Shown: in pieces, positions 1 to 64,000 of the stretch
Numbering within the stretch: position 1 is the stretch's first letter
Layout: each line of letters opens with the position of its first letter
Assembly (NCBI RefSeq): GCF_023657595.1
Contig: NZ_CP098323.1
Span: 1,140,001-1,204,000, forward strand
Direction: 5' to 3'
DNA length: 64,000 nt
Origin: Cytobacillus firmus
GTDB lineage: Bacteria > Bacillota > Bacilli > Bacillales > Cytobacillaceae
Notes under the pieces: model-generated
Told to the model about the DNA's origin: nothing
What the model saw: the letters and a program-made list of their open reading frames with translations, nothing else
Databases searched by the model: none
Position numbers and translations under genes: made by a program

Positions 1-203
1 GTTTAAATCAATCCAAACATGGAATGCTCCTGAATACACGTTCTGAATGGCTCCCGGGAGAAGATGACTATGCTTTAAAGCAGGCACGGAACTTTATTAA
101 CAGCTGTTTGGGCAGCGAAGAATTTATGGTTAAAGCAGAAGAAGCACTGCAGACAACCAGGATTATTGATGCGATTTACAGTAGCAGCAATCGAGAAATT
201 TAA
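1..203 (+). CDS. Gfo/Idh/MocA-family dehydrogenase, C-terminal end only
   Basis: An open frame runs in from the left edge and stops at TAA 201-203, giving about 66 residues that end in a helical tail (IIDAIYSSSNREI). Such tails, ending in a helix with 'aiy.S' residues, are typical of NAD(P)-dependent sugar or inositol dehydrogenases of the Gfo/Idh/MocA family. The next gene, 21 bases downstream on the same strand, encodes a xylose-isomerase-like TIM barrel, and the two families are commonly paired in sugar or inositol catabolic operons. The Rossmann and substrate domains lie outside the window, so the family call rests on the tail and its neighbour. Confidence 0.6.
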   Translation, partial: LNQSKHGMLLNTRSEWLPGEDDYALKQARNFINSCLGSEEFMVKAEEALQTTRIIDAIYSSSNREI

Positions 204-224
204 GAGAAGCCAGGAGGGGATTTT

Positions 225-1193
225 GTGAAGCTCGGCGTATTTACCGTATTATTTGCTGAGAAAAATTTTGAAGATATGCTCGATCATGTGAAAGCTGCAG
301 GACTTAAGGCTGTTGAAATCGGAACGGGAGCCTATCCCGGTAACGCTCACTGCAGCCTGCAGGAGCTTTTGGAAAGCAATGAACTCCGGGATGATTACCT
401 TAACAAGGTTTTGTCGAGGGGGCTAGAAATCAGCGCATTCAGCTGTCATGGCAATCCGATCTCACCTGATAAAGCATTTGCAAAGGAGTCAGACCGTGTA
501 TTATGCGACACGATTAAGTTAGCCAGCTTAATGAATGTTCCGGTTGTTAACTGTTTTTCCGGCACTGCAGGTGACGGGGATGGAGCAAAGCATCCGAATT
601 GGCCGGTCGCACCGTGGCCGAATGAGTATGGAGAAGTGCTGAAATGGCAATGGGAGGAGAAGCTCATTCCTTACTGGAAGAAAGCAGGACAATTTGCCAA
701 AGACCATAATGTGAAAATTGGTCTCGAACTGCATGGAGGATTTCTAGTGCACACTCCTTACACGCTTTTAAAATTAAGGGAAGAAACATGTGACGCCATT
801 GGGGCCAATCTGGATCCAAGCCATTTATGGTGGCAGGGCATCGACCCTGTGGCAGCAATCAAGATACTGGGAAGAGAAAATGCCATTCATCATTTTCATG
901 CAAAAGATACCTATATTGACCAGGAAAATGTGAATATGTACGGGTTAACGGATATGCAGCCGTATGGCAATGTGCAGACCAGGGCGTGGACATTCAGGTC
1001 AGTCGGATGCGGACACAGCCTGCAGGAATGGTCTGATATGATGAGCGCTTTGCGCACATTTGGTTATGACTATGTTGTCAGCATCGAGCACGAAGATCCG
1101 CTTATGTCGATTGAAGAAGGATTTACAAGAGCAGTAAGGAACCTAAAATCCATCTTAATCGAAGAGCAGCCTTCGGAAATGTGGTGGGTATAA
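225..1193 (+). CDS. sugar phosphate isomerase/epimerase (xylose isomerase-like TIM barrel)
   Basis: A 322-residue protein of the AP-endonuclease-2/xylose isomerase-like TIM-barrel family, which isomerises or epimerises sugars and inositol derivatives with a divalent metal. Visible metal-site signatures are GLELHGG near residue 166, NLDPSHLWWQG near 195 and HHFHAKD near 221, with a C-terminal SIEHEDP. The start is GTG at 225, preceded by AGGAGG at 212-217. It follows the truncated dehydrogenase closely and probably forms an operon with it, closed by a terminator right after its stop. The exact substrate cannot be read from the sequence. Confidence 0.85.
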   Translation: MKLGVFTVLFAEKNFEDMLDHVKAAGLKAVEIGTGAYPGNAHCSLQELLESNELRDDYLNKVLSRGLEISAFSCHGNPISPDKAFAKESDRVLCDTIKLASLMNVPVVNCFSGTAGDGDGAKHPNWPVAPWPNEYGEVLKWQWEEKLIPYWKKAGQFAKDHNVKIGLELHGGFLVHTPYTLLKLREETCDAIGANLDPSHLWWQGIDPVAAIKILGRENAIHHFHAKDTYIDQENVNMYGLTDMQPYGNVQTRAWTFRSVGCGHSLQEWSDMMSALRTFGYDYVVSIEHEDPLMSIEEGFTRAVRNLKSILIEEQPSEMWWV

Positions 1194-1227
1194 AACAGGG
1201 AGGGGAAATAGCCCCTCTCTGTTTTTT
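1194..1227 (+). terminator. intrinsic terminator of the isomerase gene
   Basis: A GC-rich inverted repeat (ACAG..GAGGGG / CCCCTC..CTGT) with loop AAATAG is followed by six T residues, directly after the stop codon. Confidence 0.85.
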
Positions 1228-1248
1228 CGACAAATTTCTCAAAAAGGG

Positions 1249-1277
1249 TTGACCATTTACGCTGATTTTAGTACTAT
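1249..1277 (+). promoter_or_regulatory. sigma-A promoter of the tRNA-Gly locus
   Basis: TTGACC (1249-1254) and TACTAT (1272-1277) are separated by 17 bases. Transcription from here would first cross the tRNA half copy at 1344 and then the complete tRNA-Gly at 1500. Confidence 0.6.
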
Positions 1278-1343
1278 AAAATAGTTGATTCGACAAAATG
1301 TATATTCATATTTGCATTTATGATTGAATATACATTCACAAAC

Positions 1344-1373
1344 GCGGGTGTAGTTTAGTGGTAAAACCTCAGC
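1344..1373 (+). pseudogene. duplicated 5' half of tRNA-Gly
   Basis: Bases 1340-1373 repeat 1496-1529 exactly over 34 bases, covering the acceptor 5' strand, the D arm and the 5' strand of the anticodon stem of tRNA-Gly. After AGC at 1371-1373 the sequence diverges into about 120 bases without T arm or acceptor 3' strand, so this copy cannot fold as a tRNA. The 122-base spacer holds an imperfect inverted repeat (GCATG..CTTCCT / AGGAAG..GCATGC, about 1419-1458) and no gene. Confidence 0.8.
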
Positions 1374-1499
1374 TACGAGCAATACATCCATGAATCATCA
1401 GCGAGTTGCCTCGACGCATGGGCTTCCTTGAATAATCTTTCAGAGGAAGAGGCATGCAAGAACGGGAACGAAATCAGTAATCTGCAACTTCATATAAAC

Positions 1500-1573
1500 G
1501 CGGGTGTAGTTTAGTGGTAAAACCTCAGCCTTCCAAGCTGATGATGAGGGTTCGATTCCCTTCACCCGCTCCA
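1500..1573 (+). tRNA. trnG: tRNA-Gly, anticodon TCC
   Basis: The acceptor stem GCGGGTG (1500-1506) pairs with CACCCGC (1563-1569), followed by T and an encoded CCA (1571-1573). The anticodon arm CAGC-CTTCCAA-GCTG carries TCC, and the T arm GAGGGTTCGATTCCCTTC has the conserved GTTCGATTC. Length is 74 bases including CCA. Confidence 0.97.
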
Positions 1574-1696
1574 TACATAGCCAACGCAGTGTTTCGTTCA
1601 AAAAGAACGAGGTATTGCGTTTTTTCATGTTCTTTGGCTATTAAATAAAAAAATCGGGCGGCATCCGCAGATTCCACTCGATTTCTATAGAAGTGA

Positions 1697-2365
1697 CTAA
1701 CATTCAATGACCTTAAAGATTCCTTCTCCGCCATGCACTTGAGTGTACATGTTCATTAATGATTCTGTCATTTTTTCAGCATTATCCGTTTCCAGAGAGG
1801 GGCGCAAATAAACAATTTGAACGGCATTGTTAGTCTGTTCGGTGACAGCTGTCCTTTCAGAGTCCACAAACGGACTGCCAAATGGCCCTTCCGCATCTTC
1901 ACTGATTATTAAATTGGCAAGCGAATTGGGCCTTCCGTTTAAGCCGTTATATTCTTCGCCTTCTTTGCCTAACCTGATAGTCAGATGGCCTGAAAGCTTA
2001 TCGGCATCATATACGCCGATCGGTATTTGGTATTCCAGGGAAAAGAAATTGTTAATATCGATGGAGCTGTTGACCGGCTGCAGATAATTTTGTTTTTTAA
2101 TTCTTCTGTAAAGTGCTTCTGCAGAATGGCGGTAGCGGTTTGGATCCTTGCCTGCCGTTTTGAAGATCTGCCGCCATTCTTTGATCCCTTCAAATTCTGT
2201 AACACTCTTGTCCTCTAAGTCAAAATAAATAGATTCCTGAAATAATTGGAGTCTGCCCTTTACCATTTGAGGAGATTGTCCGACTTCGATATTTTTATAT
2301 GTAATAAATCCGACTTTAAAATGGGGCAATAATTTGCACAGCTCTGGAGCTATCATAATTTCCAA
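1697..2365 (-). CDS. B3/4 domain protein (PheT-related)
   Basis: A 222-residue protein resembling the free-standing B3/4 (tRNA-binding/editing) domain of phenylalanyl-tRNA synthetase beta chain. Characteristic stretches are GKDPNRYRHSAEAL near residue 77, a central IPIGVYDADKL and a late EGPFGSPFVDSERTAV. Stand-alone B3/4 proteins are common in Firmicutes; some are thought to act on mischarged tRNA or amino acids, but the role is not settled. I take TTG at 2365 as the start because GGAGGTGG lies about five bases upstream; an upstream ATG at 2404 has no such site. It is a single gene, convergent with the tRNA. Confidence 0.8.
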   Translation of the reverse strand: MEIMIAPELCKLLPHFKVGFITYKNIEVGQSPQMVKGRLQLFQESIYFDLEDKSVTEFEGIKEWRQIFKTAGKDPNRYRHSAEALYRRIKKQNYLQPVNSSIDINNFFSLEYQIPIGVYDADKLSGHLTIRLGKEGEEYNGLNGRPNSLANLIISEDAEGPFGSPFVDSERTAVTEQTNNAVQIVYLRPSLETDNAEKMTESLMNMYTQVHGGEGIFKVIEC

Positions 2366-2439
2366 GCTTTCCACCTCCAAAATTACTTTAAAATAGTTTA
2401 TCATAATAAGCGGTGATTCAATAAATTAAAGACTTTCAT

Positions 2440-2597
2440 ATAAAGTGAAACTTCAATCAGTGGGGGTTTTCCTTATCCCCAACTGATTGTTAGTTGAACC
2501 AATCGGGCCTTTACGGGCAGTTTGACCCCCGCTTATCCTCCTTTGATTCCTCTGAGTCTTGAAGTGGGGGTCTTACTGCCCGTTAGACTGCGATAAA
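2440..2597 (+). repeat. structured repeat, short form (copy A)
   Basis: This 158-base element is repeated in longer, inverted form at 53877-54142. It holds a hairpin CAATCAGT-GGGG / CCCC-ACTGATTG (about 2453-2489) and a larger two-step stem ACGGGCAGT..GACCCCC / GGGGGTC..ACTGCCCGT (about 2514-2586). Relative to copy B it lacks roughly 108 internal bases. It has no open reading frame and ends 13 bases before the queG ribosome binding site. It looks like a non-autonomous mobile element or a mobile structured RNA. Confidence 0.75.
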
Positions 2598-2626
2598 TTA
2601 AATTCTCCGCGAAAGGAGGTCATACA

Positions 2627-3760
2627 ATGGACTTTGCACAATTCAAGCAGGAAGTGATTGAATACAGCAAAACAATTGGCATTGATAAAATCGGTTTTAC
2701 GACAGCGGGCACATTTGATGAAATGAAAAATAGGCTGATTCGCCAGCAGGAGCTTCAATATCAGTCAGGCTTTGAAGAGCCTGATATTGAGAAGAGGGTG
2801 AATCCCGGCCTGCTAATGGACAAGCCCCGGTCTATTATTTCCATTGCGGTTGCTTATCCTTCCAAAATGAAGGTAAGGGTTGTCAGCAAAAGAGGTGAAA
2901 GAAGGGGGATTTTCTGCCGGGCTTCATGGGGGAAGGATTATCATCATATCCTGAGGGAACGTCTTCAGAAGCTTGAGGAATTCATTCAGTCAAGAATTCC
3001 TGAGGCGATATGCAAATCCATGGTGGATACAGGTGAGCTGGTAGATCGGGCCGTTGCCCAGCGTGCCGGAATCGGCTGGAGCGGAAAAAACTGTTCCATC
3101 ATCACACCGGAATTCGGATCGTATGTTTATCTTGGAGAAATGATAACAAATCTGCCTTTTGAGCCTGATAAGCCAATGGAAGACAAATGCGGAAGCTGCA
3201 ATAAATGTGTTGAGGTCTGCCCGACAGGAGCTTTAATTCAGGGAGGTCAGCTTGATGCACAGAAATGCATTGCCTTTTTGACACAGACAAAGGGTTTTCT
3301 CGCAGAGCCGTATAGAGAAAAACTGGGGAACAGGCTTTATGGCTGCGACACCTGTCAAACTGTATGTCCTGAAAATAAAGGCAAGGATTTTCATCTGCAT
3401 GATGAAATGGAGCCGGATCCGGAAGTGGCAAAGCCGCTTTTAAGGCCGCTTCTTTTTATCAGCAACCGTGAATTCAAAGAAAAATATGGCCCGGTCTCAG
3501 GTTCCTGGAGAGGGAAAAAGCCGATCCAGCGAAATGCCATCATCGCCCTGGCTCACTACAAAGATGAGACAGCGGCAGAAGACCTAATTAAAGTTATGAA
3601 AGAGGATCCGAGGCCGGTAATACGGGGAACGGCCGCATGGGCGCTCGGGAAAATAGGCGGGGAAAAATCACTCCCTGCACTAAAACAGGCATTGCAGCAG
3701 GAGAAAGACGGAGAAGTCATTGCTGAAATAGAAAAAGGTTTGAGTTTTTTTGAACAATGA
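2627..3760 (+). CDS. queG: epoxyqueuosine reductase QueG
   Basis: QueG reduces epoxyqueuosine in tRNA to queuosine, the last step of queuosine synthesis, using cobalamin and two [4Fe-4S] clusters. The 377-residue protein has the N-terminal cobalamin-binding domain with VDTGE (Asp134, probable acid/base residue), a ferredoxin-like domain with C188-x2-C191-x2-C194-x3-C198-P and C240-x2-C243-x3-C247-P plus C214, and a C-terminal HEAT-like repeat (about 325-370) for tRNA binding. Start ATG 2627 follows AAAGGAGGT. The order queG-yhbB-trmL is that of B. subtilis yhbA-yhbB-cspR. A structured repeat occupies its leader. Confidence 0.97.
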   Translation: MDFAQFKQEVIEYSKTIGIDKIGFTTAGTFDEMKNRLIRQQELQYQSGFEEPDIEKRVNPGLLMDKPRSIISIAVAYPSKMKVRVVSKRGERRGIFCRASWGKDYHHILRERLQKLEEFIQSRIPEAICKSMVDTGELVDRAVAQRAGIGWSGKNCSIITPEFGSYVYLGEMITNLPFEPDKPMEDKCGSCNKCVEVCPTGALIQGGQLDAQKCIAFLTQTKGFLAEPYREKLGNRLYGCDTCQTVCPENKGKDFHLHDEMEPDPEVAKPLLRPLLFISNREFKEKYGPVSGSWRGKKPIQRNAIIALAHYKDETAAEDLIKVMKEDPRPVIRGTAAWALGKIGGEKSLPALKQALQQEKDGEVIAEIEKGLSFFEQ

Positions 3761-3786
3761 GGGGGAGAAATCCCCCCTTTTTTTAT
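3760..3786 (+). terminator. terminator after queG
   Basis: AGGGGG / CCCCCT hairpin with loop AGAAAT followed by a run of seven T residues. Confidence 0.8.
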
Positions 3787-3911
3787 AGCTTTTTTTCTGT
3801 ATGACCGCAGAAACTGGTCAGCCCGGCTGATTTACTGCAGGATTGCGCGAAAAATTAAGCAAAGTCCTTTGCTTCCTCTCATATGTATTGAATAGGAGAG
3901 GAGTGAGGTGC

Positions 3912-4790
3912 GTGAGGGACCAGCTTCATGAGCTGTTAAAGAAAAGAGTGCAGCAGTGCGTTTCCCATTCAAGAAGTTCAATTCATACATGCCCTAAGAT
4001 TGAGAAAAAGAAAGAATCTCTTTCCGGCCGCTCCGGTGAGATTGTGAAAGCACAGGCAACCGGAAATGTGATCAGGGTCGGCAAGGAGAAGGAAGATGTG
4101 ACTCCGGTCGAATATAGAGTTCACTTCAAATATCTAATTAAACAAAAAGGCATATTTTATTTGGAAGAAGAGATTGAAGAGCGGATAGCCGACTTCTATA
4201 AAGGAGTATTTGTTGAAGACCGGGAGAAAAATCCTTTTAAAGATAGTAAAAAAGAAGAAGTATCTTCAGACCGGGTATTTGAAGAAGAAGAAAGGTATGA
4301 GTATGAATATGACCGCATGAAGGCTGTACAGTATGCAGAAAAATGGTGGAACACTTATAATCCGGCCTATAAGAAATTTGATGTGGATTGCACCAATTAT
4401 ATTTCCCAGTGCCTTCATGCAGGCGGCGGCCCAATGAGGGGATACCCCAACCGCGGTAAAGGCTGGTGGATGAGAAGCGGGAATTGGAGCTACAGCTGGA
4501 CAGTAGCGAATTCAATGCGGTGGTATTTGCCCAGTTCAAATTCAGGGTTGAGGGCCGAGGAAGTCTCCAGTGCGGATCAGCTCTTAATAGGAGATGTTAT
4601 TTGCTACGATTTTCAGGGAGACGGGCGCTTTGACCATACAACAATCGTGACGGGCAAAGATGCATCAGGAATGCCCCTCGTCAATGCCCACACCTATAAC
4701 AGCCGAATGCGCTATTGGGCTTACGAAGATTCAACAGCTTATACACCAAATATTAAATATAAATTTTTGACAATTACCGATGATCAGTAA
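3912..4790 (+). CDS. yhbB: amidase-domain protein, YhbB-like
   Basis: A 292-residue protein with a C-terminal amidase_6-type (NlpC/CHAP-like) domain: DCTNYISQCLHAGG supplies the probable nucleophilic Cys, and GRFDHTTIV the partner His. The N-terminal half is charged, without a signal peptide. Amidase_6 proteins in Bacillus are associated with spores or cell wall, but no substrate is established from sequence. GTG 3912 is preferred because GGAG of AGGAGAGGAG sits eight bases upstream; a TTG at 3843 would add 23 residues without a binding site. It lies between queG and trmL as in B. subtilis. Confidence 0.8.
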   Translation: MRDQLHELLKKRVQQCVSHSRSSIHTCPKIEKKKESLSGRSGEIVKAQATGNVIRVGKEKEDVTPVEYRVHFKYLIKQKGIFYLEEEIEERIADFYKGVFVEDREKNPFKDSKKEEVSSDRVFEEEERYEYEYDRMKAVQYAEKWWNTYNPAYKKFDVDCTNYISQCLHAGGGPMRGYPNRGKGWWMRSGNWSYSWTVANSMRWYLPSSNSGLRAEEVSSADQLLIGDVICYDFQGDGRFDHTTIVTGKDASGMPLVNAHTYNSRMRYWAYEDSTAYTPNIKYKFLTITDDQ

Positions 4791-4791
4791 T

Positions 4792-4819
4792 TTGTATGGT
4801 GATTTCAACGTGATATAAT
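4792..4819 (+). promoter_or_regulatory. candidate sigma-A promoter of trmL
   Basis: TTGTAT and a perfect TATAAT separated by 16 bases, 34 bases before the trmL start. Confidence 0.5.
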
Positions 4820-4852
4820 AACACATGCAGATTTAATTTAGAGGTGAAAAAA

Positions 4853-5326
4853 GTGGGATTGCATGTAGTATTATACCAGCCGGAAATTCCGGCCAACACA
4901 GGCAATATAGCCCGTACCTGCGCGGCTACTGATACGACATTGCATCTGATCCGGCCGCTCGGCTTTTCAACAGATGATAAAATGCTGAAGCGGGCTGGCC
5001 TGGATTACTGGCAATTTGTAAAAATTGTTTATCATGATTCATTGGATGATTTCTTTAAAAGCACTGAACAAGGTGAATACTTCTATTTAATGAAGGATGG
5101 CACCAAGCCATATTCCACTTTTGACTATAGCAAAGTCGAGAAGGATTATTATTTTATTTTCGGCAAGGAAACGACCGGTCTTCCCAATGATGTTATTGAA
5201 AGAAACAAAGAGCGCTTGTTAAAGGTACCAATCAACAATAATATCCGTTCGCTTAACTTATCCAACACAGCTGCCATTCTTGTCTATGAAGCACTGCGCC
5301 AGCAGGAATACTTACATTTATCATAG
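4853..5326 (+). CDS. trmL: tRNA (cytidine(34)-2'-O)-methyltransferase TrmL
   Basis: A SPOUT-family methyltransferase that modifies the wobble ribose of tRNA-Leu isoacceptors with S-adenosylmethionine; B. subtilis calls it CspR. The 157 residues include the N-terminal VLYQPEIPANTGNIARTCAA, FGKETTGLP near residue 105 and the trefoil-knot motif RSLNLSNTAAILVYEALRQ near the end. Start GTG 4853 has GAGGTG six bases upstream; another GTG at 4844 overlaps that site. It sits next to queG, another enzyme acting at the anticodon. Confidence 0.95.
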   Translation: MGLHVVLYQPEIPANTGNIARTCAATDTTLHLIRPLGFSTDDKMLKRAGLDYWQFVKIVYHDSLDDFFKSTEQGEYFYLMKDGTKPYSTFDYSKVEKDYYFIFGKETTGLPNDVIERNKERLLKVPINNNIRSLNLSNTAAILVYEALRQQEYLHLS

Positions 5327-5336
5327 GAAAACACAG

Positions 5337-5363
5337 GGCCTGAAAGATTATCAGGCCTTTTTC
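5337..5363 (+). terminator. terminator after trmL
   Basis: GGCCTGA / TCAGGCC hairpin followed by TTTTTCTTT. Confidence 0.85.
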
Positions 5364-5425
5364 TTTGGAGAAAACTTTCTTCTCTGGGTAAAATGAAAAA
5401 GTACATATGGAAAGGATGAGATGTG

Positions 5426-6175
5426 ATGAATGAAGTTACCAACTTGCTGATGGACCATCGTTCCGTCCGGAATTTTGAGGACAGGCCTCTGTCTAAAGAG
5501 CAGATTGAAACAATTGTACTATCTGCTCAAGCTGCTTCCACTTCAAGTTTTGTTCAGGCCTATTCAATAATCGGAGTGACAGATAAAGAAAAGAAAGCGA
5601 AACTTGCTGAAATGGCAGGCAATCAGAATTATGTAGCTGAAAATGGCCATTTTTTCGTGTTTTGTGCTGATCTGCATCGTCATGAAGTCATCGGACAAAT
5701 GGAAAATAAAAATGTAATCCCATCAATCGAAAGCACAGAGAAGTTTATGGTGGCTGTCATTGATGCTGCTTTGGCTGCGCAGAATGCTGCCATTGCTGCA
5801 GAATCGCTGGGACTTGGACTCTGCTATATTGGCGGAATAAGAAATAATCTGGAGGGAGTGGCTGAGCTATTAAAAACACCAGATCGTGTGATTCCTTTGT
5901 TTGGACTGGCTGTTGGCTACCCTTCCAAAAAGAACGACAAAAAACCTCGGCTCCCTTTTCAGCACATTTATCATGAAAATGAGTATAATCAGGATGAAAC
6001 AGCATACCGCCAAGAGCTGGAAGTGTATAATAAAATCATTTCCGAGTATTATGATGAGCGTACAGGCGGCAAGCGGAAGGACACTTGGACCAGTCAAATT
6101 GCCGACATGCTCGAAAAGCAGACACGCATGTATATGAAGGATTTTGTTCAGAAAAACAAGATGGATTTAAGCTAG
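5426..6175 (+). CDS. nfrA: NADPH-dependent FMN/nitro reductase, NfrA-like
   Basis: A 249-residue flavin reductase of the NfsA/FRP group, which uses NADPH to reduce FMN, nitroaromatics or quinones in the cytoplasm. The N-terminal DHRSVRNFEDRPL and AQAASTSSFVQAYSI bind FMN, while ESLGLGLCYIGGIRNN and LFGLAVGYP are family signatures; overall it closely follows B. subtilis NfrA1. ATG 5426 is preceded by AAAGGATG. In B. subtilis nfrA genes are stress-induced, but no such promoter was identified here. Confidence 0.9.
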   Translation: MNEVTNLLMDHRSVRNFEDRPLSKEQIETIVLSAQAASTSSFVQAYSIIGVTDKEKKAKLAEMAGNQNYVAENGHFFVFCADLHRHEVIGQMENKNVIPSIESTEKFMVAVIDAALAAQNAAIAAESLGLGLCYIGGIRNNLEGVAELLKTPDRVIPLFGLAVGYPSKKNDKKPRLPFQHIYHENEYNQDETAYRQELEVYNKIISEYYDERTGGKRKDTWTSQIADMLEKQTRMYMKDFVQKNKMDLS

Positions 6176-6197
6176 GAGAATATTGAAATAAGAAAAA

Positions 6198-6228
6198 AGC
6201 TGCTGAATAGATCAGCAGCTTATTTTTT
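6198..6228. terminator. bidirectional terminator between nfrA and the small membrane protein gene
   Basis: AAGCTGCTGA / TCAGCAGCTT hairpin flanked by an A-run on the left and TATTTTTT on the right, so it can serve both converging genes. The last codons of the 31-residue gene lie inside it. Confidence 0.8.
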
Positions 6229-6315
6229 GCTTACGCCTGGCTTGTCATCATAGCCGGCAGTGAAAATAGCAGCAAGGAAAGCAACCATTACACCGATAAT
6301 AATAATTGTACCCAT
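6220..6315 (-). CDS. 31-residue single-span membrane protein
   Basis: The peptide begins MGTIIIIGVMVAFLAAIFTA and ends in a polar tail with GYDDKPGVSKK, so one transmembrane helix with an N-out or tail-out topology is likely. AAAGGAGG lies upstream, though the spacing to the ATG (about 11 bases) is long. Function is unknown. It lies between nfrA and prkA on the opposite strand, where small membrane peptides are easily missed by gene finders. Confidence 0.6.
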   Translation of the reverse strand: MGTIIIIGVMVAFLAAIFTAGYDDKPGVSKK

Positions 6316-6570
6316 GTATATGTAATCCTCCTTTAGCGGTATCTCAATAGGCAAGCATGTAAATATAAGCTTATTATAGCCCAAAAATGAATAACTGTGA
6401 ATGAAAAGTATGGAGTTTTTTTTACAGTAAGATTCCTGCAGCAAAGTATTCCTAATAATTAATCCCCGTAAAAAGTACAAACCAAACTCTTAATAGTTTA
6501 CGCATGTTCGATTGCCGGTGCGCATAGAGTATATTAATCGTCTCTGATAATGCGACAGGGGGAGGTCCTT

Positions 6571-8466
6571 ATGGATATTCTAAAAAAAATTGAGATGTAC
6601 AGACACGAGGAAGAAAAGCTTAAATGGGAAGGGACTTTTGGAGAGTATTTAGAAATTGTCAAAGAGAAGCCATGGGTTGCCCAGTCAGCACATTCGCGGG
6701 TATATAATATGATTAAGGATGCCGGTGTCGAAGAAGTGAAAGGGCAAAAACGATACCAATTTTTCAGCAATCAGCTCTTTGGATTAGAAGAAGCATTGGA
6801 AAGGCTGGTAGAAGAGTATTTTCACCCTGCTGCCAAACGCCTTGATGTCCGTAAAAGGATCCTTTTATTAATGGGTCCTGTCAGCGGCGGTAAATCAACT
6901 TTAGTGACAATGCTAAAGAGAGGTTTGGAGCAATATTCCCACGCTGAAAGGGGCGCGGTCTATGCTATTAAGGGCTGCCCAATGCATGAAGATCCGCTTC
7001 ATTTAATTCCGCATCACCTCCGCAAGGATTTTTATGATGAGTATGGAATAAGAATTGAAGGAAACCTATCGCCATTGAATAGTATGCGTCTCGAACAGGA
7101 GTATGGCGGCCGCATAGAAGATGTTTTAATTGAACGAATCATTTTCTCCGAAGACCGCAGGGTGGGGATTGGAACTTTCAGCCCTTCAGATCCGAAATCC
7201 CAGGATATTGCTGATCTGACTGGAAGCATTGACTTTTCAACTATTGCTGAATATGGTTCAGAATCCGATCCTCGTGCCTACCGTTTCGACGGGGAACTGA
7301 ATAAAGCAAACCGCGGTATGATGGAATTCCAGGAAATGCTGAAGTGTGACGAGAAGTTTTTATGGCATTTATTATCCCTGACTCAGGAAGGCAACTTTAA
7401 AGCCGGACGCTTTGCCCTGATTTCGGCAGATGAGCTAATTGTCGCTCACACGAATGAAACAGAGTATCGTTCATTCATTTCCAATAAAAAGAATGAAGCT
7501 TTGCATTCCAGGATAATCGTTATGCCAATCCCATATAATTTAAAGGTTTCAGAGGAAGAGAAGATTTACGATAAAATGATCCGTGAAAGCGATGTTTCCA
7601 ATGTGCACATTGCACCGCATACTTTAAGAGTGGCAGCGATGTTTACGATTTTAACCCGCATGAAGGATCCGAAAAAAGGCGATATTGATTTAGTTAAGAA
7701 AATGCGTTTGTATGATGGAGAGAGTGTTGAAGGCTATAATAGAGCAGATGTGGAAGAATTGAAAAAAGAGCATGCAGATGAGGGCATGAGCGGCATTGAC
7801 CCGCGTTATGTCATCAACAGGATCTCTTCGACAATCATCCGCAAAAATATCACAAGCATCAATGCGCTGGATGTATTGCGATCGCTAAAAGAAGGATTGG
7901 ATCAGCATCCATCCATTACTCCAGAGCTTAAGGAAAGATATCTGAACTTTATTTCTCTGGCCCGCAAAGAGTATGATGATATCGCTAAGAAAGAAGTCCA
8001 AAAGGCATTTGTTTACTCCTATGAAGAATCTGCGAAAACGCTTATGGAAAACTATCTTGATAATGTTGAAGCATACTGCAATAAAGCGAAACTGCGCGAC
8101 CCATTAACCGGTGAGGAAATCAGTCCGGATGAAAAGCTGATGCGCTCAATCGAAGAGCAGATCGGCATCTCCGAAAATGCGAAGAAAGCATTCAGGGAGG
8201 AAATCCTCATCCGCATCTCCGCTTATGCCAGGAAAGGCAAGCGCTTTGATTATAATTCGCATGACCGTCTGCGCGAAGCCATTCAGAAGAAACTCTTTGC
8301 CGACCTGAAGGATGTCGTGAAAATCACAACATCTTCAAAAACGCCGGATGAGCAGCAGCTGAAGAAGGTGAATGAGGTAGTAGCACGTCTGATCGACGAA
8401 CATGGATATAACTCCACATCAGCAAACGAACTGCTCCGCTATGTGGGAAGCTTGCTGAATCGATAA
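6571..8466 (+). CDS. prkA: serine protein kinase/AAA+ protein PrkA
   Basis: PrkA is an AAA+ domain protein with a kinase-like C-terminal part; in B. subtilis it is sporulation-expressed, and an ATP-dependent protease activity has also been proposed. The 631 residues, exactly the B. subtilis length, include Walker A GPVSGGKS (102-109), a segment with GIGTFSPSDPKSQDIADLTG, and EFQEMLKCDEKFLWHLLSLT. ATG 6571 follows GGGGGAGG. yhbH lies downstream and spoVR is in the same window, the other two members of the conserved PrkA-YhbH-SpoVR group (yeaG-yeaH-ycgB in enterobacteria). Confidence 0.96.
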   Translation: MDILKKIEMYRHEEEKLKWEGTFGEYLEIVKEKPWVAQSAHSRVYNMIKDAGVEEVKGQKRYQFFSNQLFGLEEALERLVEEYFHPAAKRLDVRKRILLLMGPVSGGKSTLVTMLKRGLEQYSHAERGAVYAIKGCPMHEDPLHLIPHHLRKDFYDEYGIRIEGNLSPLNSMRLEQEYGGRIEDVLIERIIFSEDRRVGIGTFSPSDPKSQDIADLTGSIDFSTIAEYGSESDPRAYRFDGELNKANRGMMEFQEMLKCDEKFLWHLLSLTQEGNFKAGRFALISADELIVAHTNETEYRSFISNKKNEALHSRIIVMPIPYNLKVSEEEKIYDKMIRESDVSNVHIAPHTLRVAAMFTILTRMKDPKKGDIDLVKKMRLYDGESVEGYNRADVEELKKEHADEGMSGIDPRYVINRISSTIIRKNITSINALDVLRSLKEGLDQHPSITPELKERYLNFISLARKEYDDIAKKEVQKAFVYSYEESAKTLMENYLDNVEAYCNKAKLRDPLTGEEISPDEKLMRSIEEQIGISENAKKAFREEILIRISAYARKGKRFDYNSHDRLREAIQKKLFADLKDVVKITTSSKTPDEQQLKKVNEVVARLIDEHGYNSTSANELLRYVGSLLNR

Positions 8467-8473
8467 ATGGAGG

Positions 8474-8505
8474 GCCTGGCAGTATTGCTGCCAGGCTTAT
8501 TTTTT
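8474..8505 (+). terminator. terminator after prkA
   Basis: GCCTGGCAG / CTGCCAGGC hairpin followed by TTATTTTTT. Confidence 0.9.
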
Positions 8506-8533
8506 AGTATGTAATTAATAGATTTAATACATA

Positions 8534-8560
8534 TAAAAAAAGAGGCTTCGAAAAGCCTCT
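8534..8560 (-). terminator. terminator of the small zinc-ribbon gene
   Basis: AGAGGCTT / AAGCCTCT hairpin immediately after the stop codon; the opposite-strand reading ends in seven T residues. Confidence 0.8.
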
Positions 8561-8701
8561 TCATCTATTTTTGTCGATTTTTAATGCGGGTTCTTTCTTT
8601 TTTTTCTGGCATTCCGGACAGATTGGCTTATTTTCAAGGTAAACGGTCCGCTCAAATATCGATAATTCACCGCACCAGCTGCAGCAAAGGATTTCACTCA
8701 T
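8561..8701 (-). CDS. 46-residue zinc-ribbon-like protein
   Basis: The peptide has two cysteine pairs, CCSWCGEL at residues 6-13 and CPECQKKKK near residue 33, the layout of a minimal zinc ribbon, then a Lys-rich tail. A strong AAAGGGGGG ribosome binding site precedes ATG 8701 and a terminator follows the TGA at once, so this is a complete single-gene unit. No known family was recognised with certainty; a nucleic-acid or protein-binding role would fit but is a guess. Confidence 0.7.
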   Translation of the reverse strand: MSEILCCSWCGELSIFERTVYLENKPICPECQKKKKEPALKIDKNR

Positions 8702-8770
8702 AAAATCCCCCCCTTTTGTATAATCCTATTTACACTTGGCCATAATTATGCCTGCAGAATCAGTATAAAA

Positions 8771-8796
8771 GTTTAGATTAGCCCGTTTAGGGGTAT
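8771..8796 (+). promoter_or_regulatory. sigma-B-type promoter
   Basis: GTTTAG (8771-8776) and GGGTAT (8791-8796) with a 14-base spacer closely match the sigma-B consensus GTTTAA-N12-15-GGGTAT. The next start codon is 23 bases away. Confidence 0.65.
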
Positions 8797-8818
8797 ATAT
8801 ACAGCAGAGGTGATATTC

Positions 8819-9004
8819 ATGAAAAAGAAAGAATTAGATAAGGATTATACACCGAGAAACAGCTCAATGGCAGAAAATATTGAGGAAATGGAAAACCTGG
8901 GCAAGCAGATGGAAAATCTCCGGACCAATAAAGAATTAAAAGAGGATTACGATAAATATCCGGATCCTATTCAGAATAAAAACAAAGACAAGAACCTTCG
9001 CTAA
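8819..9004 (+). CDS. 61-residue charged hypothetical protein
   Basis: A hydrophilic, Lys/Glu/Asn-rich peptide without cysteine or membrane segment, probably partly helical (ENIEEMENLGKQMENL) and otherwise disordered. GCAGAGGTG precedes ATG 8819. The sigma-B-like promoter just upstream suggests induction by general stress. Its stop codon lies inside the terminator hairpin. No family is recognised; small charged proteins of this kind are common in the sigma-B regulon. Confidence 0.75.
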   Translation: MKKKELDKDYTPRNSSMAENIEEMENLGKQMENLRTNKELKEDYDKYPDPIQNKNKDKNLR

Positions 9005-9020
9005 CCGCGGAGGTTTATTT
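8993..9020 (+). terminator. terminator overlapping the stop of the 61-residue gene
   Basis: AACCTTCGC / GCGGAGGTT forms a nine-pair stem with loop TAACC, followed by TATTTTG. Confidence 0.75.
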
Positions 9021-9285
9021 TGTATAAAAAATGGGCTTGTCCAAAAGATGCTTCGAATGTCTTATTGTCAAAATTATTTGTAAATTATTTTGCCTTCCCG
9101 CATATGATAGAGTAATAAACATTTCTTTGTATTGGTGCATGAATATCAAAATCACTGCCGGGAAATGAATCTATGAAATGAAGGCAGACTGCTGAAATGG
9201 GGATGTTTCATCTTTTTTGACACTCGCGATATTGTATGTTGGAAAGCTGTAATGTGTGAAATTTAATTTAAAAGGAGGGGTTAAC

Positions 9286-10458
9286 ATGACGAATGTCAAT
9301 AACCATCAGTTTGTGATTTCCCAAGAAGATTGGTCCCTCCATCGCAAAGGCTATGATGACCAGCAGCGTCATCAGGATAAAGTCCAGGAAGCAATCCGCA
9401 ACAATTTGCCTGATTTAATAACGGAAGAAAACATTGTAATGTCGAATGGGCGGGAAGTGGTAAAGATTCCGATTCGCTCATTGGATGAATACAAAATCCG
9501 TTATAACTATGATAAAAACAAACATGTCGGCCAAGGCGATGGAGATAGCCAGATTGGAGATGTAGTGGCCCGTGACGGATCCGGCAGCAAGAAAGGACCC
9601 GGAAAGGGGCAAGGAGCAGGCGACCAGGCAGGCGAGGATTATTTTGAAGCAGAAGTATCACTGATGGAAATTGAAGAAGCTTTATTTAAACAATTGGAAT
9701 TACCTAATTTAAAGAGAAAAGAACAGGATGAAAATGTGATAGAGGATATTGAATTTAATGACATCAGAAAGACAGGGTTAATGGGCAATATTGATAAGAA
9801 AAGGACCATGATGTCGGCATTTAAGCGCAACGCAATGAAGGGAAAGGCAGCGTTCCACCCGATTTATAAGGAAGATTTGAAGTTTAAGACCTGGAACGAA
9901 ATTGTAAAGCCTGATTCAAAGGCTGTCGTGCTTGCGATGATGGATACGAGCGGATCGATGGGGATATGGGAAAAGTATATGGCCAGAAGCTTTTTCTTCT
10001 GGATGACGCGGTTCCTGAGAACCAAATATGAGACAGTTGAAATTGAATTTATTGCCCACCATACAGAAGCAAAAGTGGTTTCAGAAGAGGACTTTTTTTC
10101 AAAAGGAGAAAGCGGTGGAACGATTTGTTCATCTGCCTACCGAAAAGCACTTGAGCTGATAGATGCCAAGTACGATCCGCGTAAATTTAATATTTACCCT
10201 TTCCACTTCTCAGACGGTGATAACCTGACCTCTGATAATGCCCGCTGTGTCAAGCTTGTGGAAGACCTGATGAAGGTGTCCAATATGTTTGGATACGGTG
10301 AGGTCAACCAGTACAACCGCCACTCGACCCTGATGTCCGCCTATAAAAATATCAAAAATGATGATTTCCGATATTTTATTCTTAAGCAAAAAGCAGATGT
10401 ATTCCATGCAATGAAAAGCTTTTTCAAACAGGAAGAGGATAAGAAGAAATATGCCTAA
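9286..10458 (+). CDS. yhbH: sporulation protein YhbH (DUF444, VWA-like)
   Basis: A 390-residue DUF444 protein (B. subtilis YhbH, E. coli YeaH) needed for efficient sporulation. A glycine-rich linker lies near residues 92-117, and a von Willebrand A-like domain begins at about 213 with the metal-site motif MDTSGSM (Asp220-Ser224). The family works with PrkA and SpoVR; the molecular activity is not defined. ATG 9286 is preceded by AAAGGAGGGG; an in-frame ATG 30 bases upstream lacks a site. It is separated from prkA by two small genes. Confidence 0.95.
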
Positions 10459-10481
10459 AGAGAGGGAAACCTCTCTTTTTG
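10459..10481 (+). terminator. terminator after yhbH
   Basis: AGAGAGG-GAAA-CCTCTCT tetraloop hairpin followed by TTTTG. Confidence 0.85.
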
Positions 10482-10487
10482 TTTCAG

Positions 10488-10513
10488 CAAAAAGCCCCCA
10501 TTTTCAGGGGGCT
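10488..10513 (-). terminator. terminator of the stress-protein gene
   Basis: AGCCCCC / GGGGGCT hairpin, with a T-run when read on the minus strand, just beyond the stop codon at 10518. Confidence 0.8.
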
Positions 10514-10517
10514 GCTG

Positions 10518-11126
10518 CTATTTAAGCCTGTCTTTTGTAAGCACTTCTTCCCGATTTACTTCACTGGTTTTCATCTCTGCTAAAGTATGTGAATGCTGAA
10601 CACGACTGGGATTCTCGTTGACACAGCATGTATCAGCGGATTTATCTGCCAGTGTTTTGATATCCGATTCATGGACAACCTCCCGGGCTGAAGCACTCTC
10701 CATATATCCTTCAGAGTTTTCGGCAGTGATTCTCTGATTGTCCTGCATGGAGTTTGGATATTTCCCATAATAGTCAGCGATTAAGACATATTTTCCGTCA
10801 AAAACCATGCCTGCGTATCGATCCAGGTCATGTTCATCAAACCGTGTACCATCTTTTTTATCGGGATCAATCCCTGAACTTGTGGCCGGATCTTCCCCCA
10901 TGAAAAGAGCTTTAACAGAATCAAGAAAACGCTGATTGCCCAGCTCCTGGGAACCGACTATTCGCAAGTTCACTCCGTAATTGTCTGCAAAGCTTTCAAG
11001 ATTTGCTCCATCCTTTGAGACGATCACAAGATTTTCCTTCTGATACCCATTTGACCCTGCACCTTCAATGGCTTCTTTAAGCTCTTGCTGTGTATCGTAT
11101 CCGCCTATTAATATATTCTTCTTCAT
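10518..11126 (-). CDS. general stress protein 17M-like (YflT domain)
   Basis: The N-terminal half of this 202-residue protein matches the heat-induced stress protein YflT/GSP17M domain: ILIGGYDTQQELKEAIE, then GYQKENLVIVSKD, and a long acidic segment ending with the DGKYVLIADYY strand. The C-terminal 60 residues are polar and low in complexity. These proteins are cytoplasmic sigma-B-regulon members of unknown biochemical role. ATG 11126 follows TGGGAG. A sigma-B-like promoter stands at 11163-11188. Confidence 0.85.
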   Translation of the reverse strand: MKKNILIGGYDTQQELKEAIEGAGSNGYQKENLVIVSKDGANLESFADNYGVNLRIVGSQELGNQRFLDSVKALFMGEDPATSSGIDPDKKDGTRFDEHDLDRYAGMVFDGKYVLIADYYGKYPNSMQDNQRITAENSEGYMESASAREVVHESDIKTLADKSADTCCVNENPSRVQHSHTLAEMKTSEVNREEVLTKDRLK

Positions 11127-11162
11127 ATTTTTCACTCCCAGTGTATTATGATATTTTTTTAT

Positions 11163-11188
11163 TTTCCCTGATTTGCAGGCGGAGAAAC
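11163..11188 (-). promoter_or_regulatory. candidate sigma-B promoter of the GSP17M-like gene
   Basis: On the minus strand GTTTCT and GGGAAA are separated by 14 bases, about 37 bases before the start codon. The match is moderate, and the gene family is a known sigma-B target in B. subtilis. Confidence 0.5.
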
Positions 11189-11334
11189 GTTCTTTTCCTT
11201 TTGAAGGCAGGATGCAATAATATATAGTCCGGAATCATTATTTGGCACAAGCCGTATAAATTAATAAAATGCAAAGAATACAGTATGATAAAGAGATAAT
11301 AACTTAATTGAATTGCTGCTGGAGGTGGGCAGAT

Positions 11335-11973
11335 ATGGAGATTGAGAAACTGGCTAAAAGGTTAAGGAACAGAACCCCCATCATTTTGGGGAGTGAGCGA
11401 TTTTCGAAGTTCGCTATTTTGCTTCCGCTGGTTGAAATCAATAATGAGGTACATGTCCTATTTGAAGTACGTTCACTAAAAATGAGAAGGCAGCCTGGGG
11501 AGGTATGTTTCCCCGGCGGAAGGATAGATCCGGAAGATAGGGATGAAGAACATACGGCCATCCGTGAAACCTCTGAGGAACTCGGTGTGGGCGAAGACAG
11601 CATCACAAATGTTTCCCCGCTGGATTACATGATTTCCTTCGGTCAAATTATTTACCCTTATGCAGGCATTATCCAAAACCCGGACAAGATTGTGCCGAAC
11701 CCTGATGAAGTAGAAGAGGTTTTTACTGTGCCTCTGTCATTTCTGAAAAAAGTAAAACCGGAAACGTATCACGTGAATTTTAAGGTAGAGCCAGAAGAAA
11801 ATTTTCCTTTTGATTTGATTGCCGGAGGTGAAAATTACAATTGGCAGACAAGGAGAGCGGAAGAGGTATTTTACTATTTCCAGGATAAGGTCATCTGGGG
11901 GCTGACTGCCAGAATTCTTAAGCATTTTCTTGAGATCATAACGGAAGATTTCAATGAAAGTGAAAGCGTCTGA
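11335..11973 (+). CDS. Nudix hydrolase, CoA pyrophosphatase type
   Basis: A 212-residue Nudix enzyme of the CoA-diphosphatase (NudL/YeaB) subfamily, which splits coenzyme A or acyl-CoA into phosphopantetheine and 3',5'-ADP. The Nudix box GGRIDPEDRDEEHTAIRETSEELG is complete, and the RRQPGEVCFPGG just before it matches the CoA-hydrolase (UPF0035) signature. ATG 11335 follows GGAGGTGG. No terminator follows; the next signal is the hom promoter 24 bases later. Confidence 0.9.
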   Translation: MEIEKLAKRLRNRTPIILGSERFSKFAILLPLVEINNEVHVLFEVRSLKMRRQPGEVCFPGGRIDPEDRDEEHTAIRETSEELGVGEDSITNVSPLDYMISFGQIIYPYAGIIQNPDKIVPNPDEVEEVFTVPLSFLKKVKPETYHVNFKVEPEENFPFDLIAGGENYNWQTRRAEEVFYYFQDKVIWGLTARILKHFLEIITEDFNESESV

Positions 11974-11996
11974 AGAAAATAATTTTTCAAAAAAGG

Positions 11997-12025
11997 TTGA
12001 CGTAGACCTGATAAATGTTTATGAT
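11997..12025 (+). promoter_or_regulatory. sigma-A promoter of the SAM-riboswitch/hom unit
   Basis: TTGACG (11997-12002) and TATGAT (12020-12025) are separated by 17 bases, with the riboswitch starting 26 bases later. Confidence 0.85.
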
Positions 12026-12050
12026 TCATATAAATTGAATACTTAGAAAC

Positions 12051-12152
12051 TTCTTATCAAGAGAGGCGGAGGGACTGACCCTATGAAGCCTCGGCAACCA
12101 GCATTCATGCACGGTGCCAAATTCAGAGGAATACATTTTCCGAAGATAAGAA
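12051..12152 (+). promoter_or_regulatory. SAM-I riboswitch (S box)
   Basis: Helix P1 TTCTTATC (12051-12058) / GATAAGAA (12145-12152) closes an aptamer with the S-box core: GAGAGGCGGAGGGACTG, then CCCTATGAAGCC, CGGCAACC and a later CGGTGCCAAATTC. S-adenosylmethionine binding would favour the terminator at 12179. The regulated gene is hom, which supplies homoserine for methionine synthesis. Confidence 0.95.
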
Positions 12153-12178
12153 GGCGGAATGAACGGAATATTAATTCA

Positions 12179-12218
12179 AACCCCTTCTTGTCTGTAATGG
12201 ACGGAAGGGGTTTTTTGT
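12179..12218 (+). terminator. riboswitch expression-platform terminator
   Basis: AACCCCTTC / GAAGGGGTT hairpin followed by TTTTTTGTTTT, positioned 27 bases after the aptamer. Confidence 0.9.
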
Positions 12219-12283
12219 TTTGATTGGAATACGCACTTTAAATCTGGCTATTTTCATAAGTTTTTTTGCTAATTTTATCTTAT

Positions 12284-12480
12284 TTACTGAGTTGATTGTA
12301 GCGGAAGGTGCGAGATCCTCGAAAATGCTATCGCATTTTCTTCGTGCGATGTTTATCTGAGGAAGCATATTCAACGTCCTGCGGGAGTAGCGGGACAGGT
12401 GAGACCCCGCAGACGCAGAGCGTCGAGGAGGCTCACCGCCTGCCCCGCGGAAAGCGAGTGCCTGGAGCGGAAATCAACGG
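12284..12480 (+). repeat. GC-rich palindromic repeat (MITE/REP-like), copy 1
   Basis: A 197-base element shared with 58476-58670 in the same orientation: both begin TTACTGAGTTGAT and end GGAAATCAACGG, giving terminal GTTGAT/ATCAAC inverted ends. Inside are GAAAATGC/GCATTTTC and the motifs CCTGCGGGAG, GAGACCCCGCAG, GAGGAGGCTC and CCCCGCGG. From memory, similar elements are scattered between genes in many Bacillaceae. It lies between the S-box terminator and hom, so it becomes part of the hom 5' leader. Confidence 0.8.
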
Positions 12481-12551
12481 ACATCTTTGATAGGCGAAAA
12501 ACAACATTTTATATGAAAAGAGCCTTAAATTTTAACAAGGGGGAATAAATA

Positions 12552-13769
12552 ATGTCAGCGATAACGATCGGGCTATTGGGGTTTGGAACTGTTGGAAAAG
12601 GAGTGTATGAAACAATCAGAAAGCATCAGGAAAGGCTTCAGGCGATACTCGGGAAAGAAGTGAAGGTTTCCGCTATCCTGGTCAAAAATGTGAATAAACA
12701 TTCTTTGCCTGATGATGAGGTGCTTTTAACAGATGACTTTCAGGATATTATTGAGCTTCCAAAGCTTGATGTCGTAATTGATGCCATTGTTGGCAGGGAG
12801 CCGGGCTATACGTATCTGCGCCAGGCCATATTGAGAGGATGCCACGTCATTACAGCGAATAAAGAGATGTTTGCATTTCATGGAAGTGAGCTTGCGAGGC
12901 TGGCAAAAGAAAAGAATGTATCACTGGGATTTGAAGCAACAGTCGGCGGCGGAATCCCCATCATTCAGACCATCAGGCAGCTGCTAAATGCCAACAGGAT
13001 CGAACGGATTGAAGGAATTTTAAATGGCACATCCAATTTCATTTTGACAAGTATGCGCGAGGAGAACTTATCATTTGAAGAAGCATTGAAAATCGCTCAG
13101 GAAAAAGGCTATGCAGAAGCCGATCCTAAAAACGATATCGAAGGATATGACGCCTTTTACAAAGCAGTTGTTCTGAGCGAGCTTGTATTCGGGAAAGCGC
13201 CGGAACAGGAATACTCTGTAAGAGAAGGCATTACTGATATTACGATTGAACAAATCCGTTTGGCTGATTCGCTGGGGCTGAAATTTAAACATATAGCATC
13301 AATTCAGAAGGAAAAAGATTCTGTCCGCTGTACAGTAAAGCCGGTCCTGACAGGAGAATCTCATCCTTTATACAGAGTAGAAGGCGTGCAGAATGCCGTT
13401 TCAATCGATGCGGATATTGTCGGAAATATCAGTTTGCAGGGACCTGGAGCAGGCATGTTCCCGACAGCGAGTGCGATTATTGAAGATCTGATTCATGTGG
13501 GCAAAGCCGATTTACCTTCAGTATTTGAGGAAGCTGGATCGGAAGAAACTGTTCCTGAACAGCCGCTCTGGGTAATATTGGGTGATGCTGAAGGATATGA
13601 ATTCCCTGAGGGAGTTGAAATCGCCAGCAAAGTGTCAGAACAGGCCCTGATCGTTAAGGGAGCTGCAGAAGCTGTGTCATTATTAGACAAATCCGGTTTG
13701 AAGGCTTATCAAGTGCTTGGAGATTATGCAGTCACGGCAGGGAAGTATAAGCAGGTACAGCCGGTCTAA
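12552..13769 (+). CDS. hom: homoserine dehydrogenase
   Basis: The enzyme reduces aspartate semialdehyde to homoserine with NAD(P)H, at the branch to methionine and threonine. The 405-residue protein has the N-terminal nucleotide fold GLLGFGTVGKGVYE, VITANKEMFAFHG around residue 99, and the catalytic-domain signature ILNGTSNFILTSM with GYAEADPKNDIEGYDA. The C-terminal 65 residues replace the usual ACT domain with a divergent segment. ATG 12552 follows AAGGGGGAA. Control by an S-box links this copy to methionine supply; a second hom in the thr operon is likely elsewhere. Confidence 0.95.
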   Translation: MSAITIGLLGFGTVGKGVYETIRKHQERLQAILGKEVKVSAILVKNVNKHSLPDDEVLLTDDFQDIIELPKLDVVIDAIVGREPGYTYLRQAILRGCHVITANKEMFAFHGSELARLAKEKNVSLGFEATVGGGIPIIQTIRQLLNANRIERIEGILNGTSNFILTSMREENLSFEEALKIAQEKGYAEADPKNDIEGYDAFYKAVVLSELVFGKAPEQEYSVREGITDITIEQIRLADSLGLKFKHIASIQKEKDSVRCTVKPVLTGESHPLYRVEGVQNAVSIDADIVGNISLQGPGAGMFPTASAIIEDLIHVGKADLPSVFEEAGSEETVPEQPLWVILGDAEGYEFPEGVEIASKVSEQALIVKGAAEAVSLLDKSGLKAYQVLGDYAVTAGKYKQVQPV

Positions 13770-13772
13770 AAA

Positions 13773-13806
13773 ACAGAAGGGGCAAGCCTTTGAGCTGCCC
13801 CTCCTG
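13773..13806. terminator. terminator between hom and the DUF2187-like gene
   Basis: CAG.AGGGGCA / TGCCCCT.CTG stem with loop around CCTTTG. The T-run is clear only on the minus strand, where it ends the 64-residue gene. Confidence 0.6.
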
Positions 13807-13830
13807 AAGTATGTTTAGAGATGGTGGATA

Positions 13831-14025
13831 CTAAGCCTGCTGTTTATTAAATAATGGATTATTTAATCCGGAATACAGGTCTTTAACATGAACTGTTACT
13901 ATCTTAGCGCCAATCTGGACATGGACCATATTATCAAAAACAGCTGTTACCAGGCCGTTTAATGAAACATTCGCACCAATATTTAGATCTTTGCCGGGAG
14001 ATTTAACATTTTTCTTGTTTGCCAT
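13831..14025 (-). CDS. 64-residue KOW-like/DUF2187-type protein
   Basis: A short beta-rich protein with GANVSLNGLVTAVFDNMVHVQI followed by VTVHVKDLYSGLNNP, which resembles the SH3-like fold of DUF2187/YkvS small proteins. The first 14 residues are basic (ANKKNVKSPGK). ATG 14025 has GATGGTG five bases upstream; an ATG 21 bases further out is in frame but has no site. The function is unknown; nucleic-acid binding is possible from fold and charge. Confidence 0.65.
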   Translation of the reverse strand: MANKKNVKSPGKDLNIGANVSLNGLVTAVFDNMVHVQIGAKIVTVHVKDLYSGLNNPLFNKQQA

Positions 14026-14163
14026 CGTAACACCATCCCATTCCAATTTATTGAAACTTATACATAGAATATTGCCTTTTTATAGTAAAATAAACGCTTT
14101 AATAAAAAAAGTCCAGTAAAATAGCTTGTTTTTTTATCGACAAATTGCAATGAAATTAGACAC

Positions 14164-14691
14164 TTATCTAAAAACAGCTGATGGTACATCGAACTGCCTC
14201 CATAGGAAGAGGATGAAAAGAATGGACAGTCCCCATGCGGCAGCTGGCCGCTTGTGGTGCACCCAAAGGATGGTAAACATAACAGCATTGAAAAGAATCG
14301 ACCATTTTAAACTCCAGCCATTATCGTACTTTATCAAATTTAATTTGATGTCAACAACCTCATTTACAGTATAGAGAAGGACCCAGCCTAAAATATAAAG
14401 CAGTTTCTTAATAAGTTTGCCGCCAGGAAATCTGTATAAATAGATCAAAATGGTTACCGGATACTTTACAGCCATTATGGAAAAACTGACATGGGTATTT
14501 GTAAGATTCACCTTCTCATCGACCCCCTGTGGATCATATGTCCACATCGGATAAAAATCTGAGAGCAGATATAAATATAAAAAATCCCCTAATATGTAAA
14601 AAAGGATGGTGGGATAATACATTTTCCAATTTCTCCAGTCACCCCACTTCCATAGAGCGAAAATCCACAAAAAAGCATAAAGAGCATTCAT
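14164..14691 (-). CDS. CBO0543-family membrane protein
   Basis: A 175-residue integral membrane protein with about five hydrophobic segments rich in Trp and Tyr (WIFALWKWGDWRNWKMYYP, FYILGDFLYLYLL, YILGWVLLYTVNEVVD, ILFILFLW). The pattern matches the CBO0543 family, found in spore-forming Firmicutes and of unknown role. ATG 14691 is preceded by GAAGAGGTG; a GTG nine bases upstream overlaps that site. Confidence 0.75.
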   Translation of the reverse strand: MNALYAFLWIFALWKWGDWRNWKMYYPTILFYILGDFLYLYLLSDFYPMWTYDPQGVDEKVNLTNTHVSFSIMAVKYPVTILIYLYRFPGGKLIKKLLYILGWVLLYTVNEVVDIKLNLIKYDNGWSLKWSILFNAVMFTILWVHHKRPAAAWGLSILFILFLWRQFDVPSAVFR

Positions 14692-14782
14692 TCCATTCAC
14701 CTCTTCAGAGAACGCACAGTTATTCCTATCCTATCCAATTTTTAAAAAAATAAAAAAACTAACAGGTTAAGGCAGATAAATA

Positions 14783-14825
14783 ACCGGAAAACCCAATCAG
14801 AAGGGGGCTTTCCGGTCGTTTTTTT
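14783..14825. terminator. terminator near the glycosylase gene
   Basis: ACCGGAAA / TTTCCGGT outer stem with an inner CCC/GGG, and TTTTTTT on the plus strand. Read on the minus strand it follows the glycosylase stop closely, with a weaker T-tract. Confidence 0.6.
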
Positions 14826-14834
14826 ACATAGCTG

Positions 14835-15440
14835 TTATTTTCTGTTCCGTGATACATAAGGACTATCCGCCATCCAGAATCTCCAGGGATAATCCCGTGC
14901 TTCACCGGAATTATCAATGCCTATTCGTTTTCCCTGTTTGATTTCCCCGGGAGGGATTCCTTTAGCAATCATTAGAGGAGGGCTGGTAAAATGGCGGCCA
15001 TAATCATCTATTGTTATATCAAGGGCTTTAGTTAATTTACCGGGACCATTAGTGAGGTTTTTAAGATCTTCCATCTTACGTCTTTTCTTCATTAACTCAA
15101 GTCCTTCGACAGGTTCAATCCCTCTGATCAATACAGCTTCCGGCTTTTCTTTTGGGCCGCTTACCACATTAACAAGGCAATGGGTATGCATCACATAAGT
15201 GTAGACAAAACCGGGTTCATTGAACATGATCTCGGTCCTTTTTGTTCTCCTGTTTCCAAAGCTGTGTGCTGCTCTGTCTTCCGGGCCCATATAAGCTTCT
15301 GTCTCAACAATATAGCCTGATGCCATTCCTTCTTCAGTTTCTTTGATCAATAAGCAGCCCAGAAGTGCTTCAGCCAGCTGAAGCGTCGGCTGCCGGTAAA
15401 AACTTTCTGGAAGAGGAGCATATTGTGTTATTTCCTTCAT
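14835..15440 (-). CDS. DNA-3-methyladenine glycosylase (AAG/MPG family)
   Basis: A monofunctional base-excision enzyme that removes alkylated purines from DNA. The 201 residues show LGCLLIKE, IVETEAYMGPEDRAAHSFGNRRTKR with the catalytic Glu, FVYTYVMHTHCLNVV-like strand and LTNGPGKLTKAL, all typical of the human AAG-type family (B. subtilis YxlJ). ATG 15440 follows TGGAGAGA; a TTG 15 bases upstream lies in that site. It is divergent from proC. Confidence 0.92.
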   Translation of the reverse strand: MKEITQYAPLPESFYRQPTLQLAEALLGCLLIKETEEGMASGYIVETEAYMGPEDRAAHSFGNRRTKRTEIMFNEPGFVYTYVMHTHCLVNVVSGPKEKPEAVLIRGIEPVEGLELMKKRRKMEDLKNLTNGPGKLTKALDITIDDYGRHFTSPPLMIAKGIPPGEIKQGKRIGIDNSGEARDYPWRFWMADSPYVSRNRK

Positions 15441-15560
15441 AGTCAATCTCTCCAATAGTATTTTATGAGGTCAGTCTTATGTTTTTACCCTGTGCTATTT
15501 TTTCATAACCATACCTGCAGTATAATAGCAAAAGGAATACAAGACAGGATGTGTGGATTA

Positions 15561-16376
15561 ATGAATAAAAATATCGGTTTTATCGGATGCGGAAAAATGG
15601 CTCAGGCAATAATCGGGGGTATATTAAAATCTGATCTGGTGAATGCAAGGCAGATTATTGCTTCAGCGAAAACGGAGAAGACGCTTGTTGACGTTAAAAG
15701 CAGGTGGGATATACAAACACGCTTTTCTAATAGTGAGGCAGCTGAGGTAGCAGATATACTGTTTCTGGCTATTAAGCCTGATGCGCATGCTGCGGTTATT
15801 GAAGAAATTAAAGATAGCATTACTTCCCATACAATTATCATAACGATTGCGGCAGGCATAAGTCTTTCTTTTCTGGAAAAGTCATTTGGCAGAAAGATTA
15901 AATCAGTCCGTTCCATGCCTAATACCCCATCATTGGTAGGTGAAGGCATGTGTGTTCTTTCAGCTAATGAATCGCTATCTCCTGAGGAGATGGAAGATGT
16001 AATCAAAATATTTTCATGTATTGGCAGAGCAGCGGTTATGGAAGAAAAGATGATGGACGCAATTCCGGCTATCAGCGGTTCTTCGCCCGCTTATGCCTAT
16101 ATCTTCATTGAAGCATTGGCAGATGGAGGTGTAAAAGCCGGATTGCCCCGTGATCAGTCTTATGAGCTTGCAGCACAGGCTATTTTGGGGGCAGCCAGGA
16201 TGGTGCTGGAAACAGGCAAGCATCCTGCGGAATTGAAGGATGAGGTCTGTACTCCAGGAGGTGCAACAATAGAAGCTGTTGCCGAACTGGAGAGAAAAGG
16301 GTTCCGTTCAGCGGTGATGAGTGCGATGGAACAATGCTTTGAAAAGACAAAGGCACTTTCCCGGAAAAATAATTAG
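15561..16376 (+). CDS. proC: pyrroline-5-carboxylate reductase
   Basis: ProC/ProI reduces pyrroline-5-carboxylate to proline with NAD(P)H. The 271 residues start with the Rossmann motif GFIGCGKMAQAIIGG, continue with RSMPNTPSLVGEGM and end with the helical signature PAELKDEVCTPGGATIEAVAELE. The start is uncertain: ATG 15561 places the Rossmann motif at the usual distance, while ATG 15549 adds four residues; ribosome binding sites for both are weak. It is a single gene; no nearby proB or proA. Confidence 0.93.
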   Translation: MNKNIGFIGCGKMAQAIIGGILKSDLVNARQIIASAKTEKTLVDVKSRWDIQTRFSNSEAAEVADILFLAIKPDAHAAVIEEIKDSITSHTIIITIAAGISLSFLEKSFGRKIKSVRSMPNTPSLVGEGMCVLSANESLSPEEMEDVIKIFSCIGRAAVMEEKMMDAIPAISGSSPAYAYIFIEALADGGVKAGLPRDQSYELAAQAILGAARMVLETGKHPAELKDEVCTPGGATIEAVAELERKGFRSAVMSAMEQCFEKTKALSRKNN

Positions 16377-16516
16377 ACAAGAATTATCTATCTGGACCCG
16401 GCACTTTTTATACTGCAGGGTTTTTCAATGGTTTTAGGCACAAATAAAAAGAAAAACAAGAACATTCCACAGCTAAATGGAATATATAATAAGAAAATTT
16501 AAATTTTAATTCCGAC

Positions 16517-16545
16517 TTGACTCATAGGAATACATGTATTATAGT
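16517..16545 (+). promoter_or_regulatory. sigma-A promoter of tcyP
   Basis: TTGACT and TATAGT separated by 17 bases, 40 bases before the start codon. An inverted repeat ATTCCA/TGGAAT (about 16465-16483) lies upstream and could be an operator; B. subtilis tcyP is CymR-controlled, but I cannot confirm a CymR box. Confidence 0.65.
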
Positions 16546-16585
16546 AAGTCATTATGATAACATCTTTTGGGGAGGATTCAGTCCG

Positions 16586-17974
16586 ATGAGTACAGGACTT
16601 TTAGTTTTAAATATTATCGTAATGCTGCTTCTTTTAGGCGCATTATTCTTTATGCAGAAAAAGCATATTTCATTCTCAAAGCGTGTGTTTACAGCGCTTG
16701 GTTTAGGGATCCTGTTTGGCTTCGCACTTCAGCTGATATATGGACCGGGTGCTGAGGTTATTGCCAAATCAGCAGACTGGTTTAATTTAGTTGGCGGAGG
16801 TTATGTGAAGTTCCTGCAAATGATCGTCATGCCGCTTGTCTTCATTTCGATTTTAGGTGCTTTTACTAAACTGAAATTAACAAATAATATTGGAAAAATA
16901 AGTGTCCTTATCCTTGGACTGCTTGTAGGTACCACTGCAGTTGCTGCTGCTGTCGGAATTGCAACAGCTGTCGGTTTTGACCTGGAGGCTGTCCAAATCA
17001 GCGGAGGGGATGCTGAGACTGCCCGCGGCCAACAGCTTGAAGAAACCTATCAGGGCATTGAAGGAAGAACGTTCCCGCAGCAAATGCTTGATTTGCTTCC
17101 GGCCAACCCATTCCTTGATTTTACAGGGGCAAGACCAACATCTACGATTTCAGTCGTTATCTTTGCAGCCTTTTTAGGGATTGCTTATCTTGGTGTGAGA
17201 AGGAAATCACCAGAGCAGGCTGAACTCTTTGCGAAAATTGTGGATGCATTCTATGCAATCATCATGCGAGTTGTTACATTAATTTTACGCTTGACACCAT
17301 ATGGAGTTTTGGCAATTATGACGAAAACAGTCGCCATGAGTGATTTTGACTCCATTTTGAATTTAGGAAAATTTGTTATTGCTTCTTATGTGGCACTAGC
17401 CATTATGTTCCTGATTCACCTGCTGCTTTTAACATTAAGCGGATTAAATCCAATCACATACTTGAAAAAAGCATTCCCGGTATTGACCTTTGCTTTTACG
17501 TCAAGAACAAGTGCGGGTGCATTGCCTTTGAATATTAAAACGCAAAAGTCACTCGGTGTTCCTGAGGGAATTGCCAACTTTGCAGGATCATTCGGCCTTT
17601 CTATTGGCCAAAATGGATGTGCGGGAATCTATCCGGCCATGCTTGCTGTAATGATTGCTCCGACTGTGGGCATTAACCCGCTGTCACCGGGATTTATCTT
17701 TACTCTCATTCTCATTGTAGCGATCAGCTCCTTTGGTGTGGCAGGGGTCGGCGGCGGTGCGACATTCGCAGCGATCCTGGTACTATCTGCCCTTGATCTG
17801 CCTATTGCACTGGCTGGTTTGCTGATCTCCATTGAGCCGCTAATCGACATGGGACGCACAGCCCTTAACGTCAGCGGATCTATGACTTCCGGTATCCTAA
17901 CGAGCCGAATCACAGGTGAAATGGATGGAAATCTTTATAACGATATAAATGAAAAAATTGAAGCAGAAGCATAA
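16586..17974 (+). CDS. tcyP: L-cystine:sodium/proton symporter TcyP
   Basis: A 462-residue DAACS-family transporter for cystine, nearly identical in length to B. subtilis TcyP (463). It has about eight transmembrane helices, the re-entrant loop AFTSRTSAGALPLN near residue 310, and the late SFGVAGVGGGATFAAILVL and RTALNVSGSM motifs of the glutamate-transporter fold. ATG 16586 follows GGGGAGGA. Its sulfur role complements the S-box hom and the sulfane-sulfur locus at 46-51 kb. Confidence 0.95.
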   Translation: MSTGLLVLNIIVMLLLLGALFFMQKKHISFSKRVFTALGLGILFGFALQLIYGPGAEVIAKSADWFNLVGGGYVKFLQMIVMPLVFISILGAFTKLKLTNNIGKISVLILGLLVGTTAVAAAVGIATAVGFDLEAVQISGGDAETARGQQLEETYQGIEGRTFPQQMLDLLPANPFLDFTGARPTSTISVVIFAAFLGIAYLGVRRKSPEQAELFAKIVDAFYAIIMRVVTLILRLTPYGVLAIMTKTVAMSDFDSILNLGKFVIASYVALAIMFLIHLLLLTLSGLNPITYLKKAFPVLTFAFTSRTSAGALPLNIKTQKSLGVPEGIANFAGSFGLSIGQNGCAGIYPAMLAVMIAPTVGINPLSPGFIFTLILIVAISSFGVAGVGGGATFAAILVLSALDLPIALAGLLISIEPLIDMGRTALNVSGSMTSGILTSRITGEMDGNLYNDINEKIEAEA

Positions 17975-17975
17975 G

Positions 17976-18013
17976 AAAAATCGACAGGTGTCAGGCACCT
18001 GTCGATTTTTTTC
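17976..18013 (+). terminator. strong terminator after tcyP
   Basis: A 15-pair stem AAAAATCGACAGGTG / CACCTGTCGATTTTT with loop TCAGG. It is symmetric and may also serve the converging YitT gene, whose stop lies at its right edge. Confidence 0.9.
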
Positions 18014-18584
18014 ATTTGACCGTCTTTTTTATAACCGTTAAGGACGTCATGGCGCCTACGAATAGTATGGTTATAAACGAGTACAGGAATTTTTCAATAC
18101 CGACTATCTTTAATCCGCTTAAAATAACCAATCCATCAATTGCGAATATTAAAGCGCCGATATTAATAGGAAGGAGCTTTGTCATCAGCTGTGCCAGCAG
18201 GTCTGTGCCCCCTGTGCTGGTTTCATAACGGAGCATAAGGCCGATCCCAAACCCCACCAGGCATCCCCCTAAAATGGAGCTGGGCAATATGGAAAGCTCA
18301 AAATTCCCCCGTATTTCCGAGAGCAAATCAATGATGAAGGATGAAATCAGAAGGCCATGCAGGCTATAGAAGAAGTATTTTTTCTCGTAAAACCAGGCAA
18401 GTACATATAATGGAATGCTCAGGACAATCATGCTCAATCCAGTGGGAAATTCGTAGTAATAATGAAGGATCAGCCCTATGCCAATAATGCCCCCGTCAAG
18501 TAAATGGTGGGGGACAAGGAAGCCGTTAATGCCAATGCCTAATAATAAACTTCCTATTAAAGTTACAAGCAGCTTTTCAAACAT
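18012..18584 (-). CDS. YitT-family membrane protein, short form
   Basis: A 190-residue membrane protein with five to six helices, of the YitT/DUF161 family: GINGFLVPHHLLDGGIIGIGLI at the start, GLMLRYETSTGGTDLLAQL in the middle. It lacks the cytoplasmic DUF2179 domain carried by the longer paralogue at 51726-52619, so it is membrane-only. The family's transport role is unproven. ATG 18584 is preceded by AGGGTGAT. Confidence 0.85.
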   Translation of the reverse strand: MFEKLLVTLIGSLLLGIGINGFLVPHHLLDGGIIGIGLILHYYYEFPTGLSMIVLSIPLYVLAWFYEKKYFFYSLHGLLISSFIIDLLSEIRGNFELSILPSSILGGCLVGFGIGLMLRYETSTGGTDLLAQLMTKLLPINIGALIFAIDGLVILSGLKIVGIEKFLYSFITILFVGAMTSLTVIKKTVK

Positions 18585-18662
18585 AAGCCTATCACCCTAA
18601 CTTGTCCATTCTTTACTTCTAGAATATGAAGGTTCAGGGATGAAATAGAAGCGGTTCCATGC

Positions 18663-18695
18663 AAAAAAAAGCTTGTCCGGATTGGACAAGCTTTT
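18663..18695 (-). terminator. terminator downstream of pbuO
   Basis: AAAAGCTTGTCC / GGACAAGCTTTT stem; the minus-strand reading ends in eight T residues. Confidence 0.85.
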
Positions 18696-18720
18696 GATCT
18701 TATTCAGCTGGCGCTTCCGG

Positions 18721-20022
18721 TTAGTGAGGCAGGAACGCAAGCTGGTAAAAGAATAATACTGCAAATAAATATACAAGGGGATGAACGTCTCTCCATTTCC
18801 CTTTTACCACTTTCATAAGCGGATAAGCGATAAATCCAAGTGCAATACCTGTAGCAATACTGGATGTCAGCGGCATGCTTAAGATAATCAGGAATGCAGG
18901 GAATGCTTCATCAAGTTCATTCCATTTAATATGAGAAATACTGCCCATCATCAGACTTCCAACGATAATCAGGGCAGGTGCAGTAATGGCAGCAAGACCT
19001 GATACCGCACTGACAAGAGGTCCGAAGAAAGCTGAAAGCAGGAACAAACCTGCAACAGTCAAGGTTGTTAATCCTGTTCTTCCGCCGACTGACACACCTG
19101 TTGAAGATTCAATATAGGCTGAAGTCGGACTTGTACCGAACATGGCACCGATAGAAGTAGCGATGGAATCCGACAAAAGCGCCTCACGTGCTCTGGGCAT
19201 CGTTTTGCCTTTCATTAATCCGGCCTGCTGGGCAACACCAATCATCGTTCCAGTTGTATCAAAAATCGTTACAAGCAGGAAGGAGAATACAACGGCGTAT
19301 AAACTGTGCTGGATAACATCTCCTATTGCTTCGAATGGATTTAAAATGATGATCCCATCCGGAAGCGAAGGCAATGAAACAAATCCCTGGTCAAAAGAAA
19401 GCTGTCCTGTAAAGAAGGCAATCAGGGCAGTGATAATCATGCCGAAAAATAAAGCCCCGTTAATCCCGAGCGTCATGAGAATTAATGTCACAGCAAGGCC
19501 GACAAGCGCAAGAATCGATTGAGGAGAATGCAAGTCTCCGAGTGCCACAAGATTTGTTGGGTGGCTTGTAATCAGCCCGGTTAAGCGCAACCCGATAAAG
19601 GCGATAAACAACCCGATTCCGGCAGTAATTCCGTGCTTTAAATTATCCGGTATTGCAATAATCAGCTTTTCCCGGAAAGGGGTAAGTGACAATATAATAA
19701 AGATAATACCAGCAATAAATACTGCTGAGAATGCAGTCATGTAATCTATATTTCCGTGGGTGCCGACAACAGAGTAAGCAAAATAGGCGTTCAGGCCCAT
19801 TCCCGGTGCGATGGCAATTGGATAATTGGCGAACAGTGCCATCCATAGAGTACCTGCGACAGTTGCAATAATGGTTGCAGAAAAGACTTGCTCAAAAGGT
19901 ACACCTGCATCAGATAAGATGACAGGGTTTACGACCACAATATAAACCATTGTTAAGAAAGTTGTGATGCCTGCCAAGACCTCAGTCTTTACATTTGTTT
20001 GATTTTCTTTTAATTTGAACAT
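18721..20022 (-). CDS. pbuO: NCS2-type purine permease, PbuO-like
   Basis: A 433-residue AzgA/PbuG-group permease for hypoxanthine, guanine or adenine. Signatures are GITTFLTMVYIVVVNP at the start, NYPIAIAPGMGLNAYFAY, FDTTGTMIGVA and LLSDSIATSIGAMFGTSPTSAYIESSTGV, with 12-14 membrane segments. The N-terminus and length favour PbuO over PbuG. Likely PurR operators overlap its promoter. The second permease of this family, at 54837, is instead under a guanine riboswitch. Confidence 0.92.
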   Translation of the reverse strand: MFKLKENQTNVKTEVLAGITTFLTMVYIVVVNPVILSDAGVPFEQVFSATIIATVAGTLWMALFANYPIAIAPGMGLNAYFAYSVVGTHGNIDYMTAFSAVFIAGIIFIILSLTPFREKLIIAIPDNLKHGITAGIGLFIAFIGLRLTGLITSHPTNLVALGDLHSPQSILALVGLAVTLILMTLGINGALFFGMIITALIAFFTGQLSFDQGFVSLPSLPDGIIILNPFEAIGDVIQHSLYAVVFSFLLVTIFDTTGTMIGVAQQAGLMKGKTMPRAREALLSDSIATSIGAMFGTSPTSAYIESSTGVSVGGRTGLTTLTVAGLFLLSAFFGPLVSAVSGLAAITAPALIIVGSLMMGSISHIKWNELDEAFPAFLIILSMPLTSSIATGIALGFIAYPLMKVVKGKWRDVHPLVYLFAVLFFYQLAFLPH

Positions 20023-20073
20023 AAAAAGTCCCCCATAAACTATAACTTCTTTCAGGTTATATGTGTTATTGAT

Positions 20074-20132
20074 AAATACGAACGTTTAGAAAGCACAAAT
20101 TATATAATATTCGTTTTTAATGAAAATTTCAA
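20074..20132 (-). promoter_or_regulatory. pbuO promoter with two PurR-box-like sites
   Basis: On the minus strand TTGAAA (20127-20132) and TATTAT (20104-20109) stand 17 bases apart. Two inverted 13-base sites resembling the PurBox consensus AWWWCCGAACWWT lie at 20106-20118 (minus strand, AAAAACGAATATT) and 20074-20086 (plus strand, AAATACGAACGTT), each with two mismatches. Paired, inverted PurBoxes are the known PurR arrangement. Confidence 0.55.
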
Positions 20133-20231
20133 GACCTTAATGTTATTATTCTATATATTGGCTGTTTCATCCTAATATATAGAAAAAAGCTACTCTAATG
20201 CAATTTTGCTTCCCCCTGAAATAAAAAAGTG

Positions 20232-20259
20232 TTGATTCTCAATAGAGGATGCTTATAAA
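20232..20259 (+). promoter_or_regulatory. candidate promoter of the RocB-like gene
   Basis: TTGATT and TATAAA separated by 16 bases, 34 bases before the start codon. Confidence 0.4.
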
Positions 20260-20293
20260 CTAAGGTCAAACGACAACGAAATGGGGTTGGCCT

Positions 20294-21964
20294 ATGTTTG
20301 CAAATCTTAAAACCATGAATCTTAGTCAGCAGGCCGAATATTTAACAAAGGCCATTGTGCAGATGGAGAGCTATAACCATTCAGATGGAGAAGGGCATAA
20401 AGCTGAATTTCTAAAGGAAGTAATCTGTTCGTTTCCATCTTTTCAGAATAATGATCATTTAGTATGGACCCAGGAAATCCCCGGAGATGAATTGGGCCGC
20501 AAGAATGTGTTTGCCTTCCTCAAGGGGAGGGAGATGAGCAAAAAGACCATTATATATCTGGCCCATTTGGACACGGTCGGCATAGAGGATTTTGGTCCCA
20601 TCCAGGGCATGGCCCATAATCCAGATAAACTTCAGGAGTTTTTTGAACAATACGACTCTGATCCGGAAGTGCAGGAAGATGCCCGGTCCAATGAGTGGCT
20701 TTTTGGGAGAGGGGCGTTGGATATGCAGAGCGGAATTGCTGTCCATCTGGCCAATCTCCTGTATTTCTCGGAAAATCCCGGTGAGCTGGAAGGCAATTTG
20801 CTGGTTATGTTCAACGCTGATGAGGAGGGTGAGCATAAAGGAAGCAGAGCAGCGCTTTCCGAATTGCTGAGACTGAAAGAAAAGATGGGCCTGGAATATA
20901 TGGCTGCCATAAATAATGATTTTATCTCGCCATTGTATGACGGAGATACCACTAAGTATATCTACACGGGTACAGCAGGCAAGATTTTGCCGTGTTTCTC
21001 CATTTTCGGAAGGGAGACCCACGCTGGTGAAAGTCTTGCAGGAATTGATCCTACATTAATTGCTGCAGAGCTGACTGCGCGCATCAGCCAGAATTTTCAG
21101 CTGACTGAGAAGCTGGAAGGAGAACTGGTGCTTCCGCCAAGCTGTTTATATATGAGGGATGATAAAAAACGATATGACGTTCAGACGGCAGTGGGCTGCA
21201 GGGTTTATTTCAATTATTTTTTCTATGAGAAACCTCTGAAGCAGCTTTCGAAAGAACTGAAAATGATTGCAGAAGGTGCGGCCATAGCTGTTGAGCACCG
21301 CCTGGAAGGTGCCTATAAGGATTTTCGGACCGTCAATAAGCTGCCGGAAAGACAGCTGGACTGGGGAACAGAAGTGACGGCTTTAGATGAGTTTCTTGTC
21401 TATCTTGAAGAAAAGGGCATCGATACTGTGAGTGTTATGGAAGAAGCACGGAAAAAGAGCTCGCTTCATGAAACTGATGCCAGAATGATTGCTTTTGATA
21501 TTGTAGAAGCTCTTCACCAATCAGACCCTGAGAAAAAACCCAGAGTGATTCTTTTTTATGGAACACCCTTTCTTCCTGCCAACACAATTGATGTGACTGC
21601 AGAAAGAGGCATCTTTTTAAAAAGTTGTCTGGAGGAAGTGCTTGCTGAAGAGGCTAAGAAAACAGGCGAAACATTCAAAGTCCGCAAATATTTCCCTTAT
21701 TTATCAGATGGAAGCTTTTTATCTTTTGACGGCTCGGATGAGGACATACAATCTCTTAAAAAGAATTTCCCCGCATTGAACAGCCTGTTTCCGATTCCAT
21801 TAAAGGCGATGAGGGATTTGAATATATCTGTAATTAACCTTGGTGTTTATGGCAAAGCTGGCCACAAGTGGACTGAGCGGGTCTATAAACCGTATACATT
21901 TGACATTTTGCCTGAGGTTATCCGAAAGCTTACAAAAAGAATACTTGAAAAGCAGGTAAATTAA
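20294..21964 (+). CDS. rocB: M20-family peptidase, RocB-like
   Basis: A 556-residue zinc-dependent amidohydrolase of the M20/ArgE family. The metal-site motifs are YLAHLDTVG near residue 95, GRGALDMQSG near 140 and NADEEGEHKG near 176, with a later HAGESLAG. Length and overall layout match B. subtilis RocB (about 566 residues), tied there to arginine utilisation although its reaction is not established. ATG 20294 has a weak GGGGTTGG. No arginine catabolic genes are adjacent. Confidence 0.85.
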   Translation: MFANLKTMNLSQQAEYLTKAIVQMESYNHSDGEGHKAEFLKEVICSFPSFQNNDHLVWTQEIPGDELGRKNVFAFLKGREMSKKTIIYLAHLDTVGIEDFGPIQGMAHNPDKLQEFFEQYDSDPEVQEDARSNEWLFGRGALDMQSGIAVHLANLLYFSENPGELEGNLLVMFNADEEGEHKGSRAALSELLRLKEKMGLEYMAAINNDFISPLYDGDTTKYIYTGTAGKILPCFSIFGRETHAGESLAGIDPTLIAAELTARISQNFQLTEKLEGELVLPPSCLYMRDDKKRYDVQTAVGCRVYFNYFFYEKPLKQLSKELKMIAEGAAIAVEHRLEGAYKDFRTVNKLPERQLDWGTEVTALDEFLVYLEEKGIDTVSVMEEARKKSSLHETDARMIAFDIVEALHQSDPEKKPRVILFYGTPFLPANTIDVTAERGIFLKSCLEEVLAEEAKKTGETFKVRKYFPYLSDGSFLSFDGSDEDIQSLKKNFPALNSLFPIPLKAMRDLNISVINLGVYGKAGHKWTERVYKPYTFDILPEVIRKLTKRILEKQVN

Positions 21965-22045
21965 ATCTCTCGCCTTTCGAGGCAGAAGTAACTTTATCTG
22001 AAAAAAAGCGTCTAATGTAAGGAGAGAATTTGGGGCGGTGACAGA

Positions 22046-22705
22046 ATGATAAAGGCTGTAATTTTTGATTTTGATGGAACCATTGTAGACACAGAATCTT
22101 TGTGGTATAAGGTCTTTAAGCATATTCTGTTTGAAGATTACGGATTTGATCTTAGGCTGGAGGATTTTGCGAAGGGCATTGGCACCACAGATGATATTCT
22201 TTTTAATTACATTGATGATAAATTAGGTATTAAAGTTAATCGTAAATCTATACAGGAAAAAACAGAAAGAGCATTCCAGAGCCAAAGAGATATTTTAATT
22301 CTGAGAGAAGGGGTTCAGGAACTGATAGGAAAATGCATTGAAAAAGGCCTAATGCTTGGAGTTGCATCCAGCTCAGGAAGAGAGTGGGTTAAGCATTATT
22401 TAAAACACTTTGGAATCGAGTCTCTATTTCAAACGGTTAAAACAAAAGAAGATGTTGAAAAGGTAAAACCTGATCCTGCTCTTTACATAAAGGCACTTGA
22501 AGAAATGGGCGTTGAACCGGAAGAAAGTTTGGCCATCGAAGATTCTGTAAATGGGTCAATTGCTGCTGTTCAGGCAGGAATGCACTGTGTGGCCGTTCCT
22601 AATGATGTGACCCATTTTCTTTCCTTTCATGAGAAGGTTAATCGGTACAAGGCTTTTTCTGAAATACCCATTGATGAACTGATAATAGGGCAAAGCAGCA
22701 GATAA
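22046..22705 (+). CDS. HAD-IA family hydrolase, YhcW-like
   Basis: A 219-residue haloacid-dehalogenase phosphatase resembling beta-phosphoglucomutase and B. subtilis YhcW. Motif I is FDFDGTIVDTE at the start, motif II GVASSS near 110, motif III K in KVKPDPALY near 143 and motif IV AIEDSVNG near 164; a helical cap lies between I and II. The substrate is unknown. ATG 22046 follows GGCGGTGA. It lies about 80 bases after the RocB-like gene and may share its transcript. Confidence 0.88.
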   Translation: MIKAVIFDFDGTIVDTESLWYKVFKHILFEDYGFDLRLEDFAKGIGTTDDILFNYIDDKLGIKVNRKSIQEKTERAFQSQRDILILREGVQELIGKCIEKGLMLGVASSSGREWVKHYLKHFGIESLFQTVKTKEDVEKVKPDPALYIKALEEMGVEPEESLAIEDSVNGSIAAVQAGMHCVAVPNDVTHFLSFHEKVNRYKAFSEIPIDELIIGQSSR

Positions 22706-22736
22706 AAAAAGGAGCAGGCTAAGCCCGCTCCTTTTA
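22704..22736. terminator. bidirectional terminator between the HAD and pit genes
   Basis: GGAGC-GGC / GCC-GCTCC stem with loop TAA, flanked by AAAAAAA and TTTT. Confidence 0.75.
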
Positions 22737-22739
22737 AAT

Positions 22740-23738
22740 TTAAAAAATCGCATTCAAGATGAGGTAAACAATACCCGCTAATGTTGCTGATATCGGCAAT
22801 GTGATTACCCATGTAATAAGCATTCTCTGTGCGGTTCCCCATTTTACTCCTTTAAGCCTGTGGGCAGAACCTACACCCAGGATAGAAGAGGAAATAACAT
22901 GTGTGGTACTGACTGGCAAATGAATATATGTAGCGCCGAAGATGATCATTGCACCTGTTAAGTCAGCAGCCACTCCATTAATCGGGCGGATCTTCATAAT
23001 TTTTCCTCCGACTGTCTTAATGATTTTCCAGCCGCCGATGGAAGTCCCGAGACCCATTGCTAATGCACAGGAAAACTGTACCCAAAATGGTATATCAGTT
23101 GAAGTGACATAGTTGTTTGCTATAAGTGCCATTGTAATAATACCCATGGCTTTCTGTGCGTCATTTGTTCCATGTGTATAAGATTGCAGGGCTGCTGTGA
23201 AAATCTGAAACAGCCTGAAGTTCCGATTTGTTTTAGTCAGGTTATTATTTTTGAAAACAATCTTAAAGATGCTGTAAACAATAAAACCGGCTGCAAATGC
23301 AATTAACGGCGAAAAGATAAGTGCTTGAAGGATTTTTAAAAACCCCTGATAGTTTAAAGCTGAAAATCCTGCTGCGGCAATCGCAGCACCGGCAATTGAT
23401 CCTATGATTGCATGGGAAGAGCTGCTTGGGATGCCATAATACCAAGTCAGCAGATTCCAGAATATCGCAGCAACTAAAGCAGCCAGAATGACAAGAGAAC
23501 CATTCTGCAAAGTGAAAGGGTCCACTATATCCTTTGTTATGGTTTTGGCAACCCCAGTAAATGTCATGGCACCAACAAAGTTCATGACGGCAGCCAATAG
23601 GATGGCATGCCTTGGTTTAAGAGCCTTCGTGGAGACAGAGGTAGCTATTGCGTTTGCCGTATCATGAAATCCATTGATAAAATCAAATGCCAGAGCTCCA
23701 ATGACAATTAAGATTGTAATAATAAATACTGCATCCAT
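22740..23738 (-). CDS. pit: low-affinity inorganic phosphate transporter (Pit family)
   Basis: A 332-residue PiT-family symporter for phosphate, probably with divalent metal. The duplicated signatures DFINGFHDTANAIATSV (near residue 19) and SYTHGTNDAQKAMGII (near 187) are complete, with about ten membrane helices. The start lies 12 bases after the stop of the DUF47 gene, so both are one operon, as in B. subtilis ykaA-pit. Confidence 0.95.
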   Translation of the reverse strand: MDAVFIITILIVIGALAFDFINGFHDTANAIATSVSTKALKPRHAILLAAVMNFVGAMTFTGVAKTITKDIVDPFTLQNGSLVILAALVAAIFWNLLTWYYGIPSSSSHAIIGSIAGAAIAAAGFSALNYQGFLKILQALIFSPLIAFAAGFIVYSIFKIVFKNNNLTKTNRNFRLFQIFTAALQSYTHGTNDAQKAMGIITMALIANNYVTSTDIPFWVQFSCALAMGLGTSIGGWKIIKTVGGKIMKIRPINGVAADLTGAMIIFGATYIHLPVSTTHVISSSILGVGSAHRLKGVKWGTAQRMLITWVITLPISATLAGIVYLILNAIF

Positions 23739-23750
23739 TGTGATCGCCCC

Positions 23751-24368
23751 TTAAGCATTTTTCATGATGATGGTTTCAAGCGTGTTGGCGACATTCTGGC
23801 AGCTGTCAGCAATATCTTCCAGAGTTTCATAAATTTCTTTATACTGAATGATGCGGATAGGATCTTTTTCGGTGGCAAAAAGATGCTTGATTGACTGACG
23901 GCGGACTCCATCACATTTGGATTCGTAATCTTTGATTTTGATTGCATGATCTCTTATTTGCAGTAATTTCTTAGTTGAAAGAAGTTCAACAGATTTTTCA
24001 ATTTCAATTGCACAGTTCTTAATTGCATCCACGAACTTCAGCATAAATTCATCAGCCTGTGTCATGGAATACATTTCAAATAAATCAGCACATTCCTCAA
24101 ATCCATCCAGCACATCATCCATGCTCATGGCGAGGTGAAGAATATCTTCTCTTTCAATCGGCGTAATAAAAGCGTTATTTAACTCCTTAATGACTTCATG
24201 TACATAGGAATCGCCTTTTGTTTCATAGTCCTTCATCGTTTTTGAAAAGGTTTTTAAATCACTGACATTGTTGATCTTATAGTCGGCAAAATAAATTGCA
24301 CTATCCTTTAGATTCATGGAAATATTGCTTAACAGCGTGTTAAACTTGTCCTTTTTCTTAAAAACCAT
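23751..24368 (-). CDS. ykaA: DUF47 (PhoU-like) protein, YkaA-like
   Basis: A 205-residue all-helical protein of the DUF47/YkaA family, related to PhoU. The metal-binding E/D-rich motifs are DEFMLKF, EREDILHLAMSMDDVLDGFEE and a C-terminal YETLEDIADSCQNVANTLE. Family members are encoded next to Pit transporters and are thought to modulate them. ATG 24368 follows GGGGGT, and pit follows 12 bases downstream. Confidence 0.93.
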   Translation of the reverse strand: MVFKKKDKFNTLLSNISMNLKDSAIYFADYKINNVSDLKTFSKTMKDYETKGDSYVHEVIKELNNAFITPIEREDILHLAMSMDDVLDGFEECADLFEMYSMTQADEFMLKFVDAIKNCAIEIEKSVELLSTKKLLQIRDHAIKIKDYESKCDGVRRQSIKHLFATEKDPIRIIQYKEIYETLEDIADSCQNVANTLETIIMKNA

Positions 24369-24507
24369 TTTTTTACCCCCAATATTTTAGGAAAACTTCA
24401 ATCAAACGTAATTATTTTATACGAAATCGACAAAATATGATAGTTTTTTTTATTACAGTAATATTCCCTAGTTTAATAAGAATAAACGAAGTGACTATTT
24501 TCAGCTG

Positions 24508-24537
24508 AAAAAAAACACCGCCAAATTCGGCGGTGTC
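24508..24537 (-). terminator. terminator of the FusB-like gene
   Basis: ACACCGCC / GGCGGTGT stem with loop AAATTC; the minus-strand reading ends in eight T residues. Confidence 0.9.
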
Positions 24538-24559
24538 TTAATTATTGGGAAATGACAAT

Positions 24560-25198
24560 CTACCCTTTTAGCCTTCCAATAAAATCATGCAAGTTTTCAA
24601 GTGAAATCAAATTTTCATTGCATTTCCGGCTGTCCTGGCAAATGTAATTCCCTTTTTTGGTATAGGTGCCTAACTGAGAACCCTTAATTTCAGTTAAGAA
24701 CATGCCTGTTTCTTCCAGTTTGTTGCAGATGGCACAGATTCCTTTTTTGCCAAGCGGTTTAAATGTTCCATATATGCCAGTCAGCTTGCCATCCAGGAGG
24801 CTGATCATATATTTCCTGTTTGTACCTTTGTCGTCCCATCCCAAGTAACTTATTTCCCTGAAATCGATATTTTCAGGTGCTGGCATTTTTAGTTTTTTTG
24901 CCTTGGGAAACAGTTTTTTGATCGATTGTTCAGTTATAGACGGAAAGGGTATTACATATTCCTTAATATGCGCTAGGAAGGCATCAGCCTGATCTCTTTC
25001 TTTTATATCACTGACTGGGGAAAGAAGCTGGTTTTGTTCCTCACTCAGCTCTGCAAAAAGGCCCATTACCTTTTCTGCTGAAAGAGACTTCAGTGCATTC
25101 AGCACCCCTGTATCATTGACAGATGCATGGCCATTAATCAGCACTTGGGTCTGATATTTAATAAAATTATATTGATCATTCCTGATAAAAGGTTCCAT
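24560..25198 (-). CDS. elongation factor G-binding protein (FusB/FusC family)
   Basis: A 212-residue homologue of FusB-type proteins, which bind elongation factor G and release it from the ribosome; plasmid forms give fusidic acid resistance. The N-terminal half is a helical bundle (MEPFIRNDQYNFIKYQTQVL), and the C-terminal half is a treble-clef zinc finger with CAICNK near 160 and CQDSRKC near 191. ATG 25198 follows ATAGGAGTG. Chromosomal copies in Bacillaceae are common; whether this one confers resistance is unknown. Confidence 0.85.
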   Translation of the reverse strand: MEPFIRNDQYNFIKYQTQVLINGHASVNDTGVLNALKSLSAEKVMGLFAELSEEQNQLLSPVSDIKERDQADAFLAHIKEYVIPFPSITEQSIKKLFPKAKKLKMPAPENIDFREISYLGWDDKGTNRKYMISLLDGKLTGIYGTFKPLGKKGICAICNKLEETGMFLTEIKGSQLGTYTKKGNYICQDSRKCNENLISLENLHDFIGRLKG

Positions 25199-25304
25199 TA
25201 TACACACTCCTATACCTTCAGCACCTCTGTATATCAACTTCACTTTATAAGAATTACATAAAAATGTAAATGTATAAAACGATTTGGAAATGAACATGGC
25301 ATAT

Positions 25305-25331
25305 GAAAAAGCACTGAACAGAGTTCAGTGC
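25305..25331 (-). terminator. terminator of the CD3324-like gene
   Basis: GCACTGAAC / GTTCAGTGC stem with a three-base loop; the minus strand continues TTTTTC. Confidence 0.8.
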
Positions 25332-25338
25332 GAAAAAT

Positions 25339-25602
25339 TCATTTTTTATAAACTATTTTTTTGATTGTCTCAGCGGAAAGAAAATATTCCTCCGCCAATT
25401 GGGTGATGGTTTTACCGTTCTGAAAGGCGACTTTTATAGAATGGTTCCGATCATCCAGAGCTTTTCTTGCTCCAGAGCGGGAACCCCATTTTCGGTAGTC
25501 CTTTTCCGGTTTGGGGATATAAATAGCCTCACCCTGAACGTATTTTTGAATCTCTGCGATCAGATTCTCCGGTAAAACAGCATGTGCTTTTACATAACTC
25601 AT
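25339..25602 (-). CDS. CD3324-family helix-turn-helix protein
   Basis: An 87-residue basic protein beginning MSYVKAHAVLPENLIAEIQ and containing YIPKPEKDYRKWG, then a C-terminal helix-turn-helix of resolvase type (NGKTITQLAEEYFLSAETIKKIV). The layout matches the CD3324 family of Firmicutes, presumed DNA-binding regulators without known targets. ATG 25602 has AAGGAG upstream with nine bases spacing. Confidence 0.8.
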   Translation of the reverse strand: MSYVKAHAVLPENLIAEIQKYVQGEAIYIPKPEKDYRKWGSRSGARKALDDRNHSIKVAFQNGKTITQLAEEYFLSAETIKKIVYKK

Positions 25603-25693
25603 TTCTGCCAGCTCCTTATTTATTTTGATAAATAAAAAATGAATAAGGTGCAAAGCCGATATCAGAAATGGTTTTAGCTGAATGGGCGATAAT

Positions 25694-25792
25694 TTAGTCC
25701 ATTACCGCCTCATGCAAAGTATCGCCACCAATATCAGGCTTTGCATGAGACGCTGCATTATCAGGCATTGCAGCTGCAATGGCCATTCCCAT
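25694..25792 (-). CDS. candidate 32-residue peptide
   Basis: A perfect AGGAGGTG precedes ATG 25792, and the frame stops with TAA after 32 codons: MGMAIAAAMPDNAASHAKPD, followed by IGGDTLHEAVMD. Its coding sequence contains an 11-base inverted repeat CTCATGCAAAG / CTTTGCATGAG (about 25709-25749), so the message could fold over its own reading frame. It has a hydrophobic, Ala-rich start but no clear membrane helix. No family is recognised; a leader or signalling peptide is possible. Confidence 0.5.
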   Translation of the reverse strand: MGMAIAAAMPDNAASHAKPDIGGDTLHEAVMD

Positions 25793-25991
25793 CACCTCCT
25801 AAAATGTATTTTTTCATATTATAAATTAAAATGATTGCTGATGTATATATCTGTTCAATTCGACAAATTTCGGGCGGTGCCTGTCACCACTTGATTCTTG
25901 CAGACTTTTCTGATAATATATTTTTCTGCCCACGCGTACGCTCATATGTATTTCTCCATTGCGGCTGAAAAATATTTGAAAGGAGAAACAT

Positions 25992-28259
25992 ATGTCATCT
26001 GATTTTGAACACCCCGATTTTCAAAAGGAAGTCCAGCGGCTTGAATTCACGAAACGTTATATTGATGTCGTGATTAAAACATCCGAATCAAGTAAAGACA
26101 AGTTTCAGGAAAATATGAAAGAAGCTTTCGAGGACATTGACTGGCTTGAATCCAGTTTAAGTTACTCTTCGCTCCTGACAAATGCCCGTTTTTTTGAAAT
26201 GTCCAAAGATGAATTAATGCAGCTCAAAAAAGCCCGGAAAAAGCCTTACTTTGCCAGAATTGATTTCTTACGGCAGGATTTAAAAGAAGAAGAGATACTG
26301 TACATAGGCAAAACTTCATTGTATTCAAGGGAAAATCAGGAGCAGATTATAGTTGACTGGCGTTCTCCGATAGCCAATTTATACTATGAAGGCAGGCTGG
26401 GAGAAGTTCAATACCATTCCTATGAAGAAAGCTTTACGGGACATTTATCGTTGAAAAGGCAATATATGATTGAAGATGGGATTCTGGATGAAATACGGGA
26501 TATTGACCTCACGACCACAGACGAATTGCTTCAGGAATCACTTTCAAAAAGCTCAAGCAACCGCCTTACTGAAATTATTTCAACCATACAGGAAGAACAG
26601 AACAAAATAATACGTGCTGATTTGAATAAGCCCATCATTGTTCAAGGGGCGGCAGGCAGCGGCAAGACAACCATTGCTTTGCATAGAATAAGTTATTTCA
26701 TTTACCAGTACAAAGAAAATTTTGCCCCTGAACAGCTGATGATACTGGCGCCGAGCAGGCTTTTCATTGATTATATTTCTGAGGCGCTCCCTGAACTTGG
26801 GGTAGAGAGAGTCCGTCAGACAACTTACCCGGAATATGTCCTGGCATGTCTTGGCGAAAACCTGAAATTGGCGGAAGACAATAAATTAGTGAATCTGCTT
26901 GAAGACCAGGGCAGTGAGGAAGTAAAACTTGCAGCCTGGGCATCATCCATTAAAGGTTCACCGGTATTTCAAACCATCCTCACTAATTACCTCAGAGAAA
27001 TATATAATAGCTTCTGCCCCAGTGATGATTTTATGGTAGATAAGTTCAGGCTTTTTGGCCGCAAGAAATTCTTCCAGCTTTTTTTAGAGGACTACAATTA
27101 TCTCCCTCTTTACCGCAGGCTGGAAAAATTGAAGGCTGTGCTTCAAAACGATCTTGCAAAGAAAAAGAAAAATATCATTAAGAAAATCGAAACGTATTAT
27201 GACGAAAGAATTGAAAGGGCCCTCTATAGAGGCAGGGACCCTGAGAAAAGAAGACAATATGTTTCAGATGCTCTTGATAAAAAAGCATCCAGACTGGAAG
27301 AACTAAAAAGAAGCTTCAGGACAGCTGTGCCTAAATACATGAAGCAATTCCCGAAAAAAAGCCTGGTCCGGTATTACAAAGACCTATTCGAAGATTCTGT
27401 ACGTCTTTCAAGATTATCAGGCGGAAAATTGCCTGTTGACGATGCACATAAACTTTGTGAATATTGCCGGGAGCTGTTCAGAAAAAAAGTTTATGAGAGG
27501 GAAGACTTAGCTTTAATGCTTTATCTGCAGGAAAGCTTATTTGGCATTCCCAAAGAGCTGAAGGCGAAAAATATTGTCATTGATGAAGCCCAGGACTACA
27601 GCTTTATGGAGCTTCTCTCACTAAAAAAGTCACTTGATACAGATATGTTTACACTAGTGGGGGACCTTGCCCAGGGAATTCACTCCTACAGGGGGCTCAT
27701 AAGCTGGCAGGAGGTCCTGGATTTTATTTTTCCCCGTGCAACATATACAGAGCTTCAGAAAAGCTATCGTACTACAGTGGAAATTATGGAAAAAGCAAAT
27801 GAATTACTTAAACTTCTTCCTTACTCATTCCCCGAGGTGGAGCCGGTCGTCCGCCATGGCAGAAATCCTGAGTTTATCAGGAGGGAAGATGGAAGCGAAC
27901 TGGTAAAACAGCTTGAGAAACAGGTCATTTCATTGAAAGAAGAAGAGTATAAAACATTTGCGGTGATCGGGAAAACGATGAAAGACTGTCAGCTCATTCA
28001 CAGCCTTTTTGAAAAGCATGCCAGGCTCCCTTTTAAACTGCTGCAGGAACAGGAAAGCATACCGAAGGATGAAATCGTTATCGTGCCATCTTACTTGGCC
28101 AAGGGACTTGAATTTGATGCTGTTATGATTCTGTCCATGGAAGAGGAGTTTTCCAGAAATTCTGAACTGGACATTAAATTGCTTTATGTCGCCATGACAC
28201 GGCCTCTTCACCGATTATATTTTTATGGATTGAAACAAGGCAATTTCATAGTAGTTTAA
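25992..28259 (+). CDS. helD: RNA polymerase recycling motor HelD
   Basis: A UvrD-like ATPase that binds RNA polymerase and removes stalled complexes from nucleic acid. The 755-residue protein has a coiled-coil N-terminus (about 1-60) that enters the secondary channel, Walker A GAAGSGKT (219-226), VIDEAQDYSFMEL as Walker B near 527, GDLAQGIHSYRG near 555 and a C-terminal VAMTRPLHRLYFY. The insertion between 300 and 500 is the HelD-specific clamp. The start ATG 25992 follows GAAAGGAGAA. Confidence 0.95.
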   Translation: MSSDFEHPDFQKEVQRLEFTKRYIDVVIKTSESSKDKFQENMKEAFEDIDWLESSLSYSSLLTNARFFEMSKDELMQLKKARKKPYFARIDFLRQDLKEEEILYIGKTSLYSRENQEQIIVDWRSPIANLYYEGRLGEVQYHSYEESFTGHLSLKRQYMIEDGILDEIRDIDLTTTDELLQESLSKSSSNRLTEIISTIQEEQNKIIRADLNKPIIVQGAAGSGKTTIALHRISYFIYQYKENFAPEQLMILAPSRLFIDYISEALPELGVERVRQTTYPEYVLACLGENLKLAEDNKLVNLLEDQGSEEVKLAAWASSIKGSPVFQTILTNYLREIYNSFCPSDDFMVDKFRLFGRKKFFQLFLEDYNYLPLYRRLEKLKAVLQNDLAKKKKNIIKKIETYYDERIERALYRGRDPEKRRQYVSDALDKKASRLEELKRSFRTAVPKYMKQFPKKSLVRYYKDLFEDSVRLSRLSGGKLPVDDAHKLCEYCRELFRKKVYEREDLALMLYLQESLFGIPKELKAKNIVIDEAQDYSFMELLSLKKSLDTDMFTLVGDLAQGIHSYRGLISWQEVLDFIFPRATYTELQKSYRTTVEIMEKANELLKLLPYSFPEVEPVVRHGRNPEFIRREDGSELVKQLEKQVISLKEEEYKTFAVIGKTMKDCQLIHSLFEKHARLPFKLLQEQESIPKDEIVIVPSYLAKGLEFDAVMILSMEEEFSRNSELDIKLLYVAMTRPLHRLYFYGLKQGNFIVV

Positions 28260-28265
28260 AACTTC

Positions 28266-28298
28266 AGCAGCTGATTTGTCAGCTGCTTATTCTTTTTT
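28266..28298 (+). terminator. terminator after helD
   Basis: AGCAGCTGA / TCAGCTGCT stem with loop TTTG, followed by TATTCTTTTTT. Confidence 0.85.
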
Positions 28299-28419
28299 GA
28301 AAAATGATCCTGTCCTTTGTTTAGGACAAAATTTCACCGGGAAAATCATTTTTACATGAGAAAAACTGGTAAATAATGCGGAAATATAAAATCCCGGCAT
28401 CTGCCGTTTATATAGATGG

Positions 28420-28452
28420 GCGATTGCATCTCTAAGGCAATCGCTTTTGTTT
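28420..28452 (+). terminator. orphan terminator-like hairpin
   Basis: GCGATTGC / GCAATCGC stem with a nine-base loop and TTTTGTTTT. No gene ends before it: helD already has its own terminator 120 bases upstream. It may end a short transcript starting in 28300-28400, where a TGTCCT/AGGACA hairpin (28311-28328) and a TTTACA box are seen. Confidence 0.6.
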
Positions 28453-28529
28453 TGGAGTGTAAACAGTAGGTCCCCTTCTCCTGGAAATGATAAAATGAAT
28501 TAAAACAAGGAAGGAGATGATTCCATCAT

Positions 28530-29357
28530 ATGAAGGATATCAGCGGCACTTTAACCTTAAATAATGGAGTTGAAATGCCTCAATTCGGGCTCGGAGTATA
28601 TAAAGTCGAAAAGGGATTGCAGATTGAAAACACAGTAAAAGATGCCATTAACATAGGATACAGGCTGATTGATACTGCGGCTTTTTATGAAAATGAGGAG
28701 GGTGTTGGCAAGGCAATAAAAGAAAGCGGAGTGCCCAGAGAAGAGCTGTTCATTACGACAAAAGTATGGAATACGGATCAGGGATATGATCAGACCCTTA
28801 ATACTTTTGATAATAGTTTGAAAAAGATGGGATTGGATTACATAGATTTATACCTTATCCATTGGCCGGTTAAGGAGAAATACCTCGAAACCTGGAAGGC
28901 GCTTGAAAAGCTTTATAAGGATGGCAAGGCAAGAGCCATAGGGGTGAGCAATTTTCAAATTCATCATTTAAAGGATATTCTGGAGAATTCTTCTGAAAAG
29001 CCTGCAGTCAATCAGGTTGAGCTGCATCCTCTTCTTTCTCAGAAAGAATTGAGGGCATTTTGCAGTGAACATAATATAAAAGTACAGGCCTGGTCTCCAA
29101 TTGCCAGGGGAAGAGTGCTCGAGGACAGTGACATAAAAGAAATTGCTGAAAGGCACAACAAATCAGCAGCCCAGATTATTCTAAGATGGCATCTCCAAAA
29201 CGGCATAATGGTCATTCCTAAATCTGTGAAAAAAGATAGACTAAGGGAAAATGCAGATATATTTGATTTTGAATTAACTGAAGATGAAATGAGACAAATG
29301 AATGCATTAAATAATAACCATCGCTTTGGAGCAGATCCGGACAACTTTGATTTCTAA
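28530..29357 (+). CDS. aldo/keto reductase, YvgN-like
   Basis: A 275-residue AKR of the YvgN/YtbE type, a cytoplasmic NADPH-dependent reductase of aldehydes such as methylglyoxal. The catalytic tetrad is visible: Asp in DTAAFYENEEGVG (about 49) with Tyr, Lys in TTKVW and His in YLIHWPV; the cofactor motif VIPKSVKKDRLREN is near 229. GGAAGGAGATG lies upstream of ATG 28530, slightly distant. helD and yvgN are also close in B. subtilis. Confidence 0.92.
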   Translation: MKDISGTLTLNNGVEMPQFGLGVYKVEKGLQIENTVKDAINIGYRLIDTAAFYENEEGVGKAIKESGVPREELFITTKVWNTDQGYDQTLNTFDNSLKKMGLDYIDLYLIHWPVKEKYLETWKALEKLYKDGKARAIGVSNFQIHHLKDILENSSEKPAVNQVELHPLLSQKELRAFCSEHNIKVQAWSPIARGRVLEDSDIKEIAERHNKSAAQIILRWHLQNGIMVIPKSVKKDRLRENADIFDFELTEDEMRQMNALNNNHRFGADPDNFDF

Positions 29358-29373
29358 AATCATATAGCAAAAA

Positions 29374-29396
29374 ACATCCTAACGGGTGTTTTTTTA
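29374..29396 (+). terminator. terminator after the aldo/keto reductase
   Basis: ACATCC / GGGTGT stem with loop TAAC, followed by seven T residues. Confidence 0.8.
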
Positions 29397-29437
29397 TTTT
29401 ATAAAATTTTTCCAGTAGAATAGTTTTTAAATTTTTG

Positions 29438-29462
29438 GTTTTAGATAATGAATCCTGGGTAA
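29438..29462 (+). promoter_or_regulatory. candidate sigma-B promoter of the GlsB-like gene
   Basis: GTTTTA (29438-29443) and GGGTAA (29457-29462) separated by 13 bases, about 100 bases before the start codon. Confidence 0.55.
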
Positions 29463-29564
29463 TTTAATTGTACAAGCAGATAAGATCACCAAAAGCTGCG
29501 CAGCTGAATGAAATTCTTTATCTGATCAAAAGCTAAAATAAATTAAAACGAGGAGTGATTTTCA

Positions 29565-29825
29565 ATGTTGAGCTTTTTATGGGCATTAATTATAGGTGGT
29601 ATTATTGGTTGGTTAGCAGGTATGATTTTGGGAAGAGATATTCCAGGCGGAATTATCGGTAACATCATCGCTGGTTTCATTGGTGCATGGTTAGGGTCAT
29701 TAATTCTTGGTGATTGGGGACCAGTCGTAGCTGACTTTGCTATTATTCCTGCTTTAATTGGTGCTATCGTGCTTGTATTCATCGTAGGCTTCATCATGAA
29801 GGCTATGCGTAAATCTCATGACTAA
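29565..29825 (+). CDS. GlsB/YeaQ/YmgE stress-response membrane protein
   Basis: An 86-residue Gly-rich protein with three transmembrane helices: LWALIIGGIIGWLAGMILG, GGIIGNIIAGFIGAWLGSLI and IPALIGAIVLVFIVGFIM. This is the transglycosylase-associated/GlsB family, found in many bacteria and usually stress-induced, with no defined activity. ATG 29565 follows GAGGAGTGA. The sigma-B-like promoter upstream agrees with a stress role. Confidence 0.92.
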   Translation: MLSFLWALIIGGIIGWLAGMILGRDIPGGIIGNIIAGFIGAWLGSLILGDWGPVVADFAIIPALIGAIVLVFIVGFIMKAMRKSHD

Positions 29826-29838
29826 TTGAATTAATCCA

Positions 29839-29867
29839 AAGAAGTCCCATTTGGGGCTTCTTTTTTT
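29839..29867 (+). terminator. terminator after the GlsB-like gene
   Basis: AAGAAGTCCC / GGGGCTTCTT stem with loop ATTT, followed by TTTTT. Confidence 0.9.
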
Positions 29868-29901
29868 GCATCAATTCCTCTGCTTTTTAGCAGAAAACTA
29901 A

Positions 29902-29924
29902 AGCTGCCTTAAGATAGGGCAGCT
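29902..29924 (-). terminator. terminator of the pseudouridine synthase gene
   Basis: AGCTGCC / GGCAGCT stem just after the minus-strand stop, followed on that strand by TTTAGTTTTC. Confidence 0.7.
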
Positions 29925-29929
29925 CTAAG

Positions 29930-30850
29930 TTAAAAACGATATGGGTCAATTCCCTTGAAAATCCCAGGGACATCCAGGAAAGGCGCATGACAGACTATAG
30001 CCTCCTCTAAGAATGGGTGCGGAATCTCAAGCTTTACTGCGTGCAGTGCCTGCCGTGCAAAAACAGGTTTCCCGCCATATAATGTATCCCCCGCAAGAGA
30101 ATGTCCAATATGGCTTAGATGAACACGGATCTGGTGTGTTCTGCCTGTATCCAAACGGCACTTAATAAGTGAAAGATTTTGTTTAGGATAGTACTCAATT
30201 AATTCATAGTTTGTTGAAGCAGGCTGACCGCCGGGGGATACCCTTCTCCTGGTTGGATGATGCCTGTCCCGCCCAATTGGTTCCCTTATGGTCCCTCTAT
30301 TCTTTGACATTTTGCCATGGACTAAAGCTAAATATGTGCGCTTAATTCTTCTTTCTTCCAGCTCTTTATCCAGAATTGCACCAGCTAATGCATGTTTCGC
30401 AAATAAAATGGCTCCGGTTGTGTCACGATCCAGGCGATGTATATGTTTTATGCCTCTATACTCCCCCTGCATTTGTATATGAAAAGCTGCAGCGTTTGCG
30501 AGGGTATTCGTTTGATCCGGTAAGTTAGGATGCGTGTCCATACCGGCCGGTTTATTCAAAACAAGCATATGGTCATCTTCAAAAAGAACATCAATCTCAT
30601 AATATGATGGGATAACGCCTGGATCTTCATCCTCGAAAAATTGAAATTTTAATTTATCTCCTGCATGCACAGGTTTTGTCCAATTGGCAGGTTCATCATT
30701 GGATAATACCTGTTTTTTCATTCTCATATTGTGTGTTTGTTTCTTTGGTGCTCCCCATAATGTCCTGACAATATATTCGATTGAATATCCCTCCCAGTGG
30801 GCAGGTACTTCTATTTCACACCATTCACCAAACCTTTGTAGTTTTACCAT
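29930..30850 (-). CDS. RluA-family pseudouridine synthase
   Basis: A 306-residue enzyme isomerising uridine to pseudouridine in rRNA or tRNA. The catalytic motif HRLDRDTTGAILFAK (Asp near residue 141) and the RTHQIRVHLSHIGHSLAGDTLYG element are complete, and an S4-like segment occupies about 15-75. The target site cannot be told from sequence; the family includes RluC/RluD and YtcC-like paralogues. The start ATG 30850 has AAGGAG upstream. Confidence 0.92.
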   Translation of the reverse strand: MVKLQRFGEWCEIEVPAHWEGYSIEYIVRTLWGAPKKQTHNMRMKKQVLSNDEPANWTKPVHAGDKLKFQFFEDEDPGVIPSYYEIDVLFEDDHMLVLNKPAGMDTHPNLPDQTNTLANAAAFHIQMQGEYRGIKHIHRLDRDTTGAILFAKHALAGAILDKELEERRIKRTYLALVHGKMSKNRGTIREPIGRDRHHPTRRRVSPGGQPASTNYELIEYYPKQNLSLIKCRLDTGRTHQIRVHLSHIGHSLAGDTLYGGKPVFARQALHAVKLEIPHPFLEEAIVCHAPFLDVPGIFKGIDPYRF

Positions 30851-31193
30851 AAATTACTCCTTATCCTGATTGAATAATCTGACCTTTATTACATATAAAT
30901 TAATGACAATAATATTTTAGCCTTTAAAGCCAGCTGATAAAAGGAATAGTGGTCCTCGAAAAATTATTGTAATATTTAAAATCACCTTTTTTTTTGCTGA
31001 AAAGGGGGTTATTATAGATCTTTAGAACTAATTATTTAGCATTATACCTGTGCCATCTATTTCCGGAGGAGGAATAAATACCAACAAATCCCTACTCCAT
31101 GGGTATAATTACCACCCTAAAGGGCTTTTAGAATATGATATTCTTATGTATATATTACGAACTGATTACAAGGATTACAAAGGTGGGTTATCA
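30851..31193. other. AT-rich intergenic region
   Basis: Between the divergent pseudouridine synthase and yhcU genes, 343 bases hold a long T-run near 30990 and a GGAGGAGG at 31065, but no convincing promoter pair, hairpin or RNA. A frame continuing upstream from yhcU to 31050 is open, though unlike coding sequence in the family. Confidence 0.5.
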
Positions 31194-31592
31194 GTGAAGG
31201 TTGTATTTGCATCAACTCCTGATCAGGAACTAAAAATTCAAGAATTAATAGGAAAATTCTATTCAAATGTGTTTCCTCTTTATTTCACAGACGATGATAT
31301 AAGAGAATTTGAACAGCAGAAGATTTTACATACTTCTACCAGACACTTTGAATACTTTGGAACATTAAAGGAGGCTTATCAGGTTATAGCAGGGCTGCAG
31401 ACGCTCATGGCTATCCTGGAATCCCGCCCAATCAGCGGCAAATATGAAACGATATTCTTCAAAAATGTTCAAATACTTCAAGAATTCGGCTTATCATTTC
31501 CGTTTGATTACAGTCATTTTTGCGGAGAGAGAATGCCCCGGAATGATTTATTCAGTGTTTATGCTAAAGCCGCAAATGAATTGCTTGTATGA
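31194..31592 (+). CDS. yhcU: YhcU-like protein (DUF5365)
   Basis: A 132-residue cytoplasmic protein beginning MKVVFASTPDQELKIQELIG and containing PLYFTDDDIREFEQ and a mid-protein helix with YQVIAGLQTLMAIL. It resembles B. subtilis YhcU. GTG 31194 is chosen because AAAGGTGGG lies six bases upstream and homologues begin here. Function unknown. Confidence 0.75.
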   Translation: MKVVFASTPDQELKIQELIGKFYSNVFPLYFTDDDIREFEQQKILHTSTRHFEYFGTLKEAYQVIAGLQTLMAILESRPISGKYETIFFKNVQILQEFGLSFPFDYSHFCGERMPRNDLFSVYAKAANELLV

Positions 31593-31620
31593 AAAAACGC
31601 CTGCTGCAGCAGGCGTTTTT
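31593..31620. terminator. bidirectional terminator between yhcU and the thioredoxin gene
   Basis: ACGCCTGC / GCAGGCGT stem with loop TGCA, flanked by AAAAA and TTTTT. Confidence 0.9.
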
Positions 31621-31623
31621 GGG

Positions 31624-32094
31624 TTATTTGGAATTCTCATTAAACCACTGTTCAAAAACTTCTTTTTCCTGTGAACCGGTAATTCTGTTAACCTCTTTGC
31701 CGTCCTTGAATTGAACGATTGTTGGAGTTTCCTTTATTCCGTAATTGTCCCAGCCGTCTTCAAATTCAAGCAGGTTGAATTGCACCAGATCAATTCCCAT
31801 ATCTTCTGTAAGCGGGGCCACCACTGGAGTAGTCTTTTGGCAATGAGGGCATGTCGGGCTATAAAAATAAACCGTTACATCTTCTTTTTCATCTAACTTT
31901 TTGTCCAATTCTTCGGGAAGGATCAGGTTTTGATAATTCGGGTCTCCAAGCTGTTTGACTGTTTCAGGATGAAGTGAATCCTTTTCATATGGATTTTTCT
32001 CAGACACTTTTTCTTCGTTTTGCATTTTAGTTAACATTCCAACTGCTGCAAATAATGCAACGATAATGGCAAGAAATATAATGACCTTTTTCAT
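31624..32094 (-). CDS. membrane-anchored thioredoxin-like protein
   Basis: A 156-residue protein with an N-terminal anchor (VIIFLAIIVALFAAVGML) and an extracytoplasmic thioredoxin fold. The redox motif is CPHC in VYFYSPTCPHCQK (about 86-89) and the cis-Pro is in IKETPTIVQF. The CPHC sequence is typical of oxidising DsbA-like proteins. Its ATG overlaps the stop of bdbC by one base (TAATG), showing translational coupling: it is probably the partner reoxidised by BdbC. Confidence 0.88.
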   Translation of the reverse strand: MKKVIIFLAIIVALFAAVGMLTKMQNEEKVSEKNPYEKDSLHPETVKQLGDPNYQNLILPEELDKKLDEKEDVTVYFYSPTCPHCQKTTPVVAPLTEDMGIDLVQFNLLEFEDGWDNYGIKETPTIVQFKDGKEVNRITGSQEKEVFEQWFNENSK

Positions 32095-32534
32095 TATTCT
32101 GCTGCCTCCTTCGTTTTCTTCCAGACAAGATAACTGCAAATAAAAATAATAATAAAAGCTGTTAATGCTAAAAATGGAATTGTAACAAATCCCAGCCAAT
32201 TAATATACTGCCCCGTACAGGGAACTCTCCCGCATGCTGCTGCATGATCAGCCATAAATGAAATCTTTTGAATTGAGTAGTGGTAGATGGAAATACCGGC
32301 TCCAACAGCAGATAACACCATTGTATATAAGCTGATGCGATAATCCTTTTTAACCACACCCAAGCCTAGTATGACAGCAAAGGGATACATGACAATCCTC
32401 TGATACCAGCAAAGCTCGCACGGTTCATATTGCCTGATTTCCGAAAAATAAAGGCTGCCGAACATAGCAAGAATCGAAGCTGCCCAGGCAATAAACAGCA
32501 AATTCTCCCGCCGGTCTGTTTGTGTTTTCTCCAT
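32094..32534 (-). CDS. bdbC: disulfide oxidoreductase BdbC (DsbB family)
   Basis: A 146-residue membrane protein with four helices that passes electrons from thiol oxidases to quinone. The first cysteine pair is CELCW (about 40-43) after QYEPC; the second is CGRVPC (about 100-105) in the outer loop. It heads a two-gene operon with the thioredoxin-like gene. An ATG at 32534 follows AAGGAGATT. Confidence 0.92.
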   Translation of the reverse strand: MEKTQTDRRENLLFIAWAASILAMFGSLYFSEIRQYEPCELCWYQRIVMYPFAVILGLGVVKKDYRISLYTMVLSAVGAGISIYHYSIQKISFMADHAAACGRVPCTGQYINWLGFVTIPFLALTAFIIIFICSYLVWKKTKEAAE

Positions 32535-32779
32535 AATAATCTCCTTATTAATATGTACTCTAAAATTATAAAGCTATTGGACATCCCTTGTAAATCAACA
32601 TGTGCAGACAATCAGCAGAAATAGGGCTTTTGTGGCAAAGATATTAACGGGTTATAAATAAAAAGAAGACATTTAACACCTTTATAGAAATATATACAAA
32701 GGAAAAGAAGCAAGATAATTAAGAGGGAATTTACTTAAGAAGTTACGAATGCTGCAAAAAAGGGAATAGAAATCTGTAC

Positions 32780-32820
32780 ATCTCTGGAGAGGCTGATCTT
32801 TGTAACAGCCCCCAGGAGAT
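32780..32820 (+). other. unexplained strong hairpin
   Basis: ATCTC-TGG..GGCTG pairs with CAGCC..CCA-GAGAT (13 pairs, with AGA/C interior loop, one bulged G and a ten-base loop). No T-run follows, so it is not a terminator. It sits in the 414-base gap between bdbC and yhcX (32535-32948), which holds no gene. Confidence 0.55.
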
Positions 32821-32863
32821 TTATTACGAGAGAAAGCAAGTATAAAATCTTAACTTTGAAAAC

Positions 32864-32927
32864 TGTCTAGCGCAAGCAGCCTGCCCCCTCGAGGTGTCGG
32901 GGGTGGGCAAGGCGCTTCCGCTTTTCT
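32864..32927 (+). repeat. short REP-like palindromic repeat
   Basis: The 64-base block begins TGTCTAGCGC and ends GGCGCTTCCGCTTTTCT, with an inner CCCCC/GGGGG arm. From memory, repeats with TGTCTAGC...GCGCTT.CGCTTTTCT ends are common between genes in Bacillus and Geobacillus. It lies just ahead of yhcX. Confidence 0.6.
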
Positions 32928-32948
32928 GACAAAAGGAGTGCACCACCA

Positions 32949-34487
32949 TTGACAAAGCTTGATTTAACGAAGTTTGAGAAGAAAATGATTATCAGAAATA
33001 CCCGGCATTCAGATATAGATCATATCATTGCCCTTCAGGAGTTATGTTTTCCCGGCATGGTTCCCTGGAAGAAGGATCAGCTTGAAAGCCATCTGGAAAT
33101 TTTCCCTGAAGGCCAGTTTGTTGCAGAATATGACGGGGAAATCATTGGATCCTGTTCAAGCCTTATTATAAATTTTGATGAGTATGATGACCGTCATTCC
33201 TGGGATGATGTGACAGACAAAGGATACATAACGAACCATAATCCGGAAGGCTATAACCTTTATGGAATAGAAGTAATGGTTCATCCTGATTACCGCAGAA
33301 TGAAAATCGGCCATCGCCTGTATGAAGAAAGGAAGGAGCTTGTCAGGTCTTTAAATTTAAAAAGCATCATCATAGGCGGACGAATTCCAAACTATCATAA
33401 ATACTCCAATGAAATGAACCCGCGAGAATATGTTAACGAGGTGTCGCTTCATAAAATCTATGACCCGGTTTTATCCTTTCAGCTCCTGAATGGATTTACC
33501 CTGATGAGGATTAATCCCAACTATTTGCCTGACGATGTGCAGTCAAATAAATATGCCACCCTGATGGAATGGAATAATGTCGACTACAGACCAATGAGCA
33601 AACGCTTTTATAAAACGAGCTACCCGGTACGTATATGCGTGGTTCAATATTTAATGCGGCAGATAAAATCCTTCGATGAGTTTGCTCATCAGGTGGAATA
33701 TTTTACAGATGTAGCTTCTGACTCAGGGTCCGACTTTGCGGTTTTCCCCGAGTTATTTACTACCCAGCTGATGTCCTTTTTGGAAGAACGTTCACCAAGC
33801 CTAGCGGTCAGAAAGCTGACAGAATACACTGAGCAATACATCGAGTTATTTACGGATTTGGCAGTCAGGTATAATATCAATATTATTGGCGGCTCTCATT
33901 TTGTTAAAGAAGATGATGACGAGATATATAATATTGCTTACCTTTTCCGCCGGGATGGAACGATTGAAAAGCAGTATAAGCTCCATATTACGCCAAATGA
34001 GCGCAAATGGTGGGGAATCAGCCGCGGAGATGAAGTAAAGGTATTTGATACGGACTGCGGAAAAATAGCCATTCAAATCTGCTATGACATCGAATTTCCT
34101 GAGCTGGCGAGAATTGCGACTGATAAAGGGGCAAAAATAATATTTACCCCTTTCTGTACCGAAGATCGTCAGGGATATTTAAGGGTACGCTATTGTGCTC
34201 AGGCGCGCGCTGTTGAAAATCAAATATACACGGTTATTTCAGGTACGGTCGGCAATCTTCCGCAAACAGAGAATATGGATATTCAGTATGCACAATCTGC
34301 GATTTTTGCCCCATCCGATTTTGAGTTTGCAAGGGATGGCATAGTGGGGGAAACAAATCCGAATATCGAAATGGTCATGATAGGTGATGTTGATCTGGAA
34401 ATCCTCCGCCGCCAGAGGCAGGATGGCACAGTACGCCAGCTAAAAGACCGCCGGCATGATATTTACAGCATTAAATATAAGAAGTAA
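32949..34487 (+). CDS. yhcX: GNAT acetyltransferase-carbon-nitrogen hydrolase fusion, YhcX-like
   Basis: A 512-residue two-domain protein. The N-terminal part (about 15-200) is a GNAT fold with VMVHPDYRRMKIGHRLYEER as the acetyl-CoA motif. The C-terminal nitrilase-family part (about 225-490) carries the Glu-Lys-Cys triad: FPELFTT, the Lys in KQYKLHITPNE, and CYDIEFPELAR. It is close to B. subtilis YhcX throughout. Substrates are unknown. TTG 32949 is the start, with AAAGGAGTG upstream. Confidence 0.93.
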   Translation: MTKLDLTKFEKKMIIRNTRHSDIDHIIALQELCFPGMVPWKKDQLESHLEIFPEGQFVAEYDGEIIGSCSSLIINFDEYDDRHSWDDVTDKGYITNHNPEGYNLYGIEVMVHPDYRRMKIGHRLYEERKELVRSLNLKSIIIGGRIPNYHKYSNEMNPREYVNEVSLHKIYDPVLSFQLLNGFTLMRINPNYLPDDVQSNKYATLMEWNNVDYRPMSKRFYKTSYPVRICVVQYLMRQIKSFDEFAHQVEYFTDVASDSGSDFAVFPELFTTQLMSFLEERSPSLAVRKLTEYTEQYIELFTDLAVRYNINIIGGSHFVKEDDDEIYNIAYLFRRDGTIEKQYKLHITPNERKWWGISRGDEVKVFDTDCGKIAIQICYDIEFPELARIATDKGAKIIFTPFCTEDRQGYLRVRYCAQARAVENQIYTVISGTVGNLPQTENMDIQYAQSAIFAPSDFEFARDGIVGETNPNIEMVMIGDVDLEILRRQRQDGTVRQLKDRRHDIYSIKYKK

Positions 34488-34501
34488 TATATAGTTGCAG
34501 C

Positions 34502-34536
34502 TTGAGCGCCTTTCACCTGGCGCTCAAATGCTTTTT
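34502..34536 (+). terminator. terminator after yhcX
   Basis: TTGAGCGCC / GGCGCTCAA stem followed by ATGCTTTTT. Confidence 0.85.
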
Positions 34537-34656
34537 CATGGAAGAATACATAATCTCAGGGTGGAATTTTGTCAAAATAACTCGGATATTATTAAAAGGA
34601 ATATCCATCTGAAACTCGAAAAGGATATGCAGAAGCTTTTTTTAGGAGGTTATACA

Positions 34657-36402
34657 ATGGAATGGAAAACAGCAGCAGAACGATGGATAAACCATGAGGA
34701 TCTGGACAATGAATTATTAGAACAGCTAAAAGGTCTGCAGGGAAATGAAAAGCTCCTTGAAGAAGCATTTTATAAGGGACTGGAATTCGGAACAGGAGGC
34801 ATGCGCGGGGAAATTGGCCCGGGAACAAACCGCATGAATATCTATACTGTCCGGAAGGCATCTGCAGGATTAGCGGCATACATAGAGGAAAAAGGATTGG
34901 AAGCAAAAAATAGGGGAGTGGCTATTGCTTATGATTCACGCCGGATGTCTCCGGAATTTGCAATGGAAGCGGCTAAAACACTTGCCAGCAGGGGCATACA
35001 GACGTATGTATTTGACGAGCTTCGTCCAACTCCCGAACTTTCATTCGCAGTCCGGTACCTGCATGCGTATGCAGGTATAGTCATTACAGCCAGCCATAAT
35101 CCTCCGGAATACAATGGTTATAAGGTGTATGGATCGGATGGGGCTCAGCTGACTCCCTCGGAAGCTGACATTGTTATAAGCAAAGTAAATGAATTAGAAA
35201 ACGAGTTGCTGATAGAAGTACTGGATGAAGATGTATTAAAGGAAAAAGGGCTCATCACCATGATCGGCAAAACAGTTGATCAGGTCTATCAGAAGCAGCT
35301 CCTTACCATTTCCGAAAATCCCGGTGCTGCGAACGAAGCGGATGTGCGTGTAGTATTTACGCCTCTTCACGGTACGGCCAACAAGCCTGTCAGAGAGGCT
35401 TTGTCAGCGCTGGGTTATGTAAATGTGCATGTGGTAAAGGAACAGGAGCTCCCGGATCCTGAGTTCTCAACAGTAAAGAGCCCTAATCCAGAGGAAAAAG
35501 ATGCTTTTGAGCTGGCAATGAGAGATGGAAGAGAAACCAATGCAGATTTATTAATTGCTACAGACCCGGACGCCGATCGGCTTGGAATCGCTGCGAAGAA
35601 CAAAGAAGGTGAGTATGTTCTTTTGACAGGGAATCAGACAGGGGCGTTGCTGCTTCACTACATACTTTCTCAGAAAAAAGAAAAGAATACATTGCCTGAC
35701 AATGGCATCATGCTAAAAACGATCGTTACATCTGAATTTGGCCGCAGGGTTGCCTCTTCTTTTGGAGTAGAAACCATTGATGTTTTAACTGGCTTCAAAT
35801 TCATTGCAGAAAAAATCAAGGAATATGAAGAGTCGGGTGAATACAGCTTCCTGTTCGGATATGAGGAAAGCTATGGATATCTTATCGGCGACTTTGCAAG
35901 GGACAAGGACGCTATCCAGGCAGCCCTGCTTGCGACAGAAATGGCTGCTTATTATAAAAAGAAAGGCATGTCCCTATATGAAGCATTGCTCAGCTTATTT
36001 GATGAGTTTGGCTATTTCCTTGAAGGATTAAATTCAATGACACTCAAAGGAATTGAAGGAGCTGAAAAAATCCAGCAGACACTGGCATCTTTCCGTGCTG
36101 ATCCGATAAAGGAACTTGAAGGCATGAAAGTTCAGGCTGTAGAAGATTACTTAACAGGAATCAGAACGGAAGCAGATGGAACAGAGGAGAATATCGGCCT
36201 GCCAAAGTCCAATGTTATTAAGTATTTCTTCGAAGAAGGTAACTGGATCTGCCTAAGGCCATCAGGTACAGAACCGAAAATTAAATTTTACTTTGGAATC
36301 AATGACTCTTCATTAGCCGGCAGCAAGGAGAAACTGGAATCCGTTCAAAAAGCATTTATGGGCATCGTCGAAGAAAGAATGGGTATTTCACTATCAAAAT
36401 AA
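34657..36402 (+). CDS. pgcA: alpha-phosphoglucomutase PgcA
   Basis: The enzyme interconverts glucose 1- and 6-phosphate, supplying UDP-glucose for teichoic acid and glycolipid. The 581-residue length equals B. subtilis PgcA. Visible are the phosphoserine loop [11 protein letters not shown] (near 143), the metal loop [12 protein letters not shown] (near 303), the sugar loop [12 protein letters not shown] and the phosphate-binding [12 protein letters not shown] near the end. ATG 34657 follows TTTAGGAGGT; earlier in-frame starts within the yhcX terminator region are rejected. Confidence 0.95.
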
Positions 36403-36440
36403 ATTTCACACCCATAAGTGTCAACAGAAAGGAAGATTCG

Positions 36441-37163
36441 ATGTTAAAGGGACAAACGGCAATTGTAACAGGTGCATCCAGAGGGATCGGCAAGGAAATC
36501 GCTGTTAAGCTGGCTCAGCAGGGCATGAAGCTAACCCTGATTGGAAGTTCAGAGGAAATACATCAATCTGCAGAAGACCTCAATAAAATGGGATTTTCAG
36601 ATGTAATGCCCATTCAGGCGGATATCTCAAATGAAGCACAAGTAAAGGCAGCAGTTGAAAAAACTCTTCAGACATACGGGCAGCTTGACCTTCTTGTGAA
36701 CAATGCAGGTATGGGCTTTTTTAAACAGGTTGATGAAACGACACTGGAAGAGTGGAAAAAAGTCTTTGAAGTCAATGTGCAGGGAGTTTTTCTCGGAAGC
36801 AGGGCAGTACTGCCGCATATGAAAGAGCGGAAATCAGGTACAATCATTACCATTTCTTCAGATGTAGCCAGGTATACTATCCCGAATGGATCAGCCTATA
36901 CGGCAACAAAATATGCAGTTCAAGGCTTCTCGGGATCTTTAGCTCAGGAAGTCAGAGAATACGGTATCCGCGTCGGAACGATAAATCCTGGAATGGTTGA
37001 TACGTTCTTTGCAGAATCCAAGCAGGGACTCGAAGAGAAAAAAGATTGGCTGAAAGTCGAAGATATCGCAAATGCTGTTGTTTACATGGCATCAGCACCG
37101 AAACACATGATAATAGACGAAATCGTTCTTCATCCATTTGTTCAAAATTATCCAATAGCATAG
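36441..37163 (+). CDS. short-chain dehydrogenase/reductase
   Basis: A 240-residue classical SDR with cofactor motif TGASRGIGKE, NNAGMGF, catalytic Ser in TISSDVARY and the YTATK Tyr/Lys pair. It most resembles 3-oxoacyl reductase-like SDRs of Bacillus whose substrates are unknown. ATG 36441 follows AAAGGAAG. It lies between pgcA and yhcY and ends in a strong terminator. Confidence 0.9.
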   Translation: MLKGQTAIVTGASRGIGKEIAVKLAQQGMKLTLIGSSEEIHQSAEDLNKMGFSDVMPIQADISNEAQVKAAVEKTLQTYGQLDLLVNNAGMGFFKQVDETTLEEWKKVFEVNVQGVFLGSRAVLPHMKERKSGTIITISSDVARYTIPNGSAYTATKYAVQGFSGSLAQEVREYGIRVGTINPGMVDTFFAESKQGLEEKKDWLKVEDIANAVVYMASAPKHMIIDEIVLHPFVQNYPIA

Positions 37164-37171
37164 AAAATCTG

Positions 37172-37202
37172 CACCGAAGAGAATTGCTCTTCGGTGTTTT
37201 TA
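37172..37202 (+). terminator. terminator after the SDR gene
   Basis: CACCGAAGAG / CTCTTCGGTG stem followed by TTTTTAAT. Confidence 0.9.
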
Positions 37203-37326
37203 ATGATGGGCTTCTTGGGTCTACATCTTTAGTCGCAGGCTGCTTCCTCCCAAATGCCAAGGAAGTAAGGGAAAATAAGTTATATAATAATAAGTACATA
37301 TATGACAAGGACCAAGGGGGATTTGG

Positions 37327-38457
37327 GTGTTGGGGAAAAAAAGACAATCAGAAATCGGAATATTAAAAGAAATAGCAGAGCTATTGAATGAGGGAACAGA
37401 AATAGATTCGCTTCTTAAAGAGGTGCTGCAAAAATTGCTTCACATCACGGGTCTGGAAACGGGCTGGGTATTTTTGATCGACAGCCAGGGGGACTTCCGC
37501 CTGGCAGCAGAAGAGAAACTGCCCCCTGCCCTTTCCGCGGATAACTGCAGGCCGATGTGCAAGGGAGATTGCTGGTGTATTGACCGCTATAATGACGGCA
37601 GATTAAACAAAGCTTCAAATATAATTGAATGCAAAAGAATAGAAGATGCGATTGCAGAGCAAAGAAAGGAAACCAACGGGCTAACCCATCATGCCTCCGT
37701 ACCGCTGAGAGCGGGAGAGGAAAAGTTTGGTGTTCTTAATATTGGCTCACCTGCTAAAACCCATTTTTCACCGGAAGAATTGGCTTTGCTGGAATCTGTT
37801 GCTTTCCAAATCGGAACGGCTATAAAACGGATCAAGCTGACACAGCTCGAACATGAGACGGCACTTGCTGCGGAAAGAAACCGGCTGGCAAGGGACCTGC
37901 ATGATTCTGTCAACCAGCTTTTGTTCTCTTTAAGCTTGACGGCGAGAGGAGGAGCGGAAATGACTGATAACACGGAAATGAAAGAAACCTTTTCCTACAT
38001 GCAGGATCTCGCACAGGAAGCCTTAAGCGAGATGAGAGCGCTTATCTGGCAGCTCAAACCGCGCGGACTGGAAAATGGAATTATATGTGCTATGCAGACT
38101 TACAGTCAAATGCTTGGCCTAAAGCTAAACTCAAAAGTTAAGGGTGTAATCTGCCTTCCGGGAAAAATTGAAGAAACACTTTGGAGAATTGGCCAGGAAG
38201 CTCTGGCTAATTGCAAGAAACACTCCGGTGAATCAACAGCTGATGTAGTACTGACTGTGGATGAAAGAACAGTTACCATGGTGATTTCCGATTGCGGCAG
38301 AGGGTTTCACTACCGTGAAAACGATATCCCTTCTCTCGGCCTCAAAAGCATGAAGAAAAGGACGGAAGCACTGAATGGTTTATTCAAATTAATAACAGAG
38401 CCAAATAAAGGAACGAATATTGAAGTTGTCATTCCTTTGGAAAAGGGAGGGAAATAA
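37327..38457 (+). CDS. yhcY: GAF-domain sensor histidine kinase, YhcY-like
   Basis: A 376-residue soluble NarL-type kinase. A GAF domain spans about 20-165 and contains a Cys-rich loop (CRPMCKGDCWC) that could bind metal or a redox ligand. The HisKA_3 motif ERNRLARDLHDSVNQLLF carries the phosphorylated His near 195, followed by the ATPase motifs GQEALANCKKHS and DCGRGF. GTG 37327 follows AAGGGGG. The response regulator gene begins one base after its stop. Confidence 0.92.
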   Translation: MLGKKRQSEIGILKEIAELLNEGTEIDSLLKEVLQKLLHITGLETGWVFLIDSQGDFRLAAEEKLPPALSADNCRPMCKGDCWCIDRYNDGRLNKASNIIECKRIEDAIAEQRKETNGLTHHASVPLRAGEEKFGVLNIGSPAKTHFSPEELALLESVAFQIGTAIKRIKLTQLEHETALAAERNRLARDLHDSVNQLLFSLSLTARGGAEMTDNTEMKETFSYMQDLAQEALSEMRALIWQLKPRGLENGIICAMQTYSQMLGLKLNSKVKGVICLPGKIEETLWRIGQEALANCKKHSGESTADVVLTVDERTVTMVISDCGRGFHYRENDIPSLGLKSMKKRTEALNGLFKLITEPNKGTNIEVVIPLEKGGK

Positions 38458-39105
38458 ATGGCCATCAAGGTTTTAATAGCGGATGATCATCATGTTGTTA
38501 GAAGGGGACTTGTATTTTTTCTTAAAACTCAGCCGGAAATCGAAATTATCGGGGAGGCAAAAAACGGCCTTGAAGCTGTTGAGATGATGCAAACACACCA
38601 GCCTGATGTTGTATTAATGGACCTGGATATGCCTGTAATGAATGGGATTGAAGCCACAAGGCAGATTAAACTGAATTATCCTGATGTAAAAATCATGATA
38701 CTCACAAGTTTTTCAGACCAGGATCATGTAATACCCGCCATTGAGGCAGGAGCATCAGGATATCAGCTGAAGGATATTGAGCCGGATATTCTTGTTCAGG
38801 CAATAACCCAGCTGATGAAAGGGGAGCATCAGCTTCATCCAAAAGCCACCTCCCATTTGCTTACACATTTAACGAATAAAAACAATACGGAAAGACAGCC
38901 GCTTGAAGAGCTGACAAAGAGAGAGCTCGAGGTACTGAGAGAGATCGCAAAAGGAAAAAGCAATAAAGAAATAGCTTCATCTCTTTTTATCACAGAAAAG
39001 ACAGTCAAAACCCATGTTTCCAACCTGCTTTCCAAGTTAGAGCTCGCAGACAGGACACAGGCAGCACTTTATGCCGTGCGTCATGGGATTGCCGAGACAA
39101 AATAA
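38458..39105 (+). CDS. yhcZ: NarL/LuxR-type response regulator, YhcZ-like
   Basis: A 215-residue response regulator with receiver domain (VLIADDH, phospho-Asp in DVVLMDLDMP near residue 56, Lys in YQLKD) and a LuxR-type helix-turn-helix (LTKRELEVLREIAKGKSNKEIA). It is the partner of YhcY, with ATG directly after the kinase stop. The regulon is unknown; azr follows 140 bases downstream, as in B. subtilis. Confidence 0.95.
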   Translation: MAIKVLIADDHHVVRRGLVFFLKTQPEIEIIGEAKNGLEAVEMMQTHQPDVVLMDLDMPVMNGIEATRQIKLNYPDVKIMILTSFSDQDHVIPAIEAGASGYQLKDIEPDILVQAITQLMKGEHQLHPKATSHLLTHLTNKNNTERQPLEELTKRELEVLREIAKGKSNKEIASSLFITEKTVKTHVSNLLSKLELADRTQAALYAVRHGIAETK

Positions 39106-39244
39106 AAACTCATCCAAAAGTCTGAGGAAATATTTACTGAATTAGTACTAAAACAAGCTTTATAAAACTCAGCCATCCTGACGATGTGTAAAAGCGCATG
39201 TTTCTATATACTAAATAATATAGGATCTTAAAGGAGAGTTTATA

Positions 39245-39784
39245 ATGAAGCTTACAATTATTAATGGAAGTCCGCGAATGAAGGGACGCACGGGAATAGC
39301 CTCCCGTTATATTGCAAGAAAATATAATGCTGAACTGATCGACTTAAGCCTTGGAGAAATTCCTTTATACAATGGAACAGAAGAACAATATGGGCTGCCT
39401 GCTGTTAAAAAACTGCGCCAGCAGATTGCTGACTCTGATGGAGTTATTCTGGCATCCCCTGAGTACCACAGTGCCATGAGCGGAGCATTAAAGAATGTGC
39501 TGGAATTCCTGGGGAGTGAGCAATTTGCCCATAAGCCAGTCGGCCTGCTGGTTGTGGCAGGTGGCGGAAAAGGCGGCATCAATGCACTGAATAATTTAAG
39601 AATTGCCGGCAGAGGCGTATATGCCAATGTTATACCTAAACAGCTTGTTCTGGACCCGCATTGTTTTGATTATGAAAATGATGGCCTTTTTGAGGAACCA
39701 GCCAAACTGGTAGAGGGTTTAATGAAGGAACTTCAGGTATATATGAAGGCATATGGTCAAATTAAGCAGGAATTAAAACAATAA
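39245..39784 (+). CDS. azr: NADPH-dependent FMN reductase/azoreductase
   Basis: A 179-residue flavodoxin-like enzyme close to B. subtilis Azr (YhdA), which reduces azo and other electrophilic compounds using NADPH. FMN motifs are INGSPRMKGRT at the start and SPEYHSAMSGALKNVLEFL near 76; VAGGGKGGINALNNLR follows. ATG 39245 is preceded by AAAGGAGAG. The YhcYZ pair precedes it. Confidence 0.93.
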   Translation: MKLTIINGSPRMKGRTGIASRYIARKYNAELIDLSLGEIPLYNGTEEQYGLPAVKKLRQQIADSDGVILASPEYHSAMSGALKNVLEFLGSEQFAHKPVGLLVVAGGGKGGINALNNLRIAGRGVYANVIPKQLVLDPHCFDYENDGLFEEPAKLVEGLMKELQVYMKAYGQIKQELKQ

Positions 39785-39790
39785 AAAACA

Positions 39791-39824
39791 AAAACACGGA
39801 CCAAAAAAATCCGTGTTTTATTAT
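39791..39824. terminator. terminator between azr and yhdB
   Basis: AAACACGGA / TCCGTGTTT stem with an A-rich loop, then TATTATT; likely used by both converging genes. Confidence 0.8.
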
Positions 39825-39840
39825 TGGTGGAATTCTTTTG

Positions 39841-40095
39841 TCAGGTTAGTTCATAAAATACAGTGTTTGGCAGCTGATTTTCCGATAATTCATTGGCGTG
39901 GTCAATATATCTAAGCAGTGAGTATAAATGTTTCTCAATGACAGAATAGTCTTTTTCGAAATTGTAGGCATGAAGAAAATGTTCGATTTTCTTCGAAAGA
40001 AATTGGTCTTCTGTCCTGACCATCAGGATCAGCAGGTTATCCCATTCAGACCGGTGTGTATAATATAACGCACGGTCATAATCCACTTTATTCAT
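39841..40095 (-). CDS. yhdB: YhdB-family protein
   Basis: An 84-residue cytoplasmic protein beginning MNKVDYDRALYYTHRSEWDN, with FLSKKIEHFLHAYNFEKDYSV in the middle. It matches B. subtilis YhdB in sequence style and in position next to azr and yhdC. Function unknown. GAGGAGAGGA lies upstream of ATG 40095. Confidence 0.85.
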   Translation of the reverse strand: MNKVDYDRALYYTHRSEWDNLLILMVRTEDQFLSKKIEHFLHAYNFEKDYSVIEKHLYSLLRYIDHANELSENQLPNTVFYELT

Positions 40096-40302
40096 TTGTC
40101 CTCTCCTCCTCTTCCAGGAGTTGATTATAGTTTATGATGATGCGGCATTTTATTTCAAAGTAAATCTTGGACTTGTTGATATACATGGGTTTTCATCATT
40201 TACCTGTATATATTGGCCACATTCATTTATAGGAAATTCGGTTACATAAAATCAAAGCCTGGGTCAAAAATATAAGTAACGACATATGCTTTGGAGGGAA
40301 AA

Positions 40303-40620
40303 ATGAAAAAGTATTTATCCATCTTTATGCTGATTTGTTTATTAGCCGGGGGAGGTTCATTGGCAGGAGCTGTACAGAAACCGGATTATGAAAAGTATGG
40401 GAGAATCGCCATTGCAGTTGTAAAAGAAGACTACCCTGGGGAAGAAGTAGTGGATTATCAGTATGGAGGAAGAAAGAAAGTTACTGAAACAGATGTAACA
40501 GACACCTTCACTTTTACCGTAAAAGAAGATGGGAATCCGGTAACCGTATTGGTGATGGTCACGCATAACCTCAAGGATAACAAAGCGGTTAGCCTATCTG
40601 TAGAGAGAAAAACTCAGTAA
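40303..40620 (+). CDS. yhdC: secreted DUF3889 protein, YhdC-like
   Basis: A 105-residue exported protein: signal peptide MKKYLSIFMLICLLAGGGSL (cleavage probably after AGA near 23), then a beta-rich domain with YGRIAIAVVKEDYP, TFTFTVKEDGNPVTVLV. DUF3889 proteins are restricted to Bacilli and of unknown role. ATG 40303 follows TTGGAGGG. Confidence 0.85.
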   Translation: MKKYLSIFMLICLLAGGGSLAGAVQKPDYEKYGRIAIAVVKEDYPGEEVVDYQYGGRKKVTETDVTDTFTFTVKEDGNPVTVLVMVTHNLKDNKAVSLSVERKTQ

Positions 40621-40640
40621 GCTCCTTCGGGGGCTTTTTT
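40619..40640 (+). terminator. terminator after yhdC
   Basis: AAGCTCC-TTCG-GGGGCTT tetraloop hairpin followed by TTTTC, overlapping the stop codon. Confidence 0.85.
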
Positions 40641-40728
40641 CATTTCCTTATTCAAAATAATGATAAAAACAAATCTTTCTGATAATCTTGGAATATGAAT
40701 AAAACTGTCAAATTGGGGAGTGAGTTTT

Positions 40729-41424
40729 TTGAAGGAATCAATTCTTGTTGCGGAGGATGAAGCTAAAATTGCCAGGCTTCTGGAAATTGAGCTTGAATTC
40801 GAGGGCTATCGAGTAACAAAGGCAATGGATGGTTTTCAGGCAATGGAGTTATACAGGACTGGAAGCTGGGACCTAATCATCCTGGATATCATGCTTCCAG
40901 GATTTAGCGGAATTGAAATTCTGCGAAGAATTCGCAGCAAGGATAAACAGACCCCCATTTTGCTGCTGACGGCAAAAAGCTCAGTGGAAGATAAAGTATC
41001 TGGTTTAGATCTGGGGGCGAACGATTACATAACAAAACCTTTTCAGATTGAGGAACTGCTTGCGAGGATTCGGGCGGCACTAAGGGTTAAAACAGCAGCT
41101 GCAGAAAAAACTCCGGCTATTGACTGTCTTGAAGTGTCAGATTTAAAGCTCAATGAGAAAACAAGGGAAGTCAGCAGGGGAGATCAATCCATAGAACTGA
41201 CGCCCAGAGAATTTGATTTACTGGTTTATTTAATGACAAATAAAAAACAGGTCCTAAACAGGGAACAGATTTTGGAGGCTGTCTGGGGATATGACTTTTT
41301 GGGGGACACAAATGTTGTTGATGTCTACATCAGGTATTTGCGCAAAAAAATAGACTTGCCTGAGATGCCTTCTCTTATTCACACTATCCGCGGAGTAGGG
41401 TATGTATTAAAGGAGACGAAATGA
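40729..41424 (+). CDS. ykoG: OmpR-family response regulator, YkoG-like
   Basis: A 231-residue response regulator with receiver domain (VAEDE, phospho-Asp in LIILDIMLPG near 50, Lys in ITKPFQ) and winged-helix DNA-binding domain (LTPREFDLLVYLM, VWGYDFLGDTNVVDVYIRYLRKK). TTG 40729 has GGGGAG eight bases upstream; GTG 40720 overlaps that site. It overlaps the kinase gene by four bases, and PepSY genes follow, the B. subtilis ykoGHIJ arrangement. Confidence 0.92.
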   Translation: MKESILVAEDEAKIARLLEIELEFEGYRVTKAMDGFQAMELYRTGSWDLIILDIMLPGFSGIEILRRIRSKDKQTPILLLTAKSSVEDKVSGLDLGANDYITKPFQIEELLARIRAALRVKTAAAEKTPAIDCLEVSDLKLNEKTREVSRGDQSIELTPREFDLLVYLMTNKKQVLNREQILEAVWGYDFLGDTNVVDVYIRYLRKKIDLPEMPSLIHTIRGVGYVLKETK

Positions 41425-42773
41425 ATCTTAGGAAGAAAATTTATTTGTATACAACCGTTCTTTTTGCAGTCCTTCTGCTTATAATGAATTTCGCTGTTTA
41501 TGCTGTTTTCAGCAAATTGGTATATGAAAATGAGCGGGCTGCTATATCGAATGAAATGGCAAATATGATAAAGATTACCCAAAGATCCATCGGGAATGTT
41601 CCGGAAACTGAACTGCTTAGGGCCTTTGTTCCTTCAAATGGAATGGTAAGACTTGTTCAGCCAGATAAAAAGGCAGTAACCTCCACATCCCCGGACGAAA
41701 AGGGGCTCAGTGAAATCCCTGCAGAGTACATCAGCAGTGAATTAATAAAAACAATGGAACGTGATAATAGGGTCTATATGTTTGCATCTGCACCTGTGAT
41801 TCTGCCGGATGGTGAAATAGGAAGTTTTCAGCTGACCAGAAGCATGGAAAGTGCGGAAAAAATATTAAAGACTCTTCGCTTCGTTCTGGGGATTGGCACA
41901 GTCGTGGCAATGATTCCGGTTTTGATTTCCAGTGCGATCCTTAGCAAGTTTATTACAAGGCCTGTAGCGACTATGACAGCCACAATGAAAGAAATTAGAA
42001 AAAGCGGACAATTCAAGCGTCTTAAGCTGGAAGGGAAGTCTCATGATGAGCTGCAGCAAATGGGTGAAACCTTCAACCATATGATAGATCTTCTTGAATC
42101 CAATTATGAGAAGCAAAAACTTTTTATTTCAAATGCTTCCCATGAATTAAAAACTCCATTAACTGTTATAGAAAGTTATTCCAGCCTGCTTAAGAGAAGG
42201 GGGCTGAAAAAACCTGAATTATTTAATGAATCCATAGAAGCCATTCACTCAGAGGCGTTAAGAATGAAGGAGATGACAGAACAGCTTCTTTTGCTTGCAC
42301 GGCATGATGACCACTGGATGATTGATTTGAAAATGGTGGAACTAAACAGTTTTTTAACCCAAGTCACTCGGACATATGAAGATGCTTTTAATAGGACTGT
42401 GCATTTGGATTCGGATTTGTCTGAAAATACACTTATTCAAACTGATGAAAATAAATTAAAGCAGCTCCTGTTTATATTTCTGGATAATGCCAGGAAATAC
42501 AGTGATGATGTCATAAAGGTTACTGCTGGAGCAGAGAAACAAGAAGTCTATATCCGGATTGAAGATCGCGGCATGGGTATACCTATGAAGGATCTGCCAA
42601 GAGTATTTGATCGTTTTTACCGGGTTGATGAGGCTAGAAATAGAAAAACAGGGGGATCAGGACTGGGACTGTCCCTTGCCAAAGAAATAGCAGATGCGCT
42701 AGGAGTTGAAATAAGGCTCGAAAGTACTGAAGGAGTAGGAACTGCAGCATTCGTCATATTCAAAGTGACATAA
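41421..42773 (+). CDS. ykoH: sensor histidine kinase, YkoH-like
   Basis: A 450-residue membrane kinase: TM1 near 7-28, an extracytoplasmic sensor of about 115 residues, TM2 near 155-177, HAMP, then HisKA with FISNASHELKTPLTVIESY (His near 241) and HATPase_c with RIEDRGMGIP and GGSGLGLSLAKEI. Its ATG lies in ATGA overlapping the regulator stop. The partnered PepSY proteins suggest that it senses a cell-envelope signal, but the ligand is unknown. Confidence 0.93.
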   Translation: MNLRKKIYLYTTVLFAVLLLIMNFAVYAVFSKLVYENERAAISNEMANMIKITQRSIGNVPETELLRAFVPSNGMVRLVQPDKKAVTSTSPDEKGLSEIPAEYISSELIKTMERDNRVYMFASAPVILPDGEIGSFQLTRSMESAEKILKTLRFVLGIGTVVAMIPVLISSAILSKFITRPVATMTATMKEIRKSGQFKRLKLEGKSHDELQQMGETFNHMIDLLESNYEKQKLFISNASHELKTPLTVIESYSSLLKRRGLKKPELFNESIEAIHSEALRMKEMTEQLLLLARHDDHWMIDLKMVELNSFLTQVTRTYEDAFNRTVHLDSDLSENTLIQTDENKLKQLLFIFLDNARKYSDDVIKVTAGAEKQEVYIRIEDRGMGIPMKDLPRVFDRFYRVDEARNRKTGGSGLGLSLAKEIADALGVEIRLESTEGVGTAAFVIFKVT

Positions 42774-42776
42774 CCA

Positions 42777-42795
42777 TTCTCATCTATTTCTCATC
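42777..42795 (+). promoter_or_regulatory. direct repeat TTCTCATC x2, candidate YkoG site
   Basis: TTCTCATC at 42777-42784 and 42788-42795 repeats with 11-base periodicity, one helical turn, as OmpR-family regulators prefer. It lies 46 bases upstream of the first PepSY gene. Similar boxes precede the second PepSY gene. Confidence 0.5.
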
Positions 42796-42841
42796 TTATT
42801 AATAGATAATGGAGAAATAAGCTAAGTGGGAGGTGTAAGGA

Positions 42842-43531
42842 ATGAAGCAAAAACTTATAATTGCAGCTTCGGGGCTTCTGCTGGCTGCGCTCCTTGTATT
42901 TGCTGCAATACAATTCACTGATGTCTCTGCTTCTGAATCAATTACTGAAGGTGAAGCCAGAGAATTAATAAAAGACCGATATCAGGGAGAAATTCTGAAT
43001 GTGAAAAAAGTAAACAGCACTTATTTGATTGAAATGAAAAAAGACGAAGCGTTTTATCAAATAAAGCTAAGTGAAAACGGAGGAGAAATTCTTTCTTTTG
43101 AAAAAAAGGAACAGACTCCTAACGGTGAACAGAAGCAGCTTGATGAAGAAAAAATAAAGGAAATTATTCGGGTAGAAGAATCTGGTGAATTACTCTCCAT
43201 GAAAAAGATGACTTATAAAGAAAAACCAGCCTTCGAGGCAATCGTTCAGAAAGATGAAGCGAAGATAAAGATTACTGTTGATGCCCTGACTGGAGAAGTT
43301 CTATCCCGTTTTGCCGAGGAAACAAAGGTTCCTGTTAAAAATCTAACCGAAGAGGAAGCTATTCAAATTGCTCTAAAAAATGAACCTGGAGAGGTGGATG
43401 ATATCAGCTTTGAGAAAACAGACAGCGGATCTTATTATCTTGTTGAGATAGAAAAGGATGACGGCAGAGAGGCCGCTGTCCAAATCCATGCTATTACAGG
43501 AACAGTAATGTCGGTTACATGGGATGATTAA
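42842..43531 (+). CDS. ykoI: secreted/anchored PepSY protein, three repeats
   Basis: A 229-residue protein with a hydrophobic N-terminal signal or anchor (KLIIAASGLLLAALLVFAA) and three PepSY-like units starting near ITEGEARELI (35), LDEEKIKEII (99) and LTEEEAIQIA (171); each ends in the typical 'DaltGevls' turn. PepSY proteins are thought to inhibit secreted peptidases or buffer extracellular factors. ATG 42842 follows GGGAGGTG. It is probably controlled by the adjacent two-component pair. Confidence 0.88.
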   Translation: MKQKLIIAASGLLLAALLVFAAIQFTDVSASESITEGEARELIKDRYQGEILNVKKVNSTYLIEMKKDEAFYQIKLSENGGEILSFEKKEQTPNGEQKQLDEEKIKEIIRVEESGELLSMKKMTYKEKPAFEAIVQKDEAKIKITVDALTGEVLSRFAEETKVPVKNLTEEEAIQIALKNEPGEVDDISFEKTDSGSYYLVEIEKDDGREAAVQIHAITGTVMSVTWDD

Positions 43532-43536
43532 TTCCT

Positions 43537-43576
43537 TTCTCATCAAATTTTAATTTTCTTATCCTTTTTCTCTCAT
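43537..43576 (+). promoter_or_regulatory. TTCTcATC-like repeats before the second PepSY gene
   Basis: TTCTCATC (43537-43544), TTCTTATC (43556-43563) and TTCTCTCA (43568-43575) resemble the exact repeat at 42777-42795, with 19- and 12-base steps. Confidence 0.4.
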
Positions 43577-43626
43577 TTTCACCGGTTATATTGAACATGT
43601 AGAAAAGAAAAAGGAGGAAAAGTAAA

Positions 43627-44178
43627 ATGAACAAACAATTTGCAGTTATTTCGTTGGCAGGAGCCTTATTGTTGGGTGGTGCTGTTGCAGCAGGTGCCGC
43701 AGATACAAATGAAAAAGGAAGTACTGGGAGTAAGACAGAAGCTGAGCAGGATTTGATTACTGTTGAAGAGGCGAAGAAGATTGCTCTTTCTGAAGCAGAG
43801 GGAAGCGTTGAGAGCATTGAATTGGAAAGAGTAAAAGGCAAACAGTATTATGAAATTGATATTGATAATGGGGAAGAAGATTTCGATATTAAAATTAACG
43901 CTTTAGATGGTAAAGTCATTTCAATTAATAAAGAGCGGGATGACAATGATGACAATGATCAGGCCGAAAAAGAGATAAATGGGGAAAAAATAATTTCCGA
44001 ACAAAATGCTATTGAAATAGCTGAAAAAGAAGTTAATGGAATGATGAAAGAAATTGAAATAGATGAAGACGATGGACAAATCCTATATGAAGTTGAACTG
44101 CAGACAAAAAAAGGCGAAGCAGATGTTGATATTGACGCTGAAACAGGTAAAGTATTAAAAGTCGAATTGGATGACTAA
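43627..44178 (+). CDS. ykoJ: secreted PepSY protein, two repeats
   Basis: A 183-residue exported acidic protein. The signal peptide MNKQFAVISLAGALLLGGAV precedes two PepSY units (VEEAKKIALSEAEGSV... and EQNAIEIAEKEVNG...), separated by an Asp/Glu-rich linker. The high content of acidic residues could bind cations. ATG 43627 follows AAGGAGGAAAAG. It is the second PepSY gene behind the YkoGH-like system. Confidence 0.88.
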   Translation: MNKQFAVISLAGALLLGGAVAAGAADTNEKGSTGSKTEAEQDLITVEEAKKIALSEAEGSVESIELERVKGKQYYEIDIDNGEEDFDIKINALDGKVISINKERDDNDDNDQAEKEINGEKIISEQNAIEIAEKEVNGMMKEIEIDEDDGQILYEVELQTKKGEADVDIDAETGKVLKVELDD

Positions 44179-44188
44179 TGCCATATGG

Positions 44189-44215
44189 AAAGCGGGGCGA
44201 AATGCTCCGCTTTTT
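44189..44215 (+). terminator. terminator after the second PepSY gene
   Basis: AAAGCGGGGC / GCTCCGCTTT stem with loop GAAAT, followed by TT. Confidence 0.75.
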
Positions 44216-44306
44216 GCTGTAATTTGTTACAAGCTTATGAAGAGACTACTCATCAATCCTCTTGTTGGTTCATAGATTATGGTAAGGACTAAAAGGGGGA
44301 GTGGCA

Positions 44307-45719
44307 ATGCGGGAGGAAGATAATAAATCATTGGAATATGCCATTCAGGAAATTACTGAAATTGCAAATGGGTTTGGCTTGGACTATTACCCTATGAGGT
44401 ATGAAATTTGCCCTGCAGAAATCATTTATACATTTGGCGCTTATGGCATGCCGACCAGGTTTTCGCATTGGAGCTTTGGAAAACAGTTTCATAAAATGAA
44501 GCTGCATTATGATTTAGGTTTATCAAAAATTTATGAGCTTGTAATCAACTCGGATCCCTGCTATGCGTTTCTGCTTGATTCCAATACCCTTATCCAAAAC
44601 AAATTAATTGTGGCGCATGTTTTAGCACACTGCGATTTCTTTAAAAATAATGTCCGTTTTCAAAACACAAAGAGGGACATGGTAGAGAGCATGGCTGCCA
44701 CCGCTGAAAGAATAAGGCGGTATGAAATTGAGTTTGGGAAAAAGGAAGTGGAAACTTTCCTTGATGCCGTGCTGGCAATTGAAGAACATATTGATCCGTC
44801 TCTAATGAGGCCGAAGCTAGCCTGGAGTACAGATGATGAATATGAAAGCAGCGGTGATACAGCAGCGGCCAGCCCTTATGATGATTTATGGGATTTGGAT
44901 GAAAGAAACAAGAAGCATGTACCAAAGAAGAAAAATAAGAAATTCCCTCCGAAACCAGAAAAAGATTTACTGCTGTTTATAGAGAGCTACAGCAGGGAGC
45001 TAACCGACTGGCAGCGGGATATATTAACGATGATGCGGGAAGAAATGCTCTATTTTTGGCCGCAGCTGGAAACTAAAATTATGAACGAAGGCTGGGCATC
45101 GTATTGGCATCAGCGCATCTTAAGGGAAATGGATTTGACATCTGCTGAAGCGCTGGAATTTGCAAAGTTGAATGCAGGGGTTGTGCAGCCGTCCAGAACC
45201 GGAATCAATCCATATTATCTGGGTCTGAAGATTTTTGAAGATATTGAAGAACGATATAACAATCCGACTGAGGAAATGAAGAGGCGCGGTGCAGTGCCAA
45301 ATTCAGGCCGGGAAAAAATGTTCGAGGTTCGTGAAATCGAGTCAGATATATCATTTTTAAGAAATTATTTAACAAAAGACCTTGTTATGAGAGAAGATAT
45401 GTATCTGTTCCAAAAACAGGGTAAGGATTATAAAGTAGTGGATAAACAGTGGGAGCATGTGCGCGATCAGCTTGTCAGCATGCGTGTAAATGGAGGATTC
45501 CCATATTTGACGGTTAATGACGGCGATTATATGAAGAATGGTGAACTATACTTAAAGCACTGGTTTGAAGGTGTAGAGCTTGATCTTAAATATCTTGAAA
45601 AAGTACTCCCATATGTACACCAGCTTTGGGGCAGAGGCGTCCATATGGAAACCATTGTTGAAGGCAAGAACATGCTTTTCACTTACGATGGAAAGAGCAT
45701 CCACAGAAAATATTTATAA
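44307..45719 (+). CDS. spoVR: stage V sporulation protein R
   Basis: A 470-residue SpoVR/YcgB protein required for normal spore cortex in B. subtilis. Conserved stretches are [52 protein letters not shown] and [13 protein letters not shown], the last two with His/Glu residues typical of a metal centre. ATG 44307 is favoured over GTG 44301 by spacing from GGGGGA. With prkA and yhbH it completes the conserved three-protein group in this window. Confidence 0.96.
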
Positions 45720-45727
45720 AAATGACG

Positions 45728-45763
45728 GACGAACCAAAGTATGTTTTGGTTCGTCTTTTTTTG
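45728..45763 (+). terminator. terminator after spoVR
   Basis: GACGAACCAAA / TTTGGTTCGTC stem followed by TTTTTTT. Confidence 0.92.
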
Positions 45764-45942
45764 GCTGGGCTGCAAACATGTTTTTTTAAAATGGGCAGAA
45801 TAAAACTAAATACTTTCCTTCTCAAGGAGTATTGAAGTAATATTAACGTGTACAGGCGGGGGTATAGAAAGGTAACTAAATGCCTCCCTGATATTAATAT
45901 TTTCTTTACAGCCATTGATAAACTGAGGAAAGGATGATGATC

Positions 45943-46221
45943 ATGAAAATTACGGATTCAGCTCGGGATCTATTGAAAAAGATTCTTCAAGAGAAAAATA
46001 CTGGCGGCATTAGAGTTTATTTTGCAGGCTTTGGCTGAGGAGGCCCTCAAATTGGACTGGCTCTGGATGAGCCGGAAGCAGATGATATAATCGAAACTAT
46101 AAATGAAATACAGGTGGCGATCGACCCGGAAATCAAGCCGCATACGGAAAGTATGATTCTTGATCATGATCAGGATAATGAAAGACTGGTCCTGTTAGGC
46201 AATGACAGTGACTGCTGCTAA
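45943..46221 (+). CDS. HesB/IscA-like selenoprotein (in-frame TGA = Sec32)
   Basis: The frame from ATG 45943 encodes 92 residues with one internal TGA at 46036-46038. Around it the protein reads RVYFAGFG-U-GGPQIGLALDE, the HesB-like selenoprotein motif where Cys variants have C in place of U; the C-terminus ends NDSDCC. The frame on both sides of TGA is conserved-looking and ends in a proper TAA with terminator, so a nonsense mutation is unlikely. A hairpin 18 bases after the TGA fits a bacterial SECIS. HesB/IscA proteins handle iron-sulfur clusters or thiols. AAAGGATG lies upstream; ATG 45934 is an alternative start. Without selA/selB/selC/selD in the genome this reading would fail. Confidence 0.85.
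46057..46075 (+). promoter_or_regulatory. candidate bacterial SECIS element
   Basis: CTGGCTC (46057-46063) pairs with GAGCCGG (46069-46075) over seven positions, closing a five-base loop TGGAT with the expected loop G residues. The loop starts 25 bases after the TGA, inside the usual range for SelB-recognised hairpins. Confidence 0.7.
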
Positions 46222-46224
46222 TGA

Positions 46225-46247
46225 AAAACACCCACGCGGGTGTTTTT
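46225..46247 (+). terminator. terminator after the selenoprotein gene
   Basis: AACACCC-ACGC-GGGTGTT hairpin followed by TTT. Confidence 0.85.
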
Positions 46248-46265
46248 CTATTTGTAAAAAAGGTA

Positions 46266-46294
46266 TTGACAATATACCCGATAGGGTATATTGT
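46266..46294 (+). promoter_or_regulatory. sigma-A promoter with CstR-type operator 1
   Basis: TTGACA (46266-46271) and TATTGT (46289-46294) are 17 bases apart. The spacer is a perfect inverted repeat ATATACCC-GATA-GGGTATAT (46272-46291), the pattern bound by CsoR/CstR repressors. It drives the degenerate rhodanese gene and cstR, suggesting autoregulation. Confidence 0.85.
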
Positions 46295-46333
46295 ATGAAT
46301 TGTAATTGAATTATTTACGCAGAGGAGAGAAAT

Positions 46334-46678
46334 ATGCTGCTGATTTTTTTAACCTTGCTGCTAGTTAGCTTCCCATTATTTAAAAGGTATTATCCTATTA
46401 AAAATATACCTTGTTATCATTTGGATCAATGCCTGCCCAAGGAAGGCATAGCCCTGCTGGATGTCAGGGATTATAATGATTCCTGTCATTGTGAAATACC
46501 CGGAGCGATCAATCTGCCCATTCCATATATCAATAGGCATATAAACGATATACCTTATAACCAAATCCATTTAGTTGCCTCCAGCTCTTTAGAGAAAAAT
46601 GTTGGAGTAAGGCTGCTGCGAAAAAAAGGGTTTAAGATAGTTGGTTTTTCAATGCCTGATTGTCACTGTGTAAAATAA
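46334..46678 (+). CDS. membrane-anchored degenerate rhodanese-like protein
   Basis: A 114-residue protein with an N-terminal helix (MLLIFLTLLLVSFPLF) and one rhodanese fold (ALLDVRDYNDSCHCEIPGAINLP). The active-site loop, normally CxxGxRS, reads VASSSLEKNVG at 81-91: the catalytic Cys is missing. Two CHC motifs (51-53 and 110-112) could instead bind metal or persulfide. It is the first gene of the CstR-controlled unit, directly before cstR. Confidence 0.8.
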   Translation: MLLIFLTLLLVSFPLFKRYYPIKNIPCYHLDQCLPKEGIALLDVRDYNDSCHCEIPGAINLPIPYINRHINDIPYNQIHLVASSSLEKNVGVRLLRKKGFKIVGFSMPDCHCVK

Positions 46679-46699
46679 AACTAAAATGGGGTGAAGCGT

Positions 46700-46960
46700 G
46701 TGTTATACGATGCAAAAACTAAAAATCGAATCAAAAGGGCGGAGGGCCAGCTTAGAGGGATTTTAAAAATGATGGAGGATGAAAAAGATTGCAAATCTGT
46801 CATTACCCAGCTAACAGCTTCAAGATCAGCAATTGATAAAGCAATTGCAGTTATTGTCAGTTCCAATCTTGAACAATGTATTGTTGAAAACGCTGAAAAG
46901 GGAATTGAGAGTTCCATCATGATTGAAGAGGCTGTCAACTTACTTGTTAAAAGCAGATGA
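46700..46960 (+). CDS. cstR: persulfide-sensing repressor CstR
   Basis: An 86-residue CsoR-family (DUF156) repressor, the same length as Staphylococcus aureus CstR. Cys31 (in DEKDCKSVITQL) and Cys60 (in SSNLEQCIVE) match the two CstR sensing cysteines, while the copper-ligating His of CsoR is absent (Asn56 region), so it should sense sulfane sulfur rather than copper. GTG 46700 has GGGGTGA six bases upstream; GTG 46691 overlaps that site. Three matching operators lie in this locus. Confidence 0.92.
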   Translation: MLYDAKTKNRIKRAEGQLRGILKMMEDEKDCKSVITQLTASRSAIDKAIAVIVSSNLEQCIVENAEKGIESSIMIEEAVNLLVKSR

Positions 46961-46967
46961 TGGTTAG

Positions 46968-47013
46968 TTGACTTCCTTTTTTTATTTAGTTATAATATAC
47001 CCCATAAGGTATA
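46968..47013 (+). promoter_or_regulatory. sigma-A promoter with CstR-type operator 2
   Basis: TTGACT (46968-46973) and TATAAT (46991-46996) are 17 bases apart; ATATACCCC-ATA-AGGTATA (46995-47013) overlaps the -10 box. It drives the two small rhodanese genes. Confidence 0.8.
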
Positions 47014-47053
47014 AAAACAAAAAGCGTTATCACATAAATTTGGAGGTAAGCAA

Positions 47054-47413
47054 ATGACTATTGCAAATGGAATCATTATCGCCCTGCTAATTATTTTTCT
47101 CGTTCAGAAGCTGATTCCAGTAAAGGGCGTAAAGCAGATGACAACTGCTCAGCTGAAGAATGAAATGAAGGATAAAACAAAGCAATACATTGATGTGAGA
47201 ACAACAGCTGAATTTAAAAGCTTCCATATTCCAGGATTTAAGAACATGCCTCTTCATCAGCTACACCAGAATCTGGGAGAGCTATCAAGAGATAAGGAAG
47301 TTGTTGTTATCTGTCAAAGCGGAATGAGAAGCAGCAAAGCAAGTAAAATTCTAAAAAAAGCCGGATATAAGAACATTACAAACATCAAAGGCGGAGTAAG
47401 CGCCTGGAGATAA
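47054..47413 (+). CDS. membrane-anchored rhodanese
   Basis: A 119-residue sulfurtransferase with an N-terminal membrane helix (NGIIIALLIIFLVQKLI) and a single rhodanese domain. The active loop is CQSGMRSS with Cys87, preceded by QYIDVRTTAEF. It probably accepts sulfane sulfur at the membrane. ATG 47054 follows GGAGG; the next rhodanese gene is 15 bases downstream in the same CstR-controlled unit. Confidence 0.9.
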   Translation: MTIANGIIIALLIIFLVQKLIPVKGVKQMTTAQLKNEMKDKTKQYIDVRTTAEFKSFHIPGFKNMPLHQLHQNLGELSRDKEVVVICQSGMRSSKASKILKKAGYKNITNIKGGVSAWR

Positions 47414-47428
47414 AGGGGAGAATATTAA

Positions 47429-47722
47429 ATGAAAACAATGACTGTTAATGAAGTAGAGCAGCAGCTTGCTGCCGGAGTAAAGTTAAATATCATTGATGTG
47501 CGGGAAGTTGATGAAGTAAAAGAAGGAAAGATAGCTTCAGCTATTCATATTCCGCTTGGACTAATTGAATTTCGTATGCATGAGCTGGATAAGAATCAGG
47601 AATATGTTATGGTTTGCCGATCAGGCAACCGCAGCGGATTAGCTGCACGATTTCTTGAAGGACAGGGGTTTAGTGTCATTAACATGCTTGGAGGTATGAT
47701 GAACTGGGAAGGACCATTATAG
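47429..47722 (+). CDS. cytoplasmic single-domain rhodanese
   Basis: A 97-residue soluble sulfurtransferase with IIDVREVDEVKEGKI and active loop CRSGNRSG (Cys63), typical of persulfide-carrying rhodaneses. It has no membrane helix, so it could receive sulfur from the membrane-anchored paralogue just upstream. GGGGAG precedes ATG 47429. Confidence 0.92.
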   Translation: MKTMTVNEVEQQLAAGVKLNIIDVREVDEVKEGKIASAIHIPLGLIEFRMHELDKNQEYVMVCRSGNRSGLAARFLEGQGFSVINMLGGMMNWEGPL

Positions 47723-47752
47723 TATTGATCTGCAAACGGCCATTAACAGGTG

Positions 47753-47798
47753 TTGACAGAAAGTCAAATTTACTCTAGTATATACCCTGTAAGGTATT
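47753..47798 (+). promoter_or_regulatory. sigma-A promoter with CstR-type operator 3
   Basis: TTGACA (47753-47758) and TAGTAT (47776-47781) are 17 bases apart; TATACCC-TGTA-AGGTATT (47781-47798) follows the -10. It drives the dsrE-tusA-dioxygenase-tauE operon. Confidence 0.8.
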
Positions 47799-47874
47799 TG
47801 GATTCGTTTTAAAAGCTTATAACAAATAAATAAATTTTTTTGATTATAAAAATACCCAAAGGGAGGATAAAAGA

Positions 47875-48351
47875 TTGGAAAAGAAAAAAACAACAATCGT
47901 TCTATTCAGCGGAGATTATGACAAGGTGATGGCGGCTTATATCATTGCAAACGGTGCAGCTGCTTACGATCATGAGGTAACCATCTTTCACACATTCTGG
48001 GGACTGAATGCTCTTAGAAAAGATGAGCCAATTCAAGTCAAAAAAACTTTTATGGAAAAAATGTTTGGCAAAATGATGCCAAGAGGTCCGGAAAAAATGG
48101 GATTATCGAAGATGAATATGGCTGGAATGGGTCCTAAGATGATCAAAGATATTATGAAAAAGCACAACACTATGCCAGTTAAAGACTTGATTGAATTGGC
48201 AAAAGAACAGGATGTTAAGCTGGTAGCCTGTCAAATGACTGTCGACCTTCTTGGATTTAAACAGGAAGAAATCATTGATGGTGTGGAATATGCCGGTGTA
48301 GCTGCATATCTTGCAGATGCAGAAGACGGCAATGTCAACTTATTTATCTAA
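47875..48351 (+). CDS. yrkE: DsrE/DsrF-like sulfur-relay protein, YrkE-like
   Basis: A 158-residue DsrE-family protein. The N-terminus IVLFSGDYDKVMAAYIIANGA and the Met/Lys-rich loop (KMFGKMMPRGPEKMG) are typical of YrkE-type members, and Cys near 121 (VACQMTVDLLG) is the expected persulfide carrier. It would hand sulfur to TusA domains encoded next. TTG 47875 follows GGGAGG. Confidence 0.92.
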   Translation: MEKKKTTIVLFSGDYDKVMAAYIIANGAAAYDHEVTIFHTFWGLNALRKDEPIQVKKTFMEKMFGKMMPRGPEKMGLSKMNMAGMGPKMIKDIMKKHNTMPVKDLIELAKEQDVKLVACQMTVDLLGFKQEEIIDGVEYAGVAAYLADAEDGNVNLFI

Positions 48352-48372
48352 ATTTATAAGGAGGAATATTAA

Positions 48373-48951
48373 ATGGAAACGTTAAAAACAAACTCTTCAG
48401 TAGATGCAAAGGGGCTTGCCTGCCCAATGCCGATTGTAAGAACGAAAAAGGCAATCACTAATCTGAATCCGGGGGAAGTACTTGAGGTCCTTGCAACAGA
48501 TAAAGGTTCAAAAGCAGATATTCAGGCTTGGGCAAAAAGCTCTGGACATCAATATCTTGGCACAATGGAAGAAGGCGAAGTGCTTAAGCATTATATACGA
48601 AAAGCAGGTGAAAATGAAGAGCGCGAAGCTGCAACTTTTGAGCCTGTTGCCTCTAACGATGATCTCTTAAAAGAGATAGATTCTAATGATGATCTTGTTG
48701 TTCTCGATGTCAGGGAACCTGCTGAATATGCATTCGGCCATATTCCCAATGCTGTTTCGATTCCCTTCGGAGAATTGGAGGAAAGAATTAGCGAGCTGAA
48801 CCAGGATAAAAAGATTTTTGTAGTATGCCGTACAGGGAGCCGAAGTGATATGGCATCCCAGGTATTAGCTGAAAAAGGCTTCTCAAATGTAATTAATGTA
48901 GTTCCGGGAATGTCCGAATGGAATGGACCGACAGAAACGAAGCTTAACTAA
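48373..48951 (+). CDS. yrkF: TusA-rhodanese fusion, YrkF-like
   Basis: A 192-residue fusion: TusA domain (1-80) with LACPMPIV and Cys17, then rhodanese domain (90-190) with VLDVREPAEYAFGHIP and active loop CRTGSRS (Cys152). It resembles part of S. aureus CstA, in which rhodanese, TusA and DsrE are fused; here DsrE is the separate gene upstream. The protein can shuttle sulfane sulfur between both cysteines. GGAGGAA precedes ATG 48373. Confidence 0.92.
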   Translation: METLKTNSSVDAKGLACPMPIVRTKKAITNLNPGEVLEVLATDKGSKADIQAWAKSSGHQYLGTMEEGEVLKHYIRKAGENEEREAATFEPVASNDDLLKEIDSNDDLVVLDVREPAEYAFGHIPNAVSIPFGELEERISELNQDKKIFVVCRTGSRSDMASQVLAEKGFSNVINVVPGMSEWNGPTETKLN

Positions 48952-48992
48952 AATTTTTTAAACTAAATTATACATCAGGGGGTATTTAAACG

Positions 48993-50114
48993 ATGAAAGC
49001 AATGACTGCTAGTGAAGTAACAAAAAAGGTTATTCATAATGAAGAATTATTTATACTTGATGTACGTAATGAAACCGACTTTAACGATTGGAAGATTGAA
49101 GGCAAAAACTTTGAATACTTGAATGTTCCATACTTCGACCTTCTTGATGGAGTGGAACCTATTCTTGATAAAATTCCGGCTGATAAAGAGCTTTTAGTAG
49201 TGTGTGCAAAAGAAGGTTCTTCTGTCATGGTCGCAGAAATGCTTGAAGAAGCAGGACGAGATGCTTCCTACCTCGCAGGAGGGATGAAATCATGGAGTGA
49301 ACACCTTGAGCCTGTTAAAGTGGGAGATTTAAAGGATGGCGGAGAAATGTATCAATTCGTCCGCATTGGAAAAGGCTGCCTTTCCTACATGGTGATTTCA
49401 AACGGTGAAGCTGCAATCGTCGATGCCACAAGAATGACAGGCGTATTTACTGATTTTGCTGCTGAAAAGAATGCAGAGATCAAGCATGTCTTTGACACAC
49501 ATCTCCATGCAGATCATATTTCTGGCGGACGCAAAATTGCTGAAAAAACGGGTGCTTCCTACTGGCTTCCTCCTAAAGATGCTGAAGAAGTAACATTTGA
49601 ATACAGCCGTCTTGAAGATGGAAACGAAGTCATGATTGGTTCTACTAAAATCAGCATTCAAGCTATTTACTCACCAGGCCATACAATAGGTTCAACATCT
49701 TTTGTAGTGGACGATCAATACCTTCTTTCAGGTGATATTCTATTCATCGATTCTATCGGACGTCCTGACCTCGCCGGTAAAGCCGGGGATTGGGCTGGAG
49801 ATTTAAGAGAAACACTTTATAAACGCTATAAAGACCTATCAGGCGAATTAGTTGTTATGCCTGCACACTTCATGATTATTGAAGAATTAAATGAGGATGG
49901 CAGCGTATCCGAAAAACTTGGCACATTATTTGCTAAAAATCACGGATTAAACATTGAAGACGAAGGTGAGTTCAGAAAGTTAGTTTCTGAAAATCTTCCT
50001 CCTCAGCCTAATGCTTATCAGGAAATCCGCGAAACAAATATGGGAAAAATCAGCCCGGACGAAGAAAAACAGCGTGAGATGGAAATCGGTCCAAATCGCT
50101 GTGCTGTAAGATAA
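48993..50114 (+). CDS. yrkH: rhodanese-persulfide dioxygenase fusion (CstB/YrkH-like)
   Basis: A 373-residue protein joining an N-terminal rhodanese domain (1-110; Cys71 in CAKEGSS) to a metallo-beta-lactamase-fold persulfide dioxygenase (115-370). The iron site is seen as H170-x-H172-x-D174-H175, then SPGHT near 229, SGDILF with bridging Asp, and PAHF. It would oxidise persulfide to sulfite and/or thiosulfate. Domain order is the reverse of S. aureus CstB. GGGGGT precedes ATG 48993. Confidence 0.93.
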
Positions 50115-50165
50115 TTTTTTGAAGGATTTATCAAAAACTAATAATAAAAATTGGAGGAATGAAAT

Positions 50166-50393
50166 ATGAACGCAGCAAAAATACTGGATGCAAAAGGTTT
50201 AGCTTGCCCAATGCCAATCGTAAAAACGAAGAAAGCAATAGGTGAAATCGAATCAGGGCAAGTGCTTGAAGTTCATACAACAGACAAAGGAGCAGTTAAA
50301 GATTTGGCTGCCTGGACAGAGTCAACAGGACATGAGCTTTTAAAACATGAGGATGACAATGGAGTGTTAAAGTTCTGGATAAAAAAAGGCTGA
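50166..50393 (+). CDS. yrkI: TusA-family sulfur carrier, YrkI-like
   Basis: A 75-residue TusA protein with LACPMPIVKTKKAI (Cys persulfide site near 14) and EVHTTDKGAVKDLAAW. It is closely similar to the TusA domain of the preceding fusion and probably arose by duplication. GGAGGAATGAAAT precedes ATG 50166. Confidence 0.95.
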   Translation: MNAAKILDAKGLACPMPIVKTKKAIGEIESGQVLEVHTTDKGAVKDLAAWTESTGHELLKHEDDNGVLKFWIKKG

Positions 50394-50457
50394 TCTATTG
50401 AAAAGATAAAAGGGGGTCTGCGCTCCCTTTTATTGCTTAAAAGGAGGGGATGGCCAC

Positions 50458-51234
50458 ATGGATTTTACTTTTTTGATCGTTATATTTTTAATTGGTTTTA
50501 TCGGGTCTTATATTTCCGGAATGGTGGGAATTGGCGGCTCAATCATTAAATACCCAATGCTATTATACATTCCGCCGTTATTTGAATTAGCTGCTTTTTC
50601 TGCTCATGAAGTATCCGGAATCAGTGCAGTACAGGTCTTCTTTGCTACAATCGGAGGTGTATGGGCCTACAGGAAAGGCGGATATCTGAATAAGACACTA
50701 ATTATTTATATGGGTTCAGCCATACTGGCCGGAAGTTTAATCGGAAGCTATGGTTCAAGGTTTATGACTGAAGGCGGCATTAACCTTGTATATGGTGTTT
50801 TAGCTTTAATTGCTGCCATCATGATGTTTGTGCCGAAAAAAGGCTTGGATGATATCCCTTTGGATCAAGTAAAGTTCAATAAATGGCTTGCAGCCTTCTT
50901 TGCTTTGATTGTCGGCATCGGGGCTGGTATCGTCGGTGCAGCAGGTGCCTTTTTACTGGTTCCTATTATGCTGGTAGTATTGAAGATTCCTACAAGGATG
51001 ACGATTGCGACATCACTGGCAATCACATTTATTTCATCGATTGGATCTACAGCTGGTAAATTGGCAACCGGACAGGTAGACTATGTTCCTGCAGCCGTTA
51101 TGATTATTGCCAGCTTAATTGCTTCTCCATTAGGAGCTGCTTCAGGAAAGAAAGTAAATACAAAAATTCTTCAAATTATTTTGGCTGTACTAATACTGGC
51201 TACATCCATTAAAATCTGGATGGATATTTTATAA
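50458..51234 (+). CDS. yrkJ: TauE/SafE-type sulfite exporter, YrkJ-like
   Basis: A 258-residue membrane protein with eight helices and the duplicated TauE motif: [16 protein letters not shown] near 21 and [16 protein letters not shown] near 160. In cst operons it is proposed to export sulfite or another sulfur oxyanion. AAAAGGAGGGG precedes the ATG. A small hairpin (AAAAGGG/CCCTTTT, 50409-50434) between yrkI and this gene may attenuate transcription. Confidence 0.93.
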
Positions 51235-51242
51235 TTCTGGGG

Positions 51243-51270
51243 AGGGGGCAGCGGGTGCTGTTCCCTTTAA
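51243..51270 (+). terminator. terminator after the sulfur operon
   Basis: AGGGGGCAGC / GCTGTTCCCT stem with loop GGGT, followed by a short TTAATG; the T-run is weak. Confidence 0.55.
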
Positions 51271-51334
51271 TGTTTAACCTGTGGTTAAGCGGTAAAAATA
51301 ATCGTAAACTTCAGATAAGGGAGAGCTGTTTCTG

Positions 51335-51697
51335 ATGGAAGAAACCAAAGAGTCGAAATACATACAGCAGCATCTGGCAAATGAAAGAACCTTCCTGGCA
51401 TGGGTAAGAACATCGATCGCTGTAATTGGAATAGGCGTACTTGCTTCCACGCTGCATTTTAATAATGTGCAGAGAGTAAATAAGTTTGCAGACAGCATTG
51501 CCATTTCATTAAGTCTGTTTTCTCTGGTTACCGGCCTGACAATTCTTGTTTACTCTACCATGAATTATTTTCAGGTCAGAAAAAGAATTAACCAGCAGAC
51601 CTACTCATCATCCCGATCTCTAATATACTTAATAACAGCTGTTATCTTTTTGATATTTATCTTATTGCTAATATATTTATTTGTTATTTTGATTTAA
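51335..51697 (+). CDS. YidH/DUF202 membrane protein
   Basis: A 120-residue protein with three transmembrane helices and the DUF202 signature HLANERTFLAWVRTSIAVIGIG at the N-terminus. The function of YidH proteins is unknown. It lies about 100 bases after the sulfur exporter; co-regulation with the sulfur locus is not shown. Confidence 0.9.
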   Translation: MEETKESKYIQQHLANERTFLAWVRTSIAVIGIGVLASTLHFNNVQRVNKFADSIAISLSLFSLVTGLTILVYSTMNYFQVRKRINQQTYSSSRSLIYLITAVIFLIFILLLIYLFVILI

Positions 51698-51725
51698 CAG
51701 GTGCCTCATGTTTATAAATTATTAA

Positions 51726-52619
51726 TTAATGAATGGCTTTCTTTTTAAATCTTCCGCCCCTAACTTCCGCAATATCAGCAACTGCTAAAAAAGCACTGGG
51801 ATCAATTTCTTCAACGATGGCTTTTAATTTTGCCTCTTCCAGTCTGGTGATGACACAAAAGATTACTTTTTTATCATCCCCTGTGTAAGCACCTTCCCCA
51901 TTTAAATAGGTAACTCCTCTTCCCAGCCGTGCCAGAATCGCTTCACCGATTACCTTATGCTGGTCACTGATGATCCAGGCTGATTTTGATTCATCCAGCC
52001 CGCTGATCACCACATCAATTGTTTTGAAAGCAATGAAATAAGCGAGGATGGAATACATAGCCCGGTTCCAGCCGAAAACAAAGCCTGCCGTAGCAAAAAT
52101 GAAGATATTAAAAAACATAATAATTTCCCCGACAGAGAACGGAAGTTTTTTATTTACCAGAATGGCCAGAATCTCAGTTCCATCTAATGATCCTCCATAC
52201 CTGATCACCATGCCGACCCCAACACCAAGAACAATGCCGCCAAATACCGTTGCTAACAGCAAGTCCTCAGTAAAAACAGGAACGTCATGCAAAAGGAGGG
52301 TAGTTGCTGATAATACGGCAATCCCAAGCAGCGTAGACAACGCAAAGGTTTTCCCTATCTGTTTGTATCCTATGTAAAAAAATGGAATATTAAGGATGAA
52401 AATAAACCAGCCCAGTTTCCAGCCGGACAGGTGAGAGAGGATAATGGAGATGCCTACTATTCCGCCATCCAGAATTTTATTGGGCACAAGAAACTCTTCG
52501 ATTCCTACGCCCATAAGTATGGCTCCAACTATGATGAAGAAAATTCTTTTTGCAAGCTTTCCTTTAGTCAATCCTTTATGTACATTTACTTCAACAGCAG
52601 TTTCGAGTGATACGTTCAT
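51726..52619 (-). CDS. YitT-family protein with DUF2179 domain
   Basis: A 297-residue protein with five to six membrane helices (LVPNKILDGGIVGISIIL and GMVIRYGGSLDGTEILAIL are the YitT signatures) and a cytoplasmic C-terminal DUF2179 domain (about 215-297: VTYLNGEGAYTGDDKKVIFCVITRLE). DUF2179 resembles small ligand-binding ferredoxin folds. Substrate unknown. ATG 52619 follows AATGGGGGT. Compare the short paralogue at 18012. Confidence 0.9.
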   Translation of the reverse strand: MNVSLETAVEVNVHKGLTKGKLAKRIFFIIVGAILMGVGIEEFLVPNKILDGGIVGISIILSHLSGWKLGWFIFILNIPFFYIGYKQIGKTFALSTLLGIAVLSATTLLLHDVPVFTEDLLLATVFGGIVLGVGVGMVIRYGGSLDGTEILAILVNKKLPFSVGEIIMFFNIFIFATAGFVFGWNRAMYSILAYFIAFKTIDVVISGLDESKSAWIISDQHKVIGEAILARLGRGVTYLNGEGAYTGDDKKVIFCVITRLEEAKLKAIVEEIDPSAFLAVADIAEVRGGRFKKKAIH

Positions 52620-52938
52620 AAATGACCCCCATTTTTATATGATACCCGAGTATCTGTATAAGCTAATAATATAATATGATGGCTTGTGCCAGTTTAGCTC
52701 AAACTAATTAATTGGCAAGTCTGATAATCACTATATCTAATTATAACATTTCTTATATTAGATGAGGGATTCCGGGGTTAATTAATACGCTTAGATCTGT
52801 ACTCCTTTGTAAGGATCATTTAATGATATCTTTTTTACGAGCCTGATTGAATATTTTATGAAAATACGATTAGTTCAAAGCTCTTCGGGGAAATAAACAC
52901 ATACAAGCAAATTAGCTGTATAAGGGAGGGGCAGTTAC
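52620..52938. other. AT-rich intergenic region between divergent genes
   Basis: Across 319 bases I see no open frame, riboswitch core or stable hairpin. Promoters for both divergent genes must lie here, but no pair of boxes with correct spacing stands out. Confidence 0.5.
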
Positions 52939-53841
52939 ATGCATAAGGTTATTCAATTTGGCAAGAAGCTCGGAAAGGAGTTTAAGAAAGATCGGGCAAC
53001 CGGGCTTGCAGCCGAACAAGCCTATTATTATATGCTCTCCATTTTTCCTTTATTAATCCTGCTTATCTCCATTGTTCCATATCTATCTCTGGATCCTCAA
53101 AAAGCATTAACATATCTGCAGAGTGTAATGCCGTCTGATTCGTTTAGTGTGATCGAGGATAATGTGATAGATATCATTACGAAGCCGAACGGCGGTCTGC
53201 TGACTTTTGGTATTATCGGTACATTATGGTCGGCTTCTAATGGAATGCAGGCTTTCATAAGGGCTATGAATGATGCGTTTGATGTAAAGGAATCGAGATC
53301 ATTTATAAAATCAAGACTGGTTTCCATAGGCTTAACACTTGGACTGCTTGCAGCATTCATTGTTGCCATGGTTCTTCCTGTATTCGGGAAAGTTATCTTG
53401 AATTTTATTGGTAATTTTATAAATATATCTGATGGGATGCAAATTTTGATCAATGTATTGAGGTGGGCTATTGCTTTTGTGATCATGGTTACAGTCCTGG
53501 CTATTCTTTATAAGGTAGCGCCGAATAAACATTTTCCTTTCAAACAGGTATTGCCGGGTGCAATAGCCGCAACGGTTATGTGGCAGATCATATCTTTTGG
53601 CTTATCCTTTTACGTAAGCAATTTTGGAAATTATTCAGCCACATATGGCAGTCTTGGCGGAGTTATTGTATTAATGCTTTGGTTCTTTTTAACCGGCCTT
53701 GCACTTGTTATTGGCGGAGAAATAAGTGCCCTCTATCACAGAAATAATACATTCAAACCGGGCAGCGGGAAGAAAAATGATAAAAAAGATCCCAAAGTAC
53801 AATCCGATGGAGAAGCGTATCGTACACTTTCAATCAAATAG
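52939..53841 (+). CDS. YihY/BrkB-family membrane protein
   Basis: A 300-residue protein with six predicted helices and the YihY signatures AAEQAYYYMLSIFPLLILL, GTLWSASNGMQAFIRAMNDAF and YGSLGGVIVLMLWFFLTGLALVIGGE. Despite old annotations the family is not a ribonuclease; a transport or envelope role is presumed. The last 40 residues are polar. GGGAGGGG precedes ATG 52939. Confidence 0.92.
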   Translation: MHKVIQFGKKLGKEFKKDRATGLAAEQAYYYMLSIFPLLILLISIVPYLSLDPQKALTYLQSVMPSDSFSVIEDNVIDIITKPNGGLLTFGIIGTLWSASNGMQAFIRAMNDAFDVKESRSFIKSRLVSIGLTLGLLAAFIVAMVLPVFGKVILNFIGNFINISDGMQILINVLRWAIAFVIMVTVLAILYKVAPNKHFPFKQVLPGAIAATVMWQIISFGLSFYVSNFGNYSATYGSLGGVIVLMLWFFLTGLALVIGGEISALYHRNNTFKPGSGKKNDKKDPKVQSDGEAYRTLSIK

Positions 53842-53844
53842 GGC

Positions 53845-53880
53845 AAAATAAAACGAGGGCTCAGCCCTCGTTTTATTTTA
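53845..53880 (+). terminator. terminator after the BrkB-like gene
   Basis: AAAATAAAACGAGGGC / GCCCTCGTTTTATTTT stem with loop TCA, a near-perfect 16-pair hairpin. Confidence 0.9.
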
Positions 53881-54142
53881 TCGCAGTCTAACGGGCAGTA
53901 AGCCCCCCACTTCAAGACTCAGAGGAATCAAAGGAGGATAAGTGGGGGTCAAACTGCCCGTAAAGGCCCGATTGGTAAGATACAGTGAAACTTGCCGACG
54001 CGCAGGCAGAGGCTTAGTTGAACCAATCGGGTTCGTAGTGTCGATTGATCGAAGCGCTAGCGGAGATCTTAGCGACACTAGAACGCGACTAACAATCAGT
54101 GGGGGATAAGGAAAACCCCCACTGATTGAAGTTTCACTTTAT
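53877..54142 (-). repeat. structured repeat, long form (copy B)
   Basis: A 266-base element matching copy A (2440-2597) in inverted orientation, with about 108 extra internal bases. On the minus strand it starts AGTGAAACTT, forms the CAATCAGT..CCCCC / GGGGG..ACTGATTG hairpin, a TAGTGTCG/CGACACTA hairpin, CCCGATTGGT/ACCAATCGGG, and the ACGGGCAGT..ACTGCCCGT stem. The AAGTTTCACT inside the CCCGATTGGT loop can pair with the first ten bases, giving a pseudoknot. It has no reading frame, and its last bases overlap the end of the DUF948 gene. Confidence 0.8.
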
Positions 54143-54448
54143 CTGATGGATAAAAGGTATTTTAATGTTCCACCACTTTTTAATTTTTTTCGGTGTTTCT
54201 TTAACAGCAGCCACTGTATTATTAAATGTTTGTTTCTTAAAATTGATATCCCTTTGGATTTCTTTCTGGGTTGCTGTCAGTTCGTCAACCCCATTTTTCA
54301 CTTGATCTGCCTTTAGCTGCATGACAGTGCTTATTGCTGTCAGCTTCTTAATTGCGGGTTTGGCATCCTTATAAGTTTTAAAAGCATAGATGCCCAGAAA
54401 AATCAGAGATGCTGCTATAAGAATCAAGCTTGCATATACAATGAACAT
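54134..54448 (-). CDS. DUF948 single-span membrane protein
   Basis: A 104-residue protein with an N-terminal membrane helix (MFIVYASLILIAASLIFLGI) and a helical, coiled-coil-like rest (LKADQVKNGVDELTATQKEIQ). It resembles DUF948/YtxG-type stress proteins. ATG 54448 has AGGAGGAAGG five bases upstream; the upstream ATG at 54466 overlaps that site. The stop lies inside structured repeat copy B, so the repeat supplies its last codons. Confidence 0.8.
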   Translation of the reverse strand: MFIVYASLILIAASLIFLGIYAFKTYKDAKPAIKKLTAISTVMQLKADQVKNGVDELTATQKEIQRDINFKKQTFNNTVAAVKETPKKIKKWWNIKIPFIHQIK

Positions 54449-54484
54449 TACGACCTTCCTCCTCATGCCGGTTTTTCTTATTAT

Positions 54485-54509
54485 TTACCCATAAACTCAA
54501 AAAATTAAC
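54485..54509 (-). promoter_or_regulatory. candidate sigma-B promoter of the DUF948 gene
   Basis: On the minus strand GTTAAT and GGGTAA are separated by 13 bases, 36 bases before the start codon. DUF948 genes of the ytxG type are sigma-B-dependent in B. subtilis. Confidence 0.45.
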
Positions 54510-54567
54510 GTTAAATCTTATTAATCAGCTTCAAGATAAAAGAGAATTCTCAGAATAAATTAAAGAA

Positions 54568-54596
54568 TTGACGTCCAAATTTGAGTTTGCTAGAAT
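54568..54596 (+). promoter_or_regulatory. sigma-A promoter of the guanine riboswitch/pbuG unit
   Basis: TTGACG (54568-54573) and TAGAAT (54591-54596) are separated by 17 bases. Confidence 0.8.
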
Positions 54597-54661
54597 TGGT
54601 TTCATTATATCAATATATAATGTTTGGGCAGTACACTGATTGATGTGCTGCGTTTTACATT

Positions 54662-54734
54662 TTACCTGTATATGTTCAGAGATAGGGTCTGAGCGTTTCT
54701 ACCGGGCTGCCGTAAATAGCTTGACTACAGGGGA
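54662..54734 (+). promoter_or_regulatory. guanine riboswitch (purine family)
   Basis: P1 CCTGTA (54665-54670) / TACAGG (54726-54731) encloses the purine aptamer core: TCAGA..TCTGA (P2), GTTTCTACCGGGCT, CCGTAAATAGCTTGACTA. The base corresponding to position 74 is C (GACTA, not GATTA), which specifies guanine/hypoxanthine. The downstream terminator supports ligand-induced termination. Confidence 0.93.
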
Positions 54735-54783
54735 TATAGCTTGTTTGAATAGGCATGCTATTTCTTCTGTTTTTCTTTATGGC

Positions 54784-54809
54784 AGCTTCGCATCTTGCGG
54801 AGCTTTTTT
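54784..54809 (+). terminator. riboswitch terminator before pbuG
   Basis: AGCTTCGC / GCGGAGCT stem with loop ATCTT and TTTTT. Confidence 0.9.
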
Positions 54810-54836
54810 AATTTCCTAAAAAAAGGAGGGATTGGC

Positions 54837-56132
54837 ATGTCATCTTTTTTCCGGTTTCATGAAAGAGAAACATCATACAAACAGGAAACAATTGCAGGTT
54901 TAACCACGTTTTTATCAATGGCATATATTCTAATTGTAAATCCAATTATCCTTAGCCAGGCCGGAATGGATAAAGGGGCTGTTTTTACTGCTACGGCACT
55001 CTCGGCTATTATTGGCTCTTTATTAATTGGCCTGCTGTCCAATTATCCGATTGGGATTGCCCCAAGCATGGGCCTCAATTCTTTCTTCACTTTTTCTGTC
55101 TGCATCGGAATGGGTATTCCGTGGCAAACAGCGTTAACAGGTGTATTTATTTCAGGGGTCTTATTTGTGATTTTAAGTTTATTAAAAATACGCGAAAAAA
55201 TTATTAACATTATACCGAAGGATTTAAAGCATGCAATTGCAGGCGGAATCGGATTCTTTATTGCTTTCATAGGATTGAAAAATGCTGGACTTGTTGTCGG
55301 AAATGATGCGACATTTGTGGCGATTGGCAATATTAAATCCCCAGTCACGCTGCTGGCTGTCTTCTGTTTTATATTAACAATTGTATTGATGGTAAGGGGT
55401 ATTAAAGGGGCCATTTTTTATGGGATGGTCATCTCAGCTGCTGCCGGAATGTTAATTGGCCTTATTGATAAGCCGGAAAAAATCGTCGGTGCTATTCCGA
55501 GCCTTGAACCGACATTTGGTGAGGTTATTCTGCATATTGATCAAGTCTTTACTCCGGAAATGCTGGCAGTAATATTTACATTCTTATTTGTTGCCTTTTT
55601 TGATACAGCAGGAGCTTTAATAGCTATCGCAAGTCAGGCTGGCCTGATGAAAAATAATGAAATTCCTAATGCCGGCAAAGCGCTTCTGGCAGACTCCAGT
55701 GCAACTGTAGTAGGCTCTGTGCTTGGAACTTCTACAACTGCTTCCATGATTGAGTCCAGTTCAGGGATTGCGGCTGGAGGAAGAACAGGTTTTACATCAG
55801 TAATCATCTCTGCATGCTTCGCGGTTGCATTATTCTTCTCTCCATTGCTCAGTGTGATAACGGCCGAAGTAACATCGCCGGCACTGATCATTGTTGGAGC
55901 ACTGATGGCCATGGAGGTAAAACATATTGATTGGGGTAAACTGGAAATCGCAATTCCTGCGTTCGTGACCATCTTAATGATGCCATTGACCTTCAGTGTA
56001 GCAACAGGGATTGCACTCGGTTTTATTTTATACCCAATTACAATGCTGGCACTTAAAAGGCCACAAGAGATCCATCCCATCATGTATGGACTATGTATTG
56101 CATTTATGGGTTATTTTGTTTATCTTTCATAA
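54837..56132 (+). CDS. pbuG: guanine/hypoxanthine permease PbuG-like
   Basis: A 431-residue AzgA-type purine permease: GLTTFLSMAYILIVNP, NYPIGIAPSMGLNSFFTF, FDTAGALIAIASQAGLM and LLADSSATVVGSVLGTSTTASMIESSSGI, with HPIMYGLCIAF near the end as in B. subtilis PbuG. ATG 54837 follows AAAAGGAGGG; the in-frame ATG-like start upstream lies in the terminator. The guanine riboswitch in the leader confirms the substrate class. Confidence 0.95.
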   Translation: MSSFFRFHERETSYKQETIAGLTTFLSMAYILIVNPIILSQAGMDKGAVFTATALSAIIGSLLIGLLSNYPIGIAPSMGLNSFFTFSVCIGMGIPWQTALTGVFISGVLFVILSLLKIREKIINIIPKDLKHAIAGGIGFFIAFIGLKNAGLVVGNDATFVAIGNIKSPVTLLAVFCFILTIVLMVRGIKGAIFYGMVISAAAGMLIGLIDKPEKIVGAIPSLEPTFGEVILHIDQVFTPEMLAVIFTFLFVAFFDTAGALIAIASQAGLMKNNEIPNAGKALLADSSATVVGSVLGTSTTASMIESSSGIAAGGRTGFTSVIISACFAVALFFSPLLSVITAEVTSPALIIVGALMAMEVKHIDWGKLEIAIPAFVTILMMPLTFSVATGIALGFILYPITMLALKRPQEIHPIMYGLCIAFMGYFVYLS

Positions 56133-56137
56133 GGGAA

Positions 56138-56169
56138 AGGGCTGCCTGTATAGTCAGGCAGCCCTTTTA
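56138..56169 (+). terminator. terminator after pbuG
   Basis: AGGGCTGCCTG / CAGGCAGCCCT stem with loop TATAGT and TTTT. Confidence 0.92.
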
Positions 56170-56317
56170 TGAATTCTATAATTGCCCGGAATAATTCTTT
56201 CAATTTTCTGCTGTTCCTGTTGAAATCGCCTGCAGATGTTTGAGTCTATTCATTTAGTCTAAATTAAAAGGGAATAGTAAAAATTATTGAACAATAAGCC
56301 AAAGTCATACATAATAT

Positions 56318-56337
56318 ATATGAGCATATATTCATAT
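56318..56337 (+). promoter_or_regulatory. candidate CzrA (ArsR-family) operator before czcD
   Basis: ATATGA (56318-56323) and TCATAT (56332-56337) form an inverted repeat with an eight-base centre, resembling sites of zinc-sensing ArsR/SmtB repressors. It lies just upstream of czcD, with a plausible promoter (TTGAAC-N17-CATAAT, about 56288-56316) before it. Confidence 0.6.
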
Positions 56338-56353
56338 AAAAGGGGTGCATTAT

Positions 56354-57277
56354 ATGGGACACAGTCATGGGCACGGGCATGGACATTCACATGATCACCA
56401 TCATACTGGCAATAAAAAGGCTTTGATGTGGGCATTTATTTTAATTGCTTCATTTATGATTGTAGAAGTGATTGGCGGAATATGGACTAATAGCCTTGCG
56501 CTGCTATCGGACGCCGGACACATGCTGAGTGATGCAGCTGCGCTTGGCTTGAGTTTTCTGGCTATCAAAATAGGCGAAAAAAAGGCGACAAATTCAAAAA
56601 CATTCGGCTATAAACGATTTGAAATTATTGCTGCTTCAATAAATGGCATTACACTGCTCCTAATTTCTCTCTATATTTTCTATGAGGCCTATCACCGCAT
56701 TCTTGAGCCGCCGGCTGTTCAAAGTATGGGAATGCTCGTGATTTCATCGATTGGTCTTCTCGTCAATATTGCAGCAGCATTCATATTAATGAGCGGGGAT
56801 AAGGAGCATAATTTAAATGTTAGGAGTGCTTTTCTGCATGTTCTAGGTGACCTGCTTGGTTCTGTTGGAGCAATTGCCGCTGCACTGTTAATTTATTTCT
56901 TCGGGTGGGGCATTGCCGACCCAATTGCAAGTGTAATAGTAGCAGTTCTCATTCTTGTAAGCGGATGGAGAGTGGCAAAAGAGTCTTTCCACATTTTAAT
57001 GGAGGGGACACCTTCCCACCTGAATCCAGAGGACATTAAAAGTGCGCTCCTCGGACTTGCACATGTAAAAGACGTTCACGATCTTCATATTTGGACGATT
57101 ACTTCCGGTTTTCCTTCTCTTAGCTGCCATCTTGTAATTGAAAATGAGGGCGGACACGATGCAGTCCTTCATGCGGCTCAATCTGTTCTGCATGATGAAT
57201 ATGGGATTGAACATAGCACGATACAAGTGGAGGGAGAAAGAAAAGGCTGTCCAGGCCATAATGAAAGCTGCAATTAA
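56354..57277 (+). CDS. czcD: CDF-family zinc/cobalt/cadmium exporter CzcD
   Basis: A 307-residue cation diffusion facilitator with a His-rich N-terminus (GHSHGHGHGHSHDHHH, residues 2-17), six membrane helices, the metal site SDAGHMLSDAAALG (TM2) and HVLGDLLGSVGA (TM5), and a C-terminal cytoplasmic domain. It exports zinc and related metals in exchange for H+ or K+. ATG 56354 follows AAAAGGGGTG. The repressor gene czrA converges from the other side. Confidence 0.95.
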   Translation: MGHSHGHGHGHSHDHHHTGNKKALMWAFILIASFMIVEVIGGIWTNSLALLSDAGHMLSDAAALGLSFLAIKIGEKKATNSKTFGYKRFEIIAASINGITLLLISLYIFYEAYHRILEPPAVQSMGMLVISSIGLLVNIAAAFILMSGDKEHNLNVRSAFLHVLGDLLGSVGAIAAALLIYFFGWGIADPIASVIVAVLILVSGWRVAKESFHILMEGTPSHLNPEDIKSALLGLAHVKDVHDLHIWTITSGFPSLSCHLVIENEGGHDAVLHAAQSVLHDEYGIEHSTIQVEGERKGCPGHNESCN

Positions 57278-57299
57278 TAAAGCCTTAAGGACAGCTTAT

Positions 57300-57617
57300 T
57301 CATGAATGCTGGCTATGTTCAATAGCCTGGTTCAATAAACTAATAACATGTTCATCATCATGGCTGTAAAAGAGAGTTGTTCCTTCACGGCGGAATTTTA
57401 CCAGGCGCAGGTTTTTCAAAAAGCGAAGCTGGTGAGAAACGGTAGACTGGAGCAGGGAGAGATTTTCGGCAATTTCATTTACAGAATACTCTCCGTGAAA
57501 TAATAAGTGAAGAATTCTAAGCCTTGTTGGATCGGATAAAGCTTTAAAAGTCTGGGAAACCATGAATAAAGTTTCTTCATCCAGGTCGGCAGGGTACACC
57601 GGGTTTTCATCTGTCAT
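57300..57617 (-). CDS. czrA: ArsR-family zinc-sensing repressor CzrA
   Basis: A 105-residue winged-helix regulator. The recognition helix region [20 protein letters not shown] and the C-terminal alpha-5 zinc site [18 protein letters not shown] (Asp/His ... His-x2-His) match CzrA, which releases DNA when zinc or cobalt binds. GAGGTG precedes ATG 57617. It ends 22 bases from czcD in convergent orientation. Confidence 0.92.
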
Positions 57618-57663
57618 TTTGTTTCACCTCTTTCTTTCATTATAAGTCTGTTTTATATAAAAC

Positions 57664-57692
57664 AAAACCGCAGAAGTTGACTCTGCGGTTTT
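57664..57692 (-). terminator. terminator of the His-rich secreted protein gene
   Basis: AAAACCGCAGA / TCTGCGGTTTT stem, T-rich on the minus strand, right after the stop. Confidence 0.9.
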
Positions 57693-57698
57693 ATCTTA

Positions 57699-58337
57699 TT
57701 ATTTTGCCTTACTGATTTCCTTGTGAATTTCATCAACCAGTTTTTTCATTTCTGCATGGATTTGTTCTTTATCAACATTTAATTCTGTTTTTATTTCGTG
57801 TAATGATTTTCCCTGTTCCCTCAATTGGATGATTTCACCCAAATCCTTATTTGCCGCCTTTGCCATGGCTGCACCTGAAACCAGGAAACGAAGTGGAACT
57901 CCTTTGTCAAGATACCCCTGCAGCACTTGAGCCGATTTGCCGGAGTACTCGGAGACCTTTTGCAGAACAACCCCCTTGTTCGCTTCAAGGAACTTATCCA
58001 TGTGATGATGGTGCTTCTTTATTTTGTCTAAATCCACTCCATACTGCTGAGCTGTTTTTTCCCAGGAGGAGTTATTTTTTTTATAAAAAGTCAATACCTC
58101 TGCAACCTGTTTATTTGAAAACTTCGCAATGTGGGCAGCTATGAAGATTTCTCTTTTAGTGAATCCTTGTTCCAGAAGAGATTTCATTAAAGATTCATCG
58201 ATCATTCTGTGATGGTGTTCATGTATTTGCTCCTGTGCCGGTGACTTTCCCCTTGGCGCAGATTCAGCATTAACCGAAATCGCGGCCCCTATTAAAATAA
58301 AGCAAAAAGATACAAATAAAAGAAATTTTTTATTCAT
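57699..58337 (-). CDS. secreted helical protein with His clusters, unknown function
   Basis: A 212-residue exported protein: signal peptide MNKKFLLFVSFCFILIGAAI with cleavage near VNAES, then a helix-rich region. Two His clusters, EHHHRMI (about 42-47) and KKHHHHMDK (about 110), suggest metal binding. The body is built of short helical units each with a 'S/K.Q.v...l' pattern, repeated from about 60 to 190. AAAGGAG precedes ATG 58337 by about 11 bases. Not recognised. It lies next to czrA/czcD, which would fit an extracellular metal-binding role, but that is only inferred. Confidence 0.7.
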   Translation of the reverse strand: MNKKFLLFVSFCFILIGAAISVNAESAPRGKSPAQEQIHEHHHRMIDESLMKSLLEQGFTKREIFIAAHIAKFSNKQVAEVLTFYKKNNSSWEKTAQQYGVDLDKIKKHHHHMDKFLEANKGVVLQKVSEYSGKSAQVLQGYLDKGVPLRFLVSGAAMAKAANKDLGEIIQLREQGKSLHEIKTELNVDKEQIHAEMKKLVDEIHKEISKAK

Positions 58338-58475
58338 CTTATACTGCACTCCTTTCAAAATGATAAGTCGTAATTAGCATTTCCCAAGATATTGATAACA
58401 ATAAAGAATTTGGCTGACTTTATAGAAAAGGCTGCTTTCGTAAAGTATTGTTGATAGTACATAACTTAGTTTGAG

Positions 58476-58670
58476 TTACTGAGTTGATCTTCGCTGTGGG
58501 CACTTACTCCTCGAAAATGCTGACGCATTTCCTTCATGCGGTGTTCCTTCGAGGAAGCTTATTTAATGTCCTGCGGGAGGAGAGGGAAGTGTGAGACCCC
58601 GCAGGCGAAGCCGAGGAGGCTCGCATTCCTCCCCGCGGGTTCACTGCGTGCCTGCAGTGGAAATCAACGG
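58476..58670 (+). repeat. GC-rich palindromic repeat (MITE/REP-like), copy 2
   Basis: A 195-base element sharing ends (TTACTGAGTTGAT...GGAAATCAACGG) and the internal CCTGCGGGAG, GAGACCCCGCAG, CGAGGAGGCTCG and CCCCGCGG blocks with 12284-12480. It fills most of the 470-base gap between the His-rich protein gene and the response regulator, upstream of the latter. Confidence 0.8.
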
Positions 58671-58809
58671 GCTGAATTTATAAGCAAAACACAATATTCT
58701 TTGAAGAAAGATTTTAGAAAAACATTATTGTTAGAGATATTCATTGAAAAAAAACACTCATATCGATTACATTAAGAATAAAAGACTGTTCATGGGCGGT
58801 GAAGGGAAA

Positions 58810-59508
58810 TTGAAAATACTGGTTGTGGAAGATAATGAAAGTGTCTGTTCAATGCTGGAGATGTTCTTTATGAAAGAAGGGTATCAGGGTGTGTTTGTTC
58901 ACGATGGCCAGCGGGGGTTTGAGCATTTTAATAAAGAAAAATGGGACTTAATTATCGTTGATTGGATGCTTCCGGTCATGGATGGAGTGACGCTCTGCCT
59001 GAAAATAAGGGAACTGAGCAAGGTTCCGATTATTATGCTGACGGCAAAAGACAGCGAATCCGATCAGGTTCTTGGACTTGAAATGGGTGCCGATGATTAT
59101 GTGACCAAGCCATTCAGCCCGCTTACTCTGATGGCCAGGATAAAAGCCGTGACACGCAGATTTCAGGCTGAAGCAGGAACAGATGAACATCACTTTGTTG
59201 CCAGTGAATATTTCAAAATCAGCAAAGAATCCAGAGAGGCATATTATAATGGGCAGCTTTTAAAGAATTTGACCCCAAAAGAATTTGACTTGCTGTATTA
59301 CCTTGTAAAACATCCCAAACAGGTTTTTACTAGAGAGCAGCTGCTCGATAGTGTATGGGGTTATCAGTTTTATGGAGATGAAAGAACCGTAGATGTACAT
59401 ATAAAAAGGCTCCGGAAAAAAATAGGCACGGATGAGCAGCCCTTTATTCATACTGTATGGGGTGTAGGTTATAAATTCGATGAAACGGCAGCGGAAAATG
59501 AAGGTTAA
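58810..59508 (+). CDS. yclJ: OmpR-family response regulator, YclJ-like
   Basis: A 232-residue response regulator beginning MKILVVEDNESVCSMLEMFF, with phospho-Asp in LIIVDWMLP (near 52), Lys in VTKPFSPLTLMARI, and a winged helix with LTPKEFDLLYYLV and VWGYQFYGDERTVDVHIKRLRKK. It follows B. subtilis YclJ closely, which fixes TTG 58810 as the likely start (GGTGA seven bases upstream) over ATG 58792. It overlaps the kinase gene by 11 bases. Confidence 0.9.
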   Translation: MKILVVEDNESVCSMLEMFFMKEGYQGVFVHDGQRGFEHFNKEKWDLIIVDWMLPVMDGVTLCLKIRELSKVPIIMLTAKDSESDQVLGLEMGADDYVTKPFSPLTLMARIKAVTRRFQAEAGTDEHHFVASEYFKISKESREAYYNGQLLKNLTPKEFDLLYYLVKHPKQVFTREQLLDSVWGYQFYGDERTVDVHIKRLRKKIGTDEQPFIHTVWGVGYKFDETAAENEG

Positions 59509-60907
59509 GTATTTTTATCAGCTGCTGATCAGTCATGTCAGCATCCTAATACTGGCCTTCCTGTTATTAAGCCTTCTATTCTCCCAGTTTGTGGAGAATT
59601 ATATTTTTGAAAATAAAGTGGAAGAGCTCGATTCCTATGGAGAGCAGATCCTGACAGACATAACAGTCAGGATAGAAGGGGATGAACAATTTCTAACAGA
59701 ATACAGCCAGCTGCTCGATGCCAGAAACATCAAATACATTCTCTTCGATCATAAAGGAAGGGTCTTGTATCCTGAACTTAAATCGGATCCGATGATTCAG
59801 CTGACCAAATCCGAATGGGCTGGAATTTCGAAAGGAAAAAAAGTAACTGTAAAGCATGATATAGAACGTTTCGGCCAGGAGGTAACATTAGTTGCCATGC
59901 CATATATGCAGGGGGGCAATCTTGTTGGCGGAGTTTTGCTTCTGTCCCCAATAACAGGGGCTATGGAGGTTGTCAGCGAATTAAATCGATTTTTATTATA
60001 TACCATTTTTATTTCACTCTCTGCGACCATCCTTTTAAGTCTGGTTCTTTCTAAAAATCTGATCAAGAGGATAACTGAGCTTAGGAATGCTGCCTCTATG
60101 ATTTCATCCGGGAACTATGATATCAATGTGCCTTACACCTATATGGACGAAATTGGGGAATTGGCCAAAGACTTTAATGATATGGCAGCAAGATTGAGGG
60201 AATCTAATGAAGAAATCAGAAGACTGGAAAATAGAAGAAGGAAATTCATCGCTGATGTCTCGCACGAGCTTCGGACTCCTTTGACCACCATAAGCGGTTT
60301 GGCTGAAGGTATTAAGGGAGGTCTGATCCCGGAGGCGGATACAGAAAAAGGGATGATCCTGATAGACAGGGAGGCAAAGAGGCTTATTCGGCTGGTGAAT
60401 GAAAATCTGGATTATGAAAAGATTCGTTCCAACCAGCTGCAGCTGAATAAAATGGATATTGATCTCATGGAAGCCTTTGAAATTGTTAAGGAACAGCTGG
60501 AAATTCAGGCAGAGGAAAAAGGTAACAGGATTTATATAGAGGCTGAAGAAGGGGTTTCGGTGTATGCGGATTATGACCGGCTGATTCAGATTCTGGTGAA
60601 TATTGTGAAGAACAGCATTCAATTCACCGAGCAGGGCTCCATATTTTTAAGGGGCAAAGAAGATCCTGATCAGACATTGATCTTAATAGAAGACACGGGT
60701 ATAGGCATCGACCCGAAAGAAATTGAGTCAATTTGGCTGCGATTTTATAAAGCGGATCTATCCAGGACCAATCATTCATTTGGTGAGTTTGGCATTGGTC
60801 TTTCCATTGTCAAACAGCTTGTTCAGCTGCACAGCGGAGAAATTACTGTCAGCAGTGAAAAGGGGGAAGGGACCAAATTCACGATTAGATTTCCGCGGGA
60901 GCAATAA
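59498..60907 (+). CDS. yclK: sensor histidine kinase, YclK-like
   Basis: A 469-residue membrane kinase: TM1 (about 8-30), an extracellular PAS-like domain, TM2 (about 160-185), HAMP, HisKA with FIADVSHELRTPLTTISGL (His near 255) and HATPase_c with IEDTGIGIDP and FGIGLSIVKQL. The N-terminus MKVKYFYQLLISHVSILIL aligns with YclK, supporting ATG 59498; ATG 59480 would add six residues. In B. subtilis this pair responds to oxygen limitation via ResD. Confidence 0.92.
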   Translation: MKVKYFYQLLISHVSILILAFLLLSLLFSQFVENYIFENKVEELDSYGEQILTDITVRIEGDEQFLTEYSQLLDARNIKYILFDHKGRVLYPELKSDPMIQLTKSEWAGISKGKKVTVKHDIERFGQEVTLVAMPYMQGGNLVGGVLLLSPITGAMEVVSELNRFLLYTIFISLSATILLSLVLSKNLIKRITELRNAASMISSGNYDINVPYTYMDEIGELAKDFNDMAARLRESNEEIRRLENRRRKFIADVSHELRTPLTTISGLAEGIKGGLIPEADTEKGMILIDREAKRLIRLVNENLDYEKIRSNQLQLNKMDIDLMEAFEIVKEQLEIQAEEKGNRIYIEAEEGVSVYADYDRLIQILVNIVKNSIQFTEQGSIFLRGKEDPDQTLILIEDTGIGIDPKEIESIWLRFYKADLSRTNHSFGEFGIGLSIVKQLVQLHSGEITVSSEKGEGTKFTIRFPREQ

Positions 60908-60915
60908 GGACAAAT

Positions 60916-60952
60916 AAAAGGAACAGCACACAAGAAGGCTGTTCCTTTTATT
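60916..60952. terminator. bidirectional terminator between yclK and mpfA
   Basis: AAAAGGAACAGC / GCTGTTCCTTTT stem; A- and T-rich flanks allow use from both sides. Confidence 0.85.
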
Positions 60953-60954
60953 AT

Positions 60955-62310
60955 TTAAGACAATACTTCTGATTCAGTAAAGGGCACTTCTTTTGCAGGT
61001 GCCGGCTCTTCTGTTTCAGGTACTGCTGTCACTTCAACATACTTAATATGGTGCTCTTCCATATCCAGAATTTTAAATCGATATTTTTCGTACTCGATAA
61101 TATCACCTTGTTTGGCTTCGTAATTCTCAGTCAATATCCATCCGCCAATGGTATCAACATCTTCATCATTAATATCGGTACCCAGCAAGTCGTTGACTTC
61201 GCTGACAAGAACTTTTGAATCAATGATATATTGGCCTTCTTGCGTCTTTCTGACCATCGGTACTTCATCCATGTCGAACTCATCACGGATCTCGCCAACA
61301 ATCTCTTCAATGATATCCTCAACAGTCACTAACCCCGAGGTACCGCCGTATTCATCCATTAAGATGGCCATGTGGATGCGTTCTTTTTGCATTTTAAGCA
61401 GCAGCTCATGGATAGGTATGCTGTCAATGACCCGGATAATGGGACGAATGTATGATTCAAGAGTGCTTGATGATAATTCCCGGTTCATAATGAGATCTGT
61501 CATGACTTCTTTAATATTGACCATGCCAATGATATGATCCTTATCTCCATCTATAATGGGATATCGAGTAAATTTCTCTTCCTGAACGATTTGCAGAAAA
61601 TCTTCAAGTGTATCATCTTTTGAGAGAGAAACAATTTCAGTACGCGGAACCATGATTTCTTTCGCGATCCGATTATCAAACTCAAAGATTTTATTTACAT
61701 ACTTAAACTCAGATTGGTTAATTTCGCCGCTTTCATAGCTTTCTGATAAAATAATGCGAAGTTCTTCTTCAGAATGTGCTAATTCGTGTTCAGAAGCAGG
61801 CTTTAATCCAAACATGCTGGTCAATAGGCGGGCAGAACCATTCAACGCCCAAATGATCGGATACATAACCCGGTAAAACCAGATTAAAGGACGTGTTGTT
61901 AAAAGTGTTACCGCTTCTGCTTTTTGTATCGCCAGAGTCTTTGGGGCCAATTCTCCCACAACTACATGCAGGAAGGTGATAAAAGCAAAAGCAATGCTGA
62001 ATGAGATAACATGCGAAATGGATGACGGCAGACCGAAACTATTTATCACCGGACGCAGCAGGTGTTCAATTGTCGGCTCACCCAGCCAGCCAAGACCGAG
62101 TGCTGTAATGGTAATTCCCAGCTGGCAGGCTGAAAGGTATTCATCCAAATTGGAAATCACTTTCTTCGCAGCAATTGCATTTTTATTGCCTTCTTCAATT
62201 AGCTGATCAATTCTGGAACTTCGTATTTTAACAATGGCAAATTCCGAAGTAACGAAAAAAGCCGTTAAAGCAATTAAAATGGCTATAAAAACCAAGTTTA
62301 ATATGTCCAA
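60955..62310 (-). CDS. mpfA: CorC/CNNM-type magnesium exporter, MpfA-like
   Basis: A 451-residue protein: DUF21 membrane domain (about 1-185; TAFFVTSEFAIVKIR, QLGITITALGLGWLGEP, VVVGELAPKTLAIQKAEAV), two CBS domains (about 205-335; [30 protein letters not shown]) and a CorC_HlyC domain (about 350-430). B. subtilis MpfA (YhdP) exports magnesium. The start is TTG 62310 with AAGGGG upstream. A second copy follows upstream at 63075. Confidence 0.92.
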   Translation of the reverse strand: MDILNLVFIAILIALTAFFVTSEFAIVKIRSSRIDQLIEEGNKNAIAAKKVISNLDEYLSACQLGITITALGLGWLGEPTIEHLLRPVINSFGLPSSISHVISFSIAFAFITFLHVVVGELAPKTLAIQKAEAVTLLTTRPLIWFYRVMYPIIWALNGSARLLTSMFGLKPASEHELAHSEEELRIILSESYESGEINQSEFKYVNKIFEFDNRIAKEIMVPRTEIVSLSKDDTLEDFLQIVQEEKFTRYPIIDGDKDHIIGMVNIKEVMTDLIMNRELSSSTLESYIRPIIRVIDSIPIHELLLKMQKERIHMAILMDEYGGTSGLVTVEDIIEEIVGEIRDEFDMDEVPMVRKTQEGQYIIDSKVLVSEVNDLLGTDINDEDVDTIGGWILTENYEAKQGDIIEYEKYRFKILDMEEHHIKYVEVTAVPETEEPAPAKEVPFTESEVLS

Positions 62311-62374
62311 ATAAGTTCCCCTTATCCCGCCTAAACGGGCAGGGTGTCACCTCCTGATTTTGTGAAAAATGGGA

Positions 62375-62796
62375 TTAGCTTGTTAAGCCGGAAAGGGAAC
62401 GGAGCAATGCAGTACTTTCGGCAGTCAGCTTTCTGGAGAAGCCATCTTTCTGCTCCTCATTCATTGTATTGATGAGCGGCATGAGCACAGCTATTTCCTG
62501 CTGCAGCTGTTTCATCTGTAATGTGACTGCGTTAATATGCTTTTCAACTTCCCCTGTCTGAATCTCCCTTTTCGTTTTCATTTCTAGTTTTCTCTTAATC
62601 TCTTCAAGTGGAAGATGCAGTATTTTGCATTCTTCAATAAATCTTAGATCAGACAAAACCTCTTCTGAATATATGCGATAATTTGATTTTGAGCGTTTCG
62701 CTTTTATTAGGCCAATGCTAGTGTAGTAGTCAATCGTTCTTTTAGAAACGTTAGCAATATTGGCTAATTCGCCGATACGATAGTAAGCCCCATCAT
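62375..62796 (-). pseudogene. MerR-family regulator with an apparent start-proximal frameshift
   Basis: Conserved MerR sequence YYRIGELANIANVSKRTIDYY...SNYRIYSEEVL, then a helical C-terminus, occupies a frame with no ATG, GTG or TTG before it; TGA lies just upstream. A good start (AGAGGTG then ATG at 62796 and 62793) is out of frame by one base at GGGG (plus-strand CCCC 62788-62791). One more G would restore MMGAYYRIGEL. From ATG 62796 the unshifted frame ends after ten codons. Either the gene is broken, or the read lost one base of a G-run. It lies upstream of mpfA on the same strand. Confidence 0.7.
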
Positions 62797-63026
62797 ATCA
62801 CCTCTGTTTTGAATACTTATATCTCCATAATAATGCTTTACAACAAGAGATATAGTTAGAATCAATTATACGTTAGCGGAAACCGTACAGTCAAACGTAG
62901 CAGTTTGGAAAAATGGATTACATTTATTTTATGAAATTATTCATTAAATATGAAGTAAAAAGATTCGGAAAAATAAAAATTTTTATAGAGGCAGAAAAGT
63001 TTCAGCAAAAGCACGCCTTAGGCAGT

Positions 63027-63062
63027 AAAAACCAGGAGCAAAAAGTGCGCTCCCGGTTTTAA
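63027..63062 (-). terminator. terminator of the second CorC-like gene
   Basis: AAAACC.GGAGC / GCTCC.GGTTTT stem with one mismatch; T-rich on the minus strand. Confidence 0.7.
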
Positions 63063-63074
63063 AGAAAATGCAGT

Positions 63075-64000
63075 TTATATTTTCACAACTTCTATATAAG
63101 AAATATGGTGTCCATCCATTTCTTTAATCATAAATCTGTATCCTTCTTCTTCAACAAAGTCTCCCTGAACAGCATCATACTTCTGCGTCATAATCCAACC
63201 GCCGATAGTGTCAACATCATCATCAGATAATGTTGTTCCCAGGAGATCATTTGCTTCTGAAATCAGCAGTTTTGCATCAAGGATATAATGGTTTTCCCCT
63301 GTCTTTTGAACAAGCGGAAGCTCATCGGCATCAAATTCGTCCCTGATTTCACCTACGATTTCTTCCAGGATATCTTCTGCTGTGACCACTCCAGCTGTTC
63401 CGCCGTACTCATCAAGAAGAATCGCCATATGTGAACGCTCCTTTTGCATTCTAAGGAGCAAATCGTGAATGGGAATGGTTTCAATCACCCTGATGACAGG
63501 TTTAATATATTGCAGTAAGGGGTGTTTGCCTTCACATTTTTTTCTTACACAGTCAGTTAAAATTTCCTTAACATTAATGATTCCGAGAATATTATCCTTA
63601 TCGCCCGCCGTAACCGGGTAGCGGGTATAACGCTCATTTAATATGAGATCGAGGGTTTCTTCCAGTGATGAATCTTCCGGAATGGTAACAATTTCGGTCC
63701 GGGGAACCATAATCTCTTTGGCGATTCTATTGTCAAATTCAAATATCCGGTCCACATACTGGTATTCAGAGGGATTAATTTCACCGCTCTTTAAGCTTTC
63801 AGATAGGATAATCCGCAGTTCTTCCTCTGTATGGGCCATTTCACTCTCTGAAACTGGTTTCAGTCCGAATAATCCTGTAACAACTCTGGCTGAACCATTT
63901 AAAACCCAGATAAACGGATACATAACCCTGTAAAATAATATTAATGGCTTTGAAAAAGTTAAAGTAATAGCTTCTGCCTTTTGAATCGCAAAGGTCTTTG
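63075..64000 (-). CDS. second CorC/CNNM-type magnesium exporter, N-terminus outside window
   Basis: The minus-strand frame is open to the right edge ([13 protein letters not shown]... continues the DUF21 domain), so the first ~130 residues are missing. Seen are the end of the membrane domain, CBS pair ([38 protein letters not shown]) and CorC_HlyC domain ending [11 protein letters not shown]. It is roughly 65% identical to MpfA by eye and is a tandem paralogue, as yhdP and yhdT are in B. subtilis. Confidence 0.9.

Follow-up and report, generated by a model that had tools for sequence, protein, structure and literature searches.

The window, the whole 64,000-nucleotide stretch of Cytobacillus firmus DNA that we analysed, carries a putative hesB-like selenoprotein gene at 45943..46221 (+). 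The frame opens with an ATG at 45943, runs over 92 codons and closes with a TAA at 46219-46221. It is interrupted at codon 32 by an in-frame TGA (46036..46038, +), which we read as selenocysteine (Sec) and which falls in the same alignment column as the conserved cysteine of IscA. A ribosome-binding stretch, AGGAAAGG, was recognized by eye at 45926..45933 (+), and a terminator-like hairpin lies directly 3' of the gene (46223..46248, +). The preliminary description of the locus had listed a ribosome-binding site, a TGA at codon 32, coding capacity up to a normal stop and a terminator, and all of these were recovered. Two further features are found within the gene: a SECIS-type hairpin at 46057..46075 (+), with a 7-bp stem and a UGGAU loop, which begins 21 nt after the T of the TGA, and the terminal Cys-Cys codons at 46213..46218 (+), whose products C91 and C92 are the proposed co-ligands of Sec32.

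The upstream neighbour is a SpoVR family gene (44301..45719, +), behind which lies a separate terminator-like site (45727-45756). Since such hairpins follow both genes, the hesB-like gene looks, from its sequence context, like a unit of its own. Downstream, a rhodanese-like gene (46334..46678, +; 20.2 bits in Pfam, below the cut-off of 22.2) is the first of a CsoR/rhodanese/DsrE2/TusA/TauE sulfur-transfer cluster (46334-51234). This cluster comprises the weak rhodanese-like protein, by eye without active-site cysteine, a CsoR-type repressor, two single rhodaneses, a DsrE2-like protein, a TusA-rhodanese fusion, a rhodanese-metallo-hydrolase fusion, a TusA-like protein and a TauE exporter.

Fold and family of the encoded protein

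The protein obtained by reading through the TGA reaches the Pfam family Fe-S_biosyn (27.8 bits, gathering score 26.3), and a six-frame search of the genome that also read through TGA gave 25.4 bits, just under that score. Three other members of this Pfam family, all without TGA, are encoded in the same genome. In NCBIfam the two best matches are the models TIGR01911 (HesB_rel_seleno, 48.9 bits) and NF038090 (IscA_HesB_Se, 45.8 bits), whose cut-offs of 66.35 and 85 bits are not reached. This shortfall in score speaks against a plain family label. Both models also recognize each of 13 diverse family members (E <= 0.001).

A sequence search yielded two solved relatives, whose conserved cysteine aligns with Sec32, and an AlphaFold model of the protein (pLDDT 79.6) is closest to E. 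coli IscA (1s98, TM 0.80). Model confidence is low at the C-terminus (pLDDT below 50 for residues 89-92), so that the model does not fix the geometry of Sec32 relative to C91 and C92. In the alignment, 68 of the 79 Sec-type proteins terminate in Cys-Cys, all 79 have a cysteine within the last six residues, and C91 is invariant in the 13 diverse members.

Arsenic operons near HesB-like selenoprotein genes

A second HesB-like selenoprotein gene was found in the same genome at C1:2966150-2966425 (-), in locus L064 (2964500-2968000). It lies 37 nt after arsC, in the order arsB-arsC-hesB, and has a terminator-like hairpin, recognized by eye, on its downstream side. The preliminary description had neither this copy nor any link to arsenic genes; its reading of the window gene as a selenoprotein is upheld below.

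After ars genes had been seen beside L064, L051, L067, L079 and L109, larger flanks were taken for 60 loci from the match list. The resulting set of 72 Sec/TAA loci includes the five first-seen genes and ten loci from another collection (L104-L113), nine of which are the same genes as in the match list. By raw count, ArsA, ArsB, ArsC or ArsD is encoded at 34 of the 72 loci, and no ars gene occurs in the examined flanks of the other 38. A co-directional ars gene lies upstream in 32 loci, in 26 of them with a gap of at most 150 nt. These 32 loci come from 31 genomes, 15 genera and four families, numbers that overstate independence because the Sec set is phylogenetically related. The usual gene orders are arsR-B-C-hesB and B-C-D-A-hesB. 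Among stretches with a Cys-type gene, scored for presence alone, ars genes were found in 14 of 20, or in 14 of 19 certain Cys forms, since one of the 20 (L201, no ars gene) is the same fragment as L103, which is unalignable at the Sec column. The three IscA-type loci of the genome under study have no ars gene within 1.5-kb flanks (0/3).

A gene resembling a dual-specificity phosphatase (by eye; cluster 13, e.g. L133) lies near hesB in 10 of the 72 loci. In the available part of the report on Bacillus sp. CDB3, such a phosphatase gene, orf8, follows the HesB-like orf7 in ars1 (PMC4562236).

The window copy and its orthologues

The window itself contains no ars gene, so that no co-directional one precedes the window copy; one does precede the paralogue in L064 and the syntenic orthologue in L109. 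The latter (genome G012; the same locus as L040) begins 5 nt after arsA and ends an arsR-B-C-D-A operon, and downstream of it the synteny is that of the window, with relatives of the rhodanese and CsoR genes. The orthologue in L043 likewise stands directly after arsA with the downstream synteny of the window, and that in L041 follows an arsA-like stretch. In a tree of the family, the window clade (17 rows, support 99/96) unites ars-linked and unlinked genes. This tree, built on 92 columns with unsettled bootstrap and midpoint rooting, was used for the window clade only, and its ars labels are incomplete: L041, L043, other 1.5-kb loci, L138 and L148 are marked 'no' despite nearby ars genes. Loss of the ars operon at the window gene is the most economical history; conceivably, the operon-linked state arose from a stand-alone copy instead.

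The L109 record is titled Pseudomonas sp. ISL-84, and its protein is 84% identical to that of the window and groups with the window's genus. Another record (L106), titled Paenibacillus sp. FSL R5-0490, encodes a protein 93% identical to that of the window. Both organism names look wrong.

The surroundings of the window gene also lend themselves to a more conventional reading, to which we give appreciable weight, short of an even chance: the product would be a selenoprotein with an ordinary role as Fe-S carrier or in redox chemistry, possibly tied to the downstream sulfur-transfer cluster, and the arsenic link would concern other family members only. The gene adjoins that cluster; in 14 of 19 loci of the genus, window included (L026-L044, 1.5-kb flanks), the orthologue has close relatives of the cluster's first rhodanese or CsoR genes at its side; no ars gene is present in the window, and the fold is that of IscA. 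Against this reading stand the terminator-like hairpin that closes the gene itself and the L109, L043 and L041 orthologues, which follow arsA or, in L041, an arsA-like stretch.

Conservation of the in-frame TGA and selection on both sides of it

Of seventy homologous loci chosen, all but L103 align at the Sec column, which leaves 69. The column holds TGA in 52 homologues, a cysteine codon in 16 and TAA in one; because the choice from the match list was made in part so as to cover Cys forms, the ratio of TGA to Cys is not a frequency. The preliminary description had placed the TGA at the Sec/Cys position of the family, and the alignment agrees with this. Two of the 52 TGA homologues are otherwise damaged (L044 and L102). 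Among 18 orthologues of the genus, dN/dS is 0.095 before the TGA and 0.132 after it. The 60-codon open frame that follows the TGA has a probability of about 0.056 of occurring by chance (uniform-codon estimate) and is, taken alone, weak evidence.

These data bear on the notion that the TGA is a regulated stop, with a functional 31-residue product and incidental read-through. To our knowledge, decoding of UGA as selenocysteine is never complete, which counts in its favour. We nevertheless regard it as very improbable: codons 33-92 are under selection, C91 near the far end is invariant in the diverse members, and the 16 Cys-type homologues have no stop at this column.

The single TAA occurs in a genome of another genus (G067, L051/L154). 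The tRNA-Sec of that genome has the anticodon TCA, and the arsA gene beside the TAA copy is cut down to a 73-residue match; in the sister genome G044 the column holds TGA and arsA is long. On these grounds a role of UAA as Sec codon in this TAA-bearing genome was rejected in favour of decay, which explains the data more simply, and the hesB locus of G067 looks like a decaying operon. Another departure is seen in genome G025, where a Cys form (TGT; L084/L182) is nested among the Sec forms of the window's genus. This genome keeps selA and no SECIS-type fold was found at the locus, which probably represents a Sec-to-Cys change.

A SECIS-type hairpin downstream of the TGA

The bacterial SECIS element is a hairpin located shortly after the UGA, with a G in its apical loop. 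The window gene presents such a hairpin. Over the 52 TGA genes, 353 of 364 stem cells are paired, versus 36 of 112 in the 16 Cys homologues. When only distinct sequences are kept (28), 185 of 196 cells are paired; shifting one arm by 1-3 positions lowers this to 39-94 of 196. The loop reads UGGAU in 50 of the 52 TGA genes and UGGAG in the remaining 2. Within the stem, the leucine codon at +9 is CTG in all 52 Sec genes and in none of the 16 Cys genes, and the glutamate codon at +11 is GAG in 51 of 52; codon +13 is not part of the stem and reads GAA in 40 of 52. This codon choice within the stem is the clearest sign of a recoding signal.

Folding energies point in the same direction, with a mean z of -1.18 for the 52 TGA genes versus +0.59 for the 16 Cys genes (Mann-Whitney p 2e-5). 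Taken singly, the window hairpin has moderate z-scores of -2.35 and -2.44 (the former against synonymous shuffles), and its stem arises in 1.6% of synonymous recodings; the case thus rests on conservation, through which alone the stem convinces. An exact pattern drawn from the signal matches the genome twice, in the window gene and in the paralogue, and hence once in the window. At gathering scores, Rfam returned no SECIS family match in the window, its matches being a tRNA and SAM and purine riboswitches. The apical-loop G is named in a figure legend within the available part of PMC1794560.

Selenocysteine machinery of the genome

We searched the genome, a single contig of 4,981,461 bases (4.98 Mb), for the components needed to insert selenocysteine. 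It encodes a tRNA-Sec (58 bits, gathering score 47) with anticodon TCA, SelA (547.3 bits), SelB (370.2 bits) and SelD (424.7 bits), the last with its own TGA read as Sec in the motif GGUGC. The preliminary description had proposed this search and would have abandoned its reading had the sel genes been absent; all four are there. Some 0.9 kb beyond selA of this genome, at 3788-3853 of L025, there is a Bacillaceae-1 RNA (Rfam RF01690, 77.4 bits).

In a sample of 201 genomes, selA scores above its cut-off in all 92 genomes for which the matches listed include a TGA form, versus 54 of 109 others, where weaker TGA forms may exist; the Fisher probability of 8e-19 overstates the weight of this association, because the genomes are related and TGA forms were counted only among the matches listed. 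The 54 genomes that have selA and no TGA form among the matches listed indicate that seleno-HesB is not the only reason to keep selenocysteine. Within the bacterium's own family, selA scores above cut-off in 106 of 121 sampled genomes. The earlier opinion that selenoproteins are rare in Bacillaceae finds no support in this count; it matches the older literature, a 2006 survey giving, in its available part, only 3 selenoproteins for Bacillales (PMC1794560).

Among the families examined (SelD, HesB-like, formate dehydrogenase, ArsM), the selenoproteins found in this genome are SelD and the two HesB-like proteins. Formate dehydrogenase was discarded as a further candidate, no stop being seen in any match listed, and so was ArsM, whose listed matches have no stop, are all weak and do not reach the cut-off.

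Taken together, the sequence evidence makes it highly probable, at about 95%, that the window gene is a genuine selenoprotein gene with UGA codon 32 read as selenocysteine. Decay does occur in the HesB-like family, as the TAA copy of G067 beside its arsA remnant and the damaged L044 and L102 genes attest, but a nonsense mutation or sequencing error in a decaying copy is even less credible here than a regulated stop, given the TGA shared by 52 homologues, the dN/dS of 0.132 past it, the conserved hairpin and the presence of the sel genes.

Proposed function

UGA codon 32 would be decoded as selenocysteine by SelB and tRNA-Sec, aided by the hairpin just downstream. The predicted product is a 92-residue protein of IscA fold, in which Sec32 would replace the conserved cysteine and the chain would end in Cys-Cys. 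By analogy with IscA, Sec32 and C91/C92 may form a site for a soft metal or metalloid. If this site bound As(III), the protein could act beside ArsD and ArsA as a chaperone or buffer, passing As(III) on or holding it. Given the IscA fold, it is equally likely that the protein would repair Fe-S centres damaged by arsenite. The window copy itself seems to descend from a copy in an ars operon and to have become independent of it.

An arsenic role of the family, in metalloid or Fe-S chemistry under arsenic stress, is suggested by the gene neighbourhoods and is put forward tentatively. The full proposal is equally tentative: the Bacillaceae HesB-like selenoproteins may be arsenite-handling proteins, either As(III) chaperones or Fe-S rescue factors, with one selenium and two sulfur ligands, encoded at the very end of arsRBCDA operons; the copy in the window would have left an operon of this kind and, together with the paralogue, would be one main reason why this bacterium keeps its selenocysteine machinery. 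The recurrent place at the end of ars operons gives the family a testable job. As the formate dehydrogenase matches listed for the genome contain no stop, the ars link may also explain in part why these Bacillaceae retain a costly recoding machinery.

Comparison with known systems

HesB-like selenoproteins are a listed family in the available parts of three sources (PMC1794560, PMC5029168, PMC13188914), and Table 1 of the last gives the motif UxGP, with Sec at the conserved first cysteine. The window gene is a new member of this known family, with the same IscA/HesB fold and Sec at the same cysteine; it differs by scoring below the curated cut-offs of both models (TIGR01911, NF038090), and the Bacillaceae branch by mostly ending in Cys-Cys and often adjoining ars genes. 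The A-type carriers IscA, SufA and ErpA end in Cys-Gly-Cys. The window protein shares their fold and first cysteine column, whereas it has Sec in place of that cysteine and ends in Cys-Cys. ArsD, a metallochaperone that binds As(III) by three cysteines, is encoded nearby in many of the ars operons with hesB, and its likeness to the window protein would lie in the proposed three-ligand site alone.

HesB proteins of ars operons have been described in Bacillus sp. CDB3 (ars1 orf7; PMC4562236) and in Exiguobacterium aurantiacum SW-20 (PMC8779447), with no role assigned to them in the available parts of these papers; the string 'selen' does not occur in the available text of the former. These proteins are HesB-like, as is that of the window, and are encoded with arsD and arsA, unlike the window copy, which has no ars neighbour. 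Our search of the open-licence literature found no report of a seleno-HesB in an ars operon. The occurrence of HesB in ars operons is itself already in print, and what is new here is the link of the HesB-like selenoproteins to these operons.
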